Source of the DNA: Pseudobutyrivibrio sp.
Lineage (GTDB): Bacteria; Bacillota; Clostridia; Lachnospirales; Lachnospiraceae
Assembly (NCBI RefSeq): GCF_015057185.1
Contig: NZ_SVEV01000008.1
Span: forward strand, 1 to 64,000
Direction: 5' to 3'
Length of the DNA: 64,000 bases
The position numbers and the translations under genes are program-made. Positions 1-64,000 of the stretch are shown here, in pieces (positions within the stretch are counted from its first letter, which is position 1; every line of letters starts with the position of its first letter). The notes under the pieces were generated by a model that was given only the letters and a program-made list of their open reading frames with translations, was not told the origin of the DNA and made no database searches.

Positions 1-81
1 AGCTTCATCTATGTGACTATGAAAAAGTGAGAAAAAGTGAGTTAACAAGAGATATAACAAGATTAATATGGGAGGATATTT
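1..81 (+). promoter_or_regulatory. leader region of the first GH2 gene
   Basis: This is the left edge of the window, upstream of the GH2 gene at 82. It holds a tandem direct repeat of gaaaaagtga (21-30 and 31-40) and a strong ribosome binding site GGAGG at 71-75, seven bases before the ATG. No clear -10/-35 pair is visible, so the promoter may lie before the window. Confidence 0.3.
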
Positions 82-2268
82 ATGAGCAGTATTATTAATT
101 GGAATAAGCATTGGATTTTTAAGAAAGAAGCATGGGAAAATATTGATGCTTCTCAGGTGATAGATGGAGAAAAGGTAGATTTGCCTCATACATGGTACAA
201 GGATGATGATTACTATCAGGGGGATGCAGTATATCAAAAAATATTTACTTATGAGCGCAAGGACTCAAAATGTACATTTGTAAAGTTCTATGGTGTTGAT
301 AAAGTGTGCCGCATTTTTCTTAATGGAAAAGAGGTGGGGCACCATGAGGGTGGCTACAATATTTTTGCCATTGATTTAACAGACGAAATTATCGATGGAC
401 AAAATGTCATGACCGTTCTTGTAAGCACCGATAAGAAATATCAGGTGTCTCCAATATCAGGTGACTTTGCTGTGTTTGGTGGTATACATAGAAAGGTAGA
501 ACTGATTGAGACATCAAAGGTCTGTTTTGACAGAACCTACTTTGGTACAGATGGATTTATTGTTAAGACAACCTGTGATAATGGTGTTGGCAAAATAGAT
601 GCCAAAGTAGTAGTTCATGGCGCAGAAGAATCAGCATGTGATATCGTATATACGATATATGATGGCGACGAAATAGTAATGAGCTCTAGGGAGAATTCAT
701 TTACATTTGATGGTCCAAAGCTATGGAATGGTCTTGATGATACATATTTATATACAATCAGGGCAACTCTAATTGTAGATGGAGACCCTGTTGACTGTGT
801 AGAAAAAGAAATCGGATTTAGAAATATTAGAATGGATGCTAATGAAGGCTTTTTCCTTAATGGTAAGCATGTAAAGATTCATGGCGTAGCCAAGCATCAG
901 GATACAGCAGGAGTATTTTCAGCAGCAACTATAGAGCACTGGAAGCAGGATATGGAGCTTATTCATGAAATCGGCGCAAATGGCGTTAGACTTTCCCACT
1001 ATCCACATCCACAGGAGGTTTATTCGCTGTGTGATGCATATGGTTTTGTGGTATGGGCAGAGATACCTCTCCTCAAGCTTACAGAGGATGAGGGATTATT
1101 TGAAAATGCAAAGCTACAGCTCAAGGAAATGATACTTCAGAATATGCATCATCCAAGCATTTGCTTCTGGGGAATACAAAATGAGATTGCCATTTATGGT
1201 GAGTTCCCATATATGAAAGAAAAAATGGATGTGTTAAATGAGATTGCACATGAGCTTGATGATACCAGATTCTCGGTTTGTGCAAATCTTAATGTGGTAC
1301 ATTCCAATAGTAACCTTAATCAGGTGACTGACGCTACAGCCTATAATATTTATTATGGCTGGTATTATGGCAAGTTCGAGGATCATGGCAAGTTTTTAGA
1401 TGAATTCCATCGTATTAATCCTGATATGCCACTTGGAATCTCAGAATATGGTGCAGATACAAACACAGCTTTTCATAGCGATGAGCCAAAGGTAAACGAT
1501 TATACAGAGGAGTTCCAAGCTCTGTATCATGAGACAGTATATCCGATGATGGCTGAGCGTGATTTTGTATGGGGCAGCTTCGTTTGGAATATGTTTGATT
1601 TTACAAGTCCAATCAGACAGGCAGCAAATATTAAAAATAGAAATATTAAGGGACTTGTTACTTTTGACAGACAGACTAGAAAGGACAGTTTTTACTATTA
1701 TAGAGCTATGTGGTCCAAGGAACCTTTCGTTCATTTTGCCAGCAAGCGCTATGTGAATCGCTCAAATGAGTTCATTAGTGTAAAGGTGTATTCAAATCAG
1801 CCAGAGGTTACAATCATAATAAACGGATTGGAATATACTCAGAGAGTGGAAAATGGTAGTGCCATTTTTGAAAATGTAAAGCTTGATATGGGCGAGAATA
1901 AAATTGTTGCCAAGGCAGGAATCTCTGTTGATGAGGTAATATTTAATCGCCAGAGTGAAGCAGACGAGTCATATGTATATGTAGATCAAAATCCGGGTCT
2001 CAATGTTCGCAACTGGTTCTTAGATGAGCAAAGCGAATCAGAGTTATTCCCAGAGGGCTTTCTTTCTATTAGAAGTACGATTAATGATTTATTAGCATCT
2101 GATGAAGCCACATCTGTTATTGATAAGAGAATGCCTGACGTTGGAAAGGATATAAGAGATATGGTAGGAACTTTTTCTCTTGAAAAATTCTTCTCATTTG
2201 CCAAGCCTGATTATACTGAGGAAGAATTCAAAGCATTGAATGCTGAACTTACAAAAATTGCTTTATAG
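82..2268 (+). CDS. glycoside hydrolase family 2 (beta-glucuronidase/beta-galactosidase type)
   Basis: Retaining exo-glycosidase that removes a terminal beta-linked sugar or uronic acid. It lacks a signal peptide, so it acts in the cytoplasm on imported glycosides. Seen: an N-terminal jelly-roll sugar-binding region (about 1-170), an Ig-like domain, then a TIM barrel with acid/base Glu368 in WGIQNE and nucleophile Glu455 in ISEYGAD. An N-x-K motif (Asn521, Lys523) resembles the carboxylate-binding motif of beta-glucuronidases, but related beta-galactosidases can carry a similar motif. The last ~95 residues form a charged extension shared with the paralogue at 21168, whose catalytic residues have identical numbers. 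A terminator follows, then an AraC regulator. Family assignment is firm; substrate is not. Confidence 0.93.
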   Translation: MSSIINWNKHWIFKKEAWENIDASQVIDGEKVDLPHTWYKDDDYYQGDAVYQKIFTYERKDSKCTFVKFYGVDKVCRIFLNGKEVGHHEGGYNIFAIDLTDEIIDGQNVMTVLVSTDKKYQVSPISGDFAVFGGIHRKVELIETSKVCFDRTYFGTDGFIVKTTCDNGVGKIDAKVVVHGAEESACDIVYTIYDGDEIVMSSRENSFTFDGPKLWNGLDDTYLYTIRATLIVDGDPVDCVEKEIGFRNIRMDANEGFFLNGKHVKIHGVAKHQDTAGVFSAATIEHWKQDMELIHEIGANGVRLSHYPHPQEVYSLCDAYGFVVWAEIPLLKLTEDEGLFENAKLQLKEMILQNMHHPSICFWGIQNEIAIYGEFPYMKEKMDVLNEIAHELDDTRFSVCANLNVVHSNSNLNQVTDATAYNIYYGWYYGKFEDHGKFLDEFHRINPDMPLGISEYGADTNTAFHSDEPKVNDYTEEFQALYHETVYPMMAERDFVWGSFVWNMFDFTSPIRQAANIKNRNIKGLVTFDRQTRKDSFYYYRAMWSKEPFVHFASKRYVNRSNEFISVKVYSNQPEVTIIINGLEYTQRVENGSAIFENVKLDMGENKIVAKAGISVDEVIFNRQSEADESYVYVDQNPGLNVRNWFLDEQSESELFPEGFLSIRSTINDLLASDEATSVIDKRMPDVGKDIRDMVGTFSLEKFFSFAKPDYTEEEFKALNAELTKIAL

Positions 2269-2285
2269 TGATATAATTTACTATC

Positions 2286-2312
2286 AAGGACTGAGTTTTC
2301 CTCAGTCCTTTT
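2286..2312 (+). terminator. terminator after GH2
   Basis: A perfect 10-bp stem (aaggactgag / ctcagtcctt) with a 5-base loop and a short T run lies 17 bases after the GH2 stop. It separates GH2 from the AraC gene. Confidence 0.8.
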
Positions 2313-2335
2313 ATTGGTTTGTATAGAGGGTATTT

Positions 2336-3529
2336 ATGAATAAAAACATTGAAACACTTAATACTGCATTGAATCTTATTCATTCTATTTTTAACTTGGG
2401 GACTAATACTTTCCAGGGTGAAAATGATGTAGAAAATTTTTGTAATGAGAACAGAGCTATCGAAGGTCAGGCTTGGCTTGCTCCTGAGGCACTAAAGCTG
2501 ATTTTGGAAAAAAGCCATGAGAATAGCATTAATTACTTCGAGGATTTATTACACATTAGGATTGTGCTTTTTTATTATAAAAGCATTCCTGTGGTGTTAG
2601 GACCATATTTATCTGAAGAAATGACCATAGGTCAGAGCATTCAGATTTGCAATCAGATAGATAAAAAGAAAATGAATCCTAATGAATTGATAATATACTA
2701 TGGTAAGTTCCCTGTTATCCCTGATGGAGTTATGAATAAAATTTTGCATGGCATATCAGAAAACCTTGGCTTAGAAAATCTATCTGAGCATTTTACCAGG
2801 TATAAGGGGCATAATGATGATATGTCAGAAAATGACGATTTGGAGCGTATAAGCAATGCCAACATCGAGGCTCATTATGTAACCGAGCGAGAATATATGA
2901 ATGCAATTAAAAGAGGAAATACCCAGGAAGCCATTCATTACAAAAAGCTTCTATCTGAAAATGCCGCTGGAATGTGGACCAGAAAGGCTACCTTACAGGA
3001 TAAAAAATTTGGCCTTGCTGTAAACAGAGCCATGAGTAGAATAGCAGCTTACGAAGCGGGTGTGCCAGCCCCTATTATTCATAAAATAACAACTAAAGAG
3101 TCTAGGGCGATTGCAGCAGCTAATAGTGAAAGTCAAATGGATGAGGCATGCGATACAATGCTCAAGGAATTTTGTGAGATAATTCGTATCATAAGAAATG
3201 AAAAATATTCTGCCTTAACACAAAGCATCATATATTCTGTAAATCAGCATTATATGGATGATATAACAATTAAGGAAATAGCAGATGAGTTAAACATTAC
3301 AGAAAGCTATATGATTTCACAGTTTAAGAAAGAAACAGGACAGACGCCTGCAACTTATCTACGCCAGATTAGATTAAAAAATGCCGCCAACCTCTTGATT
3401 TCCACAAATGATGAAATCCAAAAGATTAGCGGCTGTGTAGGCATCCCTGATGCCAATTATTTCGTTAAATTATTCAAGGCTGAATTTGAAATGACACCTG
3501 GGGCATATCGTAAGCGTTACAAGATATAG
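2336..3529 (+). CDS. AraC-family regulator, long N-terminal sensor type
   Basis: Transcription regulator of 397 residues. The C-terminal ~100 residues form the two helix-turn-helix motifs of the AraC/XylS family, ending in the typical GIPDANYFVKLFK and MTPGAYRK signature. The N-terminal ~280 residues are not a cupin. They contain a VLGPY motif and a following YYGKFP segment that also occur, with variation, in the regulators at 6284 and 18305, so the three are paralogues sharing an unrecognised sensor domain. It probably controls the neighbouring GH2 or the convergent transporter/esterase genes; ligand unknown. Its 3' end overlaps the convergent esterase by 56 bp. Confidence 0.88.
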   Translation: MNKNIETLNTALNLIHSIFNLGTNTFQGENDVENFCNENRAIEGQAWLAPEALKLILEKSHENSINYFEDLLHIRIVLFYYKSIPVVLGPYLSEEMTIGQSIQICNQIDKKKMNPNELIIYYGKFPVIPDGVMNKILHGISENLGLENLSEHFTRYKGHNDDMSENDDLERISNANIEAHYVTEREYMNAIKRGNTQEAIHYKKLLSENAAGMWTRKATLQDKKFGLAVNRAMSRIAAYEAGVPAPIIHKITTKESRAIAAANSESQMDEACDTMLKEFCEIIRIIRNEKYSALTQSIIYSVNQHYMDDITIKEIADELNITESYMISQFKKETGQTPATYLRQIRLKNAANLLISTNDEIQKISGCVGIPDANYFVKLFKAEFEMTPGAYRKRYKI

Positions 3530-4736
3530 AACCAGTCCTTACAAATTCTGATATTGCCTTTACAAGATTATCAGAAATTGCATAATCTTCATCAGTCATT
3601 GGACGCCAACACTTTTTGAGAGAGCCCATGGTGTACCAAAGCTCTGCTGAGTGGAAAGCGCCTGATTCATCTCCAGGAAGCTGTCTTGTAAAATAGAAGT
3701 AGTAAGCTTTTCCACCATTTGAATTAACTGCGTTGCAGAAATTCTTGCTCATGTCATGTAGAAATTCCGGTGCCATGTCTTCTGAGTTTGTGCTTAGGAG
3801 ATATGGCACTTTTGCATATTCATTATTAGCTAATGCTTCTGCTGGATCCTTGGAAATGATAATACCATCCACATGAGGACAACAGTGAATCATCATATTC
3901 ATATCAATGCTTGCTTTAAATGTTTCGATTAATTCCTGAACAGGGACTTTTCTCCAGTCATCAACATTATTCCCCAGTTTGTTTGTAAAGTTAGCAAAGT
4001 AATCGTAGCTATCCTCTACAGGATTAACAACGGCAAACTCTTTGCCGATTCCAGCGCCACTTGCCATATATACTTTATTGATATAAGGCTTGGTAAGAGG
4101 AGAGAAGCAATGCTGCTGGATACTCATTGCACCTGCAGACTGACCAAATAAAGTGATATTGTCAGGGTCTCCACCAAATGAAGCAATATGCTTGTGAACC
4201 CATTTGATAGCTTCTAACTGATCATATAAACCATAGTTTCCACTATGACCAGCTTCTTCAGTAAGCTTTCTATCGCAGAGAAAACCCAGTACTCCAAGTC
4301 GATAATTAATAGTTACAAATATGATGCCATTTTTTGCATAAGCGGATCCATCCATATGAAGCTCGTTTCCGCAACCGCCCTGGAATGCTCCGCCATGAAT
4401 GTAGATTATAACAGGAGCCTTTTTAGCATCAGCAGGAGCATAGATATTAAGGAAAAGGCAATCCTCATCGTATTTGAATTCTAATCCATCTCTAAACTCT
4501 TTGTAATAAAAAGGCTTTGGTTCTTTTTGATCCTCTGGATCATAGGTTCTAAATTGTGGACAGGCATTACCGAAATCTGTTGCATCATAAACACCTTCCC
4601 ATGAGTCTACTGGAACAGGATAAGCAAAGCGCTTGGCTGTTGCGTATCTGATTCCTCTAAATTCTTTTGTTCCATCTATGAATTCCAGACCCTGGATATC
4701 TCCAAGGTCTGTATTTATTGTTACTAGTTTATACAT
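3474..4736 (-). CDS. type-B carboxylesterase, C-terminally truncated
   Basis: Alpha/beta-hydrolase of the carboxylesterase/lipase family, probably deacylating plant-derived esters in the cytoplasm. Seen: oxyanion-hole HGG (114-116), nucleophile Ser200 in GQSAG, a likely acid Glu319, and catalytic His362 in GAFHSAELWY. At 420 residues it is shorter than the usual 480-550. Family-like sequence continues to FVRTG (residues 398-402). From residue 403 the frame runs into the antisense of the AraC gene, and the final 17 codons are unlike the family. It is translationally coupled to the upstream symporter: ATGTATAA holds both its start and the symporter stop. The active site is complete, so it may still work. 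Confidence 0.88.
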   Translation of the reverse strand: MYKLVTINTDLGDIQGLEFIDGTKEFRGIRYATAKRFAYPVPVDSWEGVYDATDFGNACPQFRTYDPEDQKEPKPFYYKEFRDGLEFKYDEDCLFLNIYAPADAKKAPVIIYIHGGAFQGGCGNELHMDGSAYAKNGIIFVTINYRLGVLGFLCDRKLTEEAGHSGNYGLYDQLEAIKWVHKHIASFGGDPDNITLFGQSAGAMSIQQHCFSPLTKPYINKVYMASGAGIGKEFAVVNPVEDSYDYFANFTNKLGNNVDDWRKVPVQELIETFKASIDMNMMIHCCPHVDGIIISKDPAEALANNEYAKVPYLLSTNSEDMAPEFLHDMSKNFCNAVNSNGGKAYYFYFTRQLPGDESGAFHSAELWYTMGSLKKCWRPMTDEDYAISDNLVKAISEFVRTGSISCNAYDMPQVSFQIQP

Positions 4737-6183
4737 TTTCTACCTCTAGCTCTGCTGAATTTATATCCTCAGCAATAGCTTCTTTTTCATTTGAATTATT
4801 TGCGCTGTGAATCTTATGAAGCTTTTCATACATTTCCTCAGACTTATTTTTTGTAAGAGGATAAACAAGCCAAATGCTCACAAGAATTACTACTGCACCA
4901 AAAAGTGGCATTAATATAACAAGCTTTCTGATGTTTTCTCCAAAAGCAGGTGATTGCTCAGCAGCGCCGGCAACAAATCCTGCAGTGCCGATAAGCGCAG
5001 TAGATAGTGATGCGGCAGCAGCAGAACCAATTTTTCTAGAGAATGTGTAAATAGAATACATTGTTCCATCTGAACGCTCCCCAGATTTGTATTCCTGATA
5101 GTCAATTGATTCTGTAACAAGTGCCCAAACAAGCATTGTAAATGCTGTAAGTCCAAGGTTTGCAATAGAATTTACAAACATGAATACATAGCAATTTGGA
5201 ATTCTTACAAGGTATAAAATTGCAAAAGCTACGATACTGTAGGCAGCAGAGTAGATGATAAGTTTTCTGTTTCCAACAATTTTAGCAAGGTGAGGTACCG
5301 CGAAGAATGCAAGGAACATCATTGGCAAGCTGATGAATGATGATGCAGCCATTGCCTTTGGCATATGGTAATACTCTTTAAATAAATAGTTGTTCATGCT
5401 TTGTGCACTTGCAAACATACTACCTACAGAAGCAATCATTACAGCAATAAGAGCTCTGTTTGTAAATGCTTCCTTGACAACATGACCAAGACTATATTTA
5501 GGAGCGTTATCTCCAACAAATCTATGCTCCTGGTGAATGCGCTCTTTTGTGAGATTTACAAGTAAAAGATAGAAGATGATAGAGAGAACACCTGCAACTA
5601 TAGCCATAAGGAAATAGCCACTAGCCTTTGGATTTCCTGCATCATCCCAAATTGCAAGAGAAACAACTGGAATAAATAAAATACCAACACCCATTCCGCC
5701 GAATGCTCTCGCTCTTGAAAGACGTGTACGCTCCACTGGTGAATCTGTGATTACAGAAGCCATAGCACCATATGGCATTGATACACCTGTATAAGCCATT
5801 CCGTAGAGAATATAAGATACAGCAACCCATGCGTGCTTGATTACGCTAGGGAATGAAGTAGTGTCTGTGAAACATAAAAGACCTGTAAGGGCTAAAGGCA
5901 CCATGAAAATTTTTACCCATGGCTTGAACTTATCAGAGCCCTTACCAATTTTGAAACGGTCAGGCAAAGAGCCAATCATTGGATCATTGATGGCATCCCA
6001 TATCTTTGCCACAAAAATTAATGAAGCCATCCAGGCTGGACTGATACCAAGTACATAGTTGCAAAATGTAACATAGAATGCACTGATATAAAGATTTACT
6101 AAACTTCCCCCGAAGTCACCACTGAAATAACCAAATTGCTCTAGAAATGACAACTTAGTTTCTTTAGTTTGTTCTTTTTTCAT
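4729..6183 (-). CDS. GPH-family glycoside/hexuronide:cation symporter
   Basis: Polytopic membrane protein of the glycoside-pentoside-hexuronide family (MFS superfamily), importing a sugar or glycoside with a cation. Seen: about 12 hydrophobic segments and the family signature DAINDPMIGSLPDRF near residue 65. It starts with ATG after a good AAGGAG site. It overlaps the esterase start by 8 bp, so the two are one operon. The AraC gene at 6284-7507 lies 100 bp upstream on the same strand. Substrate cannot be read from sequence; the esterase partner suggests an acylated sugar. Confidence 0.9.
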   Translation of the reverse strand: MKKEQTKETKLSFLEQFGYFSGDFGGSLVNLYISAFYVTFCNYVLGISPAWMASLIFVAKIWDAINDPMIGSLPDRFKIGKGSDKFKPWVKIFMVPLALTGLLCFTDTTSFPSVIKHAWVAVSYILYGMAYTGVSMPYGAMASVITDSPVERTRLSRARAFGGMGVGILFIPVVSLAIWDDAGNPKASGYFLMAIVAGVLSIIFYLLLVNLTKERIHQEHRFVGDNAPKYSLGHVVKEAFTNRALIAVMIASVGSMFASAQSMNNYLFKEYYHMPKAMAASSFISLPMMFLAFFAVPHLAKIVGNRKLIIYSAAYSIVAFAILYLVRIPNCYVFMFVNSIANLGLTAFTMLVWALVTESIDYQEYKSGERSDGTMYSIYTFSRKIGSAAAASLSTALIGTAGFVAGAAEQSPAFGENIRKLVILMPLFGAVVILVSIWLVYPLTKNKSEEMYEKLHKIHSANNSNEKEAIAEDINSAELEVENV

Positions 6184-6283
6184 TACTAAATGCTCCTTTT
6201 TTAGTGTTGTTGTATTTGGTGAATTCAGTATAAAAAAAGATATTTATCACAAATAGAAATATTTATAGCTGAATATAAAAATA

Positions 6284-7507
6284 TTACTGTAACAACATTT
6301 TTCGGTATTGGCTAGGAGACATGCCTTTTTCCCTCTGAAAAATACGAGTGAAATAAGTTACATCAGGTATACCGCAAGAGCTGGCAATGTCTTGAATCTG
6401 TTGATTGGTTGTATTTAATAAGAATATTCCATGATCAATTCGTTTACTGTTTACAAATTCAGTGAAAGTTTTTTCCGTTTCCTTTTTAAATAAGGTTGCA
6501 AGATAGCTTTTGTTAAGTGCCAGGGCAGTGGCAGTGCTTTGAAGTGTCAGCTCTGTTTCAAAAAGATGCTGTGAAACGTAGTTGATTACTCGTTGCATAG
6601 TAGGGCTGTATCCTGATGTAGATTGATGCTGTACCATGGTGCAGTATCTTTTGAGAATTTCACGATGAACTTCTCTGTCCTGGTCAGGCGATGCCATATT
6701 CTCAATTTTGATTGCCATTCGGCGTGACATTTCATCAAGATGAATTGGGTGCACATTTCCCTTTTGTGCACCTTTTCTGCAAACGGTATTAAATGCAAGT
6801 AGATTATTTTTTTGACTCCTAAGTGTGTTGGAAGATCGGTTGTCAATGTTTCTAAGAGCCTGGTCTGTACTATAGTGCATGGCTGAATTAAAGTCACCTC
6901 TTGAAATGGCATCAATAACCTTTTCCTCTAATTCATATCTATATTCAAGTCTGGCCATAATGTCATCAGTTCCTGTGTTGGCATCCATATAGGTAATATA
7001 GGCGGTATCCTCATCAGAATTTTGTCGTAGATACTCAAGCCTAAAATTGCCAGGACCATAAATATGTTCACCAACGGTAAGTAAATAGTTCTCGATGATT
7101 GAGGAGTCCTTTAGGCAAGGCAATGTAGCGTAGTATTGATGCATAAAGGGAACTAAAGCCTCGGGAATTTTATTCTTGTGACATAGCTCGTTTGTGCGGT
7201 TGATACCAGAATTGATAGTGATATAAGGTCCAAGGATTATTAAATTCTCTTCTGAATCAGAAGGAATGGGTATGAAAATGTAGTGACAATCAAATCGGTC
7301 TGTCATCAAATAGATTATATTTTTTCTCACAAAGTCAGTATCTATATCCTTAAAAGAAAGTATGGTGGTATTGTCAGCTCCAACTATGGCATTTCGAAGT
7401 CCTAAATCCACTTTTGTGGAAAGTGGAGTAGTAGGGTTGATAATATTTGAACCTACATTAAGTTTTGAAAAAAAGCTGATTGTAAAATCTAAATAATTAT
7501 TATCCAT
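6284..7507 (-). CDS. AraC-family regulator, long N-terminal sensor type
   Basis: AraC/XylS-type regulator with two HTH motifs in the last ~105 residues, including CGIPDVTYFTRIF and MSPSQYRK. The N-terminal domain carries the LGPY and YYATLP landmarks shared with the regulators at 2336 and 18305. I start it at the ATG at 7507 (MDNNYLDF), which has an AAGGTG site eight bases upstream; an in-frame TTG at 7537 lacks one. It is divergent from the GPH/GH3/HAD operon at 7703 and lies upstream of the transporter/esterase pair, so it could control either or both. Confidence 0.87.
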   Translation of the reverse strand: MDNNYLDFTISFFSKLNVGSNIINPTTPLSTKVDLGLRNAIVGADNTTILSFKDIDTDFVRKNIIYLMTDRFDCHYIFIPIPSDSEENLIILGPYITINSGINRTNELCHKNKIPEALVPFMHQYYATLPCLKDSSIIENYLLTVGEHIYGPGNFRLEYLRQNSDEDTAYITYMDANTGTDDIMARLEYRYELEEKVIDAISRGDFNSAMHYSTDQALRNIDNRSSNTLRSQKNNLLAFNTVCRKGAQKGNVHPIHLDEMSRRMAIKIENMASPDQDREVHREILKRYCTMVQHQSTSGYSPTMQRVINYVSQHLFETELTLQSTATALALNKSYLATLFKKETEKTFTEFVNSKRIDHGIFLLNTTNQQIQDIASSCGIPDVTYFTRIFQREKGMSPSQYRKMLLQ

Positions 7508-7563
7508 AAGAACACCTTTGTTAAAATAAAAACTCAATATCGAATGATATTTATTTATAATAA

Positions 7564-7602
7564 TACAATATTTGCAAAAATAATATAAGAGTAAATATTG
7601 TA
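7564..7602. promoter_or_regulatory. inverted-repeat operator candidate between AraC and GPH genes
   Basis: A perfect 10-bp inverted repeat, tacaatattt (7564-7573) and aaatattgta (7593-7602), is centred in the 195-bp divergent promoter region between the AraC gene at 7507 and the symporter at 7703. Its position suits an operator for control of both directions. The region is very AT-rich, so chance symmetry is possible. Confidence 0.4.
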
Positions 7603-7702
7603 CTACTTATACCAAATATAGTAATTGAGAAAACCAGGTTACCTAACTATGATATCTCTATAAATAATAAAGCCAAATGGGGATTGGCGAAGGAGGAGAA
7701 TC

Positions 7703-9229
7703 ATGGAACAGAAAAATGATGGAATTAACAGAGCCAAATGGTGGCAAATTGCAGGGTTAGCTGTTAATGATGTAGGCACAAATACCTATATGTGGATGAT
7801 GATATTCATATCATATTATCTGAATGGTATTGTTGGTGTGGGTGTTGTCATTGCTTCATCACTTGCAACAATTATGAGACTTTGGGATGGAGTCACTGAT
7901 CCTATTATTGGAATCATTTTGGACAAAACAAATGGTAAATTCGGAAAGAACAGACCTTTCCTTGTAATCGGTCAGGCAATTATGATTGTTATGTCAGCAT
8001 TGATGTTTTTCGTAACACCAAAGTTTCCAAAGGTAGCTCAGTTCTTTATGTTTGTAGTGTTCTATGCTGTTTATATCATTGGTTATACATGTCAGTGTGT
8101 TGTTACAAAATCAGCACAGACATGTCTTACAAATGATCCAAAGCAAAGACCAACCTTTGGTATATATTCAGGAGTATTATCAGCATTATTCTTTACATTA
8201 GCACCACTTTATTCCTATACATATTTATTAGGAAAGCATATGTATCAGTTTGATATGGGATATTTTGCTGAGATGTGGAAGACTGGCGCTATTATGTCTT
8301 TGATTTGCACAATTATTGCATATATTGCTATCAGAGGTAAGGATAGAGATGAATTCTATGGTACTGGATCGGCAAAAATAGAGAAAATATCATTTAGAGA
8401 TTATCTTGATGTGTTAAAGCACAACAAGGCTTTACAGATGCTTGTAATCAGTGCTTCTACTGACAAGTTAGGACGTCAGATGAATGGAAATGCAACAGTT
8501 TCAATTATTATTTATGCAATTATTTGTGGCAATGCATCAGCTGCTGGATTGGTTGGAACTTATACACTTGTTCCAGGAATGATAATGCTTTTCCTTGGAA
8601 TTGGTTATGTGGCTAGAAAATTTGGTCAGCAAAAGGGATTTGTTTACTCTAGCTATGGAGCAATATTCTCTCTTGCAGCACTTATAGCTTTATTTGTAAT
8701 TGGAAATCCTACATCACTTTCATTACCTGGTGATGGAAGATTTGCAGGATGGAATGTATTCTCATTATTGTTCCTTGTACTTATGGTTGTATTCTCAGGA
8801 TTTCAGAATATTGCAGGAAGCTTGATTTATCCTATGACAGCTGACTGTACAGACTATGAAGTATATCGTAGCGGCAAATATGTGCCAGGCTTAATTGGAA
8901 CAGTATTTAGCTTTATTGACAAACTTATTTCTTCACTTGCACCACTTTTGATTGGTTTATTATGTGCAGCAGTAGGTTATTCAAAGGCACTTCCAACAGC
9001 AGATACTCCTTATTCAACAGGTTTAGCCTGGGTTGGAATCATCAGCATGTATGGCGTTTTATTAATTGGATTTATATGTAATGTTGTTGCAATGAAATTC
9101 TATCCACTTTCAAAGGAAAAGATGGAAGAAATTGCAGAAGACATTGCTAAAATTAAAAAGGAAGCAACAGCAGAATCAGTAAACGAAAGCTCAGACAATG
9201 ATAAAAAAGCAGCTTTGAAGAATGCTTAA
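7703..9229 (+). CDS. GPH-family glycoside:cation symporter
   Basis: About 12 membrane segments with the GPH signature LWDGVTDPIIGIILDKTNG near residue 57, so a cation-coupled importer of sugars or glycosides. A strong AGGAGG precedes the start. It is first in an operon with GH3 (9255) and HAD (10996), at gaps of 25 and 16 bp. The imported glycoside would be cut by the GH3 enzyme. The hydrophilic C-terminus (residues ~470-508) is rich in Glu, Lys and Ser. Confidence 0.9.
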   Translation: MEQKNDGINRAKWWQIAGLAVNDVGTNTYMWMMIFISYYLNGIVGVGVVIASSLATIMRLWDGVTDPIIGIILDKTNGKFGKNRPFLVIGQAIMIVMSALMFFVTPKFPKVAQFFMFVVFYAVYIIGYTCQCVVTKSAQTCLTNDPKQRPTFGIYSGVLSALFFTLAPLYSYTYLLGKHMYQFDMGYFAEMWKTGAIMSLICTIIAYIAIRGKDRDEFYGTGSAKIEKISFRDYLDVLKHNKALQMLVISASTDKLGRQMNGNATVSIIIYAIICGNASAAGLVGTYTLVPGMIMLFLGIGYVARKFGQQKGFVYSSYGAIFSLAALIALFVIGNPTSLSLPGDGRFAGWNVFSLLFLVLMVVFSGFQNIAGSLIYPMTADCTDYEVYRSGKYVPGLIGTVFSFIDKLISSLAPLLIGLLCAAVGYSKALPTADTPYSTGLAWVGIISMYGVLLIGFICNVVAMKFYPLSKEKMEEIAEDIAKIKKEATAESVNESSDNDKKAALKNA

Positions 9230-9254
9230 GCTGTTACTAGAAGTGAGGTTATAA

Positions 9255-10979
9255 ATGATAGATCTTAAGGCAAAGCCTTTTAATTTAAATGAAAAACAGA
9301 TTGAGTGGGTGGAGAAGACATTTAATTCTTTAACAGAGGATGAGAAAATTGGACAGCTTTTCATCAATTTGACATTGCAAAGAGATAAGGAAAGCTTGGA
9401 CAAACTCATTAACGAATACCACATTGGTGGTGTTCGTTGGCAGGGGGGAACACTTGAGGAAGTATATGAGCAGAATAAATACTTCCAGGAACATAGCAAG
9501 GTTCCAGTGCTCATAGCAGCAAATACAGAAGCAGGTGGTAACGGTGCAGTTTCAGAAGGAACATTTATTGCATCTGGTGCTGCATGTGGAGCCAGCCAAA
9601 CAGAGGAGACTGTTAGAGACATGGCCAGCGTAGGAGCTGAGGAAGCAAAAGCAATAGGCTGCAACTGGGTTTTTGCTCCAGTGTGCGATGTGGTTTCAAA
9701 CTGGAGAAATACTATTGTAAATACTAGAGCCTTCGGAGATGATCCAAAGCTTGTGGCTTCACGTTCTATAGCTTACATGGAAGAAAATTTAAATAGAGGC
9801 GTTGCCTGTGCAGCTAAGCATTTCCCTGGTGATGGTTCAGAGGAAAGAGATCAGCACTTGGTAATGGGCTGCAATGATTTATCAGTCGAAGAGTGGGATG
9901 ATAGCTTTGGATATGTTTATAAGTCACTGATTGATGCAGGACTCCCTAGCATTATGGTTGGGCATATTTGCCAGCCAGCATATTCAAAAAAGCTTCGTCC
10001 TGGAATAAAGGATTCTGAAATCAAGCCAGCTACACTTTCGCCTGAGTTATTACAGGATTTATTACGTGGACAGCTTGGATTTAATGGACTTATTGTTACT
10101 GATGCAACTCACATGGTAGGCCTTACAGCTGCGGCTTCAAGAAAGGATTGTTTACCTGGAGTGATTGCGGCAGGCTGCGATATGATTTTATTCTTCAATG
10201 ACCCAGCTGAAGATATTCAGTACATTAGAGAAGCTCTTACATCAGGCGTTCTTTCAAGAGAGCGCCTTGATGAGGCAGTTTATCGAATCCTTGCTTTAAA
10301 GGCGTCCGTAGGACTTAATGATTTCAAGTTCCCTGCTAAGGATGCTCTTGAAATCGTAGGTTGCAATAAGCACCATGAAATGGCATCAAGAGCTGCTGAT
10401 GAAAGCATCACATTGGTTAAGGATACCAGAAACGTTCTTCCTGTTAATCCAAAGGAAAAGAAGAATGTATATTTGATTTTCCTTGAAAGTGCGCCTACAA
10501 GCATTGCCTGTGGCACTGACAAGGCAAAGAATTTACTTATTAAAGAGCTTGAGGACGCAGGCTTTAATGTAACTGCACCAAAGGACCTTTATGAATTTGA
10601 GGCAGAGCAGCCAAGCAAGTTCAACAAGTTCAAGGTTATAGGCCATGTTAATCGTGAAGAGTTCAAGAAAAACACAGACCTTGTTCTCTTTGTTATCAAT
10701 ATGAAGGGCTATGCTCAAACCAACAATGTAAGACTTACATATGATGCATCCCATTCAGTGCAGAACCCTTGGTTTATAAATGAGGTGCCAACAGTAGCAG
10801 TTTCATTAAACTACACTAATCATTTGTATGATGTGCCAATGATGAAAACCTTCATTAATGCTTATGGTGATACACCTGAGTATTTGCATGCTTTGGTTGA
10901 AAAAATTACAGGCCAGTCAGAGTTTAAGGGCAAAGCCAATGAACTAGTATGGTGCGGCCGTTGGGAAACAAGATTGTAA
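9255..10979 (+). CDS. glycoside hydrolase family 3
   Basis: Cytoplasmic GH3 exo-glycosidase of 574 residues. The N-terminal TIM barrel (about 1-350) holds nucleophile Asp283 in GLIVTDATHM. A second alpha/beta domain follows (about 390-574). The segment KHFPGDG (188-194) with DQH at 199-201 resembles the KHFPG...DxH acid/base signature of NagZ-type N-acetylhexosaminidases more than typical beta-glucosidases, whose acid is a Glu in the second domain. The substrate could therefore be an N-acetylhexosaminide or a beta-glucoside. It lies between a GPH symporter and a HAD phosphatase, suggesting uptake, hydrolysis and dephosphorylation or regulation of a derived sugar. Confidence 0.88.
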   Translation: MIDLKAKPFNLNEKQIEWVEKTFNSLTEDEKIGQLFINLTLQRDKESLDKLINEYHIGGVRWQGGTLEEVYEQNKYFQEHSKVPVLIAANTEAGGNGAVSEGTFIASGAACGASQTEETVRDMASVGAEEAKAIGCNWVFAPVCDVVSNWRNTIVNTRAFGDDPKLVASRSIAYMEENLNRGVACAAKHFPGDGSEERDQHLVMGCNDLSVEEWDDSFGYVYKSLIDAGLPSIMVGHICQPAYSKKLRPGIKDSEIKPATLSPELLQDLLRGQLGFNGLIVTDATHMVGLTAAASRKDCLPGVIAAGCDMILFFNDPAEDIQYIREALTSGVLSRERLDEAVYRILALKASVGLNDFKFPAKDALEIVGCNKHHEMASRAADESITLVKDTRNVLPVNPKEKKNVYLIFLESAPTSIACGTDKAKNLLIKELEDAGFNVTAPKDLYEFEAEQPSKFNKFKVIGHVNREEFKKNTDLVLFVINMKGYAQTNNVRLTYDASHSVQNPWFINEVPTVAVSLNYTNHLYDVPMMKTFINAYGDTPEYLHALVEKITGQSEFKGKANELVWCGRWETRL

Positions 10980-10995
10980 TATTGGAGATATAGAA

Positions 10996-11829
10996 ATGTC
11001 AGCTTTAGAATTATTTGAAAAGAAGAAGGATTATATAGTTTGTGTTGATTCAGATGGTTGTGCAATGGACACAATGAATATCAAGCACATTAAGTGCTTT
11101 GGCCCATGCATGATTGAGGAGTGGGGATTGCAGCAGTGGCAGGATGAAATCCTAGCCAGATGGAATCAGGTTAATCTTTACACTATGACCAGAGGAATCA
11201 ACAGATTCAAGGGGCTGGCAACAGCACTTGCTGAGGTCAACGAGAAATACAAACAAATCGAAGGTGTTATTTGCTTAGTAAATTGGGTGGATAATGCAAA
11301 GGAGCTTAGCAACAATGCTGTGGAAAAAATGATTCCTAAGCATCCTATTTTTGAAAAGGTGCTTAATTGGAGCAATGCGGTAAACAAAGCTATCGAGGCA
11401 TTACCAGAGGATGCACTAAAACCATTTGGGGGAGTTTTAGAGGCGTTGAAATCAATCCATGAGAAATGCGATATTGCAATAGTTTCGAGTGCAAATCCTG
11501 AAGCAGTCAGAAACGAATGGAGAAAGTACGGGCTGCTTGAACATGTTGATTTAGTCTGTGCACAGGATATGGGAACAAAGTCTGTTTGCATTAGAAAGAT
11601 TCTTAGCAAAGGATACAAAATGGATCAGGTTTTAGTTTGTGGCGACGCAGTAGGAGATATGCAGGCAGCAGCAGGCAACGGAGTTTTGTACTATCCTATA
11701 TGTGTAAATCACGAGGAAGAATCTTGGGACAAGCTACAAAATGATGCAATTCCAAAATTCTTGGAGTTTACTTACAAGGGAGACTATCAACGTCAGGTAA
11801 TAGATGAATTCTTAGATAACTTAAAGTAG
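10996..11829 (+). CDS. HAD-superfamily hydrolase
   Basis: Probable small-molecule phosphatase. Seen: motif I VDSDG (Asp18, Asp20), motif II IVSSAN, and motif III/IV GDAVGDMQAAAGNG, with a cap inserted after motif I. It is last in the GPH-GH3-HAD operon, 16 bp after GH3, and is followed by a good terminator. The substrate is unknown; in this context a sugar phosphate is the natural guess. Confidence 0.85.
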   Translation: MSALELFEKKKDYIVCVDSDGCAMDTMNIKHIKCFGPCMIEEWGLQQWQDEILARWNQVNLYTMTRGINRFKGLATALAEVNEKYKQIEGVICLVNWVDNAKELSNNAVEKMIPKHPIFEKVLNWSNAVNKAIEALPEDALKPFGGVLEALKSIHEKCDIAIVSSANPEAVRNEWRKYGLLEHVDLVCAQDMGTKSVCIRKILSKGYKMDQVLVCGDAVGDMQAAAGNGVLYYPICVNHEEESWDKLQNDAIPKFLEFTYKGDYQRQVIDEFLDNLK

Positions 11830-11866
11830 GAAAATAAAATTAGAGTTATAAAAAATGATGCAATGG

Positions 11867-11895
11867 ATGATGCAAATCTGTTGCATCATTTTTTT
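11867..11895 (+). terminator. terminator of the GPH-GH3-HAD operon
   Basis: Stem atgatgcaa / ttgcatcat (9 bp) with loop atctg and a seven-T tail. A second copy of the left arm at 11855 could form an alternative, longer-looped pairing. Confidence 0.9.
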
Positions 11896-12035
11896 GCCGT
11901 AAAATTGATTCTGCAATTAAGAGAATAAAATCGAAAATAATATCAAAGTGTGATTTACCGTTTTTTCATAGAATAACAGCATAGACAAGAGGACAATAGT
12001 TTTTCAACTATTACATAAGAAAGAAGGAGAAGAAA

Positions 12036-12875
12036 ATGAGTAAAACACTTCCAGTTGGTATTCAGGTATACGGTCTTAGAGACTTACTTGAAAACACACC
12101 AGAAAATTTCAAAGATGTTATGACAAAAGTTAAAGAACTTGGTTATGACGGAGTTGAGCTTGCAGGTCTTTATGGACTTGAGCCAGAGTTCGTTAAGAAG
12201 ACTCTCGAAGAGGTAGGACTTACACCAATTTCTGCACACGTTGCATTTGATGAGATGATGAATGACATCGACAAGGTCATCGCTGATTACTCTACAATCG
12301 GTGTTAAATATTTGGTAATGCCTTACATGGCTGAGGAATATCGCCCAGCTAATCCAGAAGGATTCAAGAAGTTCCTTCCACTTTTAAATGAAGTTGGAGA
12401 GAAGATTCACAAGGCAGGAATGACATTCCTTTATCACAACCACGATTTCGAGTTCGTTAAGCTTGAGAATGGCAAGTGGGGATATGATGAGATGTTTGAT
12501 TCAATCCCAGCTGAGAACCTTCAGTCAGAGCTTGATACTTGCTGGTGTGATGTTGCTACAGGCGAAGCTCCAGAATTCGTTAAGAAGTACACAAATCGTA
12601 TCCCAGTAGTTCACCTTAAGGATTACATCAAGAAGGGTGAAGTTAAGAATATGTACAAGCTCATCGGTATCGAAGAGGAAGAGTCTGAAGGAGACACAGG
12701 ATACTTCGGATTCCGTCCAGTTGGATTCGGACAGATGATTTGGGAGCCAGTTCTCGATGCAGCTATCGAAGCTAATGCAAACTGGGTCATCGTAGAGCAG
12801 GATGAGCACTACGAGCTCGAGCCACTTGAGTGCGCTCGCCGCAGCCGCGAATACTTACGTATCCTTGGCTGGTAA
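12036..12875 (+). CDS. sugar phosphate isomerase/epimerase (xylose-isomerase-like TIM barrel)
   Basis: AP-endonuclease-2-like TIM barrel of 279 residues, a family of isomerases, epimerases, dehydratases and keto-sugar lyases using a divalent metal. Seen: HNHDFEF, ELDTCWCD and VHLKDY, which supply metal and substrate ligands. Codons are strongly biased to C-ending forms (TTC, ATC, CAC), unlike most neighbours, suggesting high expression. Its neighbour is a Gfo/Idh/MocA dehydrogenase. Such pairs act elsewhere on inositol-like or 3-keto sugars; that role is inferred here. A paralogue lies at 26954. Confidence 0.85.
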   Translation: MSKTLPVGIQVYGLRDLLENTPENFKDVMTKVKELGYDGVELAGLYGLEPEFVKKTLEEVGLTPISAHVAFDEMMNDIDKVIADYSTIGVKYLVMPYMAEEYRPANPEGFKKFLPLLNEVGEKIHKAGMTFLYHNHDFEFVKLENGKWGYDEMFDSIPAENLQSELDTCWCDVATGEAPEFVKKYTNRIPVVHLKDYIKKGEVKNMYKLIGIEEEESEGDTGYFGFRPVGFGQMIWEPVLDAAIEANANWVIVEQDEHYELEPLECARRSREYLRILGW

Positions 12876-12912
12876 TCGTTGAATAATTTATTTTATCAAA
12901 AAATTTAAGTGA

Positions 12913-13006
12913 GCTTTGTAACTATCAAGCTCTAAGTGTTGCTGAAAGGAACGTGTCAGTGACTGAAAGCAATATCTTAGGCTTGAGAGTGTAACAAAGC
13001 GGACTA
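12913..13006 (+). promoter_or_regulatory. putative structured leader RNA, copy A
   Basis: About 94 nt directly before the Shine-Dalgarno of the Gfo/Idh gene. P1 gctttgt (12913-12919) pairs with acaaagc (12994-13000). P2 caagctctaag (12926-12936) pairs with cttaggcttg (12976-12985), leaving one bulged U. P3 tgttgct (12937-12943) pairs with agcaata (12968-12974). A 24-nt apical region follows. After P1 comes GGACUA (13001-13006), then AGGAGG at 13008. The same architecture occurs at 15273-15362 (minus) and 41086-41216. It is probably a cis-regulatory RNA acting on translation; the ligand is unknown. Confidence 0.75.
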
Positions 13007-13018
13007 TAGGAGGAAAAA

Positions 13019-14305
13019 ATGAAAAAAGAAATTAGAATTGCCATCATTGGCTGCGGTATGATTTCACACCGCCACATGACAGTTATCCAGAATCTTAACA
13101 AGAGAGGCGAGAACCTTAGAGTTGTTGCAGCTGCTGAAATCGACAAGGAAAAGCTTTTAGCTTGGGGTAAGCAGTACGGAATCGATGAGAAGGATCTTTA
13201 TGTTGACTTCCGCGAGATGTTAAAGAGAGATGATATCGATGAGGTAGAGGTTTGCGTACATAACAACCTTCATACTTCAGTTGCTACAGCAGTTATGGCA
13301 GCAGGTTTCCCTTGCTACTCAGAGAAGCCAATGGCTTGCTCATATGCTGATGCAAAGATTCTTTACGATGCACAGAAGAAGTATGGTCAGAAGCTTGCTG
13401 TTCAGATCAGCTCAATCTACAACCCACAGACACGTATCGCAAAGAAGATGATTGAAGAAGGAAAGCTTGGTAAGGTTTACCATGCACGTTCAGTAGGTCA
13501 CAGACGTCAGGGCCGTCCTGGTTATGATATGCAGTTCTTCTCAAAGGACTTCATCAATCCAGAAATCGGTGTTCACGGACCATTATTTGATCTTGGTATT
13601 TATCACCTTGCTCAGATGCTCTATGTACTTGGTATGCCAGAGCTTGAGAGCGTTTATGGTGTTCAGTCTTGTGATTATTGGACACACCCAACAATCGATG
13701 CACAGACAAATCGTACAGCTCCAGTAGAGGATCTTGGTGTTGGTATCGCTCGTTTCAAGAACGGTCTTTCAATGGATATCTACGAGGATTGGGCTATTCA
13801 CATGGATGAAATCGGTACAAGCTTCATCGCTGGTAAGAACGGCGGTATCAAGTTTATCGATGTTGACTCAACAGGTGGTCCTATGGCAGTTCCAGAGGGC
13901 GGCGCTATCGTTGGTGGTGGTCACCTTCAGACTCCAAAGCTTGAGCACTATGGTGTAGACGAGGATGGAAACTTATTTGAGACAAAGCTTGATTGTGCTA
14001 TCGGTGATATCACAGGTCAGCAGGAGCTTGCTCTTCACCCAGAGATGGTTATGTACAATGACAACCAGCTTCACTGGTATTCATACCTTCGTGGCGATCT
14101 TACAGATGAGACACGTATTGACTCACCTTACATCGCTATGCAGACAGCATTCATTTCAGAAGGTATCGTTCTTTCTAACGAGCTTGGCCGTTCAGTAACA
14201 GCTGACGAGATCAAGAAGATGTCTAAGTCAATCGCTATCCGCGAGCAGAAGACAGACTTCGGCGTAATCAAGTACGATTTTGATGAGTACGTTCCAGAAG
14301 TATAA
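13019..14305 (+). CDS. Gfo/Idh/MocA-family oxidoreductase
   Basis: NAD(P)-dependent sugar or cyclitol dehydrogenase. Seen: N-terminal Rossmann motif IIGCGMISHRH, the EKPMACSYADA motif with the catalytic-region Lys, and a C-terminal GFO_IDH_MocA beta-sheet domain. Length is 428. It shares the strong C-ending codon bias of the epimerase at 12036, 143 bp upstream, so both are likely highly expressed and act on the same substrate. The start follows AGGAGG and the structured leader RNA, suggesting it is separately tuned at translation. Substrate cannot be set from sequence. Confidence 0.88.
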   Translation: MKKEIRIAIIGCGMISHRHMTVIQNLNKRGENLRVVAAAEIDKEKLLAWGKQYGIDEKDLYVDFREMLKRDDIDEVEVCVHNNLHTSVATAVMAAGFPCYSEKPMACSYADAKILYDAQKKYGQKLAVQISSIYNPQTRIAKKMIEEGKLGKVYHARSVGHRRQGRPGYDMQFFSKDFINPEIGVHGPLFDLGIYHLAQMLYVLGMPELESVYGVQSCDYWTHPTIDAQTNRTAPVEDLGVGIARFKNGLSMDIYEDWAIHMDEIGTSFIAGKNGGIKFIDVDSTGGPMAVPEGGAIVGGGHLQTPKLEHYGVDEDGNLFETKLDCAIGDITGQQELALHPEMVMYNDNQLHWYSYLRGDLTDETRIDSPYIAMQTAFISEGIVLSNELGRSVTADEIKKMSKSIAIREQKTDFGVIKYDFDEYVPEV

Positions 14306-14360
14306 TCAATAATTTAAACAGTAATTTTTAATACATTAACTAATTTTTTTCCTTTAATTC

Positions 14361-14394
14361 AAATGCACCCCAAGCCAGTGGGGTGCATTTTTAT
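14361..14394. terminator. strong terminator between convergent genes
   Basis: A perfect 11-bp stem (aaatgcacccc / ggggtgcattt), loop of eight bases, then a T run. It ends the Gfo/Idh transcript and touches the stop codon of the convergent AraC gene at 14391. Confidence 0.92.
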
Positions 14395-15263
14395 TTGCGA
14401 AGTATTTCATCCCTATATTTTTTAGGACTCTTACCATATTCTTTTATGAAAGCCCGATAAAAAACTGAGTAGTCAGAAAAGCCGTAGGATTCGGAAACTA
14501 AAGAAATATCTTGGCCGCTAAGAATGGCGTCTCGACACATGTCGAGGCGCTTTTTTGTTATGTATTTATGCAAAGGTAGTCCATTGGTCTCTGTGAAAAT
14601 GTGAGAAATATGGAATTTGCTCACATGCATTTTCTCAGCTAATAAGTCCAGAGATAAATCCTCATCAATATGTGATTCAATGTATTGGATGATGCTCTGA
14701 TAGAGGGTATCTTCACTTAAATCGGTGACTTCTGGATTAAGTGATTCGTACACGAAACGATTTACAGATAATACAAAATCACTAACGTTTAGAAGAATTT
14801 TTGCATCTCGTCCAAATCTGTTTGAATGAATCTCGTCTATAAGTGTAAAAACCTTTCCCTGAATACTGTTGAATTCTATGTCTGTAAATTTGTGAATAAA
14901 ACCATTCTCTTTTTTTGATAAATCAGAAAGGTAATAGTAATCCTCAGACACATTGGTAAGAGTCTTTAAGAAGTCCTCAGTAATCCAGAATACGATTCTC
15001 TTATAGCTGGATTTGGTGTCTACTTGTCGTATGTGATGTGGTATTCCTGGTGGGATGACAATCATCGTACCTGGAGTGGGAGCAAGGGCTGTCTGATTCA
15101 GGTACATGATAATGTCTCCTTCAAGGAAGAAGTAAAACTCATAGTAATCATGTGAGTGCTGCTTTACATCAGGTACAGTTTTGTCGCTGTAGTAGTAGAT
15201 CTCAAAATCCCTGTAAAGCATATATTGTCTTGTACTAAATTCGGTTTTTAAATTTTTTTTCAT
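14391..15263 (-). CDS. AraC-family regulator with N-terminal cupin; candidate hexuronate regulator
   Basis: Classical AraC architecture of 290 residues: an N-terminal cupin effector domain (HSHDYYEFYFF... PPGIPHHIR) and C-terminal double HTH ending in YGFSDYSVFYRAF and KSPKKYRD. It differs from the three long AraC paralogues here. Its promoter holds a pair of direct half-sites (15392 and 15413, 21 bp apart) that recur upstream of the eda-uxuA operon at 27875 and 27896. It is therefore my best candidate for autoregulation and control of hexuronate catabolism (inference). The mRNA would start about 15377 and carry leader RNA copy C. Confidence 0.9.
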   Translation of the reverse strand: MKKNLKTEFSTRQYMLYRDFEIYYYSDKTVPDVKQHSHDYYEFYFFLEGDIIMYLNQTALAPTPGTMIVIPPGIPHHIRQVDTKSSYKRIVFWITEDFLKTLTNVSEDYYYLSDLSKKENGFIHKFTDIEFNSIQGKVFTLIDEIHSNRFGRDAKILLNVSDFVLSVNRFVYESLNPEVTDLSEDTLYQSIIQYIESHIDEDLSLDLLAEKMHVSKFHISHIFTETNGLPLHKYITKKRLDMCRDAILSGQDISLVSESYGFSDYSVFYRAFIKEYGKSPKKYRDEILRK

Positions 15264-15272
15264 ACTAACCTC

Positions 15273-15362
15273 TAATCCGATGGTTACAACAACAAGCCTT
15301 TGATTCTCTTTCTTCAGCTAAAATGCCTCATTCAGAGAACAAAGAGCTTGTAGTCTACCATC
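15273..15362 (-). promoter_or_regulatory. putative structured leader RNA, copy C
   Basis: Read on the minus strand upstream of the AraC gene. P1 gatggt (15362-15357) pairs with accatc (15284-15279). Joining agacta follows. P2 caagctctttg (15350-15340) pairs with caaaggcttg (15302-15293), again with one bulged U. P3 ttctct pairs with agagaa, and the apical region is 24 nt beginning GAAUGAGGCAU. GGAUUA follows P1, then GAGG before the ATG. Helix sequences differ from copies A and B but keep pairing. Confidence 0.75.
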
Positions 15363-15383
15363 TCGATTAAAAAACAGAATAAC

Positions 15384-15427
15384 ATTATACCGCAAGAATT
15401 GCAATGTGTTTAGCAAAAGCAACAATA
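15384..15427 (-). promoter_or_regulatory. promoter and AraC-type operator of the AraC gene
   Basis: On the minus strand a TATAAT -10 box occupies 15389-15384. On the plus strand, half-sites gcaagaattgcaatg (15392-15406) and gcaaaagcaacaata (15413-15427) lie 21 bp apart. The first sits in the -10/-35 spacer, the second just upstream of the -35 position. The first is identical to the half-site at 27875 before eda. No consensus -35 is seen, as expected for regulator-dependent transcription. Confidence 0.6.
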
Positions 15428-15462
15428 CAATGGTTTGAATTCTGAGGATAACAGAATATGAA

Positions 15463-16047
15463 TTATGAGATTGTAAGATAATTTATTGTTGAGGAAGTTA
15501 TAGTAGTCAGTTTTGACGCAATGATTTCCTCGCTTTCTTTATAGCCACCTTTTATCCAGTAATCGATTATTCCGGCGCAGCCAGCAGCTATATACGCAAA
15601 TACGATATTCTTATCCTCATCGCTGACACAAGTGATTTTACTATTCATATAAGTTGAAAAGTTTTGGTAAATCATTGAGGATATTTTTGAAGTGAAGCTT
15701 GAAGCAGTGCTCATAGTCAACGTACCAGCAATAGTTTGATTGTCTATATTTGCTTTTAAGTATTTTAATATATCAATGATAAAATCTTCGGGATTATTTT
15801 CGATAGCCATATTTAGCTTGTTTGAAAGCTCTTGTATAGTTTCTTCTTGAAGCTTGTCGATCAAATCCTGCACATCTAAATAGTGTTTGTAGAATGTCGC
15901 ACGATTTATGTCTGCCCTCTTACAGATGGCAGTGACAGTTATCTTCTCCACAGATCTTTCTTGTATTAATTCGTAAAGCGCAGAGCGTATTCTCATTTTC
16001 GTGTAGCGAACTCTGCCATCTTCTTTTTTTATTTCGATTTCTGACAT
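15463..16047 (-). CDS. TetR-family transcriptional regulator
   Basis: 194 residues from the ATG at 16047, which has an AAGGAG site 11 bases upstream; the GTG three codons earlier is too close to that site. N-terminal HTH: TVTAICKRADINRATFYKHY. The C-terminal half is helical and ligand-binding. It is divergent from a MATE pump, so it most likely represses that pump and its partner; this is inferred from position. Confidence 0.88.
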   Translation of the reverse strand: MSEIEIKKEDGRVRYTKMRIRSALYELIQERSVEKITVTAICKRADINRATFYKHYLDVQDLIDKLQEETIQELSNKLNMAIENNPEDFIIDILKYLKANIDNQTIAGTLTMSTASSFTSKISSMIYQNFSTYMNSKITCVSDEDKNIVFAYIAAGCAGIIDYWIKGGYKESEEIIASKLTTITSSTINYLTIS

Positions 16048-16153
16048 ATTCAACACTTCTCCTTAATACTGTTTAATAAGTTTCATTCTAGAAATTATTG
16101 ATGGTTGTATCCATGTTTTGGCGGATTTATAATCCATTACATAAAAGATAATA

Positions 16154-16176
16154 AACATATGTTGAATAACTTTCAA
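16154..16176. promoter_or_regulatory. candidate TetR operator
   Basis: Two short dyads, aacatatgtt (16154-16163) and ttgaa-N5-ttcaa (16162-16176), lie between the divergent TetR and MATE genes, close to the MATE start. Position fits a TetR operator, but arms are short and chance occurrence is possible. Confidence 0.3.
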
Positions 16177-16204
16177 GTGTTTCTTATCTTGCTGGAGGTG
16201 GAAA

Positions 16205-17581
16205 ATGAAAAAAGAACAAGTTGAGCTTTTTGAAAGTGACAATCAGTGGATGGCAATTTTTAAAATGGTTGGGCCTGCACTCATTGCAATACTAGTCATG
16301 TTAATTTACAACATGGCGGACATGGTTTTTGTAGGACAGACGGGCGAGACAGCTCAAGTTGCGGCAATTTCGGTTGTTAGCCCCGTATTTAACATTATCA
16401 TGTCTGTTGCAATGCTTATATCTGGAGGGGGGACAGTTCTTATTTCAAAAGATTTAGGAGCGAAGGATATGGAGCATGCCAAAATTGTATCAAGCCTTTG
16501 TATTTGGGCTGCTTCAATATTAGGTATTTTAGTTGGAGGTTTGATAATACTCTTTAGACATCCCTTATTGTTACTACTTGGTGCTACGCCTGATATTGAG
16601 AAATATGCTTTGCAGTACATGGTGATACTTGCCATGGGAGCACCGTTACTATTATTAGCTAATATGTTGGGACAGGTTCTTCGTGCCGAAGGAGCAGTAA
16701 CAGACGGATTGATAGGTAATCTTATAGGGACAGTTATTAATATTATTCTTGATCCAATCTTTATTCTTGGAATGAATATGGGAGTTGTGGGAGCTGCAGT
16801 TGCCACTGTGATAGGCAATATATTTGCAGTTGTGTACTACGGATTTTATATGAAGAGGAGAGCTGTAGTCTTAAATGCCAAGATTCAATATGCCATAAAG
16901 CGGCCAATATATATTTTTTCGGTCATGGCTTTGGGTGTACCAAATTCATTAAGCACCTTGTTGTCTGGACTAGCAAATTCTTTTGCGAATCAATTATTGG
17001 CAAAATATGGTTCTGATTCAATAGCTGCCAACACAGCGGCAGGCAGAGTGAATTTGATAATTGTTATGGTCCTGATGGGCATATGCATGGGAGCGCAACC
17101 ATTGATTGCTTACAATTACGGAGCGGGGAATTACATAAGACTTGCAGCCGTAATCAAACGTTTGCTAATACTAAACCTCCTTGGTGGAGCGGTTATGTCA
17201 GGAGCGGTTATCATTTTAAGAACAGAAATAATTGGGCTATTCCTAAAGGATGAAGCAGTGGCAGCAACGGCGGAGTCAATTCTTTCTATTTTAATGATTA
17301 GTTCACCGTTTTTGGGATTGTTTTATCTAGGTACAAATTTTCTTCAAGCAACAGGAAAAGCTATGGAGGCTACGATAGTATCAACGATGCAGAAGGGGAT
17401 ATTGTTAATTCCATCATTATTTATTTTTGAATATATATATAAATTTATGGGGATTAGATTGGCGTATGTCGTAGCAGATTTTGGTTCAGTAATCATAGCG
17501 GTAATACTTTTGATTATAGAATGGAAGAAAACAGTGGAGGCGAATCAGAAAAGGAGAGTAGATTATGAATATTGTGCTTGA
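16205..17581 (+). CDS. MATE-family multidrug/cation efflux pump
   Basis: 458 residues with about 12 membrane helices in two MatE repeats. Landmarks are NMADMVFVGQ near residue 35, LLANMLGQVLRAEG, and MGICMGAQPLIAYNYGAG in the second half. It exports cationic or drug-like compounds with Na+ or H+ exchange. The divergent TetR gene suggests drug-responsive control. It overlaps the next gene by 17 bp, so the two are co-translated. Confidence 0.92.
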   Translation: MKKEQVELFESDNQWMAIFKMVGPALIAILVMLIYNMADMVFVGQTGETAQVAAISVVSPVFNIIMSVAMLISGGGTVLISKDLGAKDMEHAKIVSSLCIWAASILGILVGGLIILFRHPLLLLLGATPDIEKYALQYMVILAMGAPLLLLANMLGQVLRAEGAVTDGLIGNLIGTVINIILDPIFILGMNMGVVGAAVATVIGNIFAVVYYGFYMKRRAVVLNAKIQYAIKRPIYIFSVMALGVPNSLSTLLSGLANSFANQLLAKYGSDSIAANTAAGRVNLIIVMVLMGICMGAQPLIAYNYGAGNYIRLAAVIKRLLILNLLGGAVMSGAVIILRTEIIGLFLKDEAVAATAESILSILMISSPFLGLFYLGTNFLQATGKAMEATIVSTMQKGILLIPSLFIFEYIYKFMGIRLAYVVADFGSVIIAVILLIIEWKKTVEANQKRRVDYEYCA

Positions 17582-18287
17582 TGCGGTAAATGGTTTAATG
17601 TATTTCTTTATTTATATGTTTTCAATGGCATTTTTATTATTTATTATCAATGGGGTTTTTGAGGTACCGAAAGAACTATTTAGAAAATTGTTTCATTTTG
17701 TATCATTCTCATCTGTAATAGTGATGATATATGCTGCAAAGGAGTGGATTGCTGCAGCGTTAATTCCACTAGGAGTAATAGCTATTAGTTATCCAGGACT
17801 AATTATGTCAAGCAAAAATGAAAAGTTCACATCAGTATTATCAGAACGCAGGCCTGGAGAATTAAAATCAAGTCTAGTGCAGTTATATATAACAATTGCA
17901 GTAATTATAGCCGTATGCTGGGGCTTGTTTGGGCATAAGGAACTGGCTATTGCATCAATTCTTATGTGGGGATTTGGAGATGCAGCAGCAGCTCTTATCG
18001 GGAAAAAATATGGTAAACATAAGGTACTTCGATTCAAACATGTGGATAATAAGAAGAGCTGGGAGGGTACAGCAGCTATGTGGTTTGTGGCGTTTACATT
18101 TGGATTATTAAGTCTCTATATTGTAGGAAGTTTGCCAATTATTAATTGTGTATTAGCGATTGTTGTAGCGGCGCCGATTGCAGCAATAACGGAACTTGTG
18201 ACCCAAAATGGTCATGATACAATTACAGTTCCCTTGGCGTCTGCAGTTGTAATATATGGAAGCTACATGGCCATGGGAATAGCTTGA
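17565..18287 (+). CDS. phytol/dolichol-kinase-like membrane protein
   Basis: 240 residues with about seven membrane segments. Landmarks of the CTP-dependent VTE5/dolichol kinase family are visible: RKLFHFVSF near residue 39, ERRPGELKSSL near 92, GFGDAAAALIGKKYGKHK near 130, KKSWEGTAAM near 163 and NGHDTITVPLASA near 218. Such enzymes phosphorylate long-chain isoprenoid alcohols; a phosphatidate cytidylyltransferase-like role is an alternative. It overlaps the MATE gene. Why a lipid kinase-like gene follows a drug pump is unclear; recycling of a lipid carrier or membrane remodelling is possible. Confidence 0.75.
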   Translation: MNIVLDAVNGLMYFFIYMFSMAFLLFIINGVFEVPKELFRKLFHFVSFSSVIVMIYAAKEWIAAALIPLGVIAISYPGLIMSSKNEKFTSVLSERRPGELKSSLVQLYITIAVIIAVCWGLFGHKELAIASILMWGFGDAAAALIGKKYGKHKVLRFKHVDNKKSWEGTAAMWFVAFTFGLLSLYIVGSLPIINCVLAIVVAAPIAAITELVTQNGHDTITVPLASAVVIYGSYMAMGIA

Positions 18288-18304
18288 TAACTTAAAAAGA
18301 TTTT

Positions 18305-19507
18305 TCATCCCTTTCGGTAAATTGAAGGCGTCATATTATAAATTTTCTTAAAAACTTTCACAAAATAATTATTATCATCATAGCCTACAAAGCTGCTTAT
18401 CTCTTGAATTGGAAGCTCAGTTTCCTTTAAGAGAGAGGTAGCTTTTTTGCAACGCTGTTTTGCAATGAAATAGGATATGGTTTCTCCTGTTTCTTTTTTA
18501 AATAGCATAGATAAATGAGAAATTGAGATTCCTACATGTTTAGAAATGGCATCGAGTGTCAGCTCTTCGCTTAAGTTTAAATCAATATATTCAATGACTT
18601 TTTGAATAGTTGATGAGTATTGACCATAAGATATACGGTGATTGCGCACTGCTTTTGTAAGCTCTAGTATCATTTCTAGGATAAATTGTTGTTGTGAATC
18701 AACACTTCCAGTTGAGGCCAATTGCACGTATTTTTGGGTGATTGAATCAATGGTTATTACTGAAAGCCCTGATTGTTCCGCCGCCTTTCTTGCCAGTGAG
18801 CGGATAATAGCAAAGCTTGAAGCAGAAGCATAATAGTTTTGTATATCGCTATTGTATGAATGTGGATTAAAGTTAGAGGACATCTCTTTAAATGCGGTGC
18901 TTATGTTTTCCACATCGCCATTTTTTATCATAAGTAAGAAACGCTTTTCATTGTCATAACGCTTATATATTTCACTATAATTAGGAATATCTCCGAAGGT
19001 TTGCTGATTGTTCTTGGTGACTGTTTTAATAAATCCCGTAAGTCTGCGATATTCAAATTCAACTTCATTAATTGATATTGTTTTTAGTATGCCTTCGATA
19101 GTTTTTTGAATTTGAGAAGCATAAAGAATAGGAAGTTTTGTGTAGTACAGCTTTAGGGCAAGTGCCTTTGATGCAGCAGCATTGTGTTCAATTAGAACAG
19201 TTTCTATTTGTGATTCTGAAAGGCTGGATTTTACATAGGGGCCTACTATGAACTTCTGATTTGCATATTCGAAAAAAACAATAGACACGCCAAAGTAATC
19301 TACAACTTCATAAAAAGTTTTAGGGACAGCTGAATTCAGTAAATAGTGCAATGCATCTGTGGTGAACATAGGCTGTAAATCTTTATCGAAACAGAATTCC
19401 TTCTCGAACCAAGAAAGTTCCTTGGAATCATTACTTATCGCAATTGCAGATAAAGATAGAATATTTTGAGTTAGTTCAAGTAGTAGATTTACATCAGCTT
19501 TTTTCAT
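18305..19507 (-). CDS. AraC-family regulator, long N-terminal sensor type
   Basis: 400 residues. The C-terminal double HTH includes VGYDDNNYFVKVF and MTPSIYRK. The N-terminal domain has IVGPY and YYTKLP, the landmarks shared with the regulators at 2336 and 6284. It is divergent from the GPH/GH2/GH78/GH1 operon at 19632 and very likely controls it. A 16-bp direct repeat in the shared promoter region is a candidate binding site. It converges with the kinase-like gene at 18287 with only 17 bp between and no clear terminator. Confidence 0.88.
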   Translation of the reverse strand: MKKADVNLLLELTQNILSLSAIAISNDSKELSWFEKEFCFDKDLQPMFTTDALHYLLNSAVPKTFYEVVDYFGVSIVFFEYANQKFIVGPYVKSSLSESQIETVLIEHNAAASKALALKLYYTKLPILYASQIQKTIEGILKTISINEVEFEYRRLTGFIKTVTKNNQQTFGDIPNYSEIYKRYDNEKRFLLMIKNGDVENISTAFKEMSSNFNPHSYNSDIQNYYASASSFAIIRSLARKAAEQSGLSVITIDSITQKYVQLASTGSVDSQQQFILEMILELTKAVRNHRISYGQYSSTIQKVIEYIDLNLSEELTLDAISKHVGISISHLSMLFKKETGETISYFIAKQRCKKATSLLKETELPIQEISSFVGYDDNNYFVKVFKKIYNMTPSIYRKG

Positions 19508-19517
19508 TTTACACCTC

Positions 19518-19579
19518 GTAAGATATTACTATAAATAATACGATAATTCTATCACAGCAAACAGTAACATGCTACTATA
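19518..19579. promoter_or_regulatory. direct-repeat operator candidate for the rhamnosidase operon
   Basis: gtaagatattactata (19518-19533) and gtaacatgctactata (19564-19579) match at 13 of 16 bases and lie 46 bp apart in the 124-bp divergent region between the AraC gene and the symporter. AraC proteins commonly bind direct repeats. The region is AT-rich, but the length of the match makes chance less likely. Confidence 0.5.
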
Positions 19580-19631
19580 TGCTTACCAAGAAAGCTTTCG
19601 ATAACAAATTATTAAAGACAGAGGTAAAAAT

Positions 19632-21146
19632 ATGGGAAAAGAAAAGACTCTTACGAGAGAAGACAATGGAGTTGTTTATAAGAAAGCTAAAACTATACAC
19701 ATTGCCTTGGCAACTATGACAGGTGCCGCTCAGATGGTTTTTTATATGCTTATGGGGGCAGCAACGTATATTGGAAATGCTAATTTTGGAATACTAGTTG
19801 CTATTACAGGATTTATCATCACGGGTTCTCGATTGTTTGATGGCATTACTGATCCAGTGATTGCTTTTTTTATTGAAAGGTTTAATTCGAAATTTGGTAA
19901 AGTGAGATTTTCAATAATGACTGGATGGGGGTTAATGGCAATAGCCACAACGTTAATGTGCAATATTGGACCAAAGCTTCATCTGACAGGATTTATGGGA
20001 TGTATTTTCTTTGTTTTTTCTTATGCCATTTATATTGTGGGATACACTTTTGGAAGTATCGCAGGTCAAATAAATGCAAATGTACTTACGAATGATCCTA
20101 AGCAGCGACCTACGATTGGAGTGTGGAATACTACGTATGCGTATTTGACACCGATGATTATGTCAGTTGTTGCATCTGCAGTGATTCTCCCACGATTTAA
20201 TAATATTCAAGGAACAGAATACTTTGCAACATACAATATCGTGGTCATTATTGTTTCGTTTATTCTTTATATTTTGGCTTGTATTGGAATAGCACCATAC
20301 GATATTCCAGAAAATTTTGAAGGTTTAAAGACTGATCAAGAAAAAGAAAAGACTACGCTTAAAGATATGGTAGCACTTATTAAAGAGAACAAAGAACTTC
20401 AAAGATTTATTGTGGCTGCTACATCTGATAAGCTTGCGCAGACAATAGGCTCTGCATCTGTTGTCTCGACAATGTTATTTGGAATAATGATAGGTTCGCT
20501 TGCAATTTCATCAATTCTTTCAGCGGTTGCAATGATACCTTCGATTATATTTGCAATTATTGGTTCAAGAATGGCAGGAAAACATGGAAGCAAGGCTGTG
20601 ATGATTAAATGGACTTGGGTCTGCATAGTATTGAATGTTTTCTATGCTGTATATTTGCTATTTGCTCCAACTCAACTTGTAGGTTCTATTATTTATGGAA
20701 ATCATTCGATGGCTGCAATTGCTATGGCCATTGTATTTCTACTATTCACATTTGGTAATAATGCTGTAAAAATGGTTGTTTCAGTAGCTACTGGAACATT
20801 AAGAATTGATATTGTTGATTATGAGTTGGATCGTTCGGGAAATTATATGCCTGCAACTGTTTCGGCTGCATATAGTTTTATAGACAAGATAGTATCTTCT
20901 TTAGGTGCGACTATTGCCACAATATGTGTTGGATTTATTGGTTATACAACAACAGTACCACAGCAGGGAGATCCACTTACTTTAGGAATAAAAATTATGA
21001 CTGTAATTCTAATGATTGGTTTTCCAATTGTTGGGTGGATTTGTACACTTTTGGCGATGAAGAATTCGACCATATCTTACGAAAGAATGACAGAAATACA
21101 AAAAAGCATAGCAGAAAAAAAGGCAGCCTTGAAGCAAGGGGTTTAA
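19632..21146 (+). CDS. GPH-family glycoside:cation symporter
   Basis: 504 residues, about 12 membrane segments, GPH signature LFDGITDPVIAFFIERFNSKFG near residue 75 (quoted in part: DGITDPVIAFF). It resembles the symporter at 7703 along its length (NDPKQRPT, DKLAQTIGSASV). It opens an operon with GH2 (21168), GH78 (23381), GH1 (25620) and an epimerase (26954), with gaps of 21 bp or less. It probably imports the rhamnose-bearing glycoside those enzymes dismantle. Confidence 0.9.
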   Translation: MGKEKTLTREDNGVVYKKAKTIHIALATMTGAAQMVFYMLMGAATYIGNANFGILVAITGFIITGSRLFDGITDPVIAFFIERFNSKFGKVRFSIMTGWGLMAIATTLMCNIGPKLHLTGFMGCIFFVFSYAIYIVGYTFGSIAGQINANVLTNDPKQRPTIGVWNTTYAYLTPMIMSVVASAVILPRFNNIQGTEYFATYNIVVIIVSFILYILACIGIAPYDIPENFEGLKTDQEKEKTTLKDMVALIKENKELQRFIVAATSDKLAQTIGSASVVSTMLFGIMIGSLAISSILSAVAMIPSIIFAIIGSRMAGKHGSKAVMIKWTWVCIVLNVFYAVYLLFAPTQLVGSIIYGNHSMAAIAMAIVFLLFTFGNNAVKMVVSVATGTLRIDIVDYELDRSGNYMPATVSAAYSFIDKIVSSLGATIATICVGFIGYTTTVPQQGDPLTLGIKIMTVILMIGFPIVGWICTLLAMKNSTISYERMTEIQKSIAEKKAALKQGV

Positions 21147-21167
21147 TTAATATTTGAGAGGATATAG

Positions 21168-23378
21168 ATGAGAACTACAATACTTTGGAATGATAATTGG
21201 TTTTTTATAAAGGAAAATCATAGGGAAAAGATAACGCTTCCACACACTTGGAATGCAGTCGATGGACAGACTGGTCCAAATCAATACTATCGTGGAGTAT
21301 GCACTTATATAAAAGAATTTGAAAAGCCTGTAATGGAATCCGGACAAAGATGTTACATTGAATTTCGAGGAGTTAATTCTTCCAGTGAAGTTTGGGTAAA
21401 TGGACAGCATATTACAAGGCATGATGGAGGCTATTCAACATTTAGAGCGGACATAACAGATTTTTTGGCTTCTGAAAATGAAATTAAAGTTTATGTTTCA
21501 AATGAAGCAAATGATCGAGTTTATCCACAGCGAGCTGATTTTACCTTCTACGGGGGGATATATAGAGATGTGTATTTGCTGTTAGTTGATGAAAATCATT
21601 TTGATTTGGATTACTTCGGTGGAAATGGCTTATATGTAACTCCAAGAATTGCTGATAATACGGCAAACATTGATGTGAAAGCATATTTTACAGGTGGCGC
21701 TGACGAGGTAATTGTATCTATTGATGGACTGGGAGAATCAAAGCTTACTATAAAAGAAAAGTTTGGGAAGTTCGTAGCAAATGGAACAATCAAAATAGAG
21801 AATCCTCATCTATGGAATGGTGTTGAAGACCCATTTTTATATGAAATAACAGCGACACTTATTAAAGATGGGAAAGCGTCCGACCGTATATACGATAAAT
21901 TTGGCGTTCGTGAATTTGCAGTTGATGCGGAGAAAGGCTTTTTTCTAAATGGAAAAAGTTATCCGCTTCATGGAGTGTCTCGTCATCAAGACTGGGCAGG
22001 GGTTGGAAATGCTTTGACAAAGGATATGCATGAAATAGATATCGACCTAATCCTTTCAATGGGCGCAAATTCTATTCGCTTGGCACATTATCAGCATGAT
22101 CAGTATTTTTATGATTTGTGTGATGAAAAAGGAATCGTGGTATGGGCAGAAATTCCTTATATCACAGTCCATATGGATACTGGTAGAGATAACACAATAT
22201 CTCAGATGCGCGAACTGATTTCTCAAAACTATAATCACGCATCCATTATGTGTTGGGCACTTTCCAATGAAATATCATTGCAGGGAGTTACAGAGGATTT
22301 AATTGAAAATCATAAAATTCTTAATGATATTGTTCATGAGATGGATCCAATTAGATACTCAGCCATGGCAAATTTATTTCTTCTGGAAACAGATTCGCCG
22401 CTTGTAACACTCCCAGATATTCGTGGCTATAATTTGTATTATGGCTGGTATGTGGGAGAGGTTACTGACAATGACAAGTGGTTTGATGATTTTCATGAAA
22501 AATATCCTGACGTTGCAATAGGACTTACAGAATATGGCGCTGATTCAGTAATAGACTTACAATCTCCGAAGCCACAAAAAGGTGATTTTACGGAAAGCTA
22601 TCAGGCTATATATCACGAGCATATGCTAGAAATGTTTTCAATTAGACCTTATATTTGGGGAACTTACCTTTGGAATATGTTTGAGTTTGCTGCTGCTGGC
22701 CGTGACGAGGCAGGCGACCCAGGAAAGAATCATAAAGGTGTTATTACTTTTGATAGAAAACAAAAAAAGGATGCATTCTATATTTATAAGGCATGGTGGT
22801 CTAATGAACCATTTGTACATCTTTGTGGCAGCAGGTATAAGGATAGAATTGAAGAAGAGACTGAGATAAAAGTTTATTCTAACCAGTCAAAAGTGACTCT
22901 TTTTATAGATGGTCAGGAGTTGGAAACAAAGACGGGAGCGCATGTTTTTACATTTAGAGTGAAAATTAGTGGTAATCATAAAATAAAGGCAGTATCCGGT
23001 AATTGTTCAGATGAAATGGATATTAGAAAGGTTTCTAAACCTAATCCAGCATATTTTGCATCTTTGGATGAGGTAAAGAATTGGTTTGATGAACCTGAAG
23101 ATAGTTTATTAGAAAAAGAAGGCTATCTATCCATTAATAGTTCCATGGAAGAAATTCAAGCAGTTCCAGCGGCAAAGGCTATTATTGATAAGATGATGGA
23201 AAAAATGACGAGTCAGACTGCTGGAGGAATGGGTGCAGGAGTAAAAATCACACCAGAAATGCAACAGATGATTAATAGACAACCATTGTCTAAACTACTT
23301 AGTCAAGGTGGAATAAAGATAGATAGTGAGCAGACAAAAGAACTGAATGAGGCACTATCTCAGATTAGGAAGATATAG
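21168..23378 (+). CDS. glycoside hydrolase family 2 (beta-glucuronidase/beta-galactosidase type)
   Basis: Paralogue of the GH2 at 82, 736 residues, no signal peptide. Acid/base Glu368 in ALSNE, nucleophile Glu455 in GLTEYGAD and the N-x-K motif (Asn521, Lys523) fall at exactly the same numbers as in the first copy. Domain order is jelly roll, Ig-like, TIM barrel. It also has the unusual C-terminal extension, here with a Gly/Met-rich insert (about 685-700). It sits between the symporter and the GH78, two bases before the latter's start. It would remove a beta-linked uronic acid or galactose inside the cell. Confidence 0.92.
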   Translation: MRTTILWNDNWFFIKENHREKITLPHTWNAVDGQTGPNQYYRGVCTYIKEFEKPVMESGQRCYIEFRGVNSSSEVWVNGQHITRHDGGYSTFRADITDFLASENEIKVYVSNEANDRVYPQRADFTFYGGIYRDVYLLLVDENHFDLDYFGGNGLYVTPRIADNTANIDVKAYFTGGADEVIVSIDGLGESKLTIKEKFGKFVANGTIKIENPHLWNGVEDPFLYEITATLIKDGKASDRIYDKFGVREFAVDAEKGFFLNGKSYPLHGVSRHQDWAGVGNALTKDMHEIDIDLILSMGANSIRLAHYQHDQYFYDLCDEKGIVVWAEIPYITVHMDTGRDNTISQMRELISQNYNHASIMCWALSNEISLQGVTEDLIENHKILNDIVHEMDPIRYSAMANLFLLETDSPLVTLPDIRGYNLYYGWYVGEVTDNDKWFDDFHEKYPDVAIGLTEYGADSVIDLQSPKPQKGDFTESYQAIYHEHMLEMFSIRPYIWGTYLWNMFEFAAAGRDEAGDPGKNHKGVITFDRKQKKDAFYIYKAWWSNEPFVHLCGSRYKDRIEEETEIKVYSNQSKVTLFIDGQELETKTGAHVFTFRVKISGNHKIKAVSGNCSDEMDIRKVSKPNPAYFASLDEVKNWFDEPEDSLLEKEGYLSINSSMEEIQAVPAAKAIIDKMMEKMTSQTAGGMGAGVKITPEMQQMINRQPLSKLLSQGGIKIDSEQTKELNEALSQIRKI

Positions 23379-23380
23379 AA

Positions 23381-25630
23381 ATGAAGGAAGTATTTAATAA
23401 AGCAGAATGGATATCGCCGGAACAGAATATAGAGCCAAACAAGAGAAAAGGTGCAGGATATTTAAAGCAATTTTTTATTTATAGTGGTGGAGATGCAAAG
23501 ATATATGCAACAGCTCATGGACTATATCAGATTTTAATCAATGGCAAGGAAATAACTAATGCGAGATTAACGCCTGGCTGTGATGCATATGATAAAAGAT
23601 TACAATACCAAGAATATGAAATTACTGACGCATTAAAACTAGGTGAAAATGAAATATATGTTACCTTGGGAGATGGTTGGTATAGAGGCTGTAATGGAAT
23701 TGATGGTGTGAGAAATCTATATGGAGATGATTTATCGTTTTTGGCCTCTATCATTGTTGATGATGATTTTTCTTCGCCAATTCTTGTGACTGATAATAGT
23801 TGGCTTGCTTCAGAGAATGGGCCAATTCTTTTGACTGATTTACAATTGGGTGAGACGTGCGATGCCAACATAGAAATAACATCGTGGAATCAAGCAAAGA
23901 AGATGCATTTTAGCTACGATAATTTAGTCCCACAGGAAGGACCATATGTTACAGAACATGAAATGTTTGAAGGTAAACTAATCACTGTTCCTAGTGGCGA
24001 TTATGTATTTGATTTTGGTCAAAACTTAGCTGGATATACATCTTTTGTGGTAGAACATGCTCAAGGTGGCGAACGAATCACAATTGTTCATGGAGAATCA
24101 CTTGATGAAAACGGTAATTTTACGATAGCTAATTTCCAGCCTGGCGAGAGGAATAAATCCGGAGGAATTAAGCAGGAGATAAACTATATATGCAAGCCTG
24201 GAAGAAACGAATTCAAACCGCTATTTTCAATTTTTGGATATAGATATGCGAAGGTGGAAACACAAATCCCTATCGATCATTTCTCTATAAAAAGCATATC
24301 TTTATACTCCGATATGAGACTAACAGCAACCTTCAAATGTGGTAATGAAGCTGTTAATCAGCTTTTTAATAACAGTATTTGGTCCATGAAATCAAATTTT
24401 TGCGATATACCGACGGATTGTCCAACTCGTGAAAGAGCAGGATGGACTGGGGATGCAGCGGTGTTTGTCAAAACAGGTGTGTACCTTATGGACTGCAGAG
24501 GTGTTTATGAAAAGTGGCTGGCGAATGTTAGATTGGGTCAACATAGTGATGGAAAGATGGCATATATTTGCCCTAAAAACTCTAAGCCAGGACAAATTGC
24601 TGAGATGTTTTCAGCATCTGTGGGCTGGGGCGATGCAGCAATTCTAGTACCATGGAATTTATATCGTATATACGGAGATAAGAACATTTTGATTTGCAAT
24701 TACGATATGATGAAAAAGTGGGTGGATTTTTTAAAACAACGAGCTGGTAAAAGTAAGCTGAAAAATCGTTTTGGAGGTAATCCGTATAGGAAGTACATAA
24801 TTGATACAGGTATGGATTATGGTGAATGGTGTGAACCTGGGGCAGATGTTATGAAGACAATGATGAATGCATTTAAAAATGGTCAGCCAGAGGTGGCAAC
24901 AGCGTATTTTGCCCATTCTTCTAGATTGCTTTCAATAATTGGTTCAATCATTGGAGAAGACGAAGATAGTAAGTATTATGGAGTACTTGCTACAAACGCC
25001 CGAAGAGCCTATCAACACCTAGTTTTAAAAGATGGAAGGATAGTTTCAAATCGACAATGCGAGTACGTAAGGCCTATTGCATTTAAATTATTGGATGAAT
25101 CTGACGCCAAGGTCGCAGCAGCTGATTTGAATGATCTAGTGATTGGTAATGATTATCATTTGAATACAGGATTTTTGTCTACACCTTTCTTATGTCAGGT
25201 CTTGGCTGATTATGGATATGTAGATACTGCGTATAAGCTATTATTGCAAAAAGATTATCCGTCATGGTTGTACGCTGTCGAAAAAGGAGCTACCACAATT
25301 TGGGAAACTTGGGATGGTATACGAGAGGATGGTACAGTTCATGATTCATTAAATCATTATTCTTATGGTGCTATTTCAGGATGGCTTTTGTCAGGGGTTT
25401 GTGGAATTGATTATGACTTTGAAGAAGTGCGAATTAGACCAATACCACATAAGAGTTTAAAATTTGCCAGTGGCAGCTTTGATTCTCCAAAAGGAAAAAT
25501 TGTTTCTGAATGGAGATATGAGGGTGAAAATGTGAAGTATCATATAGAAATACCAAATGGTTTGGAGGCGACAATTGAGTTGCCTGACGGCCGTATTATA
25601 AATGCAATTGGAGGAAACTATGAGTTTTAA
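23381..25630 (+). CDS. alpha-L-rhamnosidase, glycoside hydrolase family 78
   Basis: Inverting rhamnosidase of 749 residues without a signal peptide. Seen: N-terminal beta-sandwich domains with a carbohydrate-binding-like region, then an (alpha/alpha)6 barrel with DCPTRERAGWTGD (346-358, general acid Glu351) and the general-base region TTIWETWDG (Glu642), and a C-terminal beta-sandwich. It would release L-rhamnose from imported plant glycosides or pectin fragments. No rhamnose catabolic genes are in the window. Its stop overlaps the GH1 start. Confidence 0.93.
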   Translation: MKEVFNKAEWISPEQNIEPNKRKGAGYLKQFFIYSGGDAKIYATAHGLYQILINGKEITNARLTPGCDAYDKRLQYQEYEITDALKLGENEIYVTLGDGWYRGCNGIDGVRNLYGDDLSFLASIIVDDDFSSPILVTDNSWLASENGPILLTDLQLGETCDANIEITSWNQAKKMHFSYDNLVPQEGPYVTEHEMFEGKLITVPSGDYVFDFGQNLAGYTSFVVEHAQGGERITIVHGESLDENGNFTIANFQPGERNKSGGIKQEINYICKPGRNEFKPLFSIFGYRYAKVETQIPIDHFSIKSISLYSDMRLTATFKCGNEAVNQLFNNSIWSMKSNFCDIPTDCPTRERAGWTGDAAVFVKTGVYLMDCRGVYEKWLANVRLGQHSDGKMAYICPKNSKPGQIAEMFSASVGWGDAAILVPWNLYRIYGDKNILICNYDMMKKWVDFLKQRAGKSKLKNRFGGNPYRKYIIDTGMDYGEWCEPGADVMKTMMNAFKNGQPEVATAYFAHSSRLLSIIGSIIGEDEDSKYYGVLATNARRAYQHLVLKDGRIVSNRQCEYVRPIAFKLLDESDAKVAAADLNDLVIGNDYHLNTGFLSTPFLCQVLADYGYVDTAYKLLLQKDYPSWLYAVEKGATTIWETWDGIREDGTVHDSLNHYSYGAISGWLLSGVCGIDYDFEEVRIRPIPHKSLKFASGSFDSPKGKIVSEWRYEGENVKYHIEIPNGLEATIELPDGRIINAIGGNYEF

Positions 25631-26942
25631 ATTTGATAAAGATTTTATGTTGGGAGCATCTACTGCTGCACATCAAGTGGAAGGCAATAATACAAATTCT
25701 GATTATTGGGTAATGGAAAATATGGAATACACTCAGTTTGTAGAGCCATCAGATGATGCTTGTGATCATTACAATAAATATGAAGAGGATATCAAAATGC
25801 TTGCAGAAGCAGGGCTTAATACATATCGCTTCTCAATTGAGTGGGCAAGAATTGAACCAGAACAAGGGCATTTTGATGAAAAAGAAGTTGAGCATTATCG
25901 TGATGTAATCAAATGCTGTAAAGAAAATGGGATAGAGCCAGTAGTTACATTAATGCATTTTACTTCGCCAATTTGGCTGATAAAAATGGGTGGATGGGAC
26001 AACGAGCAGGTTATTGATTTATTTGCTAATTATGCTAGATACATTACAGAGCAATTGGGAGATGAATTGAATTACATTTGTACAATTAATGAGGCAAATA
26101 TGCGACTCCAGATTGGCGCTCTGATGGAGCGATTTAAAAAGCAGATGATGGCAAAAATGGCAGAGAATAAGGCCGGAGAAAATGAAGGAAAAGATGCACA
26201 AGAATCTATGGAAGGACAGGTTCAAGTGGGACTTAATCTCTCTAATCCGATGGAAAAGATGAAGCTTGCAGCTATTGAAAATGCAAAAGTATTTGGTGAC
26301 CCACAACCTCATACATTTGTATCAGCTACTGACTCACAAGGAGATGAGATTGTTATTAAGGCTCATTTGGCGGCTAAAGAGGCAATTAAGTCTATTAATT
26401 CAGAAATAAATGTTGGAATTACACTTTCTCTTCATGATTGTCAAAGTATTCCAGGAGGAGAAGATAAGGCAAAAAAAGAATGGGATGAAGAGTTTGCTCA
26501 TTATGTTCCATTTATTAAAGATGATGATTTCTTTGGCCTCCAAAATTATACAAGAACTATGTATGGACCAGATGGAATTGTTCCTGTTTCTGAAGGTACA
26601 CCAATGACCCTTATGGACTATGAAGTATACCCAGAAGCTCTTGAAAATGTAATTAGAAGAGTTAATGAGGAAATGCCGGGTGTTCCAATTTTGGTTACAG
26701 AAAACGGCATTGCTACAGCGGATGATTCGCAACGCGTGAATTTCATTGATGTGGCTTTGAGAGGTGTATACAGTTGTATTGTTGATGGAATTCCTGTGAT
26801 TGGTTACTGCCACTGGTCTCTTCTAGATAATTTTGAGTGGCAGAAGGGATATGCGCTAACCTTTGGACTATGTGCTGTTGATAGAACCACTCAGACTAGA
26901 TTCCCAAAGCCAAGCTTGAAGCATTTAGGAAATTATATTTAA
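25620..26942 (+). CDS. glycoside hydrolase family 1 (beta-glucosidase type)
   Basis: 440 residues from the ATG at 25620, which has GGAGG at 25610-25614; an upstream in-frame start at 25602 lacks a site. The start overlaps the GH78 stop by 11 bp. Acid/base Glu158 in TINEANM and nucleophile Glu361 in VTENG mark a retaining GH1 enzyme. A lysine/glutamate-rich insert with AENKAGENEGKDAQ (about 180-200) follows the acid/base. Cytoplasmic; likely hydrolyses a beta-glucoside exposed after rhamnose removal. Non-phospho and phospho-glucosides cannot be told apart with certainty, but no PTS gene is nearby. Confidence 0.9.
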   Translation: MSFKFDKDFMLGASTAAHQVEGNNTNSDYWVMENMEYTQFVEPSDDACDHYNKYEEDIKMLAEAGLNTYRFSIEWARIEPEQGHFDEKEVEHYRDVIKCCKENGIEPVVTLMHFTSPIWLIKMGGWDNEQVIDLFANYARYITEQLGDELNYICTINEANMRLQIGALMERFKKQMMAKMAENKAGENEGKDAQESMEGQVQVGLNLSNPMEKMKLAAIENAKVFGDPQPHTFVSATDSQGDEIVIKAHLAAKEAIKSINSEINVGITLSLHDCQSIPGGEDKAKKEWDEEFAHYVPFIKDDDFFGLQNYTRTMYGPDGIVPVSEGTPMTLMDYEVYPEALENVIRRVNEEMPGVPILVTENGIATADDSQRVNFIDVALRGVYSCIVDGIPVIGYCHWSLLDNFEWQKGYALTFGLCAVDRTTQTRFPKPSLKHLGNYI

Positions 26943-26953
26943 GAGGATTTGAA

Positions 26954-27805
26954 ATGAAAATGTTAACTGGGGTTCAACAGATAATGATAGGGCGTTGCTG
27001 TAAGGATTACGAATCTGCGCTTACAACCTTAAAGAAAATAAAAGAAGCGGGATATGATTCGATTGAACTGAATGACTTTATGATCCACCCAACGCCATTT
27101 TTTGTGAGGATGCTTACAAAAGCAGCAGGAATGCCAACTGGAAATTGTGGAAAGCTTGATTGGCATAAACTAATTGCAGATAGTGGGCTAAAAGTGGCAA
27201 GTTTACATAGTTATTTGAATAGTATTGAAGAGAATCCTAAGGTAATAGCTGAGGAAGCATTAAGCTTTGGAACAGATACTGTAGTAATTACAGGTATGTA
27301 TAGATTTGACTATAGTAAGCAAGCAGAGGTTGAGCAACTTGCGTCTAGATTAAATGAATCGGGAAAAGCATTATCTAAATATGGAGTCAAACTTTTGTAT
27401 CATAATCACAACGTTGAACTTCAGAAGGTTAATGAAAATCAGACAGCATTTGATATACTAATTGAGCAGACGGATGAAAGATATGTAAGCTTTGAGGTTG
27501 ATACATATTGGCTGGTTGATGGTGGTGCCGATGTTATTTCTATAATGAGAAAGCTTGGGAAAAGAATGACAATGTGGCACATTAATGATAGAGGTTGCAG
27601 GAATAATGGTCCCTATACAACGCCTATTCTTAAAATGAATGCAATGGAATTAGGAACAGGCAATATGGACTTGAGTACAATGCTTGAGATTGCTAAGGAA
27701 AATGAAGTAAAAGCCATAGTATTAGAGACCCATAAGAATTGGATAGATAACAGTCCTATTAAGAGCGTGGAAGTAAGTTCGAAGTGGTTAAGAAATAATA
27801 TGTAA
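26954..27805 (+). CDS. sugar phosphate isomerase/epimerase (xylose-isomerase-like TIM barrel)
   Basis: 283 residues, last gene of the symporter/GH2/GH78/GH1 operon. Motifs LLYHNHNVEL, FEVDTYWLVDGG and MWHINDRG supply the metal and substrate ligands of the family, as in the paralogue at 12036. It may convert a sugar released by the operon's glycosidases, or act on a keto-glycoside; neither is shown by sequence. Codon use is ordinary, unlike the C-biased 12036 gene. A terminator follows at once. Confidence 0.82.
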   Translation: MKMLTGVQQIMIGRCCKDYESALTTLKKIKEAGYDSIELNDFMIHPTPFFVRMLTKAAGMPTGNCGKLDWHKLIADSGLKVASLHSYLNSIEENPKVIAEEALSFGTDTVVITGMYRFDYSKQAEVEQLASRLNESGKALSKYGVKLLYHNHNVELQKVNENQTAFDILIEQTDERYVSFEVDTYWLVDGGADVISIMRKLGKRMTMWHINDRGCRNNGPYTTPILKMNAMELGTGNMDLSTMLEIAKENEVKAIVLETHKNWIDNSPIKSVEVSSKWLRNNM

Positions 27806-27815
27806 ATTCTTTTGG

Positions 27816-27849
27816 AATACAGCTGATCATTTGATTGGCTGTATTTTTT
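27816..27849 (+). terminator. terminator of the rhamnosidase operon
   Basis: Stem aatacagc / gctgtatt (8 bp) with a 14-base loop and a T run, 10 bases after the epimerase stop. It isolates this operon from the hexuronate operon. Confidence 0.85.
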
Positions 27850-27873
27850 GTGCTTATGTGATTTACATACAAT

Positions 27874-27937
27874 CGCAAGAATTGCAATGTAGATGGCAAG
27901 CGTGACAATGGGAAAATAATTGAGTATTTTTTATTAT
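27874..27937 (+). promoter_or_regulatory. AraC-type operator and promoter of the hexuronate operon
   Basis: Half-sites gcaagaattgcaatg (27875-27889) and gcaagcgtgacaatg (27896-27910) are direct repeats exactly 21 bp apart, the spacing of araI1-I2 in the classical AraC system. They abut the -35 position of a TATTAT -10 box at 27932-27937, which has no consensus -35. The first half-site and its leading base are identical to 15391-15406 in the AraC gene promoter. The expected start of transcription is near 27944. Confidence 0.65.
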
Positions 27938-27960
27938 TTGTACATAAAGAAAAGCAATAA

Positions 27961-28034
27961 ATGAATCTTGGATATTACATATTTTGTAAGTGAATTCGTG
28001 GTGAACGACAAGATATGTAATAGTCAAGATTCAT
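27961..28034 (+). promoter_or_regulatory. long leader hairpin of the hexuronate mRNA
   Basis: atgaatcttg (27961-27970) pairs with caagattcat (28025-28034). After a 2x2 internal loop, tattacatattttgt (27973-27987) pairs with acaagatatgtaata (28008-28022), with one G-U pair. The loop is 20 nt. It ends six bases before the GGAGAAGG site. No T run follows, so it is not a terminator. A 5'-terminal mRNA stabiliser or a protein-binding site is likely. Confidence 0.65.
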
Positions 28035-28050
28035 AGAAAAGGAGAAGGTA

Positions 28051-28692
28051 ATGTACGAAGAATTAAAAGAAAAATTATCGAAAATTGGAATTATTCCTGT
28101 TGTTGTTTTAGAGAATGCAGATGATGCACATGCTCTTGGAGAGGCATTAATGAAGGGTGGTCTTCCAGCAGCGGAGGTTACATTTAGAACAGAAGCTGCA
28201 GAAGAGGTTATTAGAATTCTCTCTTCTGAGTTTCCAGAGATGCTTGTTGGAGCTGGAACAGTTCTTACAACAGAGCAGGCCGATAGAGCAATGGCGGCAG
28301 GTGCAAAGTTCATCGTAGCACCAGGCTTTAACCCAACAGTTGTAAAGCATTGCATTGAGAAAGGATATCCTGTTACACCAGGTGTTCAGACACCAGGTGA
28401 GATGGAGCAGGCAATGGAGCTTGGACTTGATTTTGTAAAGTTCTTCCCAGCTGAGCCATCAGGCGGTCTTTCAATGATAAAGGCTGTGGCAGCACCATAT
28501 ACAAAGCTTAAATTCATGCCAACAGGTGGAATTAACAAAGACAACGTAAAAGATTATTTAGCATATAACAAGATTGTTGCTTGCGGTGGCACATGGATGG
28601 TTAAGGGCGATTTAATTGCATCTGGTGATTTTAGAACAATCGAAGACTTGACTCGAGAAGCAGCTGATATTGTTAGGGAGGTACGTTCGTAA
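28051..28692 (+). CDS. eda: KDPG/KHG aldolase
   Basis: Class I aldolase, 213 residues, cleaving 2-keto-3-deoxy-6-phosphogluconate to pyruvate and glyceraldehyde-3-phosphate. Seen: Schiff-base Lys130 in FVKFFPAEPSGG, Glu42 in AEVTFRT, and GAGTVLT and PTGG phosphate-binding loops. First gene of the hexuronate operon, after an AraC-type operator and a long leader hairpin. Its stop shares one base with the uxuA start (TAATG), so translation is coupled. Together with kdgK it provides the Entner-Doudoroff end of the pathway. Confidence 0.93.
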   Translation: MYEELKEKLSKIGIIPVVVLENADDAHALGEALMKGGLPAAEVTFRTEAAEEVIRILSSEFPEMLVGAGTVLTTEQADRAMAAGAKFIVAPGFNPTVVKHCIEKGYPVTPGVQTPGEMEQAMELGLDFVKFFPAEPSGGLSMIKAVAAPYTKLKFMPTGGINKDNVKDYLAYNKIVACGGTWMVKGDLIASGDFRTIEDLTREAADIVREVRS

Positions 28693-29765
28693 TGGAAATG
28701 ACTTTAAGATGGTATGGAAAGGATTTCGATACCGTAACTTTAGAGCAGATTAGACAGATTCCTGGTGTTACAGGAGTTATCACAACACTTTATGATACAA
28801 AGCCAGGAGAGGTATGGACTCGCGAGAGAATCCGCGAAATGAAAAAAGAGGTTGAGGCAGCAGGCCTCAAGGTTGCAGGTATTGAGAGTGTAAATGTACA
28901 CGAGAATATCAAGCTTGGAAAAGATAATCGTGACGATTTAATTGAGAATTATATTGAGACACTTAAGAATCTTGGTGAGGAAGATATTCATCTTGTATGC
29001 TACAACTTCATGCCAGTATTTGACTGGACACGCACAGAGCTTGCTAGAAAAAGAGCAGATGGCTCAACGGTACTTGCTTATACACAGGAAGCAGTTGATG
29101 CACTTGTTCCAGAGGAAATGTTTAACTCGATTTCTGGTGATATGAACGGATCAGTAATGCCAGGCTGGGAGCCAGACAGACTTGCTCACGTAAAGGAATT
29201 ATTTGAGGAATACAAGGGCGTAACTGATGAAGATTTATTTGAAAATCTCAAGTATTTCTTGGAAAAGATTATGCCAGTATGTGACAAGTATGACATCAAC
29301 ATGGCTATTCATCCAGATGATCCAGCATGGCCAGTATTCGGACTTCCTAGAATCATCATCAACAAGGAAAATATCCAGCGAATGATGAAGATGGTAGATA
29401 ACCCACACAATGGTGTTACATTCTGCTCAGGTTCTTACGGAACAAATCTTGATAATGATTTGCCAGATATGATTAGAAGTCTTGAAGGAAGAATTCATTT
29501 TGCACATGTAAGAAACCTCAAGTTCAATACACCAACAGATTTTGAAGAGGCAGCTCACCTTTCAAGTGACGGCAGCTTCGATATGTACGAGATTGTAAAG
29601 GCTCTTTATGACATCGGATTTACAGGTCCAATTAGACCAGATCATGGACGTATGATTTGGGGCGAAAAGGCAATGCCAGGCTATGGTCTTTACGATAGAG
29701 CATTAGGGGCAACATATATTAATGGTCTTTGGGAAGCAATCGAGAAAGCAGATAAGAATAAATAA
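28692..29765 (+). CDS. uxuA: D-mannonate dehydratase
   Basis: 357 residues. Converts D-mannonate to 2-keto-3-deoxygluconate using a divalent metal. Family landmarks: LRWYGKDFDTV at the N-terminus, ESVNVHENIKLG near 58, VCYNFMPVFDWTRT near 98, MAIHPDDPAWPVFG near 204, FCSGSYGTN and RPDHGRMIWGE near 315, which carry the metal-binding His/Asp/Cys residues. It lies between eda and the SDR mannonate dehydrogenase. Confidence 0.94.
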   Translation: MEMTLRWYGKDFDTVTLEQIRQIPGVTGVITTLYDTKPGEVWTRERIREMKKEVEAAGLKVAGIESVNVHENIKLGKDNRDDLIENYIETLKNLGEEDIHLVCYNFMPVFDWTRTELARKRADGSTVLAYTQEAVDALVPEEMFNSISGDMNGSVMPGWEPDRLAHVKELFEEYKGVTDEDLFENLKYFLEKIMPVCDKYDINMAIHPDDPAWPVFGLPRIIINKENIQRMMKMVDNPHNGVTFCSGSYGTNLDNDLPDMIRSLEGRIHFAHVRNLKFNTPTDFEEAAHLSSDGSFDMYEIVKALYDIGFTGPIRPDHGRMIWGEKAMPGYGLYDRALGATYINGLWEAIEKADKNK

Positions 29766-29781
29766 TTAGGAGAGAAAGAAA

Positions 29782-30630
29782 ATGGGATATTATGAAATCG
29801 ATTTAAAGGGTAAGGTAGCAGTAGTAACAGGAGCAGGTGGAGTACTTTGCAGTATGTTTGCCAAGACTCTTGCAGCAGCAGGAGCAAAGGTTGCTCTTCT
29901 TGATTTAAATGAAGAAATGGCAAAGAAATTTGCTGATGAGATTAATCAGGCAGGTGGTATTGCAAAGGGATATAAGACAAACGTACTTGAGAAGGAAAGC
30001 CTTGAGCAGGTACATACTCAGGTTTTAGCAGACCTTGGTCCTTGCGATATTCTTCTTAACGGAGCAGGTGGAAATAACAAAAGAGCTAATACAGACAAGG
30101 AATATTTCTTCGCAGGTGATGAACTTGATAATGATACAATCAGCTTTTTCGACCTTGACCAGTCAGGCGTAGAATTTGTATTCAATCTAAACTTTATTGG
30201 AACACTTCTTCCAACACAGGTTTTTGCAAAGGATATGATTGGCAAAAAGAATTGCTCAATTATTAATATTTCATCTATGAATGCCTACACACCACTTACA
30301 AAGATTCCTGCATATTCAGGAGCAAAGGCTGCCATCAGCAACTTTACACAGTGGCTTGCTGTTCACTTCTCAAAGGAAGGCATCCGTGTAAATGCAATCG
30401 CACCAGGATTCTTCGTGACTGCTCAGAATAAGGATTTATTATTCAATGCAGATGGCACACCAACAGCTAGAACAGAAAAGATTCTTGCAGCAACACCTAT
30501 GGGCAGATTTGGCGAGGCAGAAGAACTAAACGGAACACTTTTATACCTTTTAAATGAGAAAATGGCAAGCTTTGTTACAGGCGTTGTTATCCCAATTGAT
30601 GGCGGATTCTCTGCATACAGTGGGGTATAA
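29782..30630 (+). CDS. SDR-type D-mannonate oxidoreductase (fructuronate reductase)
   Basis: Short-chain dehydrogenase of 282 residues. Rossmann motif VTGAGGVLCSMF near residue 14, NGAGGNN near 92, and catalytic Tyr178 and Lys182 in YSGAKAA. In this operon it should reduce fructuronate to mannonate, as the SDR-type UxuB of Bacillus does; it is unrelated to the long-chain E. coli UxuB, so I give no symbol. Gaps of 16 bp to uxuA and 2 bp to uxaC support co-expression. A 2-keto-3-deoxygluconate reductase is the main alternative. Confidence 0.85.
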   Translation: MGYYEIDLKGKVAVVTGAGGVLCSMFAKTLAAAGAKVALLDLNEEMAKKFADEINQAGGIAKGYKTNVLEKESLEQVHTQVLADLGPCDILLNGAGGNNKRANTDKEYFFAGDELDNDTISFFDLDQSGVEFVFNLNFIGTLLPTQVFAKDMIGKKNCSIINISSMNAYTPLTKIPAYSGAKAAISNFTQWLAVHFSKEGIRVNAIAPGFFVTAQNKDLLFNADGTPTARTEKILAATPMGRFGEAEELNGTLLYLLNEKMASFVTGVVIPIDGGFSAYSGV

Positions 30631-30632
30631 AA

Positions 30633-32033
30633 ATGAAAAAGTTCATGGACGACAATTTTCTTCTTTCAAATGATACAGCAGTTGAATTATTCGGGGCTGT
30701 AAAGTCTGAACCAATAATTGACTTTCATAATCATTTGAATCCTAGAGAAATATACGAAGATAAAACATTTGATAATATGGCTGAGGTTTGGCTTGGCGGT
30801 GACCACTATAAGTGGCGCGCCATGCGAGCTAACGGCATTTCCGAAGAGCTTATTACCGGAGACGGGGCTCCTTTTGATAAATTTATGGCATGGGCAGATA
30901 CTGTACAGAATCTGATCGGCAATCCACTGTATCACTGGACTCATTTAGAGCTTCAGAGATATTTTGGAATCACTACACCACTTTGTCCTGACACTGCCAG
31001 AGAAATTTGGGACAAGTGCAACGAAAAGCTTCAAACAAAAGAATACTCAGTTAGAAATCTCCTAAGGATGCAAAATGTATCTGTCCTCTGCACAACAGAT
31101 GATCCAGCCGATTCCTTGGAATGGCATAGCAAAATAAAAGAGGATGGCTTTGAGATAAAGGTACTTCCAAGCTTTAGACCTGAGAAGGCTGTTGCCATTG
31201 AAAAGGCTGATTACAAAACATACATTAACCGTTTAGAAACTGTAGTAAACACACCAATTAAAAATGTAGAAGATTTAATTTCAGCTTTGGCTAAGCGTCT
31301 TGACTTCTTCGTTGAAAATGGTTGTCGCGTGTCTGACCATAGCTTGGAAAACACATTTTTCGTTCCAGCTGACTATGCAGAAGTAAACCAACTTTTTGTA
31401 GACCGTTTAAATGGAAAGGCTCTCACAGAAGAGGAAGCAGGCAAATTCCATGGCTACATGTATGTGCAGTTGGCGAAGGAATATACAAAACGAGACATTG
31501 TAATGCAGCTTCATATTGGCGCTATTAGAAATAACTCAAAGAGATTTTTTGAAAAGCTTGGAGTAGATACAGGATTTGATTCCTTAAATGATTTCAACTA
31601 CGCTCCACAGCTTTCTGCAATGCTTTCAGAAATGGATTTATATGATAACCTGCCAAAGACTATTCTTTACTGCCTGAATCCAAAGGATACAGAAATGCTT
31701 GCTGCTATGGCTGGCAATTTCTGCAGTAATGAAAAAGGAATTAAGGGCAAGGTACAGCTAGGTGCTGCATGGTGGTTCTGTGATCACAAAAACGGAATGG
31801 AAAAGCAAATCGAAGTTATGTCAGACCTTGGGCTCATTTCCACATCAGTTGGAATGCTCACTGATTCTCGTAGCTTTTTATCATTCCCACGCCACGAGCT
31901 TTACCGCAGAATCCTCTGCAACAAGGTAGGTTCATGGGTAGAAAACGGAGAATATCCAGCCGACCTATCGTATTTACGTAACATGGTACAAGCCGTATGT
32001 GGCACAAATGCTATACAATATTTTAAGTTTTAG
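30633..32033 (+). CDS. uxaC: glucuronate/galacturonate isomerase
   Basis: 466 residues, close to the usual 470. Amidohydrolase-superfamily TIM barrel that isomerises glucuronate to fructuronate. Landmarks: IIDFHNHLNPREI near residue 28 (metal His), LQLHIGAIRNNS near 290, GAAWWFCDHKNGMEKQ near 377 and TDSRSFLSFPRHEL near 410. It acts first in the pathway though it is fourth in the operon. Confidence 0.94.
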   Translation: MKKFMDDNFLLSNDTAVELFGAVKSEPIIDFHNHLNPREIYEDKTFDNMAEVWLGGDHYKWRAMRANGISEELITGDGAPFDKFMAWADTVQNLIGNPLYHWTHLELQRYFGITTPLCPDTAREIWDKCNEKLQTKEYSVRNLLRMQNVSVLCTTDDPADSLEWHSKIKEDGFEIKVLPSFRPEKAVAIEKADYKTYINRLETVVNTPIKNVEDLISALAKRLDFFVENGCRVSDHSLENTFFVPADYAEVNQLFVDRLNGKALTEEEAGKFHGYMYVQLAKEYTKRDIVMQLHIGAIRNNSKRFFEKLGVDTGFDSLNDFNYAPQLSAMLSEMDLYDNLPKTILYCLNPKDTEMLAAMAGNFCSNEKGIKGKVQLGAAWWFCDHKNGMEKQIEVMSDLGLISTSVGMLTDSRSFLSFPRHELYRRILCNKVGSWVENGEYPADLSYLRNMVQAVCGTNAIQYFKF

Positions 32034-32035
32034 GT

Positions 32036-32178
32036 TGCCTAGCATAGAAAAACATGGCAAGCGCGAGCAGGGAAGTGCCATGCCAAGCCTGGGAGGGTCC
32101 CACACCGGGCGGGTTGGGGCCCAGGCTTGAGTATGGAGGGTGCCCTGCGGGAGCATGAAAAAGTAGGATTGCTAGGCA
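32036..32178. repeat. GC-rich multi-stem element between uxaC and kdgK
   Basis: An outer 9-bp inverted repeat, tgcctagca (32036-32044) and tgctaggca (32170-32178), encloses hairpins catggca/tgccatg (32053-32082), aagcctggg/cccaggctt (32085-32128) and a small one near 32141-32155. Much of it is G+C-rich, far above the flanks. It may be a dispersed palindromic element or a cloverleaf-like RNA in the operon mRNA. It starts three bases after the uxaC stop and ends 14 bases before the kdgK ATG. Confidence 0.6.
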
Positions 32179-32192
32179 GAATGGAGAGAGAA

Positions 32193-33290
32193 ATGGAACT
32201 AGATTTGAGAGACAAAAAAGATTGTAAATTTGATGCGGTGAGCTTGGGGGAGGTTATGCTGAGACTTGACCCAGGTGAGGGCCGCATCCGCACAGCTAGA
32301 CAGTTTAGAGCATGGGAAGGCGGCGGAGAGTATAATGTAATCCGCGGACTTCGCAGATGCTTTGGAATGGACACGGCAGTTATTACTGCATTTGCGGATA
32401 ATGAAGTTGGTCACCTTGTAGAGGACTTTATTCTTCAGGGAGGAGTTGATACTTCTCTTATTAATTGGAAGAAAACAGATGGAATTGGTAGAGAGTGCAG
32501 AAATGGCTTGAACTTCGTAGAGAGAGGCTTTGGCATTCGTGGAGCACTTAGCTGCTCTGATAGAGCAAATACTGCAATTTCTCAGGCAACAGCTGAGGAT
32601 TTTGACTTCGATTACATTTTTGGCGAGCTTGGAGTTAGATGGTTCCATACAGGCGGAATCTATGCAGCTCTTTCTGAAAAGTCAGCCGAGACAGTAGTAA
32701 AGGCTATTAAGACTGCAAAGAAATATGGAACTATTGTTTCTTATGATTTAAACTATAGAGCTTCTATGTGGTCAGCTATTGGCGGTCAGAAAAAGGCTCA
32801 GGAAGTTAATAAGGAAATTGCTAAATATGTAGATGTAATGATTGGAAATGAGGAAGATTTTACAGCTTGCCTAGGCTTTGAAATTGAGGGAAATGATGAG
32901 AACCTCAAGGAGCTTAACATTGATGGTTATAAAAAGATGATTGATGAGGCTGCAAAGGTTTACCCTAATTTCAAGGTTGTTGCTACAACTCTTCGTACAG
33001 TAAAGACAGCAACTGTCAACGATTGGTCTGCACTTTGCTGGGCAGATGGTCAGATTTTCAAGGCAAAGGCTTATGATAATCTTGAAATCCTAGATAGAGT
33101 TGGTGGTGGCGATTCATTTGCATCAGGACTTATCTATGGTCTTATGACAACAGGCGATGCTGAAAAGGCTGTTGAGTATGGTACAGCTCATGGAGCACTT
33201 GCTATGACAACACCTGGCGATACCACAATGGCAACCTGTGCTGAGGTTGAAGCACTCATGGGAGGCGCAGGAGCTAGAGTAAAACGATAA
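32193..33290 (+). CDS. kdgK: 2-keto-3-deoxygluconate kinase (PfkB family)
   Basis: 365 residues from the ATG at 32193, which has GGAGAG at 32183; longer in-frame starts lie inside the GC-rich element. Ribokinase-like sugar kinase: SLGEVMLRLDPGEG at the N-terminus, GGGEYNV substrate loop, YDLNYRASMW, and the PfkB signature DRVGGGDSFASG with catalytic Asp307. It phosphorylates KDG to KDPG for Eda. Separated from uxaC by the structured element, which may tune its expression. A terminator follows. Confidence 0.9.
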   Translation: MELDLRDKKDCKFDAVSLGEVMLRLDPGEGRIRTARQFRAWEGGGEYNVIRGLRRCFGMDTAVITAFADNEVGHLVEDFILQGGVDTSLINWKKTDGIGRECRNGLNFVERGFGIRGALSCSDRANTAISQATAEDFDFDYIFGELGVRWFHTGGIYAALSEKSAETVVKAIKTAKKYGTIVSYDLNYRASMWSAIGGQKKAQEVNKEIAKYVDVMIGNEEDFTACLGFEIEGNDENLKELNIDGYKKMIDEAAKVYPNFKVVATTLRTVKTATVNDWSALCWADGQIFKAKAYDNLEILDRVGGGDSFASGLIYGLMTTGDAEKAVEYGTAHGALAMTTPGDTTMATCAEVEALMGGAGARVKR

Positions 33291-33294
33291 GATT

Positions 33295-33329
33295 TAAACA
33301 GGTCCTCATGGGATCTGTTTATTTTTTTT
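33295..33329 (+). terminator. terminator of the hexuronate operon
   Basis: Stem taaacaggtcc / ggatctgttta with one G-U pair, loop tcatg, then eight T after one A. It follows kdgK by five bases. Confidence 0.88.
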
Positions 33330-33436
33330 GTGTTAAATAATCACATAAAATTGAGCACTTTTGATTGAAATAAACACTTAAACGTTAAAGAAATCCACAG
33401 TATTGAAAATATTCACAAAAAGTTCACATTTATGTA

Positions 33437-33465
33437 TAGACAATTTTAGGCGCAGAGATTATTAT
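33437..33465 (+). promoter_or_regulatory. promoter of the 63-residue protein gene
   Basis: TAGACA (33437-33442) and TATTAT (33460-33465) with a 17-bp spacer. A small hairpin cggat-aaa-atccg follows at about 33496-33508, directly before the GGGGAGG ribosome binding site. Confidence 0.5.
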
Positions 33466-33524
33466 AGATAACGTTCACGCGACAACGAACAAATACGGAT
33501 AAAATCCGGGGAGGAAGAAGAAAA

Positions 33525-33716
33525 ATGGCTATAGGCACTATTATTACTTGTACTGGACCAGAAGACTTGTACAGAAAGGCTGAGGATTTACTCAGACATG
33601 GGATTCACACAGAATTCATTGCTAGAAACACTATGAGGGTTGTAAGTGTTCAGAAAATTAGCAAGGTAAGTCAGATGAATGTCCAAAGTGCTAACAAGAC
33701 ATTAAGTATTGCGTAG
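33525..33716 (+). CDS. small conserved-looking protein of unknown function
   Basis: 63 residues, slightly basic, no signal peptide or membrane segment. Reads as one small alpha/beta unit (GTIITCTGPEDLYRKAEDLL, then HTEFIARN and MRVVSVQK). The shape loosely recalls DUF2007-type putative signalling proteins, but I cannot assign it. The gene is well supported: own promoter, strong GGGGAGG site, and own terminator. The high-quality leader suggests strong expression. Confidence 0.7.
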   Translation: MAIGTIITCTGPEDLYRKAEDLLRHGIHTEFIARNTMRVVSVQKISKVSQMNVQSANKTLSIA

Positions 33717-33762
33717 TTATATTATATAAAAATAGGGTGTTATATAATAGATAAGCAAGCAA

Positions 33763-33793
33763 AAAGCGATCACCAAGAGGTGGTCGCTTTTTT
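33763..33793 (+). terminator. terminator of the small gene
   Basis: 12-bp stem aaagcgatcacc / ggtggtcgcttt with one G-U pair, tetraloop aaga, and six T. Confidence 0.92.
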
Positions 33794-33944
33794 GCATGCT
33801 GCGGTATGTTTTTATTTTGAACTATATGTGAATTTAACCATACTTTTACGTTTTGCGATTATAATTATGAGCATAGACTTAATGTCTGTTTCATGTAAAT
33901 AGGTTTCAGAATCTTGTTTATGTTCACACTTAGGGGGATTTTAA

Positions 33945-34856
33945 ATGAGTACTCTTTTTAAGAAAATTCATACAGAAGATTTTAGATGGTATGACGAAGT
34001 ATTTATAGTTTTGTTTGTTGCAGCTTTCTTGATGATAATTTTGGGAGAAAGTTTGGGTGGTTTGTTAGTGGTCCCTTTTCGTCATCTAATAGAAAGTGAT
34101 ACCACTGGCTACTGGGCAATGTTCTGTATGTATTTCATGTTCATAGGAATTTGGGTGGTCTTTTTGGCAGTCATGCTCATTATAAAAAAAGACAGACCAA
34201 TTCTTAGGACCCTGTGGAAGGCACCAAAGGGAAATAATATCAAATATTTGGGAATTGGATTTTTGATTGGATTTGGTCTCAATATGCTGTGCGCTATTGC
34301 AGCAATGCTAAACGGGGATATTTCCTTGCATTATGACTCTTTTAATATTATGAAGCTATTATTGCTATTAATTGCTGTTTTTATACAATCTTCTGCTGAA
34401 GAATTGGTTTGCAGAGGATTCATATTTCAGCGATTGAGAAGGGGATATCGTCATCCTGCAGTAGCTATTATTATGAATGCTATGTTGTTTGCATCAATGC
34501 ATTTGTTGAATCCTGGCGTTGGGGTCATTTCTATAGTAGCGGTATTAATGGCAGGAATATTCTTCTCATTGATGGTTTATTACATGGATAGTATCTGGTG
34601 TGCTATGGCTGCTCATGCAGCATGGAATTACAATCAAAATATCATACTTGGTCTTCCAAACAGCGGAATAGTATCTCCAGTCTCAATTTTTAAATTAGAT
34701 GCAGCATCTGCTAGAAATAGTTTTGCTTATAACGTTGAATTTGGTATAGAAGGTGCAATAATGGCAGTGGTTGCTTTGGTTGTTGCCAGCATACTTATTA
34801 TTGTTTTTTATGGTAAGAAGAACCAAAAGCCTTACAATCCATGGACAGATATATAG
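33945..34856 (+). CDS. CPBP-family intramembrane glutamic protease
   Basis: 303 residues, about eight membrane segments. ABI/CAAX-protease motif EELVCR (Glu152, Glu153, Arg157), then MHLLNPG with motif-2 His and HAAWN with motif-3 His. Family members process or confer immunity to peptides, or cleave membrane substrates. A second CPBP gene follows 47 bp later. No bacteriocin precursor is visible nearby. Confidence 0.87.
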   Translation: MSTLFKKIHTEDFRWYDEVFIVLFVAAFLMIILGESLGGLLVVPFRHLIESDTTGYWAMFCMYFMFIGIWVVFLAVMLIIKKDRPILRTLWKAPKGNNIKYLGIGFLIGFGLNMLCAIAAMLNGDISLHYDSFNIMKLLLLLIAVFIQSSAEELVCRGFIFQRLRRGYRHPAVAIIMNAMLFASMHLLNPGVGVISIVAVLMAGIFFSLMVYYMDSIWCAMAAHAAWNYNQNIILGLPNSGIVSPVSIFKLDAASARNSFAYNVEFGIEGAIMAVVALVVASILIIVFYGKKNQKPYNPWTDI

Positions 34857-34903
34857 TTGCAACTATCAAGCATATATGAGCACATAAAAAGGAGAAGCAT
34901 AAA

Positions 34904-35713
34904 ATGAATAAAAAAAATAGCGTTCAATTACTTTGTGAAAAAATGCCATATTTAGCAGTATTACTGGCTGTGATTGTCCCAACAATTCTTGTGGGAATAG
35001 GAGCAGCTATAGGAGAAATGATTTCCGTTGACGCTGGAAATATAGGAACGTGTATTGCTGCTGTAATATTGATGTTCATATTTAAGTTTTGTATTTTTCC
35101 GGAATTTAAAGGCTTTGTAAAAGCGGAAATCTCGGCAAAGGACATTTGCATAATAATGCTTCCTTTTATTATTTATCTAATACTTACGTTGATTTCTCCT
35201 TTGTTCTTTGGAAAATCATTATATTTTAATCCAACTATTAAAGCGATTATCATGGGGCTTTCTGCTGGATTTGGTGAAGAGGCAATGTTCAGAATTTTTT
35301 CGCTGACTATTATTATGGGATACGTTAAGAAGGAAAAAAGACTTGCTGTAATAGTTTTACTAGCATTGTTATTTGGATTAATTCATTTAGGTAACATTAC
35401 ACAGGGGGCAGATATGGTTATGTCTGTGGTGCAGATGGTCGACTCAATTTTTATGGCGCTTTTGTTTACTGAGTTGTATTTAATGACGGGTAGTGTGGTA
35501 TTTCCAATATTTGCCCACGGTTTTTATGACTATATTTGTTTTACCACAGACCCATCACTTTCCGATGAAGGAATACTTGTAGAACAGTACAGCAAAGGGG
35601 AGATTGTGTATGCTCTTGTATTGGGAATAATCGTTGGCATGGTTGCATTATATTTGTTAAGCAAAAATAAAATGCAAAAAGCCAATGAAATATGGGATAA
35701 AAAGTGGCAATAA
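34904..35713 (+). CDS. CPBP-family intramembrane glutamic protease
   Basis: 269 residues, about eight membrane segments. Motif EEAMFR (Glu125, Glu126, Arg130), FGLIHLGN with motif-2 His, and FAHGFYD with motif-3 His. Clearly different in sequence from the preceding CPBP gene. It has its own AAGGAG site and probably shares that gene's transcript. Substrate unknown. Confidence 0.85.
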   Translation: MNKKNSVQLLCEKMPYLAVLLAVIVPTILVGIGAAIGEMISVDAGNIGTCIAAVILMFIFKFCIFPEFKGFVKAEISAKDICIIMLPFIIYLILTLISPLFFGKSLYFNPTIKAIIMGLSAGFGEEAMFRIFSLTIIMGYVKKEKRLAVIVLLALLFGLIHLGNITQGADMVMSVVQMVDSIFMALLFTELYLMTGSVVFPIFAHGFYDYICFTTDPSLSDEGILVEQYSKGEIVYALVLGIIVGMVALYLLSKNKMQKANEIWDKKWQ

Positions 35714-35762
35714 GAATTATTGAAACACCAAAATAGTCAGTGGATATAAGCGGGGTAATAGT

Positions 35763-37256
35763 ATGTTGATGCATGATTTTATAAAACGTTCAGATATGAT
35801 TTCCTGTATGTTGTGTAAGGATGCGCCATGTAGTAATGCCTGCGAAAAATTTAATCCCGCAGATGCTCTTAGAAGCGTCTGGTTTGGCAATCAGGATGTT
35901 GCTTCTTTAATTATTCCTCAGGGCACCCCTTGCATGGACTGTAAAGGATCATGTGAGAATGCCTGTGTGGCAAATGACAAAGTCAGAATAAAAAATATTA
36001 TGACAACACTTTCTGAAAAAGTAAGATCTGCTGCAGAAATAGATTTGCCTCAGGATGAAGAAAGATTGAGATGCGATATGTGCGGAGTTCCATTGGAAAA
36101 TCCGTTTATTTTGGCCTCTTCTGTTGTAGCGTCAACATATGATATGTGTGCCAGAGCCTTTGAGGCTGGCTGGGCTGGAGTTTCATTTAAAACAATTTGT
36201 TCCTTGGATATACATGAAGCGTCTCCTAGATTCTCGGCAATAAAGGGCGACAACGGAAGTATTATAGGATTTAAGAATATAGAACAATTATCAGATCATA
36301 GTGTTGCTGAAAATATGCATATTTTCAGGGAACTGAAAAAGAATTATCCTACTAAATTTATTTTGGCTTCAATTATGGGAAAAGATGAGGCTGAATGGGA
36401 ATCCCTTGCAAAGGAATGTGAGGAAAATGGTGCGGATGCTATAGAGCTTAATTTTTCATGCCCTAATATGATGGAAGGGGGCCTGGGCTCTGATATTGGT
36501 CAGGTGCCAGAATTGGTGGAGAGATTCACTAGAGCCGCTAAGAAAAGTACTACTATTCCTGTACTTGCAAAGCTGACTCCAAATGTTGCAACAATGTCAC
36601 CTGCGGCGGAGGCTGCATATCGAGGCGGCGCTGATGGCGTAGCAGCTATTAATACTATAAAGAGTGTTATAGGGGTTAGCCCTTATACATTTGTTTCTGC
36701 GCCGGCAGTCAAAGGAAAGTCTGCACTGGGCGGCTATAGCGGAAATGCAGTTAAGCCTATTGCTCTTAGATTTATTTCTGAATTAGGCCAAAACAAAACG
36801 ATCGAGGGTATGCATATAAGTGGTATTGGTGGGATAGAAACCTGGAGAGATTCTCTTGAATTTATTCTTTTAGGAGCAGGTTCAATCCAAATTTGCACAG
36901 CTGTAATGCAATATGGATACAGAATTATTGACGATTTAAAAGCTGGTTTAAATTATTATTTACATCAAATGGGAATTGCTTCAGTGAAGGATATTGTAGG
37001 AGCAGGTATTGAATCCATTAGCAACACAACAGATGTGCTAGAGAGAGATACTATACTGCTGCCACAGTTTGATATTAGTAAATGCAATGGCTGTGGCAGG
37101 TGCGTAATATCATGTGATGACGGAGGTCATCAGGCAATTAGATTTGAAAATAGGATTCCTAAACTAGATGGTAGCAAGTGTGTAGGCTGTCATCTGTGCC
37201 GTCTAGTGTGTCCGGAAAATGCTATATCACAAACCAAAAAGAGAATTAGCAGGTGA
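35763..37256 (+). CDS. PreA-like dihydropyrimidine/dihydroorotate dehydrogenase with iron-sulfur domains
   Basis: 497 residues in three parts. An N-terminal Cys-rich region (about 15-70: CMLCKDAPCSNAC, CMDCKGSCENAC) resembles the Fe-S domain of dihydropyrimidine dehydrogenases. A flavin TIM barrel follows (about 95-400: YDMCARAFEAGWAG, NFSCPNM). The C-terminus has two 4Fe-4S motifs (CNGCGRCVISC, CVGCHLCRLVC). PreA itself is ~410 residues and lacks the N-terminal cluster domain. No PreT partner or other pyrimidine gene is adjacent, so the reaction is uncertain. It ends one base from the convergent small gene. Confidence 0.85.
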   Translation: MLMHDFIKRSDMISCMLCKDAPCSNACEKFNPADALRSVWFGNQDVASLIIPQGTPCMDCKGSCENACVANDKVRIKNIMTTLSEKVRSAAEIDLPQDEERLRCDMCGVPLENPFILASSVVASTYDMCARAFEAGWAGVSFKTICSLDIHEASPRFSAIKGDNGSIIGFKNIEQLSDHSVAENMHIFRELKKNYPTKFILASIMGKDEAEWESLAKECEENGADAIELNFSCPNMMEGGLGSDIGQVPELVERFTRAAKKSTTIPVLAKLTPNVATMSPAAEAAYRGGADGVAAINTIKSVIGVSPYTFVSAPAVKGKSALGGYSGNAVKPIALRFISELGQNKTIEGMHISGIGGIETWRDSLEFILLGAGSIQICTAVMQYGYRIIDDLKAGLNYYLHQMGIASVKDIVGAGIESISNTTDVLERDTILLPQFDISKCNGCGRCVISCDDGGHQAIRFENRIPKLDGSKCVGCHLCRLVCPENAISQTKKRISR

Positions 37257-37257
37257 T

Positions 37258-37542
37258 TTATATAACAATTAAGTGCAGTCTGTTGTAGTCTCTTTCCTCT
37301 AGTAAATACAGAATTCTGCGAGCTCGAGAGTACTGAGTTCTGTTGATAGAGATAACACAGAGCTTGTCAGCGCCATTGTATAATCCACGTCTGAAAAATG
37401 GAATTCTGCGCCATGATTTTGTAAATGCAACGGACTGCTCTAAAAGTAAATCTGAGGTCCTGTTGGAGACGATTCTATTTGTGGTCTCGCAAAGAACAAC
37501 ATCTCTTCCTACGTTCTTTGAAAGCTTAGGTTTCTTTTTCAT
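37258..37542 (-). CDS. hypothetical protein, partner of an XRE regulator
   Basis: 94 residues, very basic and Arg-rich, no membrane segment. I do not recognise a RelE/HigB fold or other toxin motif. It starts 14 bp after the HTH gene with an AGAGG site about ten bases upstream, so the two form an operon. Tandem placement with a small HTH gene under a palindromic operator looks like a toxin-antitoxin or self-regulated pair, with the order antitoxin first; this is only inference. Confidence 0.6.
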   Translation of the reverse strand: MKKKPKLSKNVGRDVVLCETTNRIVSNRTSDLLLEQSVAFTKSWRRIPFFRRGLYNGADKLCVISINRTQYSRARRILYLLEERDYNRLHLIVI

Positions 37543-37556
37543 ATAACATATACCTC

Positions 37557-37802
37557 TTAGTTTAAATGAATATCTAATTTTTTCCCCATAGAATCTGCAA
37601 TTTTAACTAGAAAATCTAGTGAAGGATTATACTTCCCACTCTCCATACGTGAAATATTTGATTTTTTGGTGCCTGCAATGTCTGCAAGAGCCGATTGTGT
37701 AAGATTAAGTGTCTTGCGAGTGTCACGAAGCTCTTTGGCAATTGAATGTCTGGCGGAAAGAGCTGAGGGAGTGACAACACCGTCTGAGTATCTATTCTTC
37801 AT
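37557..37802 (-). CDS. XRE-family helix-turn-helix regulator
   Basis: 81 residues. HTH_3 domain: LTQSALADIAGTKKSNISRME, then GKYNPSLDFLVKIADSMGKKL, as in HigA-type antitoxins and small phage repressors. A perfect 18-bp palindrome lies in its promoter, pointing to autorepression. It is the first gene of a two-gene operon with the basic 94-residue protein. Confidence 0.88.
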   Translation of the reverse strand: MKNRYSDGVVTPSALSARHSIAKELRDTRKTLNLTQSALADIAGTKKSNISRMESGKYNPSLDFLVKIADSMGKKLDIHLN

Positions 37803-37822
37803 AGTTCACCCCACATGTATAA

Positions 37823-37840
37823 GTTATCATATATGATAAC
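37823..37840. promoter_or_regulatory. palindromic operator of the XRE gene
   Basis: GTTATCATATATGATAAC is a perfect 18-bp palindrome 20 bp before the XRE start codon. On the minus strand it lies in the spacer after a TTGCCA -35 box, so a bound dimer would block the promoter. Confidence 0.75.
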
Positions 37841-37980
37841 ATATGGCAAGGGTATTCACAAGAAAAACATCTTTTTAATTAACCGGTAATGTACTATAAT
37901 TTTTACTGAGATATTCTTAGATTTTTGTTTTTATAATTAATAGAAACAGGAATCCTGCTAAAATATTTGGAGGAAGGAAT

Positions 37981-39240
37981 ATGGTCAACAAACAACACAA
38001 ATTTCTTACATTTATCTTAATTATTATTCTTACTACCGGTATCATTGGTGGAGTTTTTGGAATAAGCTATTTCAAAGGCGGAGTCACATTCCCGTGGCAG
38101 CTTACCACCTTGGCAAATGAGCAAAATGTTACAGAAAAGGAAACTGCTGTAGAGCCACAGACACAGGAGGAGACAGCGGTGGCTGGTAAAACAGAAACAA
38201 CTACAGAGACCACTACAACAGAGGAAACAACTGAGCCAGAGCCAGTTATCGAGGTTACCGAAGGCGAGGACACAGAGGACAATGAGCTTCACTCTAGCAT
38301 TGGCACAGCTGTTACTCATGAGGATAGAGATGATTACTATGGAGCCCTTTTTGTAGAGGATGGCAAGCTAGTAGATTCAGAGGGCAACCAGGTTCAGCTT
38401 ACTGGTGTCAGCTCACATGGCATCAATTGGTTCCCAGAATATGTTTCAGCAGACTCAATCAAAACGCTCAGAGATGATTGGGGTGTTAACGTAATTAGAC
38501 TTGCTATGTACACCAGCGATTACAATGGATATTGTGTTGGTGGCAGCGACAATCAGGAGACTCTCAAGGGAATCATTGATGAGGCTGTAGAGGCTGCTAC
38601 AGATAATGACATGTATGTTATTATTGATTGGCACACATTAAATGATAGCGACCCTAACGAATACAAATCAGATGCTATTCAGTTCTTTGGAGAGATGGTT
38701 CGTAAATACGAAGATTACGATAATGTAATTTACGAAATCTGCAATGAACCAAATGGCGACACAACATGGGACGACATCAAAAAATATGCAAACGAAGTTA
38801 TTCCTGTTATCAGAGGAGTAGATGAGGATGCAATTATCCTTGTTGGCACACCTAGCTGGTCAAGCGATTTAGAGTCAGTTGTTGATGATCAGCTTGATTT
38901 TGATAACATTATGTACACGTATCACTTTTACGCAGCTAGCCACAAATCTAGTGCTAGAAGCGATTTAGAGGATGCTTTAGAGGCAGGACTTCCAGTATTC
39001 ATTTCTGAGTACGGTTTGGTTTCTGCAGATGGCAACGGCGACGTTGATACCAAAGAAGCAGAAAAGTGGTATGACCTAATTGAAGAAAACAATCTTTCAT
39101 CATGCATTTGGAATCTTTCAAATAAGGATGAAGGTTCTGCCCTCATTAGCTCAGATTGCGATGAGACATCTGATTGGGCTGAGGATGATTTATCCGAAGA
39201 GGGACAATATTTTTATGATTATATTAAGACTGGAGAATAA
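37981..39240 (+). CDS. GH5 endoglucanase (cellulase), membrane-anchored or secreted
   Basis: 419 residues. N-terminal hydrophobic segment (about 7-30) without a clear cleavage site, then a Thr/Glu-rich linker (about 48-105), then a GH5 TIM barrel. Acid/base Glu256 in YEICNEPNG and nucleophile Glu343 in FISEYG are present, with substrate His in DWHTLND. No carbohydrate-binding or dockerin domain. It would cut cellulose or other beta-1,4-glucans at the cell surface, the only clearly extracytoplasmic hydrolase here. A TATAAT box lies at 37895. Six bases separate it from aminopeptidase P. Confidence 0.92.
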   Translation: MVNKQHKFLTFILIIILTTGIIGGVFGISYFKGGVTFPWQLTTLANEQNVTEKETAVEPQTQEETAVAGKTETTTETTTTEETTEPEPVIEVTEGEDTEDNELHSSIGTAVTHEDRDDYYGALFVEDGKLVDSEGNQVQLTGVSSHGINWFPEYVSADSIKTLRDDWGVNVIRLAMYTSDYNGYCVGGSDNQETLKGIIDEAVEAATDNDMYVIIDWHTLNDSDPNEYKSDAIQFFGEMVRKYEDYDNVIYEICNEPNGDTTWDDIKKYANEVIPVIRGVDEDAIILVGTPSWSSDLESVVDDQLDFDNIMYTYHFYAASHKSSARSDLEDALEAGLPVFISEYGLVSADGNGDVDTKEAEKWYDLIEENNLSSCIWNLSNKDEGSALISSDCDETSDWAEDDLSEEGQYFYDYIKTGE

Positions 39241-39246
39241 GTAGTA

Positions 39247-41040
39247 ATGACAACAAATGAAAAATTAACAAAGCTTCGAGAATTGATGAATGAGAGAGGA
39301 ATCGATATGTATCTTATTCCTACAGACGATTTTCATTCATCTGAGTATGTAGGAGAGCACTTTAAGGCTCGCAGCTTTATTACTGGATTTACAGGTTCAG
39401 CAGGTACAGCTATTGTTACAGCAACAGAGGCTCATTTATGGGCTGATGGCCGTTATTTTGTTCAGGCAGCAAAGCAGATTGCTGACAGCGAGATTGTTCT
39501 TGAGAGAATTGGTGAGCCTGGAGTTCCAGAGGTAGATGAGTTCATCGAAAAGAATTTACCAAAGGGCGGTTGCCTTGGTTTTGATGGACGTTGTGTTTCA
39601 GCAAAGAATGCAGCAAAGTATTCTGATATTGCAGCTGAAAAGGGTGGCAAGCTTGCTACAACAGAGGACTTAGTAGACATTATCTGGGCAGACAGACCAG
39701 AGCTTCCAAAGGCTACTACATGGGTTCTTGCAGATGAGTTTTCTGGCGAGAGCATGCCAGCTAAAATCTATCGCATCCGCGAAAAAATGAAAAAGAAAAA
39801 GGCTGATGCACATCTTGTTACTAGCCTTTATGACATTTCATATATTTTAAATATCAGAGGAAATGATATTCAAAACGTTCCAGTTTTCTTGGCATTTCTT
39901 TTGATTACAGATGATAGTGTTATCTTATTTACAGACACTACAAACTGGCCAGAGGAGTCGATGAGCTACCTCAACGACAACAACGTAAAGCTTTATCCAT
40001 ATGATATGGTTTACCATTACATGCAAAGCGCTGATATGGCTGACAGAAGAGTTCTTCTTGATGAGAGCATTGTAAACTACAATATCGTAAATGCACTCAA
40101 GGGCTCAGCTACTATCATCAATGGCAAAAATCCATCAGAGCTTATGCGTGCTGTTAAAAACGAGACAGAGATTAAAAACACAAGACTTGCTCATATTAAG
40201 GATGGCGTTGCTTGTACAAAGGCCATCAAATACGTTAAGGAAAACATTGGCAAAGAGCCAATGACAGAGATTACTGTTTCTGATTATTATGAAGCTAGAC
40301 GTAGAGAGCAGGAGAATTTCCTGGACCTTTCATTTGGAACAATTTCTGCTTACGGACCAAATGCAGCTATGATGCACTACAGTGCAAAGCCAGGTTCAGA
40401 AGCAACACTTAAACCAGAGGGCTTCTTGCTTGTTGATTCAGGAGCACATTACCTTGAGGGTACAACAGATATCACTCGTACAATCGCTCTTGGCGAGCTT
40501 ACACAGCAGATGAAGGAGTACTACACAGTAGTTCTTCGTTGCCACTTGAGACTTCTTGCAGCTAACTTCCCTAAGGGAGTTACTGGAGCAAACCTTGACA
40601 TTCTTTCACGTGGACCAGTTTGGGATATGGGACTTGATTACCGTTGTGGTACAGGCCACGGCGTAGGACACATCTTAAATGTACACGAGGGACCAAACCG
40701 TTTCCATTGGAGAGTGCTTCAGGGACAGAACTCTGCAGAGATTCTTCCAGGTATGATTACAACAGACGAGCCAGGTCTTTACATTGAAGACGGCTTTGGA
40801 ATTCGTATCGAAAACGAGCTCCTTTGCGTAGCAGGTGAGACTACAGAGTACGGAGACTTCCGCCACTTCGAATCCCTCACTGTATGCCCAATCGACCTTG
40901 ATCCAGTTATCCCTGAGATGATGACTGAGGCCGAGAAAAAGACCCTCAACGAATACCACGCAATGGTTCGTGAAACCCTCAAACCTTATCTCACCGTGGA
41001 TGAGTATGATTGGCTCGTTAAGGAAACACGTGATATCTAA
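39247..41040 (+). CDS. Xaa-Pro aminopeptidase (aminopeptidase P, M24B), three-domain type
   Basis: 597 residues, matching the long three-domain aminopeptidase P. Two N-terminal creatinase-like domains precede the pita-bread catalytic domain. Metal ligands are visible: Asp in LLVDSGAHY and in TTDITRT, His in GTGHGVGH, Glu in TTDEPGLY and Glu in RIENELL. It removes N-terminal residues before proline in the cytoplasm. Its ribosome binding site lies inside the GH5 gene, six bp upstream, so the two may be co-transcribed despite unrelated roles. Confidence 0.93.
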   Translation: MTTNEKLTKLRELMNERGIDMYLIPTDDFHSSEYVGEHFKARSFITGFTGSAGTAIVTATEAHLWADGRYFVQAAKQIADSEIVLERIGEPGVPEVDEFIEKNLPKGGCLGFDGRCVSAKNAAKYSDIAAEKGGKLATTEDLVDIIWADRPELPKATTWVLADEFSGESMPAKIYRIREKMKKKKADAHLVTSLYDISYILNIRGNDIQNVPVFLAFLLITDDSVILFTDTTNWPEESMSYLNDNNVKLYPYDMVYHYMQSADMADRRVLLDESIVNYNIVNALKGSATIINGKNPSELMRAVKNETEIKNTRLAHIKDGVACTKAIKYVKENIGKEPMTEITVSDYYEARRREQENFLDLSFGTISAYGPNAAMMHYSAKPGSEATLKPEGFLLVDSGAHYLEGTTDITRTIALGELTQQMKEYYTVVLRCHLRLLAANFPKGVTGANLDILSRGPVWDMGLDYRCGTGHGVGHILNVHEGPNRFHWRVLQGQNSAEILPGMITTDEPGLYIEDGFGIRIENELLCVAGETTEYGDFRHFESLTVCPIDLDPVIPEMMTEAEKKTLNEYHAMVRETLKPYLTVDEYDWLVKETRDI

Positions 41041-41085
41041 GGTTGAAACATAACAGTTAATTTAAAATCTTTAATTATTAGAAGA

Positions 41086-41216
41086 GCCAGTAGGTAACAA
41101 GCCCTTAGAGAGTTAATTAAATCTAAGCTAGTAATAGACAAGCTCTTAGGTTACTGAATGAGGCATGTTAGCCGAATGAAGTAACACTAAGGCTTGTAAC
41201 CGTAACTGGCGGACTA
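41086..41216 (+). promoter_or_regulatory. putative structured leader RNA, copy B
   Basis: P1 gccagt (41086-41091) pairs with actggc (41205-41210). P2 caagctcttag (41139-41149) pairs with ctaaggcttg (41187-41196), with the same bulged U. P3 gttact pairs with agtaac around a 24-nt apical region beginning GAAUGAGGCAU. GGACUA (41211-41216) follows, then AAGGGA and the polA start. Unlike A and C it has an inserted hairpin cttaga/tctaag (41104-41127). A second P2-like strand, caagcccttag (41098-41108), could compete for the same 3' partner. Confidence 0.75.
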
Positions 41217-41230
41217 AAGGGAATAAACAT

Positions 41231-43933
41231 ATGAAATTATTGTTAATGGATGGACATAGCATAGCTAACAGAGCTTTTTATGGAGTGCCAGATCTTACGA
41301 ATAGCGCCGGCGAGCACACCGGCGCCATTTTTGGTTTTTTGAATATGATGTTTAAGTTCATTGAGGATGAGCAGCCAGACAATTTTGCGGTGGCATTTGA
41401 CGTTCATGCTCCTACATTTAGACATAAAATGTTCGACGCATACAAGGGCACACGTAAACCAATGCTTCCTGAGCTAAAGGAACAGATTCCTAGAATTCAG
41501 GAGCTTTTGCAGGCAATGGGTGTGCCAGTTATTAAAATGGAAGGTTGGGAGGCTGATGATATCCTAGGCACTCTTTCTCGCATAGGTGAAGAGAGAGGAA
41601 TGGATGTAACAATCGTTTCCGGAGATAGAGATTTACTACAGCTTGCCACAGAAAAAGTAAAGATTTCTATACCAAAAACTAAGAAGACTGGAACAGAGAT
41701 TGAGAATTATTATGCTGAGGATGTTAAGGCTTTATATGGTGTTACTCCAAAGCAATTTATTGATATTAAGGCTCTTATGGGAGATGCATCTGATAATATT
41801 CCTGGCGTAGAGGGAATCGGAGAAAAAACTGCATCTAATTTAATTCAGCAATATGGATCAATCGAGGAATGCCATGCTCATGTTGAGGAACTAAAACCAC
41901 CAAGAGCATCCAAAAATTTGGCAGCTCAGTGGGATATAGCAGTTCTTTCAAAGGAGCTAGCTACAATCAATGTAAATGCTCCAATAGAGCTAGAAGAAGG
42001 CTGCACAAAGCTTGGCAATCTTTTCACTGAGGAGGCATATCTTCTTTGCAAGAGATACGAGCTTAAAAAGCTCCTTCCTAGATTTGAATCAACTGAGACA
42101 GAAAAGGTCATCGACAAAACCTCAGAGACCTTTAAACGTATATACGAATTAAACGAGGTAGAAGCATTCTTCACAGGACTTCAGTCTGCCGGCAAGGATT
42201 TCGTTGGTGCTAGCATTATGGCTGACGAGGATAGAACCATAAAGGGTGCAGCACTTTCAGATGGAGATGCTACCATTTACGTTGACTGTGCAGGACTCAT
42301 TACACCAGAATACTTGGCAGACAAATTGATCTCTGTAAGTAAAGCTGGCGTTAGATTATGCTTCTGGGATTTGAAAAATGCAATGCATTTGCTCTTTGAA
42401 TTGCTTAATGAAAATGATAAAAAAGCTGTTTTAGAAAAGGGTGGCAAATCAGAGATTTTCCCTAATGCAGTAGACGTTGCAGTGGCATCATATTTGCTTA
42501 ATCCTATCAAAAAGGAATACACAGCTGATGACATTGCAAATGAGACTCTTGGAATCATCATTCCAGCCCAGGCAGATTTATTTGGAAAGAAAAAGCTAAA
42601 GGATGCACTTAATGATGACAGCTTACTTGATGCTGTTACCACATACGCTTGCTACAACGCATACGTGGCATATGCTTCCTTTGAAAAAATAATTGGTGAG
42701 ATAGAAGCTCAGGGAATGGTAGATATCTTTAATAATATCGAGATGCCATTGGTGTACACATTATTTGATATGGAGCTTCAGGGCGTTGCCATGGACAAGG
42801 AAGCTCTTACAGAGTTTGGCGGAAAGCTTTCTGTTAGAATCGCAGAGCTAGAGAAAAGCATTTATGAGCAGGCTGGTGAGGAGTTCAACATCAATTCTCC
42901 AAAGCAGCTTGGAGTTATCTTATTTGAAAAACTTGGAATTGAAGGCGGCAAGAAAACTAAAACAGGCTATTCTACAGCGGCAGATGTTTTAGAAGAATTA
43001 GCACCAGCAAATCCAATAATCACAGATATTTTAGAGTATAGACAGCTGGCTAAATTAAAGAGTACATACGCTGATGGATTAGCTACCTGCGTGGCTGAGG
43101 ATGGAAGAATCCATTCAACATTTATGCAGACAGTTACAGCCACAGGACGTATCAGCTCAACAGAGCCTAATTTACAGAACATTCCTATTAGAATGGAGCT
43201 TGGAAGAGAAATCCGTAAGGTATTCTATCCAAAGGATGGCTGCGTATTTTTAGATGCTGATTACTCTCAGATTGAGCTTAGAGTGTTGGCTCACATGTCA
43301 GGAGACGAAGGCCTTATCAATGCATTCAAGGCTGGCCAGGACATTCACCGTTCTACAGCTTCATTGGTCTTTAACACTCCATTTGATGAGGTTACCGACC
43401 TTCAGAGACGTAGTGCCAAGGCTGTAAACTTTGGTATTGTTTACGGTATCAGTGCCTTTGGTTTGGCAAAGGATATTGGAGTTGGCAGAAAAGAAGCTCA
43501 GGAGTATATCGACAATTACTTCATGGCTTACCCAAAGATGCATGAGTTCCTAGAAGGATTAAAGGAAAGCGCAAAGGAAACAGGCTTTGCAACAACCATG
43601 TACGGTCGTCGCCGTCCTGTCCCAGAGCTTGCTTCATCAAACTTCATGACTCGTCAGTTTGGTGAGAGAGTTGCCATGAATTCACCTATCCAGGGAACAG
43701 CCGCAGACATTATCAAAATAGCCATGGTAAAGGTTCATGATAGATTACTTGCTGAGGGGCTTAAATCAAAATTACTTCTTCAGGTTCATGATGAGCTTTT
43801 AGTTGAGACTTACATTGAGGAACAGTCACAGGTTGAGAAGCTTATTGCAGAGGAAATGGAGAATGCAGCCCAGCTTTCTGTTAAACTTGAGATAGATATG
43901 AATGCCGGAAAGAATTGGGCGGAGAGTCACTGA
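41231..43933 (+). CDS. polA: DNA polymerase I
   Basis: 900 residues. The 5'-3' exonuclease domain (about 1-290: DGHSIANRAFYG, SGDRDLLQL) is followed by a degenerate 3'-5' exonuclease-like domain in which I see no DxE motif, so proofreading is probably absent, as in several Gram-positive Pol I enzymes. The polymerase domain has motif A DADYSQIELR (Asp675), motif B RRSAKAVNFGIVYG and motif C QVHDELLVE (Asp854). It acts in Okazaki-fragment maturation and repair. The gene has a structured leader RNA and is followed after two bases by coaE. Confidence 0.96.
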   Translation: MKLLLMDGHSIANRAFYGVPDLTNSAGEHTGAIFGFLNMMFKFIEDEQPDNFAVAFDVHAPTFRHKMFDAYKGTRKPMLPELKEQIPRIQELLQAMGVPVIKMEGWEADDILGTLSRIGEERGMDVTIVSGDRDLLQLATEKVKISIPKTKKTGTEIENYYAEDVKALYGVTPKQFIDIKALMGDASDNIPGVEGIGEKTASNLIQQYGSIEECHAHVEELKPPRASKNLAAQWDIAVLSKELATINVNAPIELEEGCTKLGNLFTEEAYLLCKRYELKKLLPRFESTETEKVIDKTSETFKRIYELNEVEAFFTGLQSAGKDFVGASIMADEDRTIKGAALSDGDATIYVDCAGLITPEYLADKLISVSKAGVRLCFWDLKNAMHLLFELLNENDKKAVLEKGGKSEIFPNAVDVAVASYLLNPIKKEYTADDIANETLGIIIPAQADLFGKKKLKDALNDDSLLDAVTTYACYNAYVAYASFEKIIGEIEAQGMVDIFNNIEMPLVYTLFDMELQGVAMDKEALTEFGGKLSVRIAELEKSIYEQAGEEFNINSPKQLGVILFEKLGIEGGKKTKTGYSTAADVLEELAPANPIITDILEYRQLAKLKSTYADGLATCVAEDGRIHSTFMQTVTATGRISSTEPNLQNIPIRMELGREIRKVFYPKDGCVFLDADYSQIELRVLAHMSGDEGLINAFKAGQDIHRSTASLVFNTPFDEVTDLQRRSAKAVNFGIVYGISAFGLAKDIGVGRKEAQEYIDNYFMAYPKMHEFLEGLKESAKETGFATTMYGRRRPVPELASSNFMTRQFGERVAMNSPIQGTAADIIKIAMVKVHDRLLAEGLKSKLLLQVHDELLVETYIEEQSQVEKLIAEEMENAAQLSVKLEIDMNAGKNWAESH

Positions 43934-43935
43934 TT

Positions 43936-44538
43936 ATGAAATTTATAGGTGTAACAGGAGGTGTTGGGGCTGGCAAAAGCACAGTCCTTGCCCTTCTAAA
44001 AGATAATTTTAATTGCAAGGTTTTGCTAGCCGATGAAGTGGCAGCAGAGCTGATGACACCAGGCCATGATTGCTTTGATAGAGTGGTGGCTTTGAAATGG
44101 CCAGAGTCGGTGCTTGATTGTCAGGGGAAAATCGACAGACTGAAAATGGCCAAATTCATGTTTGCTGACAATAGCTTGCGTGAACAGGTCAATGACATCG
44201 TTCATCCCGCTGTAGAGCAAGAAGTACTAAATCAGGTAGAGGCCGAAAGAGAAAGACACAATATAGAGTACTTTTTCTTTGAAGCTGCATTGCTCATAGA
44301 GTGTGGTTATGGTAAACTTGTTGATGAGATGTGGTATGTTTTTGCCACAGAAAACATCAGAGAAAAGCGTTTAATGGAGTCTAGGGGTTACTCAAAAGAG
44401 CGCATCAATAATATGATGAGTTGTCAGCGCAGTGACGAGAGCTTTAGAGCTAATTGTCAGTTCGTGATTGATAACAGTGGTTCGCCAGAGGACACATTGG
44501 CGCAGATTACAAACTATATAAATTCTAAAGGGGACTAG
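43936..44538 (+). CDS. coaE: dephospho-CoA kinase
   Basis: 200 residues from the ATG at 43936, two bases after the polA stop, with GGAGAG at 43921. P-loop GGVGAGKST (Lys14), Asp in LADEVA, and the lid region with TENIREKRLMESRGYS. It phosphorylates dephospho-CoA in the last step of CoA synthesis. The polA-coaE order is common in Firmicutes. Confidence 0.93.
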   Translation: MKFIGVTGGVGAGKSTVLALLKDNFNCKVLLADEVAAELMTPGHDCFDRVVALKWPESVLDCQGKIDRLKMAKFMFADNSLREQVNDIVHPAVEQEVLNQVEAERERHNIEYFFFEAALLIECGYGKLVDEMWYVFATENIREKRLMESRGYSKERINNMMSCQRSDESFRANCQFVIDNSGSPEDTLAQITNYINSKGD

Positions 44539-44542
44539 GTTT

Positions 44543-46618
44543 ATGGAGAAGAAGGATATTGTATTTGGACTGGATATTGGTACCAGAAACGTTATTGGTA
44601 CAGTGGGTTATTTAGACGGGAATGATTTCCATGTTATAGCCCAGACTCTCAGGGAGCACGACACTAGAGCCATGCTAGATGGCCAGATTCACGACATTGG
44701 TCGAGTTGGTGCCACCTGTAATGAGGTCAAAGAAGAGCTGGAGCAAATGACAGGTCTTACATTGACAGAGGTATGTATAGCTGCCGCTGGCCGTGTGCTT
44801 CGCACTATTACTACTCATGTTGAAATGGAATATCCAGAGGAGACAGTTGTTTCCGGAGAGGATTTGCATACTCTCGATATGCTTGGTATCGAGCAGGCGG
44901 GCAAAGAAATCAAAGGCGACGAGGACAACAAATACAAATTCTTCTGCGTAGGTTACTCCACCGTTAGATACTATTTAAATGGTGATGTATTTACATCCCT
45001 CGAGGACCACAAGGCTGACGTTATAGGAGAAGATATCATTGTTACATTCCTTCCAGAGGATGTTGTTGATGGTCTTTATTCCGCAGTTGGCAAGGCAGGC
45101 CTTTCAGTAGCAAACCTTACATTGGAGCCTATAGCAGCTATTAATGTTGCTATCCCACAGAGCTTTAGAATGCTTAATATTGCCCTGATTGATGTTGGCG
45201 CAGGTACATCCGATATCTGTGTTACTAGAGACGGCAGCATCATAGCCTACGGTATGATCCCTATGGCTGGTGATGAGCTTACAGAAGTATTAGTTCACGA
45301 ATTCTTAGTAGACTTTGCAACTGCTGAGTCTATCAAGAGAGCCTCTACAGAGGGTGGTGAGATTACCTACGAGGATATCATGGGCATTTCTCACACAATC
45401 AAATCAGAGGATGTTTGGAAACTTACCGACCCTGTAATGAACAAAATTGCAGGAGAGGTTTCTGAAAAGATAAAGGAGCTTAACGGTGACAAATCAGTAT
45501 CAGCTGCGTTTGTTGTTGGTGGTGGTGGCAAAATCCACGGCTTTACCGAAGCTCTTGCAAAGGATTTAAAAATTATTGACGAGCGTGTAGCTCTCCGTGG
45601 CGAAGAGGTAATGAAAAACATTATCTTTGAGCAGGAGGATGTTACAAAGGATTCACTCCTTGTTACCCCTATTGGTATCTGCTTGAATTACTATGAGACA
45701 AAGAACAACTTTATCATGATTCACTTTAATGGTGAAATGATGAAGCTTTACGATAATGGACAGCTTACAATTGTGGATGCTGCTATGCAGGCAGGATTTT
45801 CTGCTGATCAGCTATTCCCTAGACGTGGTCGTGAGATTAATTTCACAGTCAACGGCGTTTCTCGTATGATTCGAGGAACAGAGGGCGAGTCTGCAATTGT
45901 TAAAATGAACGGCAAATCAGTTGGAATCAATACACCACTTGAGTTCAACTGCGATGTTGAGCTGACACCTTCTACAGTTGGTGCCGGTGGAAATGGAACA
46001 ATCGCTGATTTGGCAGAGTTCACCACAGAGTATCTGTACTTTACAGTTTGTGGACACAGAGTAAAATGTCCAAAGTTTGTTGAGGTTAATGGCTCTTTGG
46101 AGCCACCTACATATTCAATTAAAGATGGGGATGTTATTGAGACTCGCCCATTCTACACAGTTGGCCAGTTAGCAGAATTTATGGATGTTACAATCGACGA
46201 GCGTTACGAGATTCTCGTTAACAACCGTCCATCCAGTGTGGATTCATTGGTATATGAAAACTTCGTTATTGATTGGACTACCACCAGCCCAGCAGCATAT
46301 TCTGGAGACTATTTGGTAGACGGCGAGGAGGGATATCCTGAGGATTATCAGGTGCCTGACCAGCCAATGGCTACAATCACAGACATCCATACCAAAATGA
46401 AGCCAGAGGCCACCGAAATCACAATAACCATCAACGGTCAGAAAAAGAAGCTTTCTGGCAAAAAGGATTATATCTTTGTTGATGTTTACAATCTCATCCG
46501 ATTTGACCCTAACGAAAGCAACGGAAGACCGCTCATCACCAAAATCAATGGAAAGAAGTGTGGTTATTCCGATGAGCTTCATGCGGATGATGAGGTCGAG
46601 GTTTATTGGGGAGAGTAA
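44543..46618 (+). CDS. FtsA/PilM-like actin-fold protein with long C-terminal extension
   Basis: 691 residues. The first ~390 form an actin-like ATPase of the FtsA/PilM type: GLDIGTRNVIGTVG (phosphate 1), IDVGAGTSDICVTRDG (phosphate 2), VVGGGGKIHGF (adenosine) and an SHS2-like insert. FtsA is usually ~420 residues. The extra ~300 residues contain three stretches with VNG/NG turns and endings like IKDGDVIET or ADDEVEVYW, suggesting beta-grasp-like repeats. No FtsA-type amphipathic tail is seen. It may act in cell-envelope or pilus-related assembly rather than as the main FtsA. It follows coaE by four bases. Confidence 0.82.
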   Translation: MEKKDIVFGLDIGTRNVIGTVGYLDGNDFHVIAQTLREHDTRAMLDGQIHDIGRVGATCNEVKEELEQMTGLTLTEVCIAAAGRVLRTITTHVEMEYPEETVVSGEDLHTLDMLGIEQAGKEIKGDEDNKYKFFCVGYSTVRYYLNGDVFTSLEDHKADVIGEDIIVTFLPEDVVDGLYSAVGKAGLSVANLTLEPIAAINVAIPQSFRMLNIALIDVGAGTSDICVTRDGSIIAYGMIPMAGDELTEVLVHEFLVDFATAESIKRASTEGGEITYEDIMGISHTIKSEDVWKLTDPVMNKIAGEVSEKIKELNGDKSVSAAFVVGGGGKIHGFTEALAKDLKIIDERVALRGEEVMKNIIFEQEDVTKDSLLVTPIGICLNYYETKNNFIMIHFNGEMMKLYDNGQLTIVDAAMQAGFSADQLFPRRGREINFTVNGVSRMIRGTEGESAIVKMNGKSVGINTPLEFNCDVELTPSTVGAGGNGTIADLAEFTTEYLYFTVCGHRVKCPKFVEVNGSLEPPTYSIKDGDVIETRPFYTVGQLAEFMDVTIDERYEILVNNRPSSVDSLVYENFVIDWTTTSPAAYSGDYLVDGEEGYPEDYQVPDQPMATITDIHTKMKPEATEITITINGQKKKLSGKKDYIFVDVYNLIRFDPNESNGRPLITKINGKKCGYSDELHADDEVEVYWGE

Positions 46619-46736
46619 GTAGGGGGGGCCCTTTAGGGGAGAACCTGCTTACCACAGCGCGCCCATCGCGAAGCGATTTTTAAATGGGTGCGCTTTCCCG
46701 TAAAGTAGGGGGACCCTGTTTTCCCGCAAAAATAAT
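46615..46736. repeat. GC-rich structured intergenic element
   Basis: Stem gtaagtagg (46615-46623) / cctgcttac (46644-46652) with one G-U pair, then gcgcgcccat (46657-46666) / atgggtgcgc (46684-46693), with an alternative inner hairpin atcgc-gaa-gcgat. Imperfect direct repeats aagtaggggg and tttcccg flank the second stem. It is much richer in G than its neighbours and covers almost all of the 136-bp gap between the FtsA-like and hydrolase genes. No T run, so not a standard terminator. Possibly a dispersed palindromic repeat. Confidence 0.5.
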
Positions 46737-46754
46737 AGAAAGTAGTTTAAAGTA

Positions 46755-47555
46755 ATGGATTTTTTTAGTATTGCAAGTGGTAGCAGCGGCAACTGCATTT
46801 GTGTTGGAGATGACAGCACACATGTAATGATTGATGCCGGAATTTCTGGAAAGCGTATCGAGGCTGGGATGAACAAGTATGATTACACCACAGCCGATAT
46901 GCAGGGGTTACTTGTGACCCACGAACATTCAGATCACGTGTCAGGATTGGGGGTTATTTCTAGGAAATATCACATTCCAATCTATGGAACCGCTGGTACC
47001 ATTAGGGCAATACGTTCTATGAAAAGCCTTGGCGCTATTGATGACACACTTTTTCATGTCATCAAAGCGGATGAGGATTTCTCTATAGGTAGTCTTACAA
47101 TTCACCCATTTCGTATTAGCCATGATGCGGCAGATCCAGTTGCATATCGTATAGAAAATACTAAGTCTAAGGTTGCAGTCTGCACTGACTTAGGGTATTA
47201 TGATGCAAACATTGTTGAAAATTTGACAAATTTGGACGCTATGTTACTGGAAGCTAATCATGATATCCACATGCTTGAGGTAGGGTCGTATCCTTACCCA
47301 CTAAAGCAGAGAATACTTGGAGACCATGGCCATTTATCAAATGAAGCCAGCGGGCGACTTCTCAGTAAAGTCCTCCATGACAATGTAAAACACGTATTTT
47401 TAGGACATCTCAGTCATGAAAATAATTATCCAGATTTAGCGTACGAGACCGTTCGCCTGGAGGTTACTATGGATCAAAGCACTCCATACAACGCCAGTGA
47501 TTTCAATATAACAGTTGCATCTCGCTGCGAAGTATCCGAGCGCGTAGTTATATAA
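46755..47555 (+). CDS. metallo-beta-lactamase-fold hydrolase, WalJ/YycJ-like
   Basis: 266 residues. Metal motif THEHSDHVSG (His56, His58, Asp60, His61), then DLGYYD and GHLSHENN with further metal ligands. The start MDFFSIASGSSGNC is typical of the YycJ/WalJ group of small nucleases or phosphodiesterases linked to cell-wall control and DNA repair. The two-component genes that often neighbour it elsewhere are absent. The ribosome binding site is poor (no G-rich hexamer), and the GC-rich element lies just upstream. Confidence 0.85.
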   Translation: MDFFSIASGSSGNCICVGDDSTHVMIDAGISGKRIEAGMNKYDYTTADMQGLLVTHEHSDHVSGLGVISRKYHIPIYGTAGTIRAIRSMKSLGAIDDTLFHVIKADEDFSIGSLTIHPFRISHDAADPVAYRIENTKSKVAVCTDLGYYDANIVENLTNLDAMLLEANHDIHMLEVGSYPYPLKQRILGDHGHLSNEASGRLLSKVLHDNVKHVFLGHLSHENNYPDLAYETVRLEVTMDQSTPYNASDFNITVASRCEVSERVVI

Positions 47556-47568
47556 AAGGAGAATAAAA

Positions 47569-47844
47569 ATGGAAAACAAGGTCATAATTACTGTAGTTGG
47601 TAAAGATACTGTGGGTATCATCGCTCGCATCTGCACATACTTAGCAGATAATGGAGTTAATGTTTTGGATATTACACAGACTATTGTTCAGGGATTTTTC
47701 AACATGATGATGATTGTTGACATCGAAAAGGCAACAAAGAAGTTCGGAGAACTCCAAAAGGACCTCGAGGCACTTGGAGGAGAAATCGGAGTTCAGGTTA
47801 AGGCACAGAAAGAAGCTATATTTGATGAGATGCACCGAATTTAA
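47569..47844 (+). CDS. ACT domain protein (UPF0237 type)
   Basis: 91 residues, a single ACT domain with an N-terminal VITVVGKDTVGIIARICTYL and a short tail. ACT domains bind small ligands such as amino acids and act as dimers. The UPF0210 gene follows 49 bp downstream; the two families are commonly paired in Gram-positive bacteria and their joint function is unknown. The last codons and stop lie inside a perfect inverted repeat. Confidence 0.9.
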   Translation: MENKVIITVVGKDTVGIIARICTYLADNGVNVLDITQTIVQGFFNMMMIVDIEKATKKFGELQKDLEALGGEIGVQVKAQKEAIFDEMHRI

Positions 47845-47878
47845 GTATTTTTCTTCGAAAAATACTTAAATTCGGTGC
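47832..47878. repeat. perfect 21-bp inverted repeat across the ACT stop codon
   Basis: Positions 47832-47852 and 47858-47878 are perfect reverse complements around loop cttcg. The left arm encodes the last residues and TAA of the ACT gene; the right arm ends 15 bp before the UPF0210 start. There is no T run after it. Confidence 0.85.
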
Positions 47879-47893
47879 TTAATTGGAGGACAC

Positions 47894-49258
47894 ATGGTAA
47901 CTTTAAAAGAAGTAATAGAGACAAACAAAATGGTGGAGGAGCAGACTCTTGATGTCCGCACAATCACTATCGGTATTAGCCTTCTTGAGTGCATTGACTC
48001 AGATTTAAATAAGGTTAATGAAAATGTATATAATCGCATCACTACTGTTGCAAAGGATTTGGACAAGGTAGCAAAGGAAATCGAGAGAGACTACGGTATT
48101 CCTATTGTTAACCGTCGTATTTCTGTTACACCTATTGCACTTATCGGTGGTGCTGCTTGCAAGAAGCCAGAGGATTTTGTCACTTTGGCTCATACACTTG
48201 ACCGCGCAGCTGAGGCTGTCGGCGCTAATCTTATCGGTGGCTATTCTGCCCTTGTTTCAAAAGGAATGACTACAGCAGATGAAATGCTTATCCGTTCTAT
48301 TCCACAGGCTCTTTCAGAGACACAGAGAGTTTGTAGTTCTGTTAATTTGGCTTCCACAAAAACTGGTATTAATATGGATGCTGTTCGCCTTATGGGTGAT
48401 ATTTTACTTCAGGTTGCTGACGCCTCTAAGGATAGAGATTCAGTTGACTGTATGAAGCTTGTTGTATTCTGCAATGCTCCAGATGACAACCCATTCATGG
48501 CTGGTGCATTCCACGGTGTTACTGAGGCAGATGCTATTATCAATGTTGGTGTTTCTGGTCCTGGTGTTGTTAAAAAGGCTCTTGAGTCAGTTCGTGGAGA
48601 GAGCTTTGAGGTACTTTGCGAGACAATCAAAAAGACAGCATTCAAGGTTACCCGTGTGGGACAGCTTGTAGCACAGGAAGCTTCAAAGAGACTTGGTATT
48701 CCATTTGGAATTATCGACCTTTCACTTGCACCTACTCCAGCAATTGGAGATTCAGTTGCTGATATTCTTTGTGAAATCGGTCTTGAGTACGCAGGTGCCC
48801 CTGGTACAACAGCTGCTCTTGCAATGCTTAACGATCAGGTTAAAAAGGGTGGCGTAATGGCAAGCTCTTATGTAGGTGGTCTTTCAGGTGCATTCATTCC
48901 TGTATCAGAGGATCAGGGTATGATTAATTCTGTTGAGGCTGGCGCAATCACACTTGAAAAGCTTGAGGCTATGACATGTGTATGCTCAGTAGGTCTTGAT
49001 ATGATTGCTATCCCAGGAGACACACCAGCAACTACAATTTCTGGTATGATTGCTGATGAGATGGCACTTGGTATGGTCAACCAAAAGACTACAGCAGCCA
49101 GACTTATCCCTGTTATCGGCAAAACTGTTGGTGATACAGTTGAATTTGGTGGATTATTCGGTTATGCACCTATCATGCCTGTTAATAAGTTCTCTTGTGC
49201 AGACTTTATTAATAGAGAAGGACGTATTCCAGCACCTATCCACTCATTCAAGAACTAA
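47894..49258 (+). CDS. PFL-like UPF0210/DUF711 family protein
   Basis: 454 residues, matching the family length. Related in fold to glycyl-radical enzymes, but no glycyl-radical GxxG motif of active PFL is evident to me; biochemical role unknown. Landmarks: [28 protein letters not shown] and [21 protein letters not shown]-ending codons are common, suggesting good expression. Co-transcribed with the ACT gene; a strong terminator follows. Confidence 0.88.
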
Positions 49259-49274
49259 ATTTTTTAACAATTAT

Positions 49275-49325
49275 AAATTCCCTATTGTGATATACTGAGG
49301 ATATCATGATAGGGGATTTTTTTCT
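49275..49325 (+). terminator. terminator after the UPF0210 gene
   Basis: A near-continuous 19-bp stem with several G-U pairs (aaattccctat... / ...ataggggattt), seven-base loop actgagg, and seven or more T. Confidence 0.88.
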
Positions 49326-49346
49326 TTATATGTATGAGGAGGCTTT

Positions 49347-49979
49347 ATGGCATATTTTCCAATGTTCGTAGATTTAACAGATTCCAACTGTCTAGTAGTA
49401 GGTGGTGGAAGTGTAGCTCTCAGAAAAGTAAATGTATTACTTGATTTTGGAGCAAAGGTTCATGTTATTGCAAGAGAGATTAGTATGGAGCTGGCAGCAC
49501 TTTCAGAGGAGACAGACCATCTTCTTTTGGAGCAACGTGAATTTGAAATATATGATTTACAGGATCGCAGATTAGTTGTAGCAGCAACTAGTGATAATGA
49601 ATTGAATCAGCAGATTTCATCTATATGTAAAGAGGGTAATATTCCTGTAAATGTAGTGGATTGTCAGGAGTTATGCACTTTCATTTTTCCTTCATACTTG
49701 AAGGAACAAAATCTTGTTGGAGCTTTTTCTAGTTCTGGAAATAGCCCAGCACTTACTCAGTTTTTACGCAATAAAGAAAAAGAAGTTCTTACACCTAAGC
49801 TTGGTGAACTAAATGAAATGCTAGGACGTTGGAGAAAGCCGATATTTGAGCTTTTCCCAATGGAAAGTGCAAGAAAAAGTGCTTTCGAGCAGCTTATTGA
49901 CTACGCTCTTTGCTATGATGGAATCCCAACAGACGAAGAAGTAGAGGAGTTGCTTGGTGCAATTAGTATGACTCTATAG
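49347..49979 (+). CDS. precorrin-2 dehydrogenase/sirohydrochlorin ferrochelatase (Met8-like)
   Basis: 210 residues. N-terminal Rossmann domain CLVVGGGSVALRKVNVLLD, then NVVDCQELCTFIFPSYL and SSSGNSPALTQFLR, the landmarks of CysG N-terminal/Met8 proteins making siroheme or precursors. The methyltransferase part of CysG is absent and no other tetrapyrrole gene is adjacent. A symporter gene follows 25 bp later. Confidence 0.9.
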   Translation: MAYFPMFVDLTDSNCLVVGGGSVALRKVNVLLDFGAKVHVIAREISMELAALSEETDHLLLEQREFEIYDLQDRRLVVAATSDNELNQQISSICKEGNIPVNVVDCQELCTFIFPSYLKEQNLVGAFSSSGNSPALTQFLRNKEKEVLTPKLGELNEMLGRWRKPIFELFPMESARKSAFEQLIDYALCYDGIPTDEEVEELLGAISMTL

Positions 49980-50004
49980 GTATGCATTTTAATCGGGGAG
50001 TGGG

Positions 50005-51681
50005 ATGAGGTTTTTACATAAGAAAAAAATTTTTAATTCCAATGACAAAAAAATAATTACGGAAGGGGTAAGATTCATAGAGGATGAGCTAAAGGCTTCG
50101 AAAACTAATAAAAAGCTCATGGTTCGATCTATGCTCCTTTCCGAGGAGATACTTGTGCATCTTCTGGAGGCAGTAGGGGAAGATACCGACATTAGCATTA
50201 GTATCCGTAGACTATTCTCAGATACAGAGATTGTCATCAAGGCAAGAGGTCAGGAATTGATTCCTACACAGGTGGATGTGGAAGGAATAGAGGACATTTC
50301 CCAATTGGGAGATGAAGACCTACAAACGGCAATCCGTGCTATTCTTCTGAAGTCCCAGGGTGAGCAGTTAAAATTCTCCTATAAAAATGGTATCAATCAG
50401 ATACGAATCATGGTTGGACAGGCTAAAAAGTCCATGCTTGTGCAAACTGTAAGGGCAATGGTGCTTGGCCTTATAATTGGACTTGCCTTAAAACATGTTG
50501 CTTCACCGGCAGTTACTGCAGCTGTATGCCATAATGTATTAGAGCCGATTAAAACAATTTTTATGAATGCTCTGCAAATTATCATCGCACCAGTTGTGTT
50601 CTTTTCCATTGTCACTTGTTTTTCTCAATACAAAAATATAAGAGAAATAGGGCGAATTGGCATAAAAGTCATGGGCATGTATACAATGACAACCGTAATT
50701 GCGGTATGCCTATCAATGGCCATAACAAATATTGCAACCACCGAAGAATTTGGATTTGCCAAGGATATATTTAATACCGATGTGGCCATCAATGTAGACG
50801 CAGAAGGGACGTCCTCTGTACTGGAGACAATTGTTGGTATAGTGCCAGCGAATTTTCTGTCTCCATTTATAGAATCAAACACACTGCAGATTATTTTCCT
50901 TGCAGTTTTATGTGGGTTAGCAGTAGGTATGATTGGGGAGTATTCTAAAATGCTTCAGGATTTTTTTGAGGCATGCAATTCACTGTTTCTTACAATAACT
51001 TCCTTGATTACCCAGTTTATTCCACTGGCAGTATTTTCATCACTAGTACTTATTATTAGCAGCATAAAAATGCAGACTCTGGCGTCGCTGCTGGGGATGA
51101 TAGGTAAGTACCTAATGGCCATAGCATCAATGTTAATTGTTTATGGGTTGCTTATTCTTATTTTTACACGGCTCGATCCCATTAGATTTTACAAAAATAA
51201 CAGAGAGGGCATGATAACAGGATTTACATTAGCCTCAAGCAATGCAGCCATGCCAACCAATATAAGAAACTGCGTTAATAAAATGGGAATAGCACCAAAG
51301 ATTGCCAATTTCTCAATTCCACTAGGGGCTACGGTAAATATGGATGGAACCAGTATTTTCCTGACAATCATGGGACTGTTCTTAGCCAGAGCCTACGGGG
51401 TGGAGGTTCCTAGTGCATCACTGGTGTCTCTTGCCATTACAATTATTCTTTTATCCTTAGGTTCACCTGGTGTACCAGGTGGTAGTATAGTGTGCCTTGG
51501 TGTTGTACTTCCTTCGATTGGAGTTCCAATTGAGGGAATTGGATTGATTCTCGCTATTTATCCATTTATGGACATGTTCAACACAATGCTTAATACTACA
51601 GGGGATGTTGCTGTAGCAGTGATTGTAGCCAAATCAGAAAAATCAATAGACACGGACATATTTTACGGGCAATCAAAATAA
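50005..51681 (+). CDS. dicarboxylate/amino acid:cation symporter with N-terminal soluble domain
   Basis: 558 residues. The last ~410 form a DAACS/glutamate-transporter fold with re-entrant loops (TLASSNAAMPTN, NMDGTSIF, SLGSPGVPGGS) importing glutamate, aspartate or C4-dicarboxylates with Na+ or H+. The first ~150 residues are soluble and not normal for the family. With LSEEILVHLLEAVGE and the beta-rich stretch after it, they resemble an incomplete histidine-kinase-type ATPase fold, lacking clear ATP-lid glycines. This may be a regulatory domain sensing cell state. Confidence 0.88.
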   Translation: MRFLHKKKIFNSNDKKIITEGVRFIEDELKASKTNKKLMVRSMLLSEEILVHLLEAVGEDTDISISIRRLFSDTEIVIKARGQELIPTQVDVEGIEDISQLGDEDLQTAIRAILLKSQGEQLKFSYKNGINQIRIMVGQAKKSMLVQTVRAMVLGLIIGLALKHVASPAVTAAVCHNVLEPIKTIFMNALQIIIAPVVFFSIVTCFSQYKNIREIGRIGIKVMGMYTMTTVIAVCLSMAITNIATTEEFGFAKDIFNTDVAINVDAEGTSSVLETIVGIVPANFLSPFIESNTLQIIFLAVLCGLAVGMIGEYSKMLQDFFEACNSLFLTITSLITQFIPLAVFSSLVLIISSIKMQTLASLLGMIGKYLMAIASMLIVYGLLILIFTRLDPIRFYKNNREGMITGFTLASSNAAMPTNIRNCVNKMGIAPKIANFSIPLGATVNMDGTSIFLTIMGLFLARAYGVEVPSASLVSLAITIILLSLGSPGVPGGSIVCLGVVLPSIGVPIEGIGLILAIYPFMDMFNTMLNTTGDVAVAVIVAKSEKSIDTDIFYGQSK

Positions 51682-51695
51682 GATTGCCTTTTTTT
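51668..51695 (+). terminator. terminator overlapping the symporter stop
   Basis: Stem ggcaatc / gattgcc (7 bp), loop aaaataa containing the TAA stop, then seven T. It marks the boundary to the secretion locus. Confidence 0.88.
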
Positions 51696-51809
51696 GCAAA
51701 TAAAAATTTTTTGCACCCGATTTTGGGTATTAGGGGTATTAGTTAGTAAGAGGAAGAAATTTAAACTATTCAATTACAATAAAAGAAATTATCTAGTGGA
51801 GGTGTTCAT

Positions 51810-54146
51810 ATGCCAGTAACAAATTTAGGTCAAGCATTAAACATTGAAAATGATCCTACATTTTCGCAGGGAATCACAGAGGCATTAAATACTTTCATAA
51901 ATAATGTTATGACGAATGGCACTCAAAAGAATGAGAGATGGAAACAAAACAAAGCAAGTAAACTGTCAAAGGTTGGTGTCAGAGAGTTTACAGAGTTTCC
52001 ATGGTCTATGGCCGAGGACCAATATGCTCCACTTGACGATGCTAAATACCAGCAAACAATAAATTATGCTTTTGTATCAAAGGATGTACGGGAAAAGATG
52101 ATGGACGAATTTTATGATACAAGGGCAGCTGTTGATTATAGAAACTTTGACTTTTCAGCATTATTGGGACAGGGTGTGTCAGCAGACCCTGCAAGAGAAG
52201 GACTTAGTCAAAGTGAAAAGGACGTAGTCAGATTCATTTCTCATATGGTATCGTCCCAAACTGAGGGTGCATTCAAAAAAGAAAACCCAGATTATTACAA
52301 TGAAAGAATGCAACTATTGACTCCACAGGAACAATTCATGGCAAGAGTGAATTCCGAGTATTTGACAGCAGCGTGGGTACCTGTAGAGTATATGCTAAAA
52401 AAGAAACATGGCTATCAGAGTAATTGGGCATTCGAGCAAAATAATATTGATAGCTACAATGAGGGTATCAATAATTACTCAAATGCATTTGCTACCCTTG
52501 CTGAAAATATGGAAGTTGCCCATCAGATATATAGCTATAGGATGGCAATGGTAAAGAATGAGCCAAATCCACCACAGCCAGTTATAAAATTCAAGGTTCC
52601 AGACCGTTGGAATCCTCTACATCTAAAAGAATTTGGTCAGAGATTAGAGAATAGAGATACATCACAACATTTAAGAAACTTTGATCATGAGTTTGAGGCT
52701 TGCCAAAACATGTACGATGCAATGTTTGGCCATTTTAAGACACCTATGGGTGTGGTAAATCCTGAAATTAAGGAATTTGACAATATATTTATAGATAACA
52801 GATCAGTTGCAGACTATTGTAGTAAGTTTGCTCCACAAAATGTGGAAGACAAAATAAAAGTATATAAAGCCACTATAGTCAGTGCAATTTTAAGTGGTGA
52901 TCACACCGTTGAAACAGCTGTACGATATATGAAACCTGATGGCAATATGGACGTGAAGCTATTTGCAGTAGAACCTGATTTGACTGCAGTGGCAAGAAGA
53001 GAGAATGCTAGACATAGCTGGTTCAGAAGATTATTTAATTGGGGACCATTCAAGTTAGACAATGCAAAAAGAAGACAGGCTAGAAGAATTGCAGCTGACA
53101 CAGCACAGAGCCGAAGTGCTAGACATACAGCTATAGAGGGACGGTACCATGTTGCAAAACCAACAACAGATAATCCAAAACAGATAATTTTCCCTGAAAA
53201 TGAGCCTGTAAAAATAAAGGATGAGGTTAGAGGGGTTTATAAGCAGGCATATGAAAACTGGTTAACAACGTTACGCGAAAAAAGAGTTGGAGAAAAGATA
53301 AATCAGCTAAATGTCAATAAACAAGATTGGAATACAACCAAATCAATGATTGCAGCCATAGATAGAATTGGTGTAGGAAATACTATTAAAATTTTTACAA
53401 GAAATGACGATTTGGCCCTGGCAAGTGATGATACAGTAGGCTCTACCTATAAGAAGGCTATAGAAACATACAAAGCTATGCCAGATAATTATCAACCAAC
53501 TATTTCTAAAAGAGAAGCCTTTGATAGATTGATGAATTATTTCTTCAAGCATGGCGGACTGGAAAATGAAAATGCATCATTTATAGTCGATGCGGCAGGG
53601 GGATTGGCTGTAACAGAAGAACAAAAGAAGTTTGCTAATTCATTAGCTGTTATGAATGAAGGCAGAGAACAATACGATAAAAATATAATGGGATTAGCTA
53701 ATTTGCGGGATAAGGGAGTTAAGCTTGGACCAGAAAATGTGAAGGATTTTGATAAGAATCAAATTCAAAAAAATGTTAACAAGATTCTATGTGATTCTGT
53801 TATAAAGCAGCTTTCAGAAAAAAAGCCATTTGATAATTCGATTCTTCAAAGCCAGGAAGTTCAGAAGATTAACAAATTAGCAGAAAACGATGGCAAAGAG
53901 TATAAACACCTAGTAGAAAGTGTAGTCAAAGAAGCAAATCTTGATGAAAATAGAGAGATTACAGCTGAGGAACAATTGAAAAACATTCATGCAAACATCG
54001 ATAAAGTACCTGAAAACATCAAGAGCGCTATAGAAAAAGTAATAGCAAAGAATCAACCAGTTGCAGAGAATAATCTAAATCCACAGAAGCAGGTGGAGAA
54101 AAATATACAGGTACAGGCACATAATCAAAATCCAGTATTGGCATAA
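51810..54146 (+). CDS. large soluble protein of unknown function, secretion-locus associated
   Basis: 778 residues. I do not recognise a domain. No signal peptide or membrane segment; charged and mostly helical. An Arg-rich stretch (about 400-435: WFRRLFNWG, AKRRQARRIAADT) sits mid-protein. The C-terminal ~40 residues are Asn/Gln-rich (NPQKQVEKNIQ). Strong GTGGAGGTG site. It is first of three similar-style genes before a sigma factor and type IV secretion operon, on the same strand. It could be a secreted effector, a cytoplasmic scaffold or a cargo protein; no evidence chooses between them. Confidence 0.75.
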   Translation: MPVTNLGQALNIENDPTFSQGITEALNTFINNVMTNGTQKNERWKQNKASKLSKVGVREFTEFPWSMAEDQYAPLDDAKYQQTINYAFVSKDVREKMMDEFYDTRAAVDYRNFDFSALLGQGVSADPAREGLSQSEKDVVRFISHMVSSQTEGAFKKENPDYYNERMQLLTPQEQFMARVNSEYLTAAWVPVEYMLKKKHGYQSNWAFEQNNIDSYNEGINNYSNAFATLAENMEVAHQIYSYRMAMVKNEPNPPQPVIKFKVPDRWNPLHLKEFGQRLENRDTSQHLRNFDHEFEACQNMYDAMFGHFKTPMGVVNPEIKEFDNIFIDNRSVADYCSKFAPQNVEDKIKVYKATIVSAILSGDHTVETAVRYMKPDGNMDVKLFAVEPDLTAVARRENARHSWFRRLFNWGPFKLDNAKRRQARRIAADTAQSRSARHTAIEGRYHVAKPTTDNPKQIIFPENEPVKIKDEVRGVYKQAYENWLTTLREKRVGEKINQLNVNKQDWNTTKSMIAAIDRIGVGNTIKIFTRNDDLALASDDTVGSTYKKAIETYKAMPDNYQPTISKREAFDRLMNYFFKHGGLENENASFIVDAAGGLAVTEEQKKFANSLAVMNEGREQYDKNIMGLANLRDKGVKLGPENVKDFDKNQIQKNVNKILCDSVIKQLSEKKPFDNSILQSQEVQKINKLAENDGKEYKHLVESVVKEANLDENREITAEEQLKNIHANIDKVPENIKSAIEKVIAKNQPVAENNLNPQKQVEKNIQVQAHNQNPVLA

Positions 54147-54224
54147 ATAAAGCAAAAGCCAGGAGGATAACAATACTATTATTCAATAATATTTTCCTAA
54201 GTCATTTCATTGGAGGGGAATAAA

Positions 54225-54698
54225 ATGGGGACTTTCTCAGAAAAAGAAGTAGAACATTTTCTATCCAAATTGGAGCAGGCTTACAACAGTGTTCATAAGG
54301 AACATGGAGATTTTAATATAGCCAAACTTAAATATGAGCATGTTGTGCCTGCAGAACTGCGTCATTTAATCACTAGGGATGTTTTTCAGAAGTTTGTTGA
54401 GAAACGTATGAAGATATCTAACATCGATTCAAGTGATGACGATTCAGAGACCTTAGAGGATGAAATACGTGAAGAGGAAGAAGAGGAACTTGAGAAAGAG
54501 AAGAAGAGACAGCTGCAATTAAAAAATATATCCTCTGAAATCATCCAAAAAATGCTTAAGAAGCGAGAAGAAACTGCGGCAAAAATAAAGCGTGCTAGTG
54601 ATAATAATTCTGAAAAAAGTGCGCCTGAAGAAGGTGCGTGTGAAGAAACTGAGGAACAGCCAGAAGCTTCAAAGCCTGAGAATATCATGAAGATGTAG
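54225..54698 (+). CDS. small charged protein sharing a motif with the next gene
   Basis: 157 residues from the ATG at 54225, which has GGAGGGG seven bases upstream; an in-frame start at 54210 does not. N-terminal helix, then LKYEHVVPAELRHLI (35-49), followed by a long, very acidic and lysine-rich coiled-coil-like tail (EIREEEEEELEKEKKRQ) and an unstructured end. The motif recurs in the 646-residue protein. No known family recognised. Confidence 0.72.
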   Translation: MGTFSEKEVEHFLSKLEQAYNSVHKEHGDFNIAKLKYEHVVPAELRHLITRDVFQKFVEKRMKISNIDSSDDDSETLEDEIREEEEEELEKEKKRQLQLKNISSEIIQKMLKKREETAAKIKRASDNNSEKSAPEEGACEETEEQPEASKPENIMKM

Positions 54699-54768
54699 CA
54701 TCGAAAACATTTTAGATATAATCTTTGGGATGTTAGTGAAAGAAGCTTCATTTTAGGAGGGGAAAACT

Positions 54769-56709
54769 ATGCCAAAATACACTGAAGAAGAATTGATGAA
54801 TATGGATGCTATAGCTACAGCATTTTTTGAACAGTATAATTTTAGTAAAAATATGGAGTATGAGGATATAAAATACTATGCCCAGCTTGCATATGGATAC
54901 AAAGTTGATAATGTTGAGCAGTGGACAGAAAATGTGGAGAATGCAGAGGCTGAAGAGGTAAATAGGCTAGTTGATGTCCAACATAATTTGCAGAATCTTT
55001 TGCAAAATGTTCAAAAAAGAAGTTTAGAGAGATACAAGAATGATAATAATAAGCCTAAAACTGAACAGAATTTTGCAGTAAAAAGTTTAAAGTATGAGGA
55101 TGTAATACCAGAAGAAGCACGCCATCTCATTCTACAGGGGGATTATCTTAGAATACGTGATGAAATATGTTCAAAATTTGAAAAAGAGTATAACGAGTTT
55201 CATCTAAAGGAAAGTGAAGAAAGAGAAGCTGAAAATGCCAAAATACAGAATTCTGGTTTAGATAAAGAAGCTTATGAGGCAATAAAGGAAGACAGAGAGT
55301 ATAAGTATTTATTAGCTGAGAAAGCAAAACTAGAAACCAAGATTAAGGACTTAAAAGAGAAATATGGAAATGATAAGGAGCAATATGAGAAACTCAAGGC
55401 CACAGTGCAACAGGGTATAGACATATATGATGAGAAATTGCAAGCCCGCGCTTCAACAATTTGTCCTGGTATATACCAAAAGCAGGCTTCTGATAGAGAA
55501 GCAGCATTGTTTAAGTTAGAGCAGAGCTTTAACAAGAAGGTCGACGACAAGTTTAAGGAAATTGATAAGAAGATAAAAGATGAGTTTGATAAAGCCATCA
55601 AAGATAGAATTAAGGAGGAAAACAAAAGAATACAGCCATCTGTTCAGAATTTTATAAAAGCCAATATCGAACCTGCAGCTAATGAGATAAAGGCTAAGCA
55701 AGTACAGAGTAAGAAAAAATTAAACTATTCGAATGTAGATGAAGATTATTCTGAAATCGAAAACAACATTATTTCAGAAAATGAAAAGAAGAAATCTAGA
55801 GAAGAAGCGATGATTGGGGAACAGAATCTGGCAAAAAAGCTTGCTAATTTAATGAATTATGAGGATAAATTGCCAGGACAGCTTCTCAATGCTATTAAAA
55901 ATGATTGGAGTTTTGGGGCTGTTCCATATAATAGAGATCATTTTATGGATGACCCTAATGCTGAGGTTCAGCCTGTATACGATAGACTGCGTGATTATCA
56001 AGATGCCTACCAAAGAGAAATCATAGCCGTAAAGGATACATTTGAGGTTGATAAAGTAAATTTCAGAGTGGCACATTTTGACCATTTTGAAAGAATTAGC
56101 GGAATCCATAAGATTTTAAAGGATAACAAGAAAACAGGTCTAACAAAAAATTCAACGGAGTATAAGGCTGTCCTGACAGAGTTGGATACATATGAAAAGG
56201 GTTTAATAGAAAAAGGCTGGTACGATGTTGTAAAAGCTGAAAAGGAGGGTAGAAAGCTTACTCCTGAACAAGAGCAAATGAAAGTAGATATGCTTGATCA
56301 GTTAGATAGAGTATTTGAATCAGCATCTACTTATATGATAAAAAAAGGACCTGAGAAAAAGAACTGGGGACATGGACAAGCAAGATATGAGCTTATGTAT
56401 TTGCTCTGCGATGAAATATATGCTAGAGGTGGTCATGCGGCTGAGGCACAGGCACGAGAAGCAAGAATTGAAAAGGAAGTGCGAGCACATAAGCAAACTG
56501 CTTCGGCCTATCTCCATCAGATAAAGAATGCTGCATTTGGTGGTGCTGATATTACTGCAAAATATCAGGGCAAAATAACAGCTGCTATAGAGGGTACTGC
56601 ACGAGTCCCTGGCACCAGAGCTGAAATCGCTCGAAAACATGCTGAGTATATGAACAAAGGTTCCAACGAAATCATTAATCCAGCAAATAATGTGATTCCA
56701 AATATTTAA
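54769..56709 (+). CDS. large coiled-coil-rich soluble protein of unknown function
   Basis: 646 residues, no signal peptide or membrane segment. The N-terminal ~100 residues are acidic. LKYEDVIPEEARHLI (107-121) matches the motif of the preceding small protein. Residues ~140-370 are Lys/Glu-rich and probably coiled coil. The C-terminal third is more globular (WGHGQARYELMYLLCDEIY near 540) with an Ala/His-rich region. A strong terminator follows. Like the 778-residue protein it is probably linked to the secretion locus by position only. Confidence 0.74.
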   Translation: MPKYTEEELMNMDAIATAFFEQYNFSKNMEYEDIKYYAQLAYGYKVDNVEQWTENVENAEAEEVNRLVDVQHNLQNLLQNVQKRSLERYKNDNNKPKTEQNFAVKSLKYEDVIPEEARHLILQGDYLRIRDEICSKFEKEYNEFHLKESEEREAENAKIQNSGLDKEAYEAIKEDREYKYLLAEKAKLETKIKDLKEKYGNDKEQYEKLKATVQQGIDIYDEKLQARASTICPGIYQKQASDREAALFKLEQSFNKKVDDKFKEIDKKIKDEFDKAIKDRIKEENKRIQPSVQNFIKANIEPAANEIKAKQVQSKKKLNYSNVDEDYSEIENNIISENEKKKSREEAMIGEQNLAKKLANLMNYEDKLPGQLLNAIKNDWSFGAVPYNRDHFMDDPNAEVQPVYDRLRDYQDAYQREIIAVKDTFEVDKVNFRVAHFDHFERISGIHKILKDNKKTGLTKNSTEYKAVLTELDTYEKGLIEKGWYDVVKAEKEGRKLTPEQEQMKVDMLDQLDRVFESASTYMIKKGPEKKNWGHGQARYELMYLLCDEIYARGGHAAEAQAREARIEKEVRAHKQTASAYLHQIKNAAFGGADITAKYQGKITAAIEGTARVPGTRAEIARKHAEYMNKGSNEIINPANNVIPNI

Positions 56710-56716
56710 ATAGAAA

Positions 56717-56755
56717 AAAACCATTTCTCCACATAGCCGGGGAAATGGTTTTTTT
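56717..56755 (+). terminator. terminator after the 646-residue protein gene
   Basis: 14-bp stem aaaaccatttctcc / ggggaaatggtttt with one G-U pair, eight-base loop and T run. It separates the three soluble-protein genes from the sigma factor operon. Confidence 0.92.
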
Positions 56756-56810
56756 GTGTCTTAAAAGTGAATATTTTGCGTCAAATGTTATAAATGTGTG
56801 TACTATATTG

Positions 56811-56823
56811 TTTTTTTTTTTTT
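56811..56823 (+). repeat. run of 13 T upstream of the sigma factor
   Basis: Homopolymer tract in the promoter region of the sigma factor gene, after the terminator. Such tracts can change length by slippage and alter promoter spacing. Candidate -10 sequences lie on both sides (actata before, agaata after). Confidence 0.7.
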
Positions 56824-56955
56824 AGTTTCTTAGAATAAATTCATAGTATGGGTCGAAGTCTGACAACTTAGCCCATAGCGCGAAGAAAAAGTGAAATGAT
56901 ATGAAAAATATTTATTGAAATTTGCACCGATTTGTTCATCAGAAAGGTTTTACTT

Positions 56956-57438
56956 ATGAACGGAGAAACAATAGTACGAACATACAGTGATATGGTATAC
57001 GGAGTCGCGATGCGGTACGTAAAGAATCCTACAGACGCAGATGATGTATATGCAGATGTGTTCTACAGGTATTTTCGTAGAGAAAGGACCTTTGAAAGCG
57101 AAGAACATCGAAAAGCATGGCTGCTGAGAGTAACCATTAATTCGGCAAAGGATTTCCTTATTAAACGAAAGTTCGATGTAAGCAAAGATGATGACCTATT
57201 CGATGAATCATTGATGTCCGTAACGTTTTCTGGCACAGATATTTCTCAAGAGGAAATACTAGATGTTCGAAATGCCTTGAAAAAACTAAAGGAAGAAAGA
57301 AGAGAGGTTATCGAACTTTATTATTTCAATGGACTTAATACTAAACAGATAGCAGATATGCTTCAAAAACCAGAGAACACCATAAAATCAGAGCTATTAC
57401 GAGGCAGAAAGGAACTAAAGGAATATCTTTCAAAGTAA
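56956..57438 (+). CDS. sigma-70 family (ECF-like) RNA polymerase sigma factor
   Basis: 160 residues from the ATG at 56956 with AAAGG upstream; the TTG at 56932 is less likely. Region 2 (about 10-70: MVYGVAMRYVKNPTDADDVYADVFYRYF) is quoted only in part: DADDVYADVFYRYF. Region 4 (about 110-158: EVIELYYFNGLNTKQIADML, then TIKSELLRGRKEL) is clear. It precedes the pilin gene by two small steps and probably switches on the secretion operon. No membrane anti-sigma factor is seen. Confidence 0.88.
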   Translation: MNGETIVRTYSDMVYGVAMRYVKNPTDADDVYADVFYRYFRRERTFESEEHRKAWLLRVTINSAKDFLIKRKFDVSKDDDLFDESLMSVTFSGTDISQEEILDVRNALKKLKEERREVIELYYFNGLNTKQIADMLQKPENTIKSELLRGRKELKEYLSK

Positions 57439-57449
57439 GAGGAAGACAG

Positions 57450-57659
57450 ATGGATGAACAGAGAATTGAAATGGCGTTGAAATTACTAGGGGAATGTGTT
57501 CCTAGGGCACCAGAAAAAACAGTAGAGAAAATGGTTAAAACCGTTAATGCTTTGGAGGCAGAGAGGAATCAAAATAATCCACAAGCCGAAGAAGCTAAGC
57601 CTAAGAGAGAAGCACAAAAGGTGATAGAAAATAAGAATTTAGGAGGACCAAGATTATGA
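57450..57659 (+). CDS. small protein between sigma factor and pilin
   Basis: 69 residues, charged, no membrane segment. A helical first half (RIEMALKLLGECV, EKTVEKMVKTVNALEAER) precedes a disordered lysine-rich tail. It starts 11 bp after the sigma gene and overlaps the pilin start by four bases (ATGA). Position suggests a sigma regulator or chaperone, but it has no zinc-binding anti-sigma motif. Unknown family. Confidence 0.68.
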   Translation: MDEQRIEMALKLLGECVPRAPEKTVEKMVKTVNALEAERNQNNPQAEEAKPKREAQKVIENKNLGGPRL

Positions 57660-57979
57660 TGAACAATATGATGAATAATATTATGATACTTGCTGATAAA
57701 GCCCCAGATTTAAAAGAAGTAACAGATCCAATTATAGCGTTTATTAATTCAGTGTTAACAGCTGCAATCCCATTAGTATCATCTGTAGGTGCTCTTTATT
57801 GCGTGCTTTTGGGCGTTAGATATGCAAGAGCAGAGGAGCCTCAGGATAGAGAAAAGGCAAAGCAGCATTTAAAGGGAGCCATTATTGGCTTCGTATTAAT
57901 CTTCATACTAATCGTGGCATTAAGAATTGCTACACCTATTATGGTTGAATGGATGAATGCAAATTCTAATGCTAATTAA
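57656..57979 (+). CDS. VirB2/TrbC-like type IV secretion pilin
   Basis: 107 residues with two hydrophobic helices (about 26-50 and 73-95) joined by a short charged loop RYARAEEPQDREKAKQH, the layout of VirB2/TrbC pilins and their Gram-positive counterparts. It would form the membrane or surface part of the secretion channel. Start by overlap with the 69-residue gene, with AGGAGG at 57641. Next gene is an exported repeat protein. Confidence 0.78.
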   Translation: MMNNMMNNIMILADKAPDLKEVTDPIIAFINSVLTAAIPLVSSVGALYCVLLGVRYARAEEPQDREKAKQHLKGAIIGFVLIFILIVALRIATPIMVEWMNANSNAN

Positions 57980-58019
57980 TACTTAATGTTACATTTTGAT
58001 TAGTACTTGGAGGAGAAAG

Positions 58020-59849
58020 ATGAATTTTAAGTGGGGTTTAAAACGATTTTTAGGAATAACGATAATCCCGATTATGGTGGTGGCTGTATTTAATGGTACA
58101 GCCATCACTGTAGTTGCTACAGATTCTAACCAGCCAGCAGAGGAAACGCAGCCGGCAGACGGAACACAGCCGACCGACGGAACTCAGCCAACAGACGGAA
58201 CTCAGCCAACAGACGGAACACAGCCGGCAGACACTACTCAACCTACAGGTGGAGATACAACCACAGATGCAGATGCTTCAGAGAGTGTGGAACAACCAGA
58301 GATTTTAAAGGATGTTTTTGGTGAAGTTGTTTTCTATCGCTGGGACCGAGTAAATGATTCGAATTATCCTCAAGATGCAGAATGGCATCCAGCAATGCTT
58401 GTATGGGCTAGAGATGAATTTGAAATTGATGATGGTTATATAGGTTGTCTGGCTCCTGATTGTATTTGGTTGGGACCAGAAGCATCTGCTGTTCCTGGTG
58501 CCACACACGTATTTCGTGAAGATGACGAAATTTATGATGATTTGTTTGATGACAGTGACATCATTAGTGAGGGGGAATCTTGTTACTTCCGTTTAACAGA
58601 CAGAGCTGAAGGCATAGATGTTGGAAGTGATCCTCAAGTTCTAACCCATGAAAAAACCTTTTTCACAACTGATGACAGAGACGTTCTATATATAAAGTAC
58701 GGAAAGACTGATAGTGATAATCATAATGAGAATGGTAGTGAAGCTCCAATATATATGATTAAATTGGCCAGAACCCCTGATGCACCACAGGATTATATAT
58801 TAGAACCTGGTGGTCAGGGAAATGATAGCTGGATACATATGCATGGTGATGAGTATGGCTACGAGTGGACATTTGAATCCTTTGAATCAGAATTCCCAGG
58901 TGATGGAGACGATGATAGGATGTACAAGGTCAAATATAACAAACCACATGAGGATGACCCAAGACTTTCAGTAGGCGAAGGACAAAGATTTATGCATGTC
59001 AGATCAAAGGATTATGACTGGAATAAATATAAATGGTTTTTAGGTAAAAAACTTCGCTATTCTGCAATCAAAGGAGACCCAACAATAGGAGCAGGTCAGA
59101 TTCTTTCTATTAGTGCAAGCGATTATGTCTCTGCTGAAGGAAGTCCTGAAAGCCAGAATGGTGTAATTCTTCAAGCCGGTCAGACCATTACTATTGAAAA
59201 AGGGGGAATCCTTTCTATTAGCGGTGATTTCATCAACAATGGAACTATTATCAATAACGGTGGAGTTATCCTGGTTGAAAATGGTGGCAGCATTTATCCT
59301 TTCCTTCAAGGGGATGATGCTAATGCAATGGGATGCGGCTCAATCAAATGTAATGGTGGAGATATTGTTATTGAAAGTGGTGGCGCGATTTATGGTGGCT
59401 TGAATTGTTCGTTGACAACAGACAATGTAAAAAGAGTTGCCCCATTCTGGATGGATAACAGTTCAACACTTATTAATTATGGATTGTTATGTTGTGGAGA
59501 ACTCAGACTAGGGGATGCCGCCACTATTGAAAATCGTACTAATGCTCGTATATACACAGGTTTGATGCAACCACAATGGAAAACTATAGTTGATCAGCTT
59601 AGTGATAACAACCAAAAACTAATGTCAGGAGATACGTCTGATTTATTAAGTCTTGGATATTTCAAGAAAGAGGAAGAAGACGGTTATTATGGCGGAATCT
59701 TTTTGGTAAATGATGCAACTAATATGCAGAATGTCCCGTCAGTTTATGTAACCAGTGGGCAGGAAGATCATTTAAATAATCCGAGTGTAGATTGGCAGAC
59801 GACTTATATTGATCAAGGTCTTATTTATTATGGATTGTTAGAATTATGA
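58020..59849 (+). CDS. exported protein with DGTQPT repeats and beta-helix-like region
   Basis: 609 residues from the ATG at 58020 with AGGAG upstream. A signal peptide (about 1-33, ending near VVATDS) leads to a short Thr/Pro/Gln/Asp repeat region coded by 18-bp units, an acidic middle domain (DDDEIYDDLFDDSD-like Asp-rich stretches), and a region of repeated Asn/Gly turns (NNGTIINNGGVILVENGG, then GGDIVIESGGAIYGG) that looks like a parallel beta-helix. No LPXTG anchor seen. It is probably a surface component or adhesin of the secretion system. Its stop overlaps the VirD4 start by four bases. Confidence 0.78.
   Translation: MNFKWGLKRFLGITIIPIMVVAVFNGTAITVVATDSNQPAEETQPADGTQPTDGTQPTDGTQPTDGTQPADTTQPTGGDTTTDADASESVEQPEILKDVFGEVVFYRWDRVNDSNYPQDAEWHPAMLVWARDEFEIDDGYIGCLAPDCIWLGPEASAVPGATHVFREDDEIYDDLFDDSDIISEGESCYFRLTDRAEGIDVGSDPQVLTHEKTFFTTDDRDVLYIKYGKTDSDNHNENGSEAPIYMIKLARTPDAPQDYILEPGGQGNDSWIHMHGDEYGYEWTFESFESEFPGDGDDDRMYKVKYNKPHEDDPRLSVGEGQRFMHVRSKDYDWNKYKWFLGKKLRYSAIKGDPTIGAGQILSISASDYVSAEGSPESQNGVILQAGQTITIEKGGILSISGDFINNGTIINNGGVILVENGGSIYPFLQGDDANAMGCGSIKCNGGDIVIESGGAIYGGLNCSLTTDNVKRVAPFWMDNSSTLINYGLLCCGELRLGDAATIENRTNARIYTGLMQPQWKTIVDQLSDNNQKLMSGDTSDLLSLGYFKKEEEDGYYGGIFLVNDATNMQNVPSVYVTSGQEDHLNNPSVDWQTTYIDQGLIYYGLLEL
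58149..58238 (+). repeat. five tandem 18-bp units coding a DGTQPT-type repeat
   Basis: Five units beginning at 58149, 58167, 58185, 58203 and 58221, pattern CAGCCRRCMGACGGAACW with small changes; the last is diverged. They encode the linker after the signal peptide and could expand or contract by slippage. Confidence 0.85.
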
Positions 59850-61882
59850 GAGAATTTTTTAGCAGACTTTTTAGTAAAGATGGAATACATAGGATAGTTT
59901 TTTTAAAAGTTGTTTGGTTTACTTTTCTGTTTATCATCATGGCAGAAGTGGTAGGCTTTGGTCTTCGTACGCTTGGGGACTACATTAATTCATACGGTTC
60001 TAGAAATCCATTTACTATTAATCTTTTATATCTAATAGATCCTAAAACATGGGTTATTGGAGCCCTGGGTGATGTTATTTTTGCCGTATTGTATTTGCTT
60101 TCTGGCAATAACATGAGTCGTTTTTTCAGGATGAACAAGGATTTGCTGGGAAAGGATGGGCATGCAGATGTAGTTAGAGGTTCTCTTGAAAACAGTCGAT
60201 TCTTAACAGATGAAGAGCGTGATACATTCTTCCCGGGAGCTGACTACAATTCCCTTGGAAAAGTAGAAAAGGATGGAATTCCTGTTCGTGCAGTCTTAGA
60301 TAAAAAAAATCATCTGCAAGTAAATTTCATGTCAGGTGCGCACTCATTAATCATCGGTGCAACTGGTAGTGGTAAAACAACAACATTCATCAATCCGATG
60401 ATTCAGCTACTTGCAGCCACTAATTGTGGCAGCTCAATGATTATGACAGACCCTAAGGGAGAGCTATTCTCTCTTCATTCTCAGTATTTAAAGGATAGAG
60501 GCTACGAGGTTTTACTTCTTGATTTGAGAGATACATATTCTTCTAGCCGCTGGAATCCACTGGGAGATATATACGACATGTACCAGGATTATCTTCAGGC
60601 TGGCGCAGGCGTCATTGGACACCGAGATGATATGGGCGATTACCCAGATTTGAAACAGCCTGATGGTCCTGCAGAAAATGGCGAATTTTGGGTTGAGTGG
60701 GACGGCAAAGCATACGCAGACCCATCTCACTGTTTAGATGATGTAGTAGTCAAGAGACAGCAGATATACGATGAAATGTATGAGGATTTAAATGATCTAA
60801 TATCAGTTATCTGTCCTATTGAAAACCAAAAGGATCCACTTTGGGAAAAGGGCGCTCGTTCTATTATTATGGCTACCTGCCTTGCAATGCTTGAGGATTC
60901 AGCAGATGAACGCCTTGGTATGACAAAAGAAAAGTTCAATTTCTTTAATATTAATAAGGCACTCACTAATTCAGATAACAATTTTGCAGCCCTAAAGGAC
61001 TACTTCGAGGGCAGAAACAAAATGTCTCAGGCATATACATTGTCTAGACAGGTTCTATCCGCAGCTGAGCAGACAATGTCCAGCTACATGTCAATTACTT
61101 TTGACAAATTAAATATGTTTAATGATAGAGGTCTTTGTGGACTTACAAGTGCGACAGATGTTAATGCAGCATCATTTGCAGACAAGCCAACAGCACTTTT
61201 CATGAAGATACCAGATGAAAAGGATACAAGACATGGTCTTGCAGCAGTATTTATCCTTTGTATATACAAGGCACTTATCAAAGTAGCCTCAGCTAGAGAG
61301 GATTTATCCCTTCCTAGAAACGTATATTTCATTCTTGATGAGTTTGGTAATATGCCAAAAATCGAGAAGTTCGACAAGATGATTACCGTAGGTCGAAGCC
61401 GTAAAATATGGTTCAACATGGTTGTTCAGTCTTATTCTCAGCTATCCAATGTATATGGAAATGAGGTGGCTGACATTGTTAAATCCAACTGCGGTATGAA
61501 AATGTTCATCGGCTCTAATGATATTGGAACCTGTGAGGAATTTTCAAAGCTTTGTGGAAATATGACTGTAAAGACTACATCTACTTCTGCAAGTATAGGT
61601 TCTAGAGAAGGCGACATTAACCTGTCAGCCCAGACTCAGGTTAGACCTCTTATTTATCCATCTGAATTGCAGATGCTTAATAACAAGGTATCCACAGGAA
61701 ATGCGATTATCGTAACCTTTGGTAATTACCCACTTAAAACTACCTATACTCCTAGTTACAAATGTCCATATTACAAAATAGGGCAGATGGATTTAGGAGA
61801 AATTAGATCTCATATGTTTAAGGCAGAGGAAGTTTATTACGACCTTGAAGCCAGAAATGAATTAATTCTTGGTCCGGCCTAA
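59846..61882 (+). CDS. VirD4/TraG-type type IV coupling protein
   Basis: 678 residues. Two N-terminal membrane helices (about 17-40 and 52-80), then an ATPase domain with Walker A GATGSGKTTT (171-180, Lys177) and Walker B FILDEFG (Asp498, Glu499), followed by MVVQSYSQL. It couples substrates, DNA or protein, to the type IV channel. An acidic/aromatic insert (about 260-310) lies between the motifs. No relaxase is within the window, so whether the substrate is DNA cannot be decided here. Confidence 0.93.
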   Translation: MREFFSRLFSKDGIHRIVFLKVVWFTFLFIIMAEVVGFGLRTLGDYINSYGSRNPFTINLLYLIDPKTWVIGALGDVIFAVLYLLSGNNMSRFFRMNKDLLGKDGHADVVRGSLENSRFLTDEERDTFFPGADYNSLGKVEKDGIPVRAVLDKKNHLQVNFMSGAHSLIIGATGSGKTTTFINPMIQLLAATNCGSSMIMTDPKGELFSLHSQYLKDRGYEVLLLDLRDTYSSSRWNPLGDIYDMYQDYLQAGAGVIGHRDDMGDYPDLKQPDGPAENGEFWVEWDGKAYADPSHCLDDVVVKRQQIYDEMYEDLNDLISVICPIENQKDPLWEKGARSIIMATCLAMLEDSADERLGMTKEKFNFFNINKALTNSDNNFAALKDYFEGRNKMSQAYTLSRQVLSAAEQTMSSYMSITFDKLNMFNDRGLCGLTSATDVNAASFADKPTALFMKIPDEKDTRHGLAAVFILCIYKALIKVASAREDLSLPRNVYFILDEFGNMPKIEKFDKMITVGRSRKIWFNMVVQSYSQLSNVYGNEVADIVKSNCGMKMFIGSNDIGTCEEFSKLCGNMTVKTTSTSASIGSREGDINLSAQTQVRPLIYPSELQMLNNKVSTGNAIIVTFGNYPLKTTYTPSYKCPYYKIGQMDLGEIRSHMFKAEEVYYDLEARNELILGPA

Positions 61883-61897
61883 AGAAGGAGAGTTAGC

Positions 61898-62839
61898 ATG
61901 ACTTTTGTTGGATATGTAGCAATGGTTCCCCTAGTGGCATCGTTGTATGTAACACCAGAAGTAGATATGGATTATTCCGGAGAGGTAAACCCATTTAATG
62001 GGGCACCAATTGAGGAATCGCAAGCTGCACAGACACAGCTGGTGAAGTTGCCGGATGGCAGTACTTACGATAGGGATGCCCATACTTTTGCCTATACAGT
62101 CAGTGATTATCAGGAATCTGTTACCTGTACTGTTGCAAATGGCATGGCTACTACGGGGACTGTTTCCATTGTTATTCCGGATGATATGGCTGCGAAGCTG
62201 TACAGCTTTGGAAAAGAAGTCACCGATGTGGACTATTCCAATATCGATACACCAGGTAGCTATTCTCTGGTTGTGACAGGGGTGGAGTCGGAAAAACAGG
62301 TGCTATATTTTGATATTGTAAATGATAAAACAGGACGATTAACCTCCTACACTTTGCCAAATGGATTTTCAATTGTAAGCGTATCCATTGATGATGTTAC
62401 TCAAGCTCCAAACTACAGCAGAATTATCGATATGCAAAAAGAAGGGCGCTACGAAATCTCCTATAAATGCACAGCAACAGGAATTACCTACAACCTGAAT
62501 GTTGAAGTGGACCATACCCCGCCTGATGTACAGTTTGAGGGAGTAAGTGGCAGTATTGCTAGAGGTCCAGTAAAAATTGTTGGTCTGCAGGACGAGGACA
62601 CTGTAAAAGTTATATTCAATGGTGAGAGTGTAAGTGCTCCATCTAATGGTGTCATTAGAACTGTTGGCAAATACACCGTGACAGTATTTGACGATGCCGA
62701 GAATTCTGTAACCAAGGAATTTACTATTCGAATGTATCTTAATGTACAAGGTGGAATTTTTATAGCATTGGCTGTGATTTTAATTGTTGCAGCAGGTGTT
62801 TATATGTATGTTTCAAGAAAGAAATTGAGAGTGAGATAG
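61898..62839 (+). CDS. Ig-like exported membrane protein of the secretion operon
   Basis: 313 residues. A hydrophobic N-terminus (about 1-18), two or more beta-sandwich, Ig-like stretches (about 60-280, including VEVDHTPPDVQFEG, typical of bacterial Ig-like repeats), a C-terminal membrane helix (about 285-307) and a short basic tail. Topology: outside domain, inside tail. It begins 15 bp after the VirD4 gene with AAGGAG. Probably a structural or surface part of the system. Confidence 0.75.
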   Translation: MTFVGYVAMVPLVASLYVTPEVDMDYSGEVNPFNGAPIEESQAAQTQLVKLPDGSTYDRDAHTFAYTVSDYQESVTCTVANGMATTGTVSIVIPDDMAAKLYSFGKEVTDVDYSNIDTPGSYSLVVTGVESEKQVLYFDIVNDKTGRLTSYTLPNGFSIVSVSIDDVTQAPNYSRIIDMQKEGRYEISYKCTATGITYNLNVEVDHTPPDVQFEGVSGSIARGPVKIVGLQDEDTVKVIFNGESVSAPSNGVIRTVGKYTVTVFDDAENSVTKEFTIRMYLNVQGGIFIALAVILIVAAGVYMYVSRKKLRVR

Positions 62840-62840
62840 T

Positions 62841-64000
62841 ATGAGTTTTAACCCACTTGATTGGATTAAAGAAGGAATTAATTATATCCTTTATAATTTC
62901 GTATACACACTTTTGTATTATCTGGAGGCGGCTATTTGCAAGGCCTTAGACTGGATGCAGTCGCTGATGGATGTTTTTACTGGTGTTGCACAGGTCACTT
63001 ACACGCCCGATGGTGGTAAACCAGAGAAGGCATATCTGATTGATATCTTTTTCCATAATAATGCTATTACGGGTGTGTATTTAGGAATGGCTGCAATAGG
63101 TATTGCTTTGGCATTTACTTTTGCGCTAATTTCCGTTATTCGTAAGACCTTTGATATTAATGACAAGGTCAAAATGTCATTAGGGCAAATTATAACCAAT
63201 CTGTTTAAGAGTATTCTTTTTATCATATGTTTGAATGCTGGTATGACGGTTATTATGAGCGGCACCAATACTCTGATGCAGCAGGTTGTATATGTATTTG
63301 ACCATGCAGAGGATTTAGCAAAAGGTAGTAACCACATTGAGTATACAGATGAACAGTATGCTGCAATGGCAAGAATATTTAATACCATTGGTAACTATTC
63401 AATTAATCAATCCTACAAGAACAGATATAACATAAATGCCTGCTATAACGAGATTAGGGGTGATTTAAGCTATCTATCAGACCAGGGAGTATTTAATTTC
63501 TACTATGAAACAAAAGATGCAGATGGAAATATTATTAACACCTGGCAGTCCCTGTTACAGGAGGTAGCCAATGCTGCAGATTTTACCAAAGAAGTTCCAG
63601 TGGATTCTTATAACGAAGGTATAGCAAATTCCCTTTATCACGTGATGGAGGAAATGCGAAACAATCCTAATATTCCAGTTCTTCAGTCATACGATAGACT
63701 TGACGATCAAAAATACGAATCAGTGAACATTGGAACAACAATGTTTGTAATTGGAACTATGGGTAATGGTATTACAGGTGCTGCTAAAAATGACAAGTAT
63801 AATAAAGAGCCAGCCCTTACAGATGCAGTTCGTGCACCATTCTACAGAGGAACTAAGTCAGTTTATAGTTTATCTGAGGTAAACGATGTATTTGATATAT
63901 CCTTTGGCAAAACCAATTATATTATCGTTTACGTCGCAGGTACTGTAATAGCCGCAAAAATGGCATTAATCATAGTTTCCTGTGTTGCAAGAATATTTAA
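62841..64000 (+). CDS. VirB6/TrbL-like membrane protein, partial at window end
   Basis: Open from ATG at 62841 to the end of the window (386 codons, no stop), so the C-terminus is missing. Starts MSFNPLDWIKEGINYILYNF. Several long hydrophobic segments (about 17-40, 70-100, 112-140, and again after 355) around a large polar domain (about 150-345) fit a VirB6/TrbL channel subunit. It follows the Ig-like gene by one base. The next genes, beyond the window, should include a VirB4 ATPase if this is a standard Gram-positive system. Confidence 0.78.
   Translation, partial: MSFNPLDWIKEGINYILYNFVYTLLYYLEAAICKALDWMQSLMDVFTGVAQVTYTPDGGKPEKAYLIDIFFHNNAITGVYLGMAAIGIALAFTFALISVIRKTFDINDKVKMSLGQIITNLFKSILFIICLNAGMTVIMSGTNTLMQQVVYVFDHAEDLAKGSNHIEYTDEQYAAMARIFNTIGNYSINQSYKNRYNINACYNEIRGDLSYLSDQGVFNFYYETKDADGNIINTWQSLLQEVANAADFTKEVPVDSYNEGIANSLYHVMEEMRNNPNIPVLQSYDRLDDQKYESVNIGTTMFVIGTMGNGITGAAKNDKYNKEPALTDAVRAPFYRGTKSVYSLSEVNDVFDISFGKTNYIIVYVAGTVIAAKMALIIVSCVARIF

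Follow-up and report, generated by a model that had tools for sequence, protein, structure and literature searches.

A genus-specific, structured intergenic repeat of Pseudobutyrivibrio with probable selection at the RNA level

Three gene leaders in a 64,000-nucleotide stretch of Pseudobutyrivibrio DNA (the whole of which is called the window here) belong to a family of elements that is specific to this genus and about 95 nt long. Most of the Pseudobutyrivibrio genomes searched hold tens of copies and the window's own genome about 109, and the RNA structure that they share has no match in Rfam 15. Each copy is one long interrupted hairpin with one defined strand and near-invariant unpaired bases, and between related genomes sites have been gained or lost and copies inverted or swapped. 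The family is most probably a dispersed structured repeat that is selected at the RNA level and resembles ERIC, NEMIS and BOX; a specific role at gene borders is put forward more tentatively, at somewhat less than even confidence. What marks it as a dispersed structured intergenic repeat is its copy number in spacers, its restriction to one taxon, the differences in sites between relatives and a stable hairpin. The element joins covariation, a sign of RNA function, with repeat-like turnover, two properties that are usually kept apart.

The initial annotation described three leaders in the window and suggested a new riboswitch or a protein-binding leader. Their sequences proved to be as described, at 12911-13011 (+), 15364-15273 (-) and 41082-41220 (+), and all three (copies A, B and C) adjoin a ribosome binding site. 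The elements, their parts and the genes that follow are:

12911..13011, + strand: copy A, whole element; precedes a Gfo/Idh/MocA-type dehydrogenase gene
12913..12919, + strand: copy A, 5' arm of P1, GCTTTGT; pairs with ACAAAGC at 12994-13000
12926..12985, + strand: copy A, core hairpin CAAGC(U)CUAAG...CUUAG-GCUUG; its 24-nt apical region is 12944-12967
12986..12993, + strand: copy A, 3' joining strand AGAGUGUA, which ends in GUA
13001-13006 and 13008-13013, + strand: copy A, GGACUA and the ribosome binding site AGGAGG, respectively; start codon at 13019
13019..14305, + strand: gene of a Gfo/Idh/MocA-type oxidoreductase after copy A (PF01408, 73.2 bits; NCBIfam matches below cut-off)
15273..15364, - strand: copy B, whole element; precedes an AraC-type regulator gene
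14391..15263, - strand: gene of an AraC-family regulator after copy B (PF12833, 60 bits; NCBIfam matches below cut-off)
41082..41220, + strand: copy C, whole element; precedes polA (DNA polymerase I)
41103..41143, + strand: copy C, an additional 41 nt, the last five being a second CAAGC
41231..43933, + strand: polA after copy C (NF004397, 1023 bits; cut-off 720)

P1, the CAAGC with its bulged U, the single-base bulge, the 24-nt apical region, the joining strand ending in YGUA and the GGAYUA directly 3' of P1 were all present as first annotated. The one fold claimed for the three copies does hold for A, B and C, in the case of C only with its 41 extra nucleotides looped out; CAAGC stands in that copy twice (41098-41102, then 41139-41143), and the extra stretch, which the initial annotation did not mention, may have arisen by duplication within the element or by fusion with another copy, to judge from its sequence. 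Folded singly, copies A, B and C reach -40.8, -35.4 and -45.0 kcal/mol, with z-scores of -6.57, -5.96 and -4.97 and no equally good fold among 200 shuffles of each. The three-way alignment has 29 predicted pairs, and the statement that the helices change while staying paired was borne out by a kept double change at 13 of the 29.

A BLAST search with copy A as query gave 44 matches in the window's own genome, from which the window and the spacers near copies were taken for closer study. A covariance model (R1) built from the three window copies gave 112 matches there at E <= 10, 109 of them at E <= 1.2e-4; in this search copy A matched at 12911-13010 (86.9 bits, E 5.8e-20), copy B at 15269-15365 (107 bits, E 1.4e-25) and copy C over 41124-41220 (93 bits). 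Among 61 genomes, with at most 68 candidates scored per genome, R1 matched the own genome and 27 of the 28 other Pseudobutyrivibrio members, and none of the 32 genomes of other genera (8 of the same family, 24 of the same order). Three incomplete assemblies of 2.3 Mb gave few matches or none: five in G003, one in G006 and none in G020. A second model (R2) was made from all own-genome matches and found two matching genomes among 299 of the family, both of the window's genus, and none among the 297 genomes of other genera, a search that scored 13 candidates per genome and could therefore miss weak relatives. An exact-pattern scan of named genomes matched at least 102 stretches, and the 80 of these that were listed all belong to Pseudobutyrivibrio or to Butyrivibrio fibrisolvens 16/4, which is taken to be the genus member G009; the same pattern was absent from a viral collection.

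The initial annotation could place the leaders in no named class, and Rfam 15 agrees: at gathering score it matched nothing in the 64,000 bases of the window or in six further loci. Permissive Rfam searches of two regions gave seven and five sub-threshold matches, none of the seven overlapping copy A or B, and those on copy C fell far below threshold (SAM-III, for instance, at 15.4 against 45 bits). A search of one open-licence full-text collection found no account of the element.

Selection on RNA structure, first suggested from three sequences, is upheld in the alignment of the 112 matches, which form 111 distinct rows, as one locus is present twice; two of the matches are weak, and with these and the double locus dropped the later counts refer to 109 copies. 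Standard pairs fill 96.6% of 3190 cells, and 27 of the 29 pairs show double changes. The covariation score is 0.644 against 0.173 +/- 0.007 in shuffles (none of 500 as high) and 0.05-0.08 in slid controls; these counts lean towards the model, to which the alignment was fitted, and related copies are not independent. The outer four pairs of P1 take at least four pair types each across the copies, while the two innermost are nearly constant. The bases immediately below P1 covary as well, TGA going with GGA in 25 copies and ATA or GTA with GAG in 13, with one exception; the remaining 70 of 109 have different bases on one or both sides.

Some unpaired bases hardly vary. In the A/GUA internal loop the A is present in all 109 copies and the opposite G, U and A in 108, 109 and 105, the bulged U is kept in 106 of 109, and one U of the hexaloop in 105 of 109. 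The A/GUA arrangement presumably recalls the bulged-G (loop E) motif. Strand identity is also evident, as G·U cells number 78 against 10 A·C (51 other mismatches; two weak pairs left out; p 3e-14), and 57 against 3 in genus members G011 and G019 together. This excess indicates that one strand is the structured, constrained one. Copies antisense to their neighbours likewise have more G·U than A·C on the element strand, 13 against 1, in a table where one contig-end copy is pooled with that class. Some family members depart from the common form: those at L070:4988-5279 and L116:232-388 are enlarged, with extra inner hairpins on the same base, and the one at L125:1625-1731 has a different apical loop with AGUAUAGCGAAAGCGA on the same base, with L116 and L113:5608-5714 being similar.

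The placement of the copies is uneven with respect to the genes around them, as far as mechanical ORF calls, which make the context classes approximate, can tell. Both neighbours run in the element's direction (++) at 63 of the 109 copies and in the opposite direction (--) at 15 (p 4e-8), 18 are convergent (+-) and 3 divergent (-+; p 0.0015), six and one lie at contig ends, and three fall within an ORF call. The element is therefore not confined to sense leaders; 33 of the 109 copies are convergent or antisense at gene 3' ends, and some convergent copies (L120, L125 and L109:2633 are examples) have a terminator-like U run after the stem that the three window copies do not have. For 65 copies the start of an ORF of 90 or more codons lies no further than 60 nt downstream, which, together with the count of about 109 own-genome copies, many of them directly before start codons, supplies the further homologues upstream of genes by which the initial annotation was to be checked. 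The distance from the 3' end to the next ORF call is at most 25 nt for 42 of the 63 ++ copies, and that from the preceding stop to the 5' end at most 30 nt for 21 of the 63; this leaves little room for a promoter, so that many copies are intercistronic.

Among the 65 downstream proteins, 20 were scanned, and these belong to replication, translation, and lipid, amino-acid and nucleotide metabolism. Genes above cut-off include polA, fabZ, smpB, cysS, dapA, ilvD, era, argB, pyrF, gpsA, purN, fabD, icd and prfC, and some scanned proteins, including those after copies A and B, gave only sub-cut-off NCBIfam matches. The genes are unrelated, and no association with one pathway appeared among the 20 of 65.

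Related genomes differ in which sites are occupied. The model search found an element upstream of polA in 7 of 29 genomes, on which ground a single conserved polA leader was rejected; in G004, G008, G009, G022 and G026 the site instead has overlapping stop and start codons, TAATG, and some other genomes keep short remnants. G011 and G019, which share 93.3% identity in the polA region and are collinear over much of the compared region, differ in that a spacer occupied in one may be empty in the other, keep a short scar or contain other repeats. When 71 copies of G011 were tested against one contig of G019 and the sequence around the G019 copies that lie elsewhere, 21 had a copy at the same site. 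The core is identical in nine of these 21 and in three is no closer than random (ranks 17, 25 and 28 of 35). One of the 21, 1415031/203406, is in opposite orientation relative to its flanks, as are two further sites, 646460/251169 and 1761289/202303; at 646460/251169 the far right flank lies 2.2 kb further on in G019, meaning that the region was rearranged too. Natural pairs of species with and without the element thus exist at many housekeeping genes, and its effect on expression is directly testable.

Two of these comparisons merit separate mention. Between G011:C1:646460-646555 and G019:C15:251169-251265 it is the interior that is inverted between the P1 arms. Opposite G011:C1:2185083-2185178, all that is left in G019 (L298, near 2971-2980) is a palindrome, its 3' arm reading as the reverse complement of the 5' arm; template switching during replication would be expected to give this.

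Where a copy has stayed in place it can be better conserved than its surroundings. In the 17 of the 21 G011-G019 pairs that look like the same copy, 39 of 1427 element bases differ; without 1415031/203406, whose inversion makes its flank rows meaningless, the element differs at 32 of 1343 bases (2.4%) against 5.1% to 11.0% in six flank bins, a figure conditional on the choice of pairs, as with the four dropped pairs (18/84, 20/83, 28/83 and 30/78 differences) it becomes 135 of 1755 (7.7%). Changes at paired positions were double and compensated 40 times, one-sided 11 times and broken 8 times in all 21 pairs, and 9, 5 and 4 times in the 17.

The same can be seen over longer distances. Between the own genome and the distant G011 or G019, 32 copy pairs (28 own copies) share a neighbouring gene; five have a similarity of 0.95-0.99, four of 0.81-0.86, and 23 of 0.77 or less, where random copies have a mean of 0.63 and a 95th percentile of 0.77. 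The five copies that are 95-99% identical between distant species have flanks that differ by 8-31%, and four precede genes for a HypA protein, isocitrate dehydrogenase, a class I tRNA synthetase (valS by our reading) and dihydrofolate reductase, the fifth lying beside a contig-end gene. The element at the synthetase site has 98% identity and one flank 69%; the values at the dihydrofolate reductase site are 95% and 78%. The near flank is almost identical as well at the hypA site, where local recombination between species offers an explanation other than selection. Copies at shared sites tend to be either nearly identical or unrelated, a pattern that would arise if copies recombined with one another or were inserted anew at favoured sites.

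Signs of a mover were sought in several ways. Around 215 copies no target-site duplication was detected, direct repeats of at least 6 nt occurring at 50 of the 215 against 45.8 +/- 5.8 in shuffled pairs. Of 29 genus genomes, 10 carry the Y1 transposase domain PF01797, and G011, G012 and G016, each with at least 67 matches, lack it; on this distribution a RAYT/Y1 transposase was rejected as the mover. The element was likewise not classed as a MITE, since P1 varies where terminal inverted repeats of conserved sequence would be expected and no target-site duplication was seen. Near-identical inner cores do occur at different sites with different outer stems; the idea that the target supplies P1, with hairpins already present there receiving the core, was nevertheless not adopted. 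Five short-hairpin matches in 218 own-genome spacers include no coreless family member, and the short forms in G011, in G019 and at polA look like deletions. The searches turned up neither a mover nor an excised form, and given this, the missing target-site duplication and the absence of Y1 from several copy-rich genomes, the statement that the element spreads is drawn from the patterns of turnover.

From its position, the element is likely to be transcribed and would act in cis on the mRNA as a gene-border module. Before a start codon it could serve as a roadblock, or as a processing or stability hairpin just upstream of the ribosome binding site, and at 3' ends it could form an extended terminator stem. 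Recognition would probably be by a nuclease or an RNA-binding protein through the A/GUA loop, the CAA/UUG pairs and the hexaloop, and the family would have spread through the genus in the manner of a non-autonomous repeat and through copies recombining with one another. This explanation does not account for everything: a role in the host mRNA leaves the G·U excess of the antisense copies (13 against 1) unexplained, and a simple picture of mutation and selection does not yield the tendency of shared copies to be nearly identical or unrelated.

The alternatives were weighed with odds that are not exclusive. Under one that we hold unlikely, though it deserves a hearing, the family is selfish mobile DNA whose hairpin is recognised as single-stranded DNA of one strand by a transposase or recombinase, and its preference for spacers reflects avoidance of genes and promoters. 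Recognition of a single-stranded DNA hairpin is the logic of IS200/IS605, REP or attC elements. Copy number, genus restriction, occupied and empty sites, swapped copies and like cores with different outer stems would all follow, and the one-strand G·U excess fits folding of single-stranded DNA too, including in the antisense copies that keep it. Yet the 215 copies lack a duplication signal, PF01797 is missing from G011, G012 and G016 and most of the genus (10 of 29 have it), a P1 that varies so widely provides no fixed terminal repeat, at several sites the copy is better conserved than its flanks, and the one exact pattern scanned was in none of the viral contigs. Marginally less favoured still, and in part a version of the preferred explanation, is a global cis-regulatory RNA with a genus-specific RNA-binding protein and a large regulon. 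Near-invariant unpaired bases in the A/GUA loop and hexaloop, the sense position close to the ribosome binding site and the strong conservation of some copies in place speak for a regulon, but a given gene does not keep its element from species to species (polA, 7 of 29), copies occur at 3' ends and in antisense, and no partner gene was identified. The protein-binding leader of the initial annotation survives to this extent: a protein may bind the element, but the element is not specific to leaders.

Two further readings are much less credible. Pairing could be restored at the DNA level without selection on RNA, hairpin-templated replication (template switching) making quasi-palindromes look covarying; the G019 counterpart of the 2185083 copy is one clear case, and copies in opposite orientation at one site point to hairpin rearrangement of DNA. 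Template switching erases bulges and asymmetric loops, however, and here the bulged U persists in 106 copies and the A/GUA loop in 105 to 109 of 109, while the asymmetry of G·U and A·C between strands also goes against it, so that this reading seems very improbable. The least probable of all is the metabolite riboswitch, attractive as it was from the conserved fold and loops, the leader position and the lack of an Rfam match. About 109 copies before unrelated genes, the 33 of 109 convergent or antisense at 3' ends, the polA count, and loss, inversion and swapping at sites disfavour it, and the proposal of a new riboswitch is not supported. Three covarying leaders in one window, then, can be a repeat family and not a riboswitch.

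The preferred reading, a dispersed repeat selected as RNA, has precedents, which the element would resemble in working as a transcribed spacer hairpin like ERIC, NEMIS and BOX, a likeness of description and not of descent. The inverted repeat of the Correia elements of Neisseria (NEMIS or CREE) is of conserved sequence, whereas here the outer stem varies widely, and target duplication was not found. The published accounts give more than 120 CREE copies in the gonococcus, an inverted-repeat structure, and locations mostly common to two strains with some that differ (PMC2649163, PMC2229807). In the enterobacteria, ERIC/IRU is described as a many-copy imperfect palindrome that is co-transcribed with its neighbours and whose orientation affects the upstream mRNA (PMC2229807), and the RU-1 palindrome as 127 bp long (PMC2759123). 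The present element is likewise palindromic and many-copy, as compared by description and not by sequence, but is found in one Firmicutes genus and mostly directly before the ribosome binding site. BOX, RUP and SPRITE of Streptococcus pneumoniae are reported to be dispersed structured Gram-positive repeats transcribed as 5' and 3' extensions of operons, SPRITE being terminator-like (PMC3049150); they differ in host and, as far as the account describes it, in fold, and here one type of element occupies leader and terminator-like settings alike. GTAG-tagged REPs are palindromes of 20-40 bp, which reportedly lie for the most part where neighbouring genes are unidirectional or converge, and RAYTs are taken to be their movers (PMC3733652). 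In the present family too the inner helix often starts with GTAG; the members of this family are, however, about 95 nt long and abound in several genomes without a Y1 transposase. The TAACTGA direct repeats of marine Beggiatoaceae, many copies of which reportedly lie within several nucleotides of the start codons of functionally unrelated genes (PMC4679880), are short heptamer arrays and not a long covarying hairpin. What sets the element apart from these known repeats is the strength of its covariation, its fixed strand, its sense position beside the ribosome binding site, and its use both as leader and at 3' ends.

A broader proposal, which we regard as speculative and rather doubtful, is that of an interchangeable RNA module across the genus: a core read by a genus-specific factor would be moved, swapped and inverted among about a hundred gene borders, before start codons and at 3' ends, and other structured cargos, of at least two more repeat families, would sit in the same TGAGC...GCGGACTA-ribosome binding site frame. 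If true, this would amount to a post-transcriptional network assembled by a non-autonomous repeat.

Other repeats were met in the same kind of spacer. One is GC-richer and structured-looking, and occurs in the window at 32040-32180 (+), in G011 near 155.4 and 156.5 kb (L294) and at L076:2857-3085; it has the motifs AAGCGCGAGC... and GCGGGAGCATG and is closed in the window copy by GCCTAGCA/TGCTAGGC. BLAST found 12 stretches of it in the own genome, itself included and two of them perhaps pieces of one copy, Rfam gave no match on L294, and the L076 copy has the same TGAGC...GCGGACTA ends. Another, CATCCCTACTTAGATGG...GCGTGGCGAATGG, is found at L076:830-1055 (-) and L075:4532-4775 (-), with nine BLAST stretches in the own genome, itself included; the two copies read have a GCGGA(C/T)TA end before the start codon.
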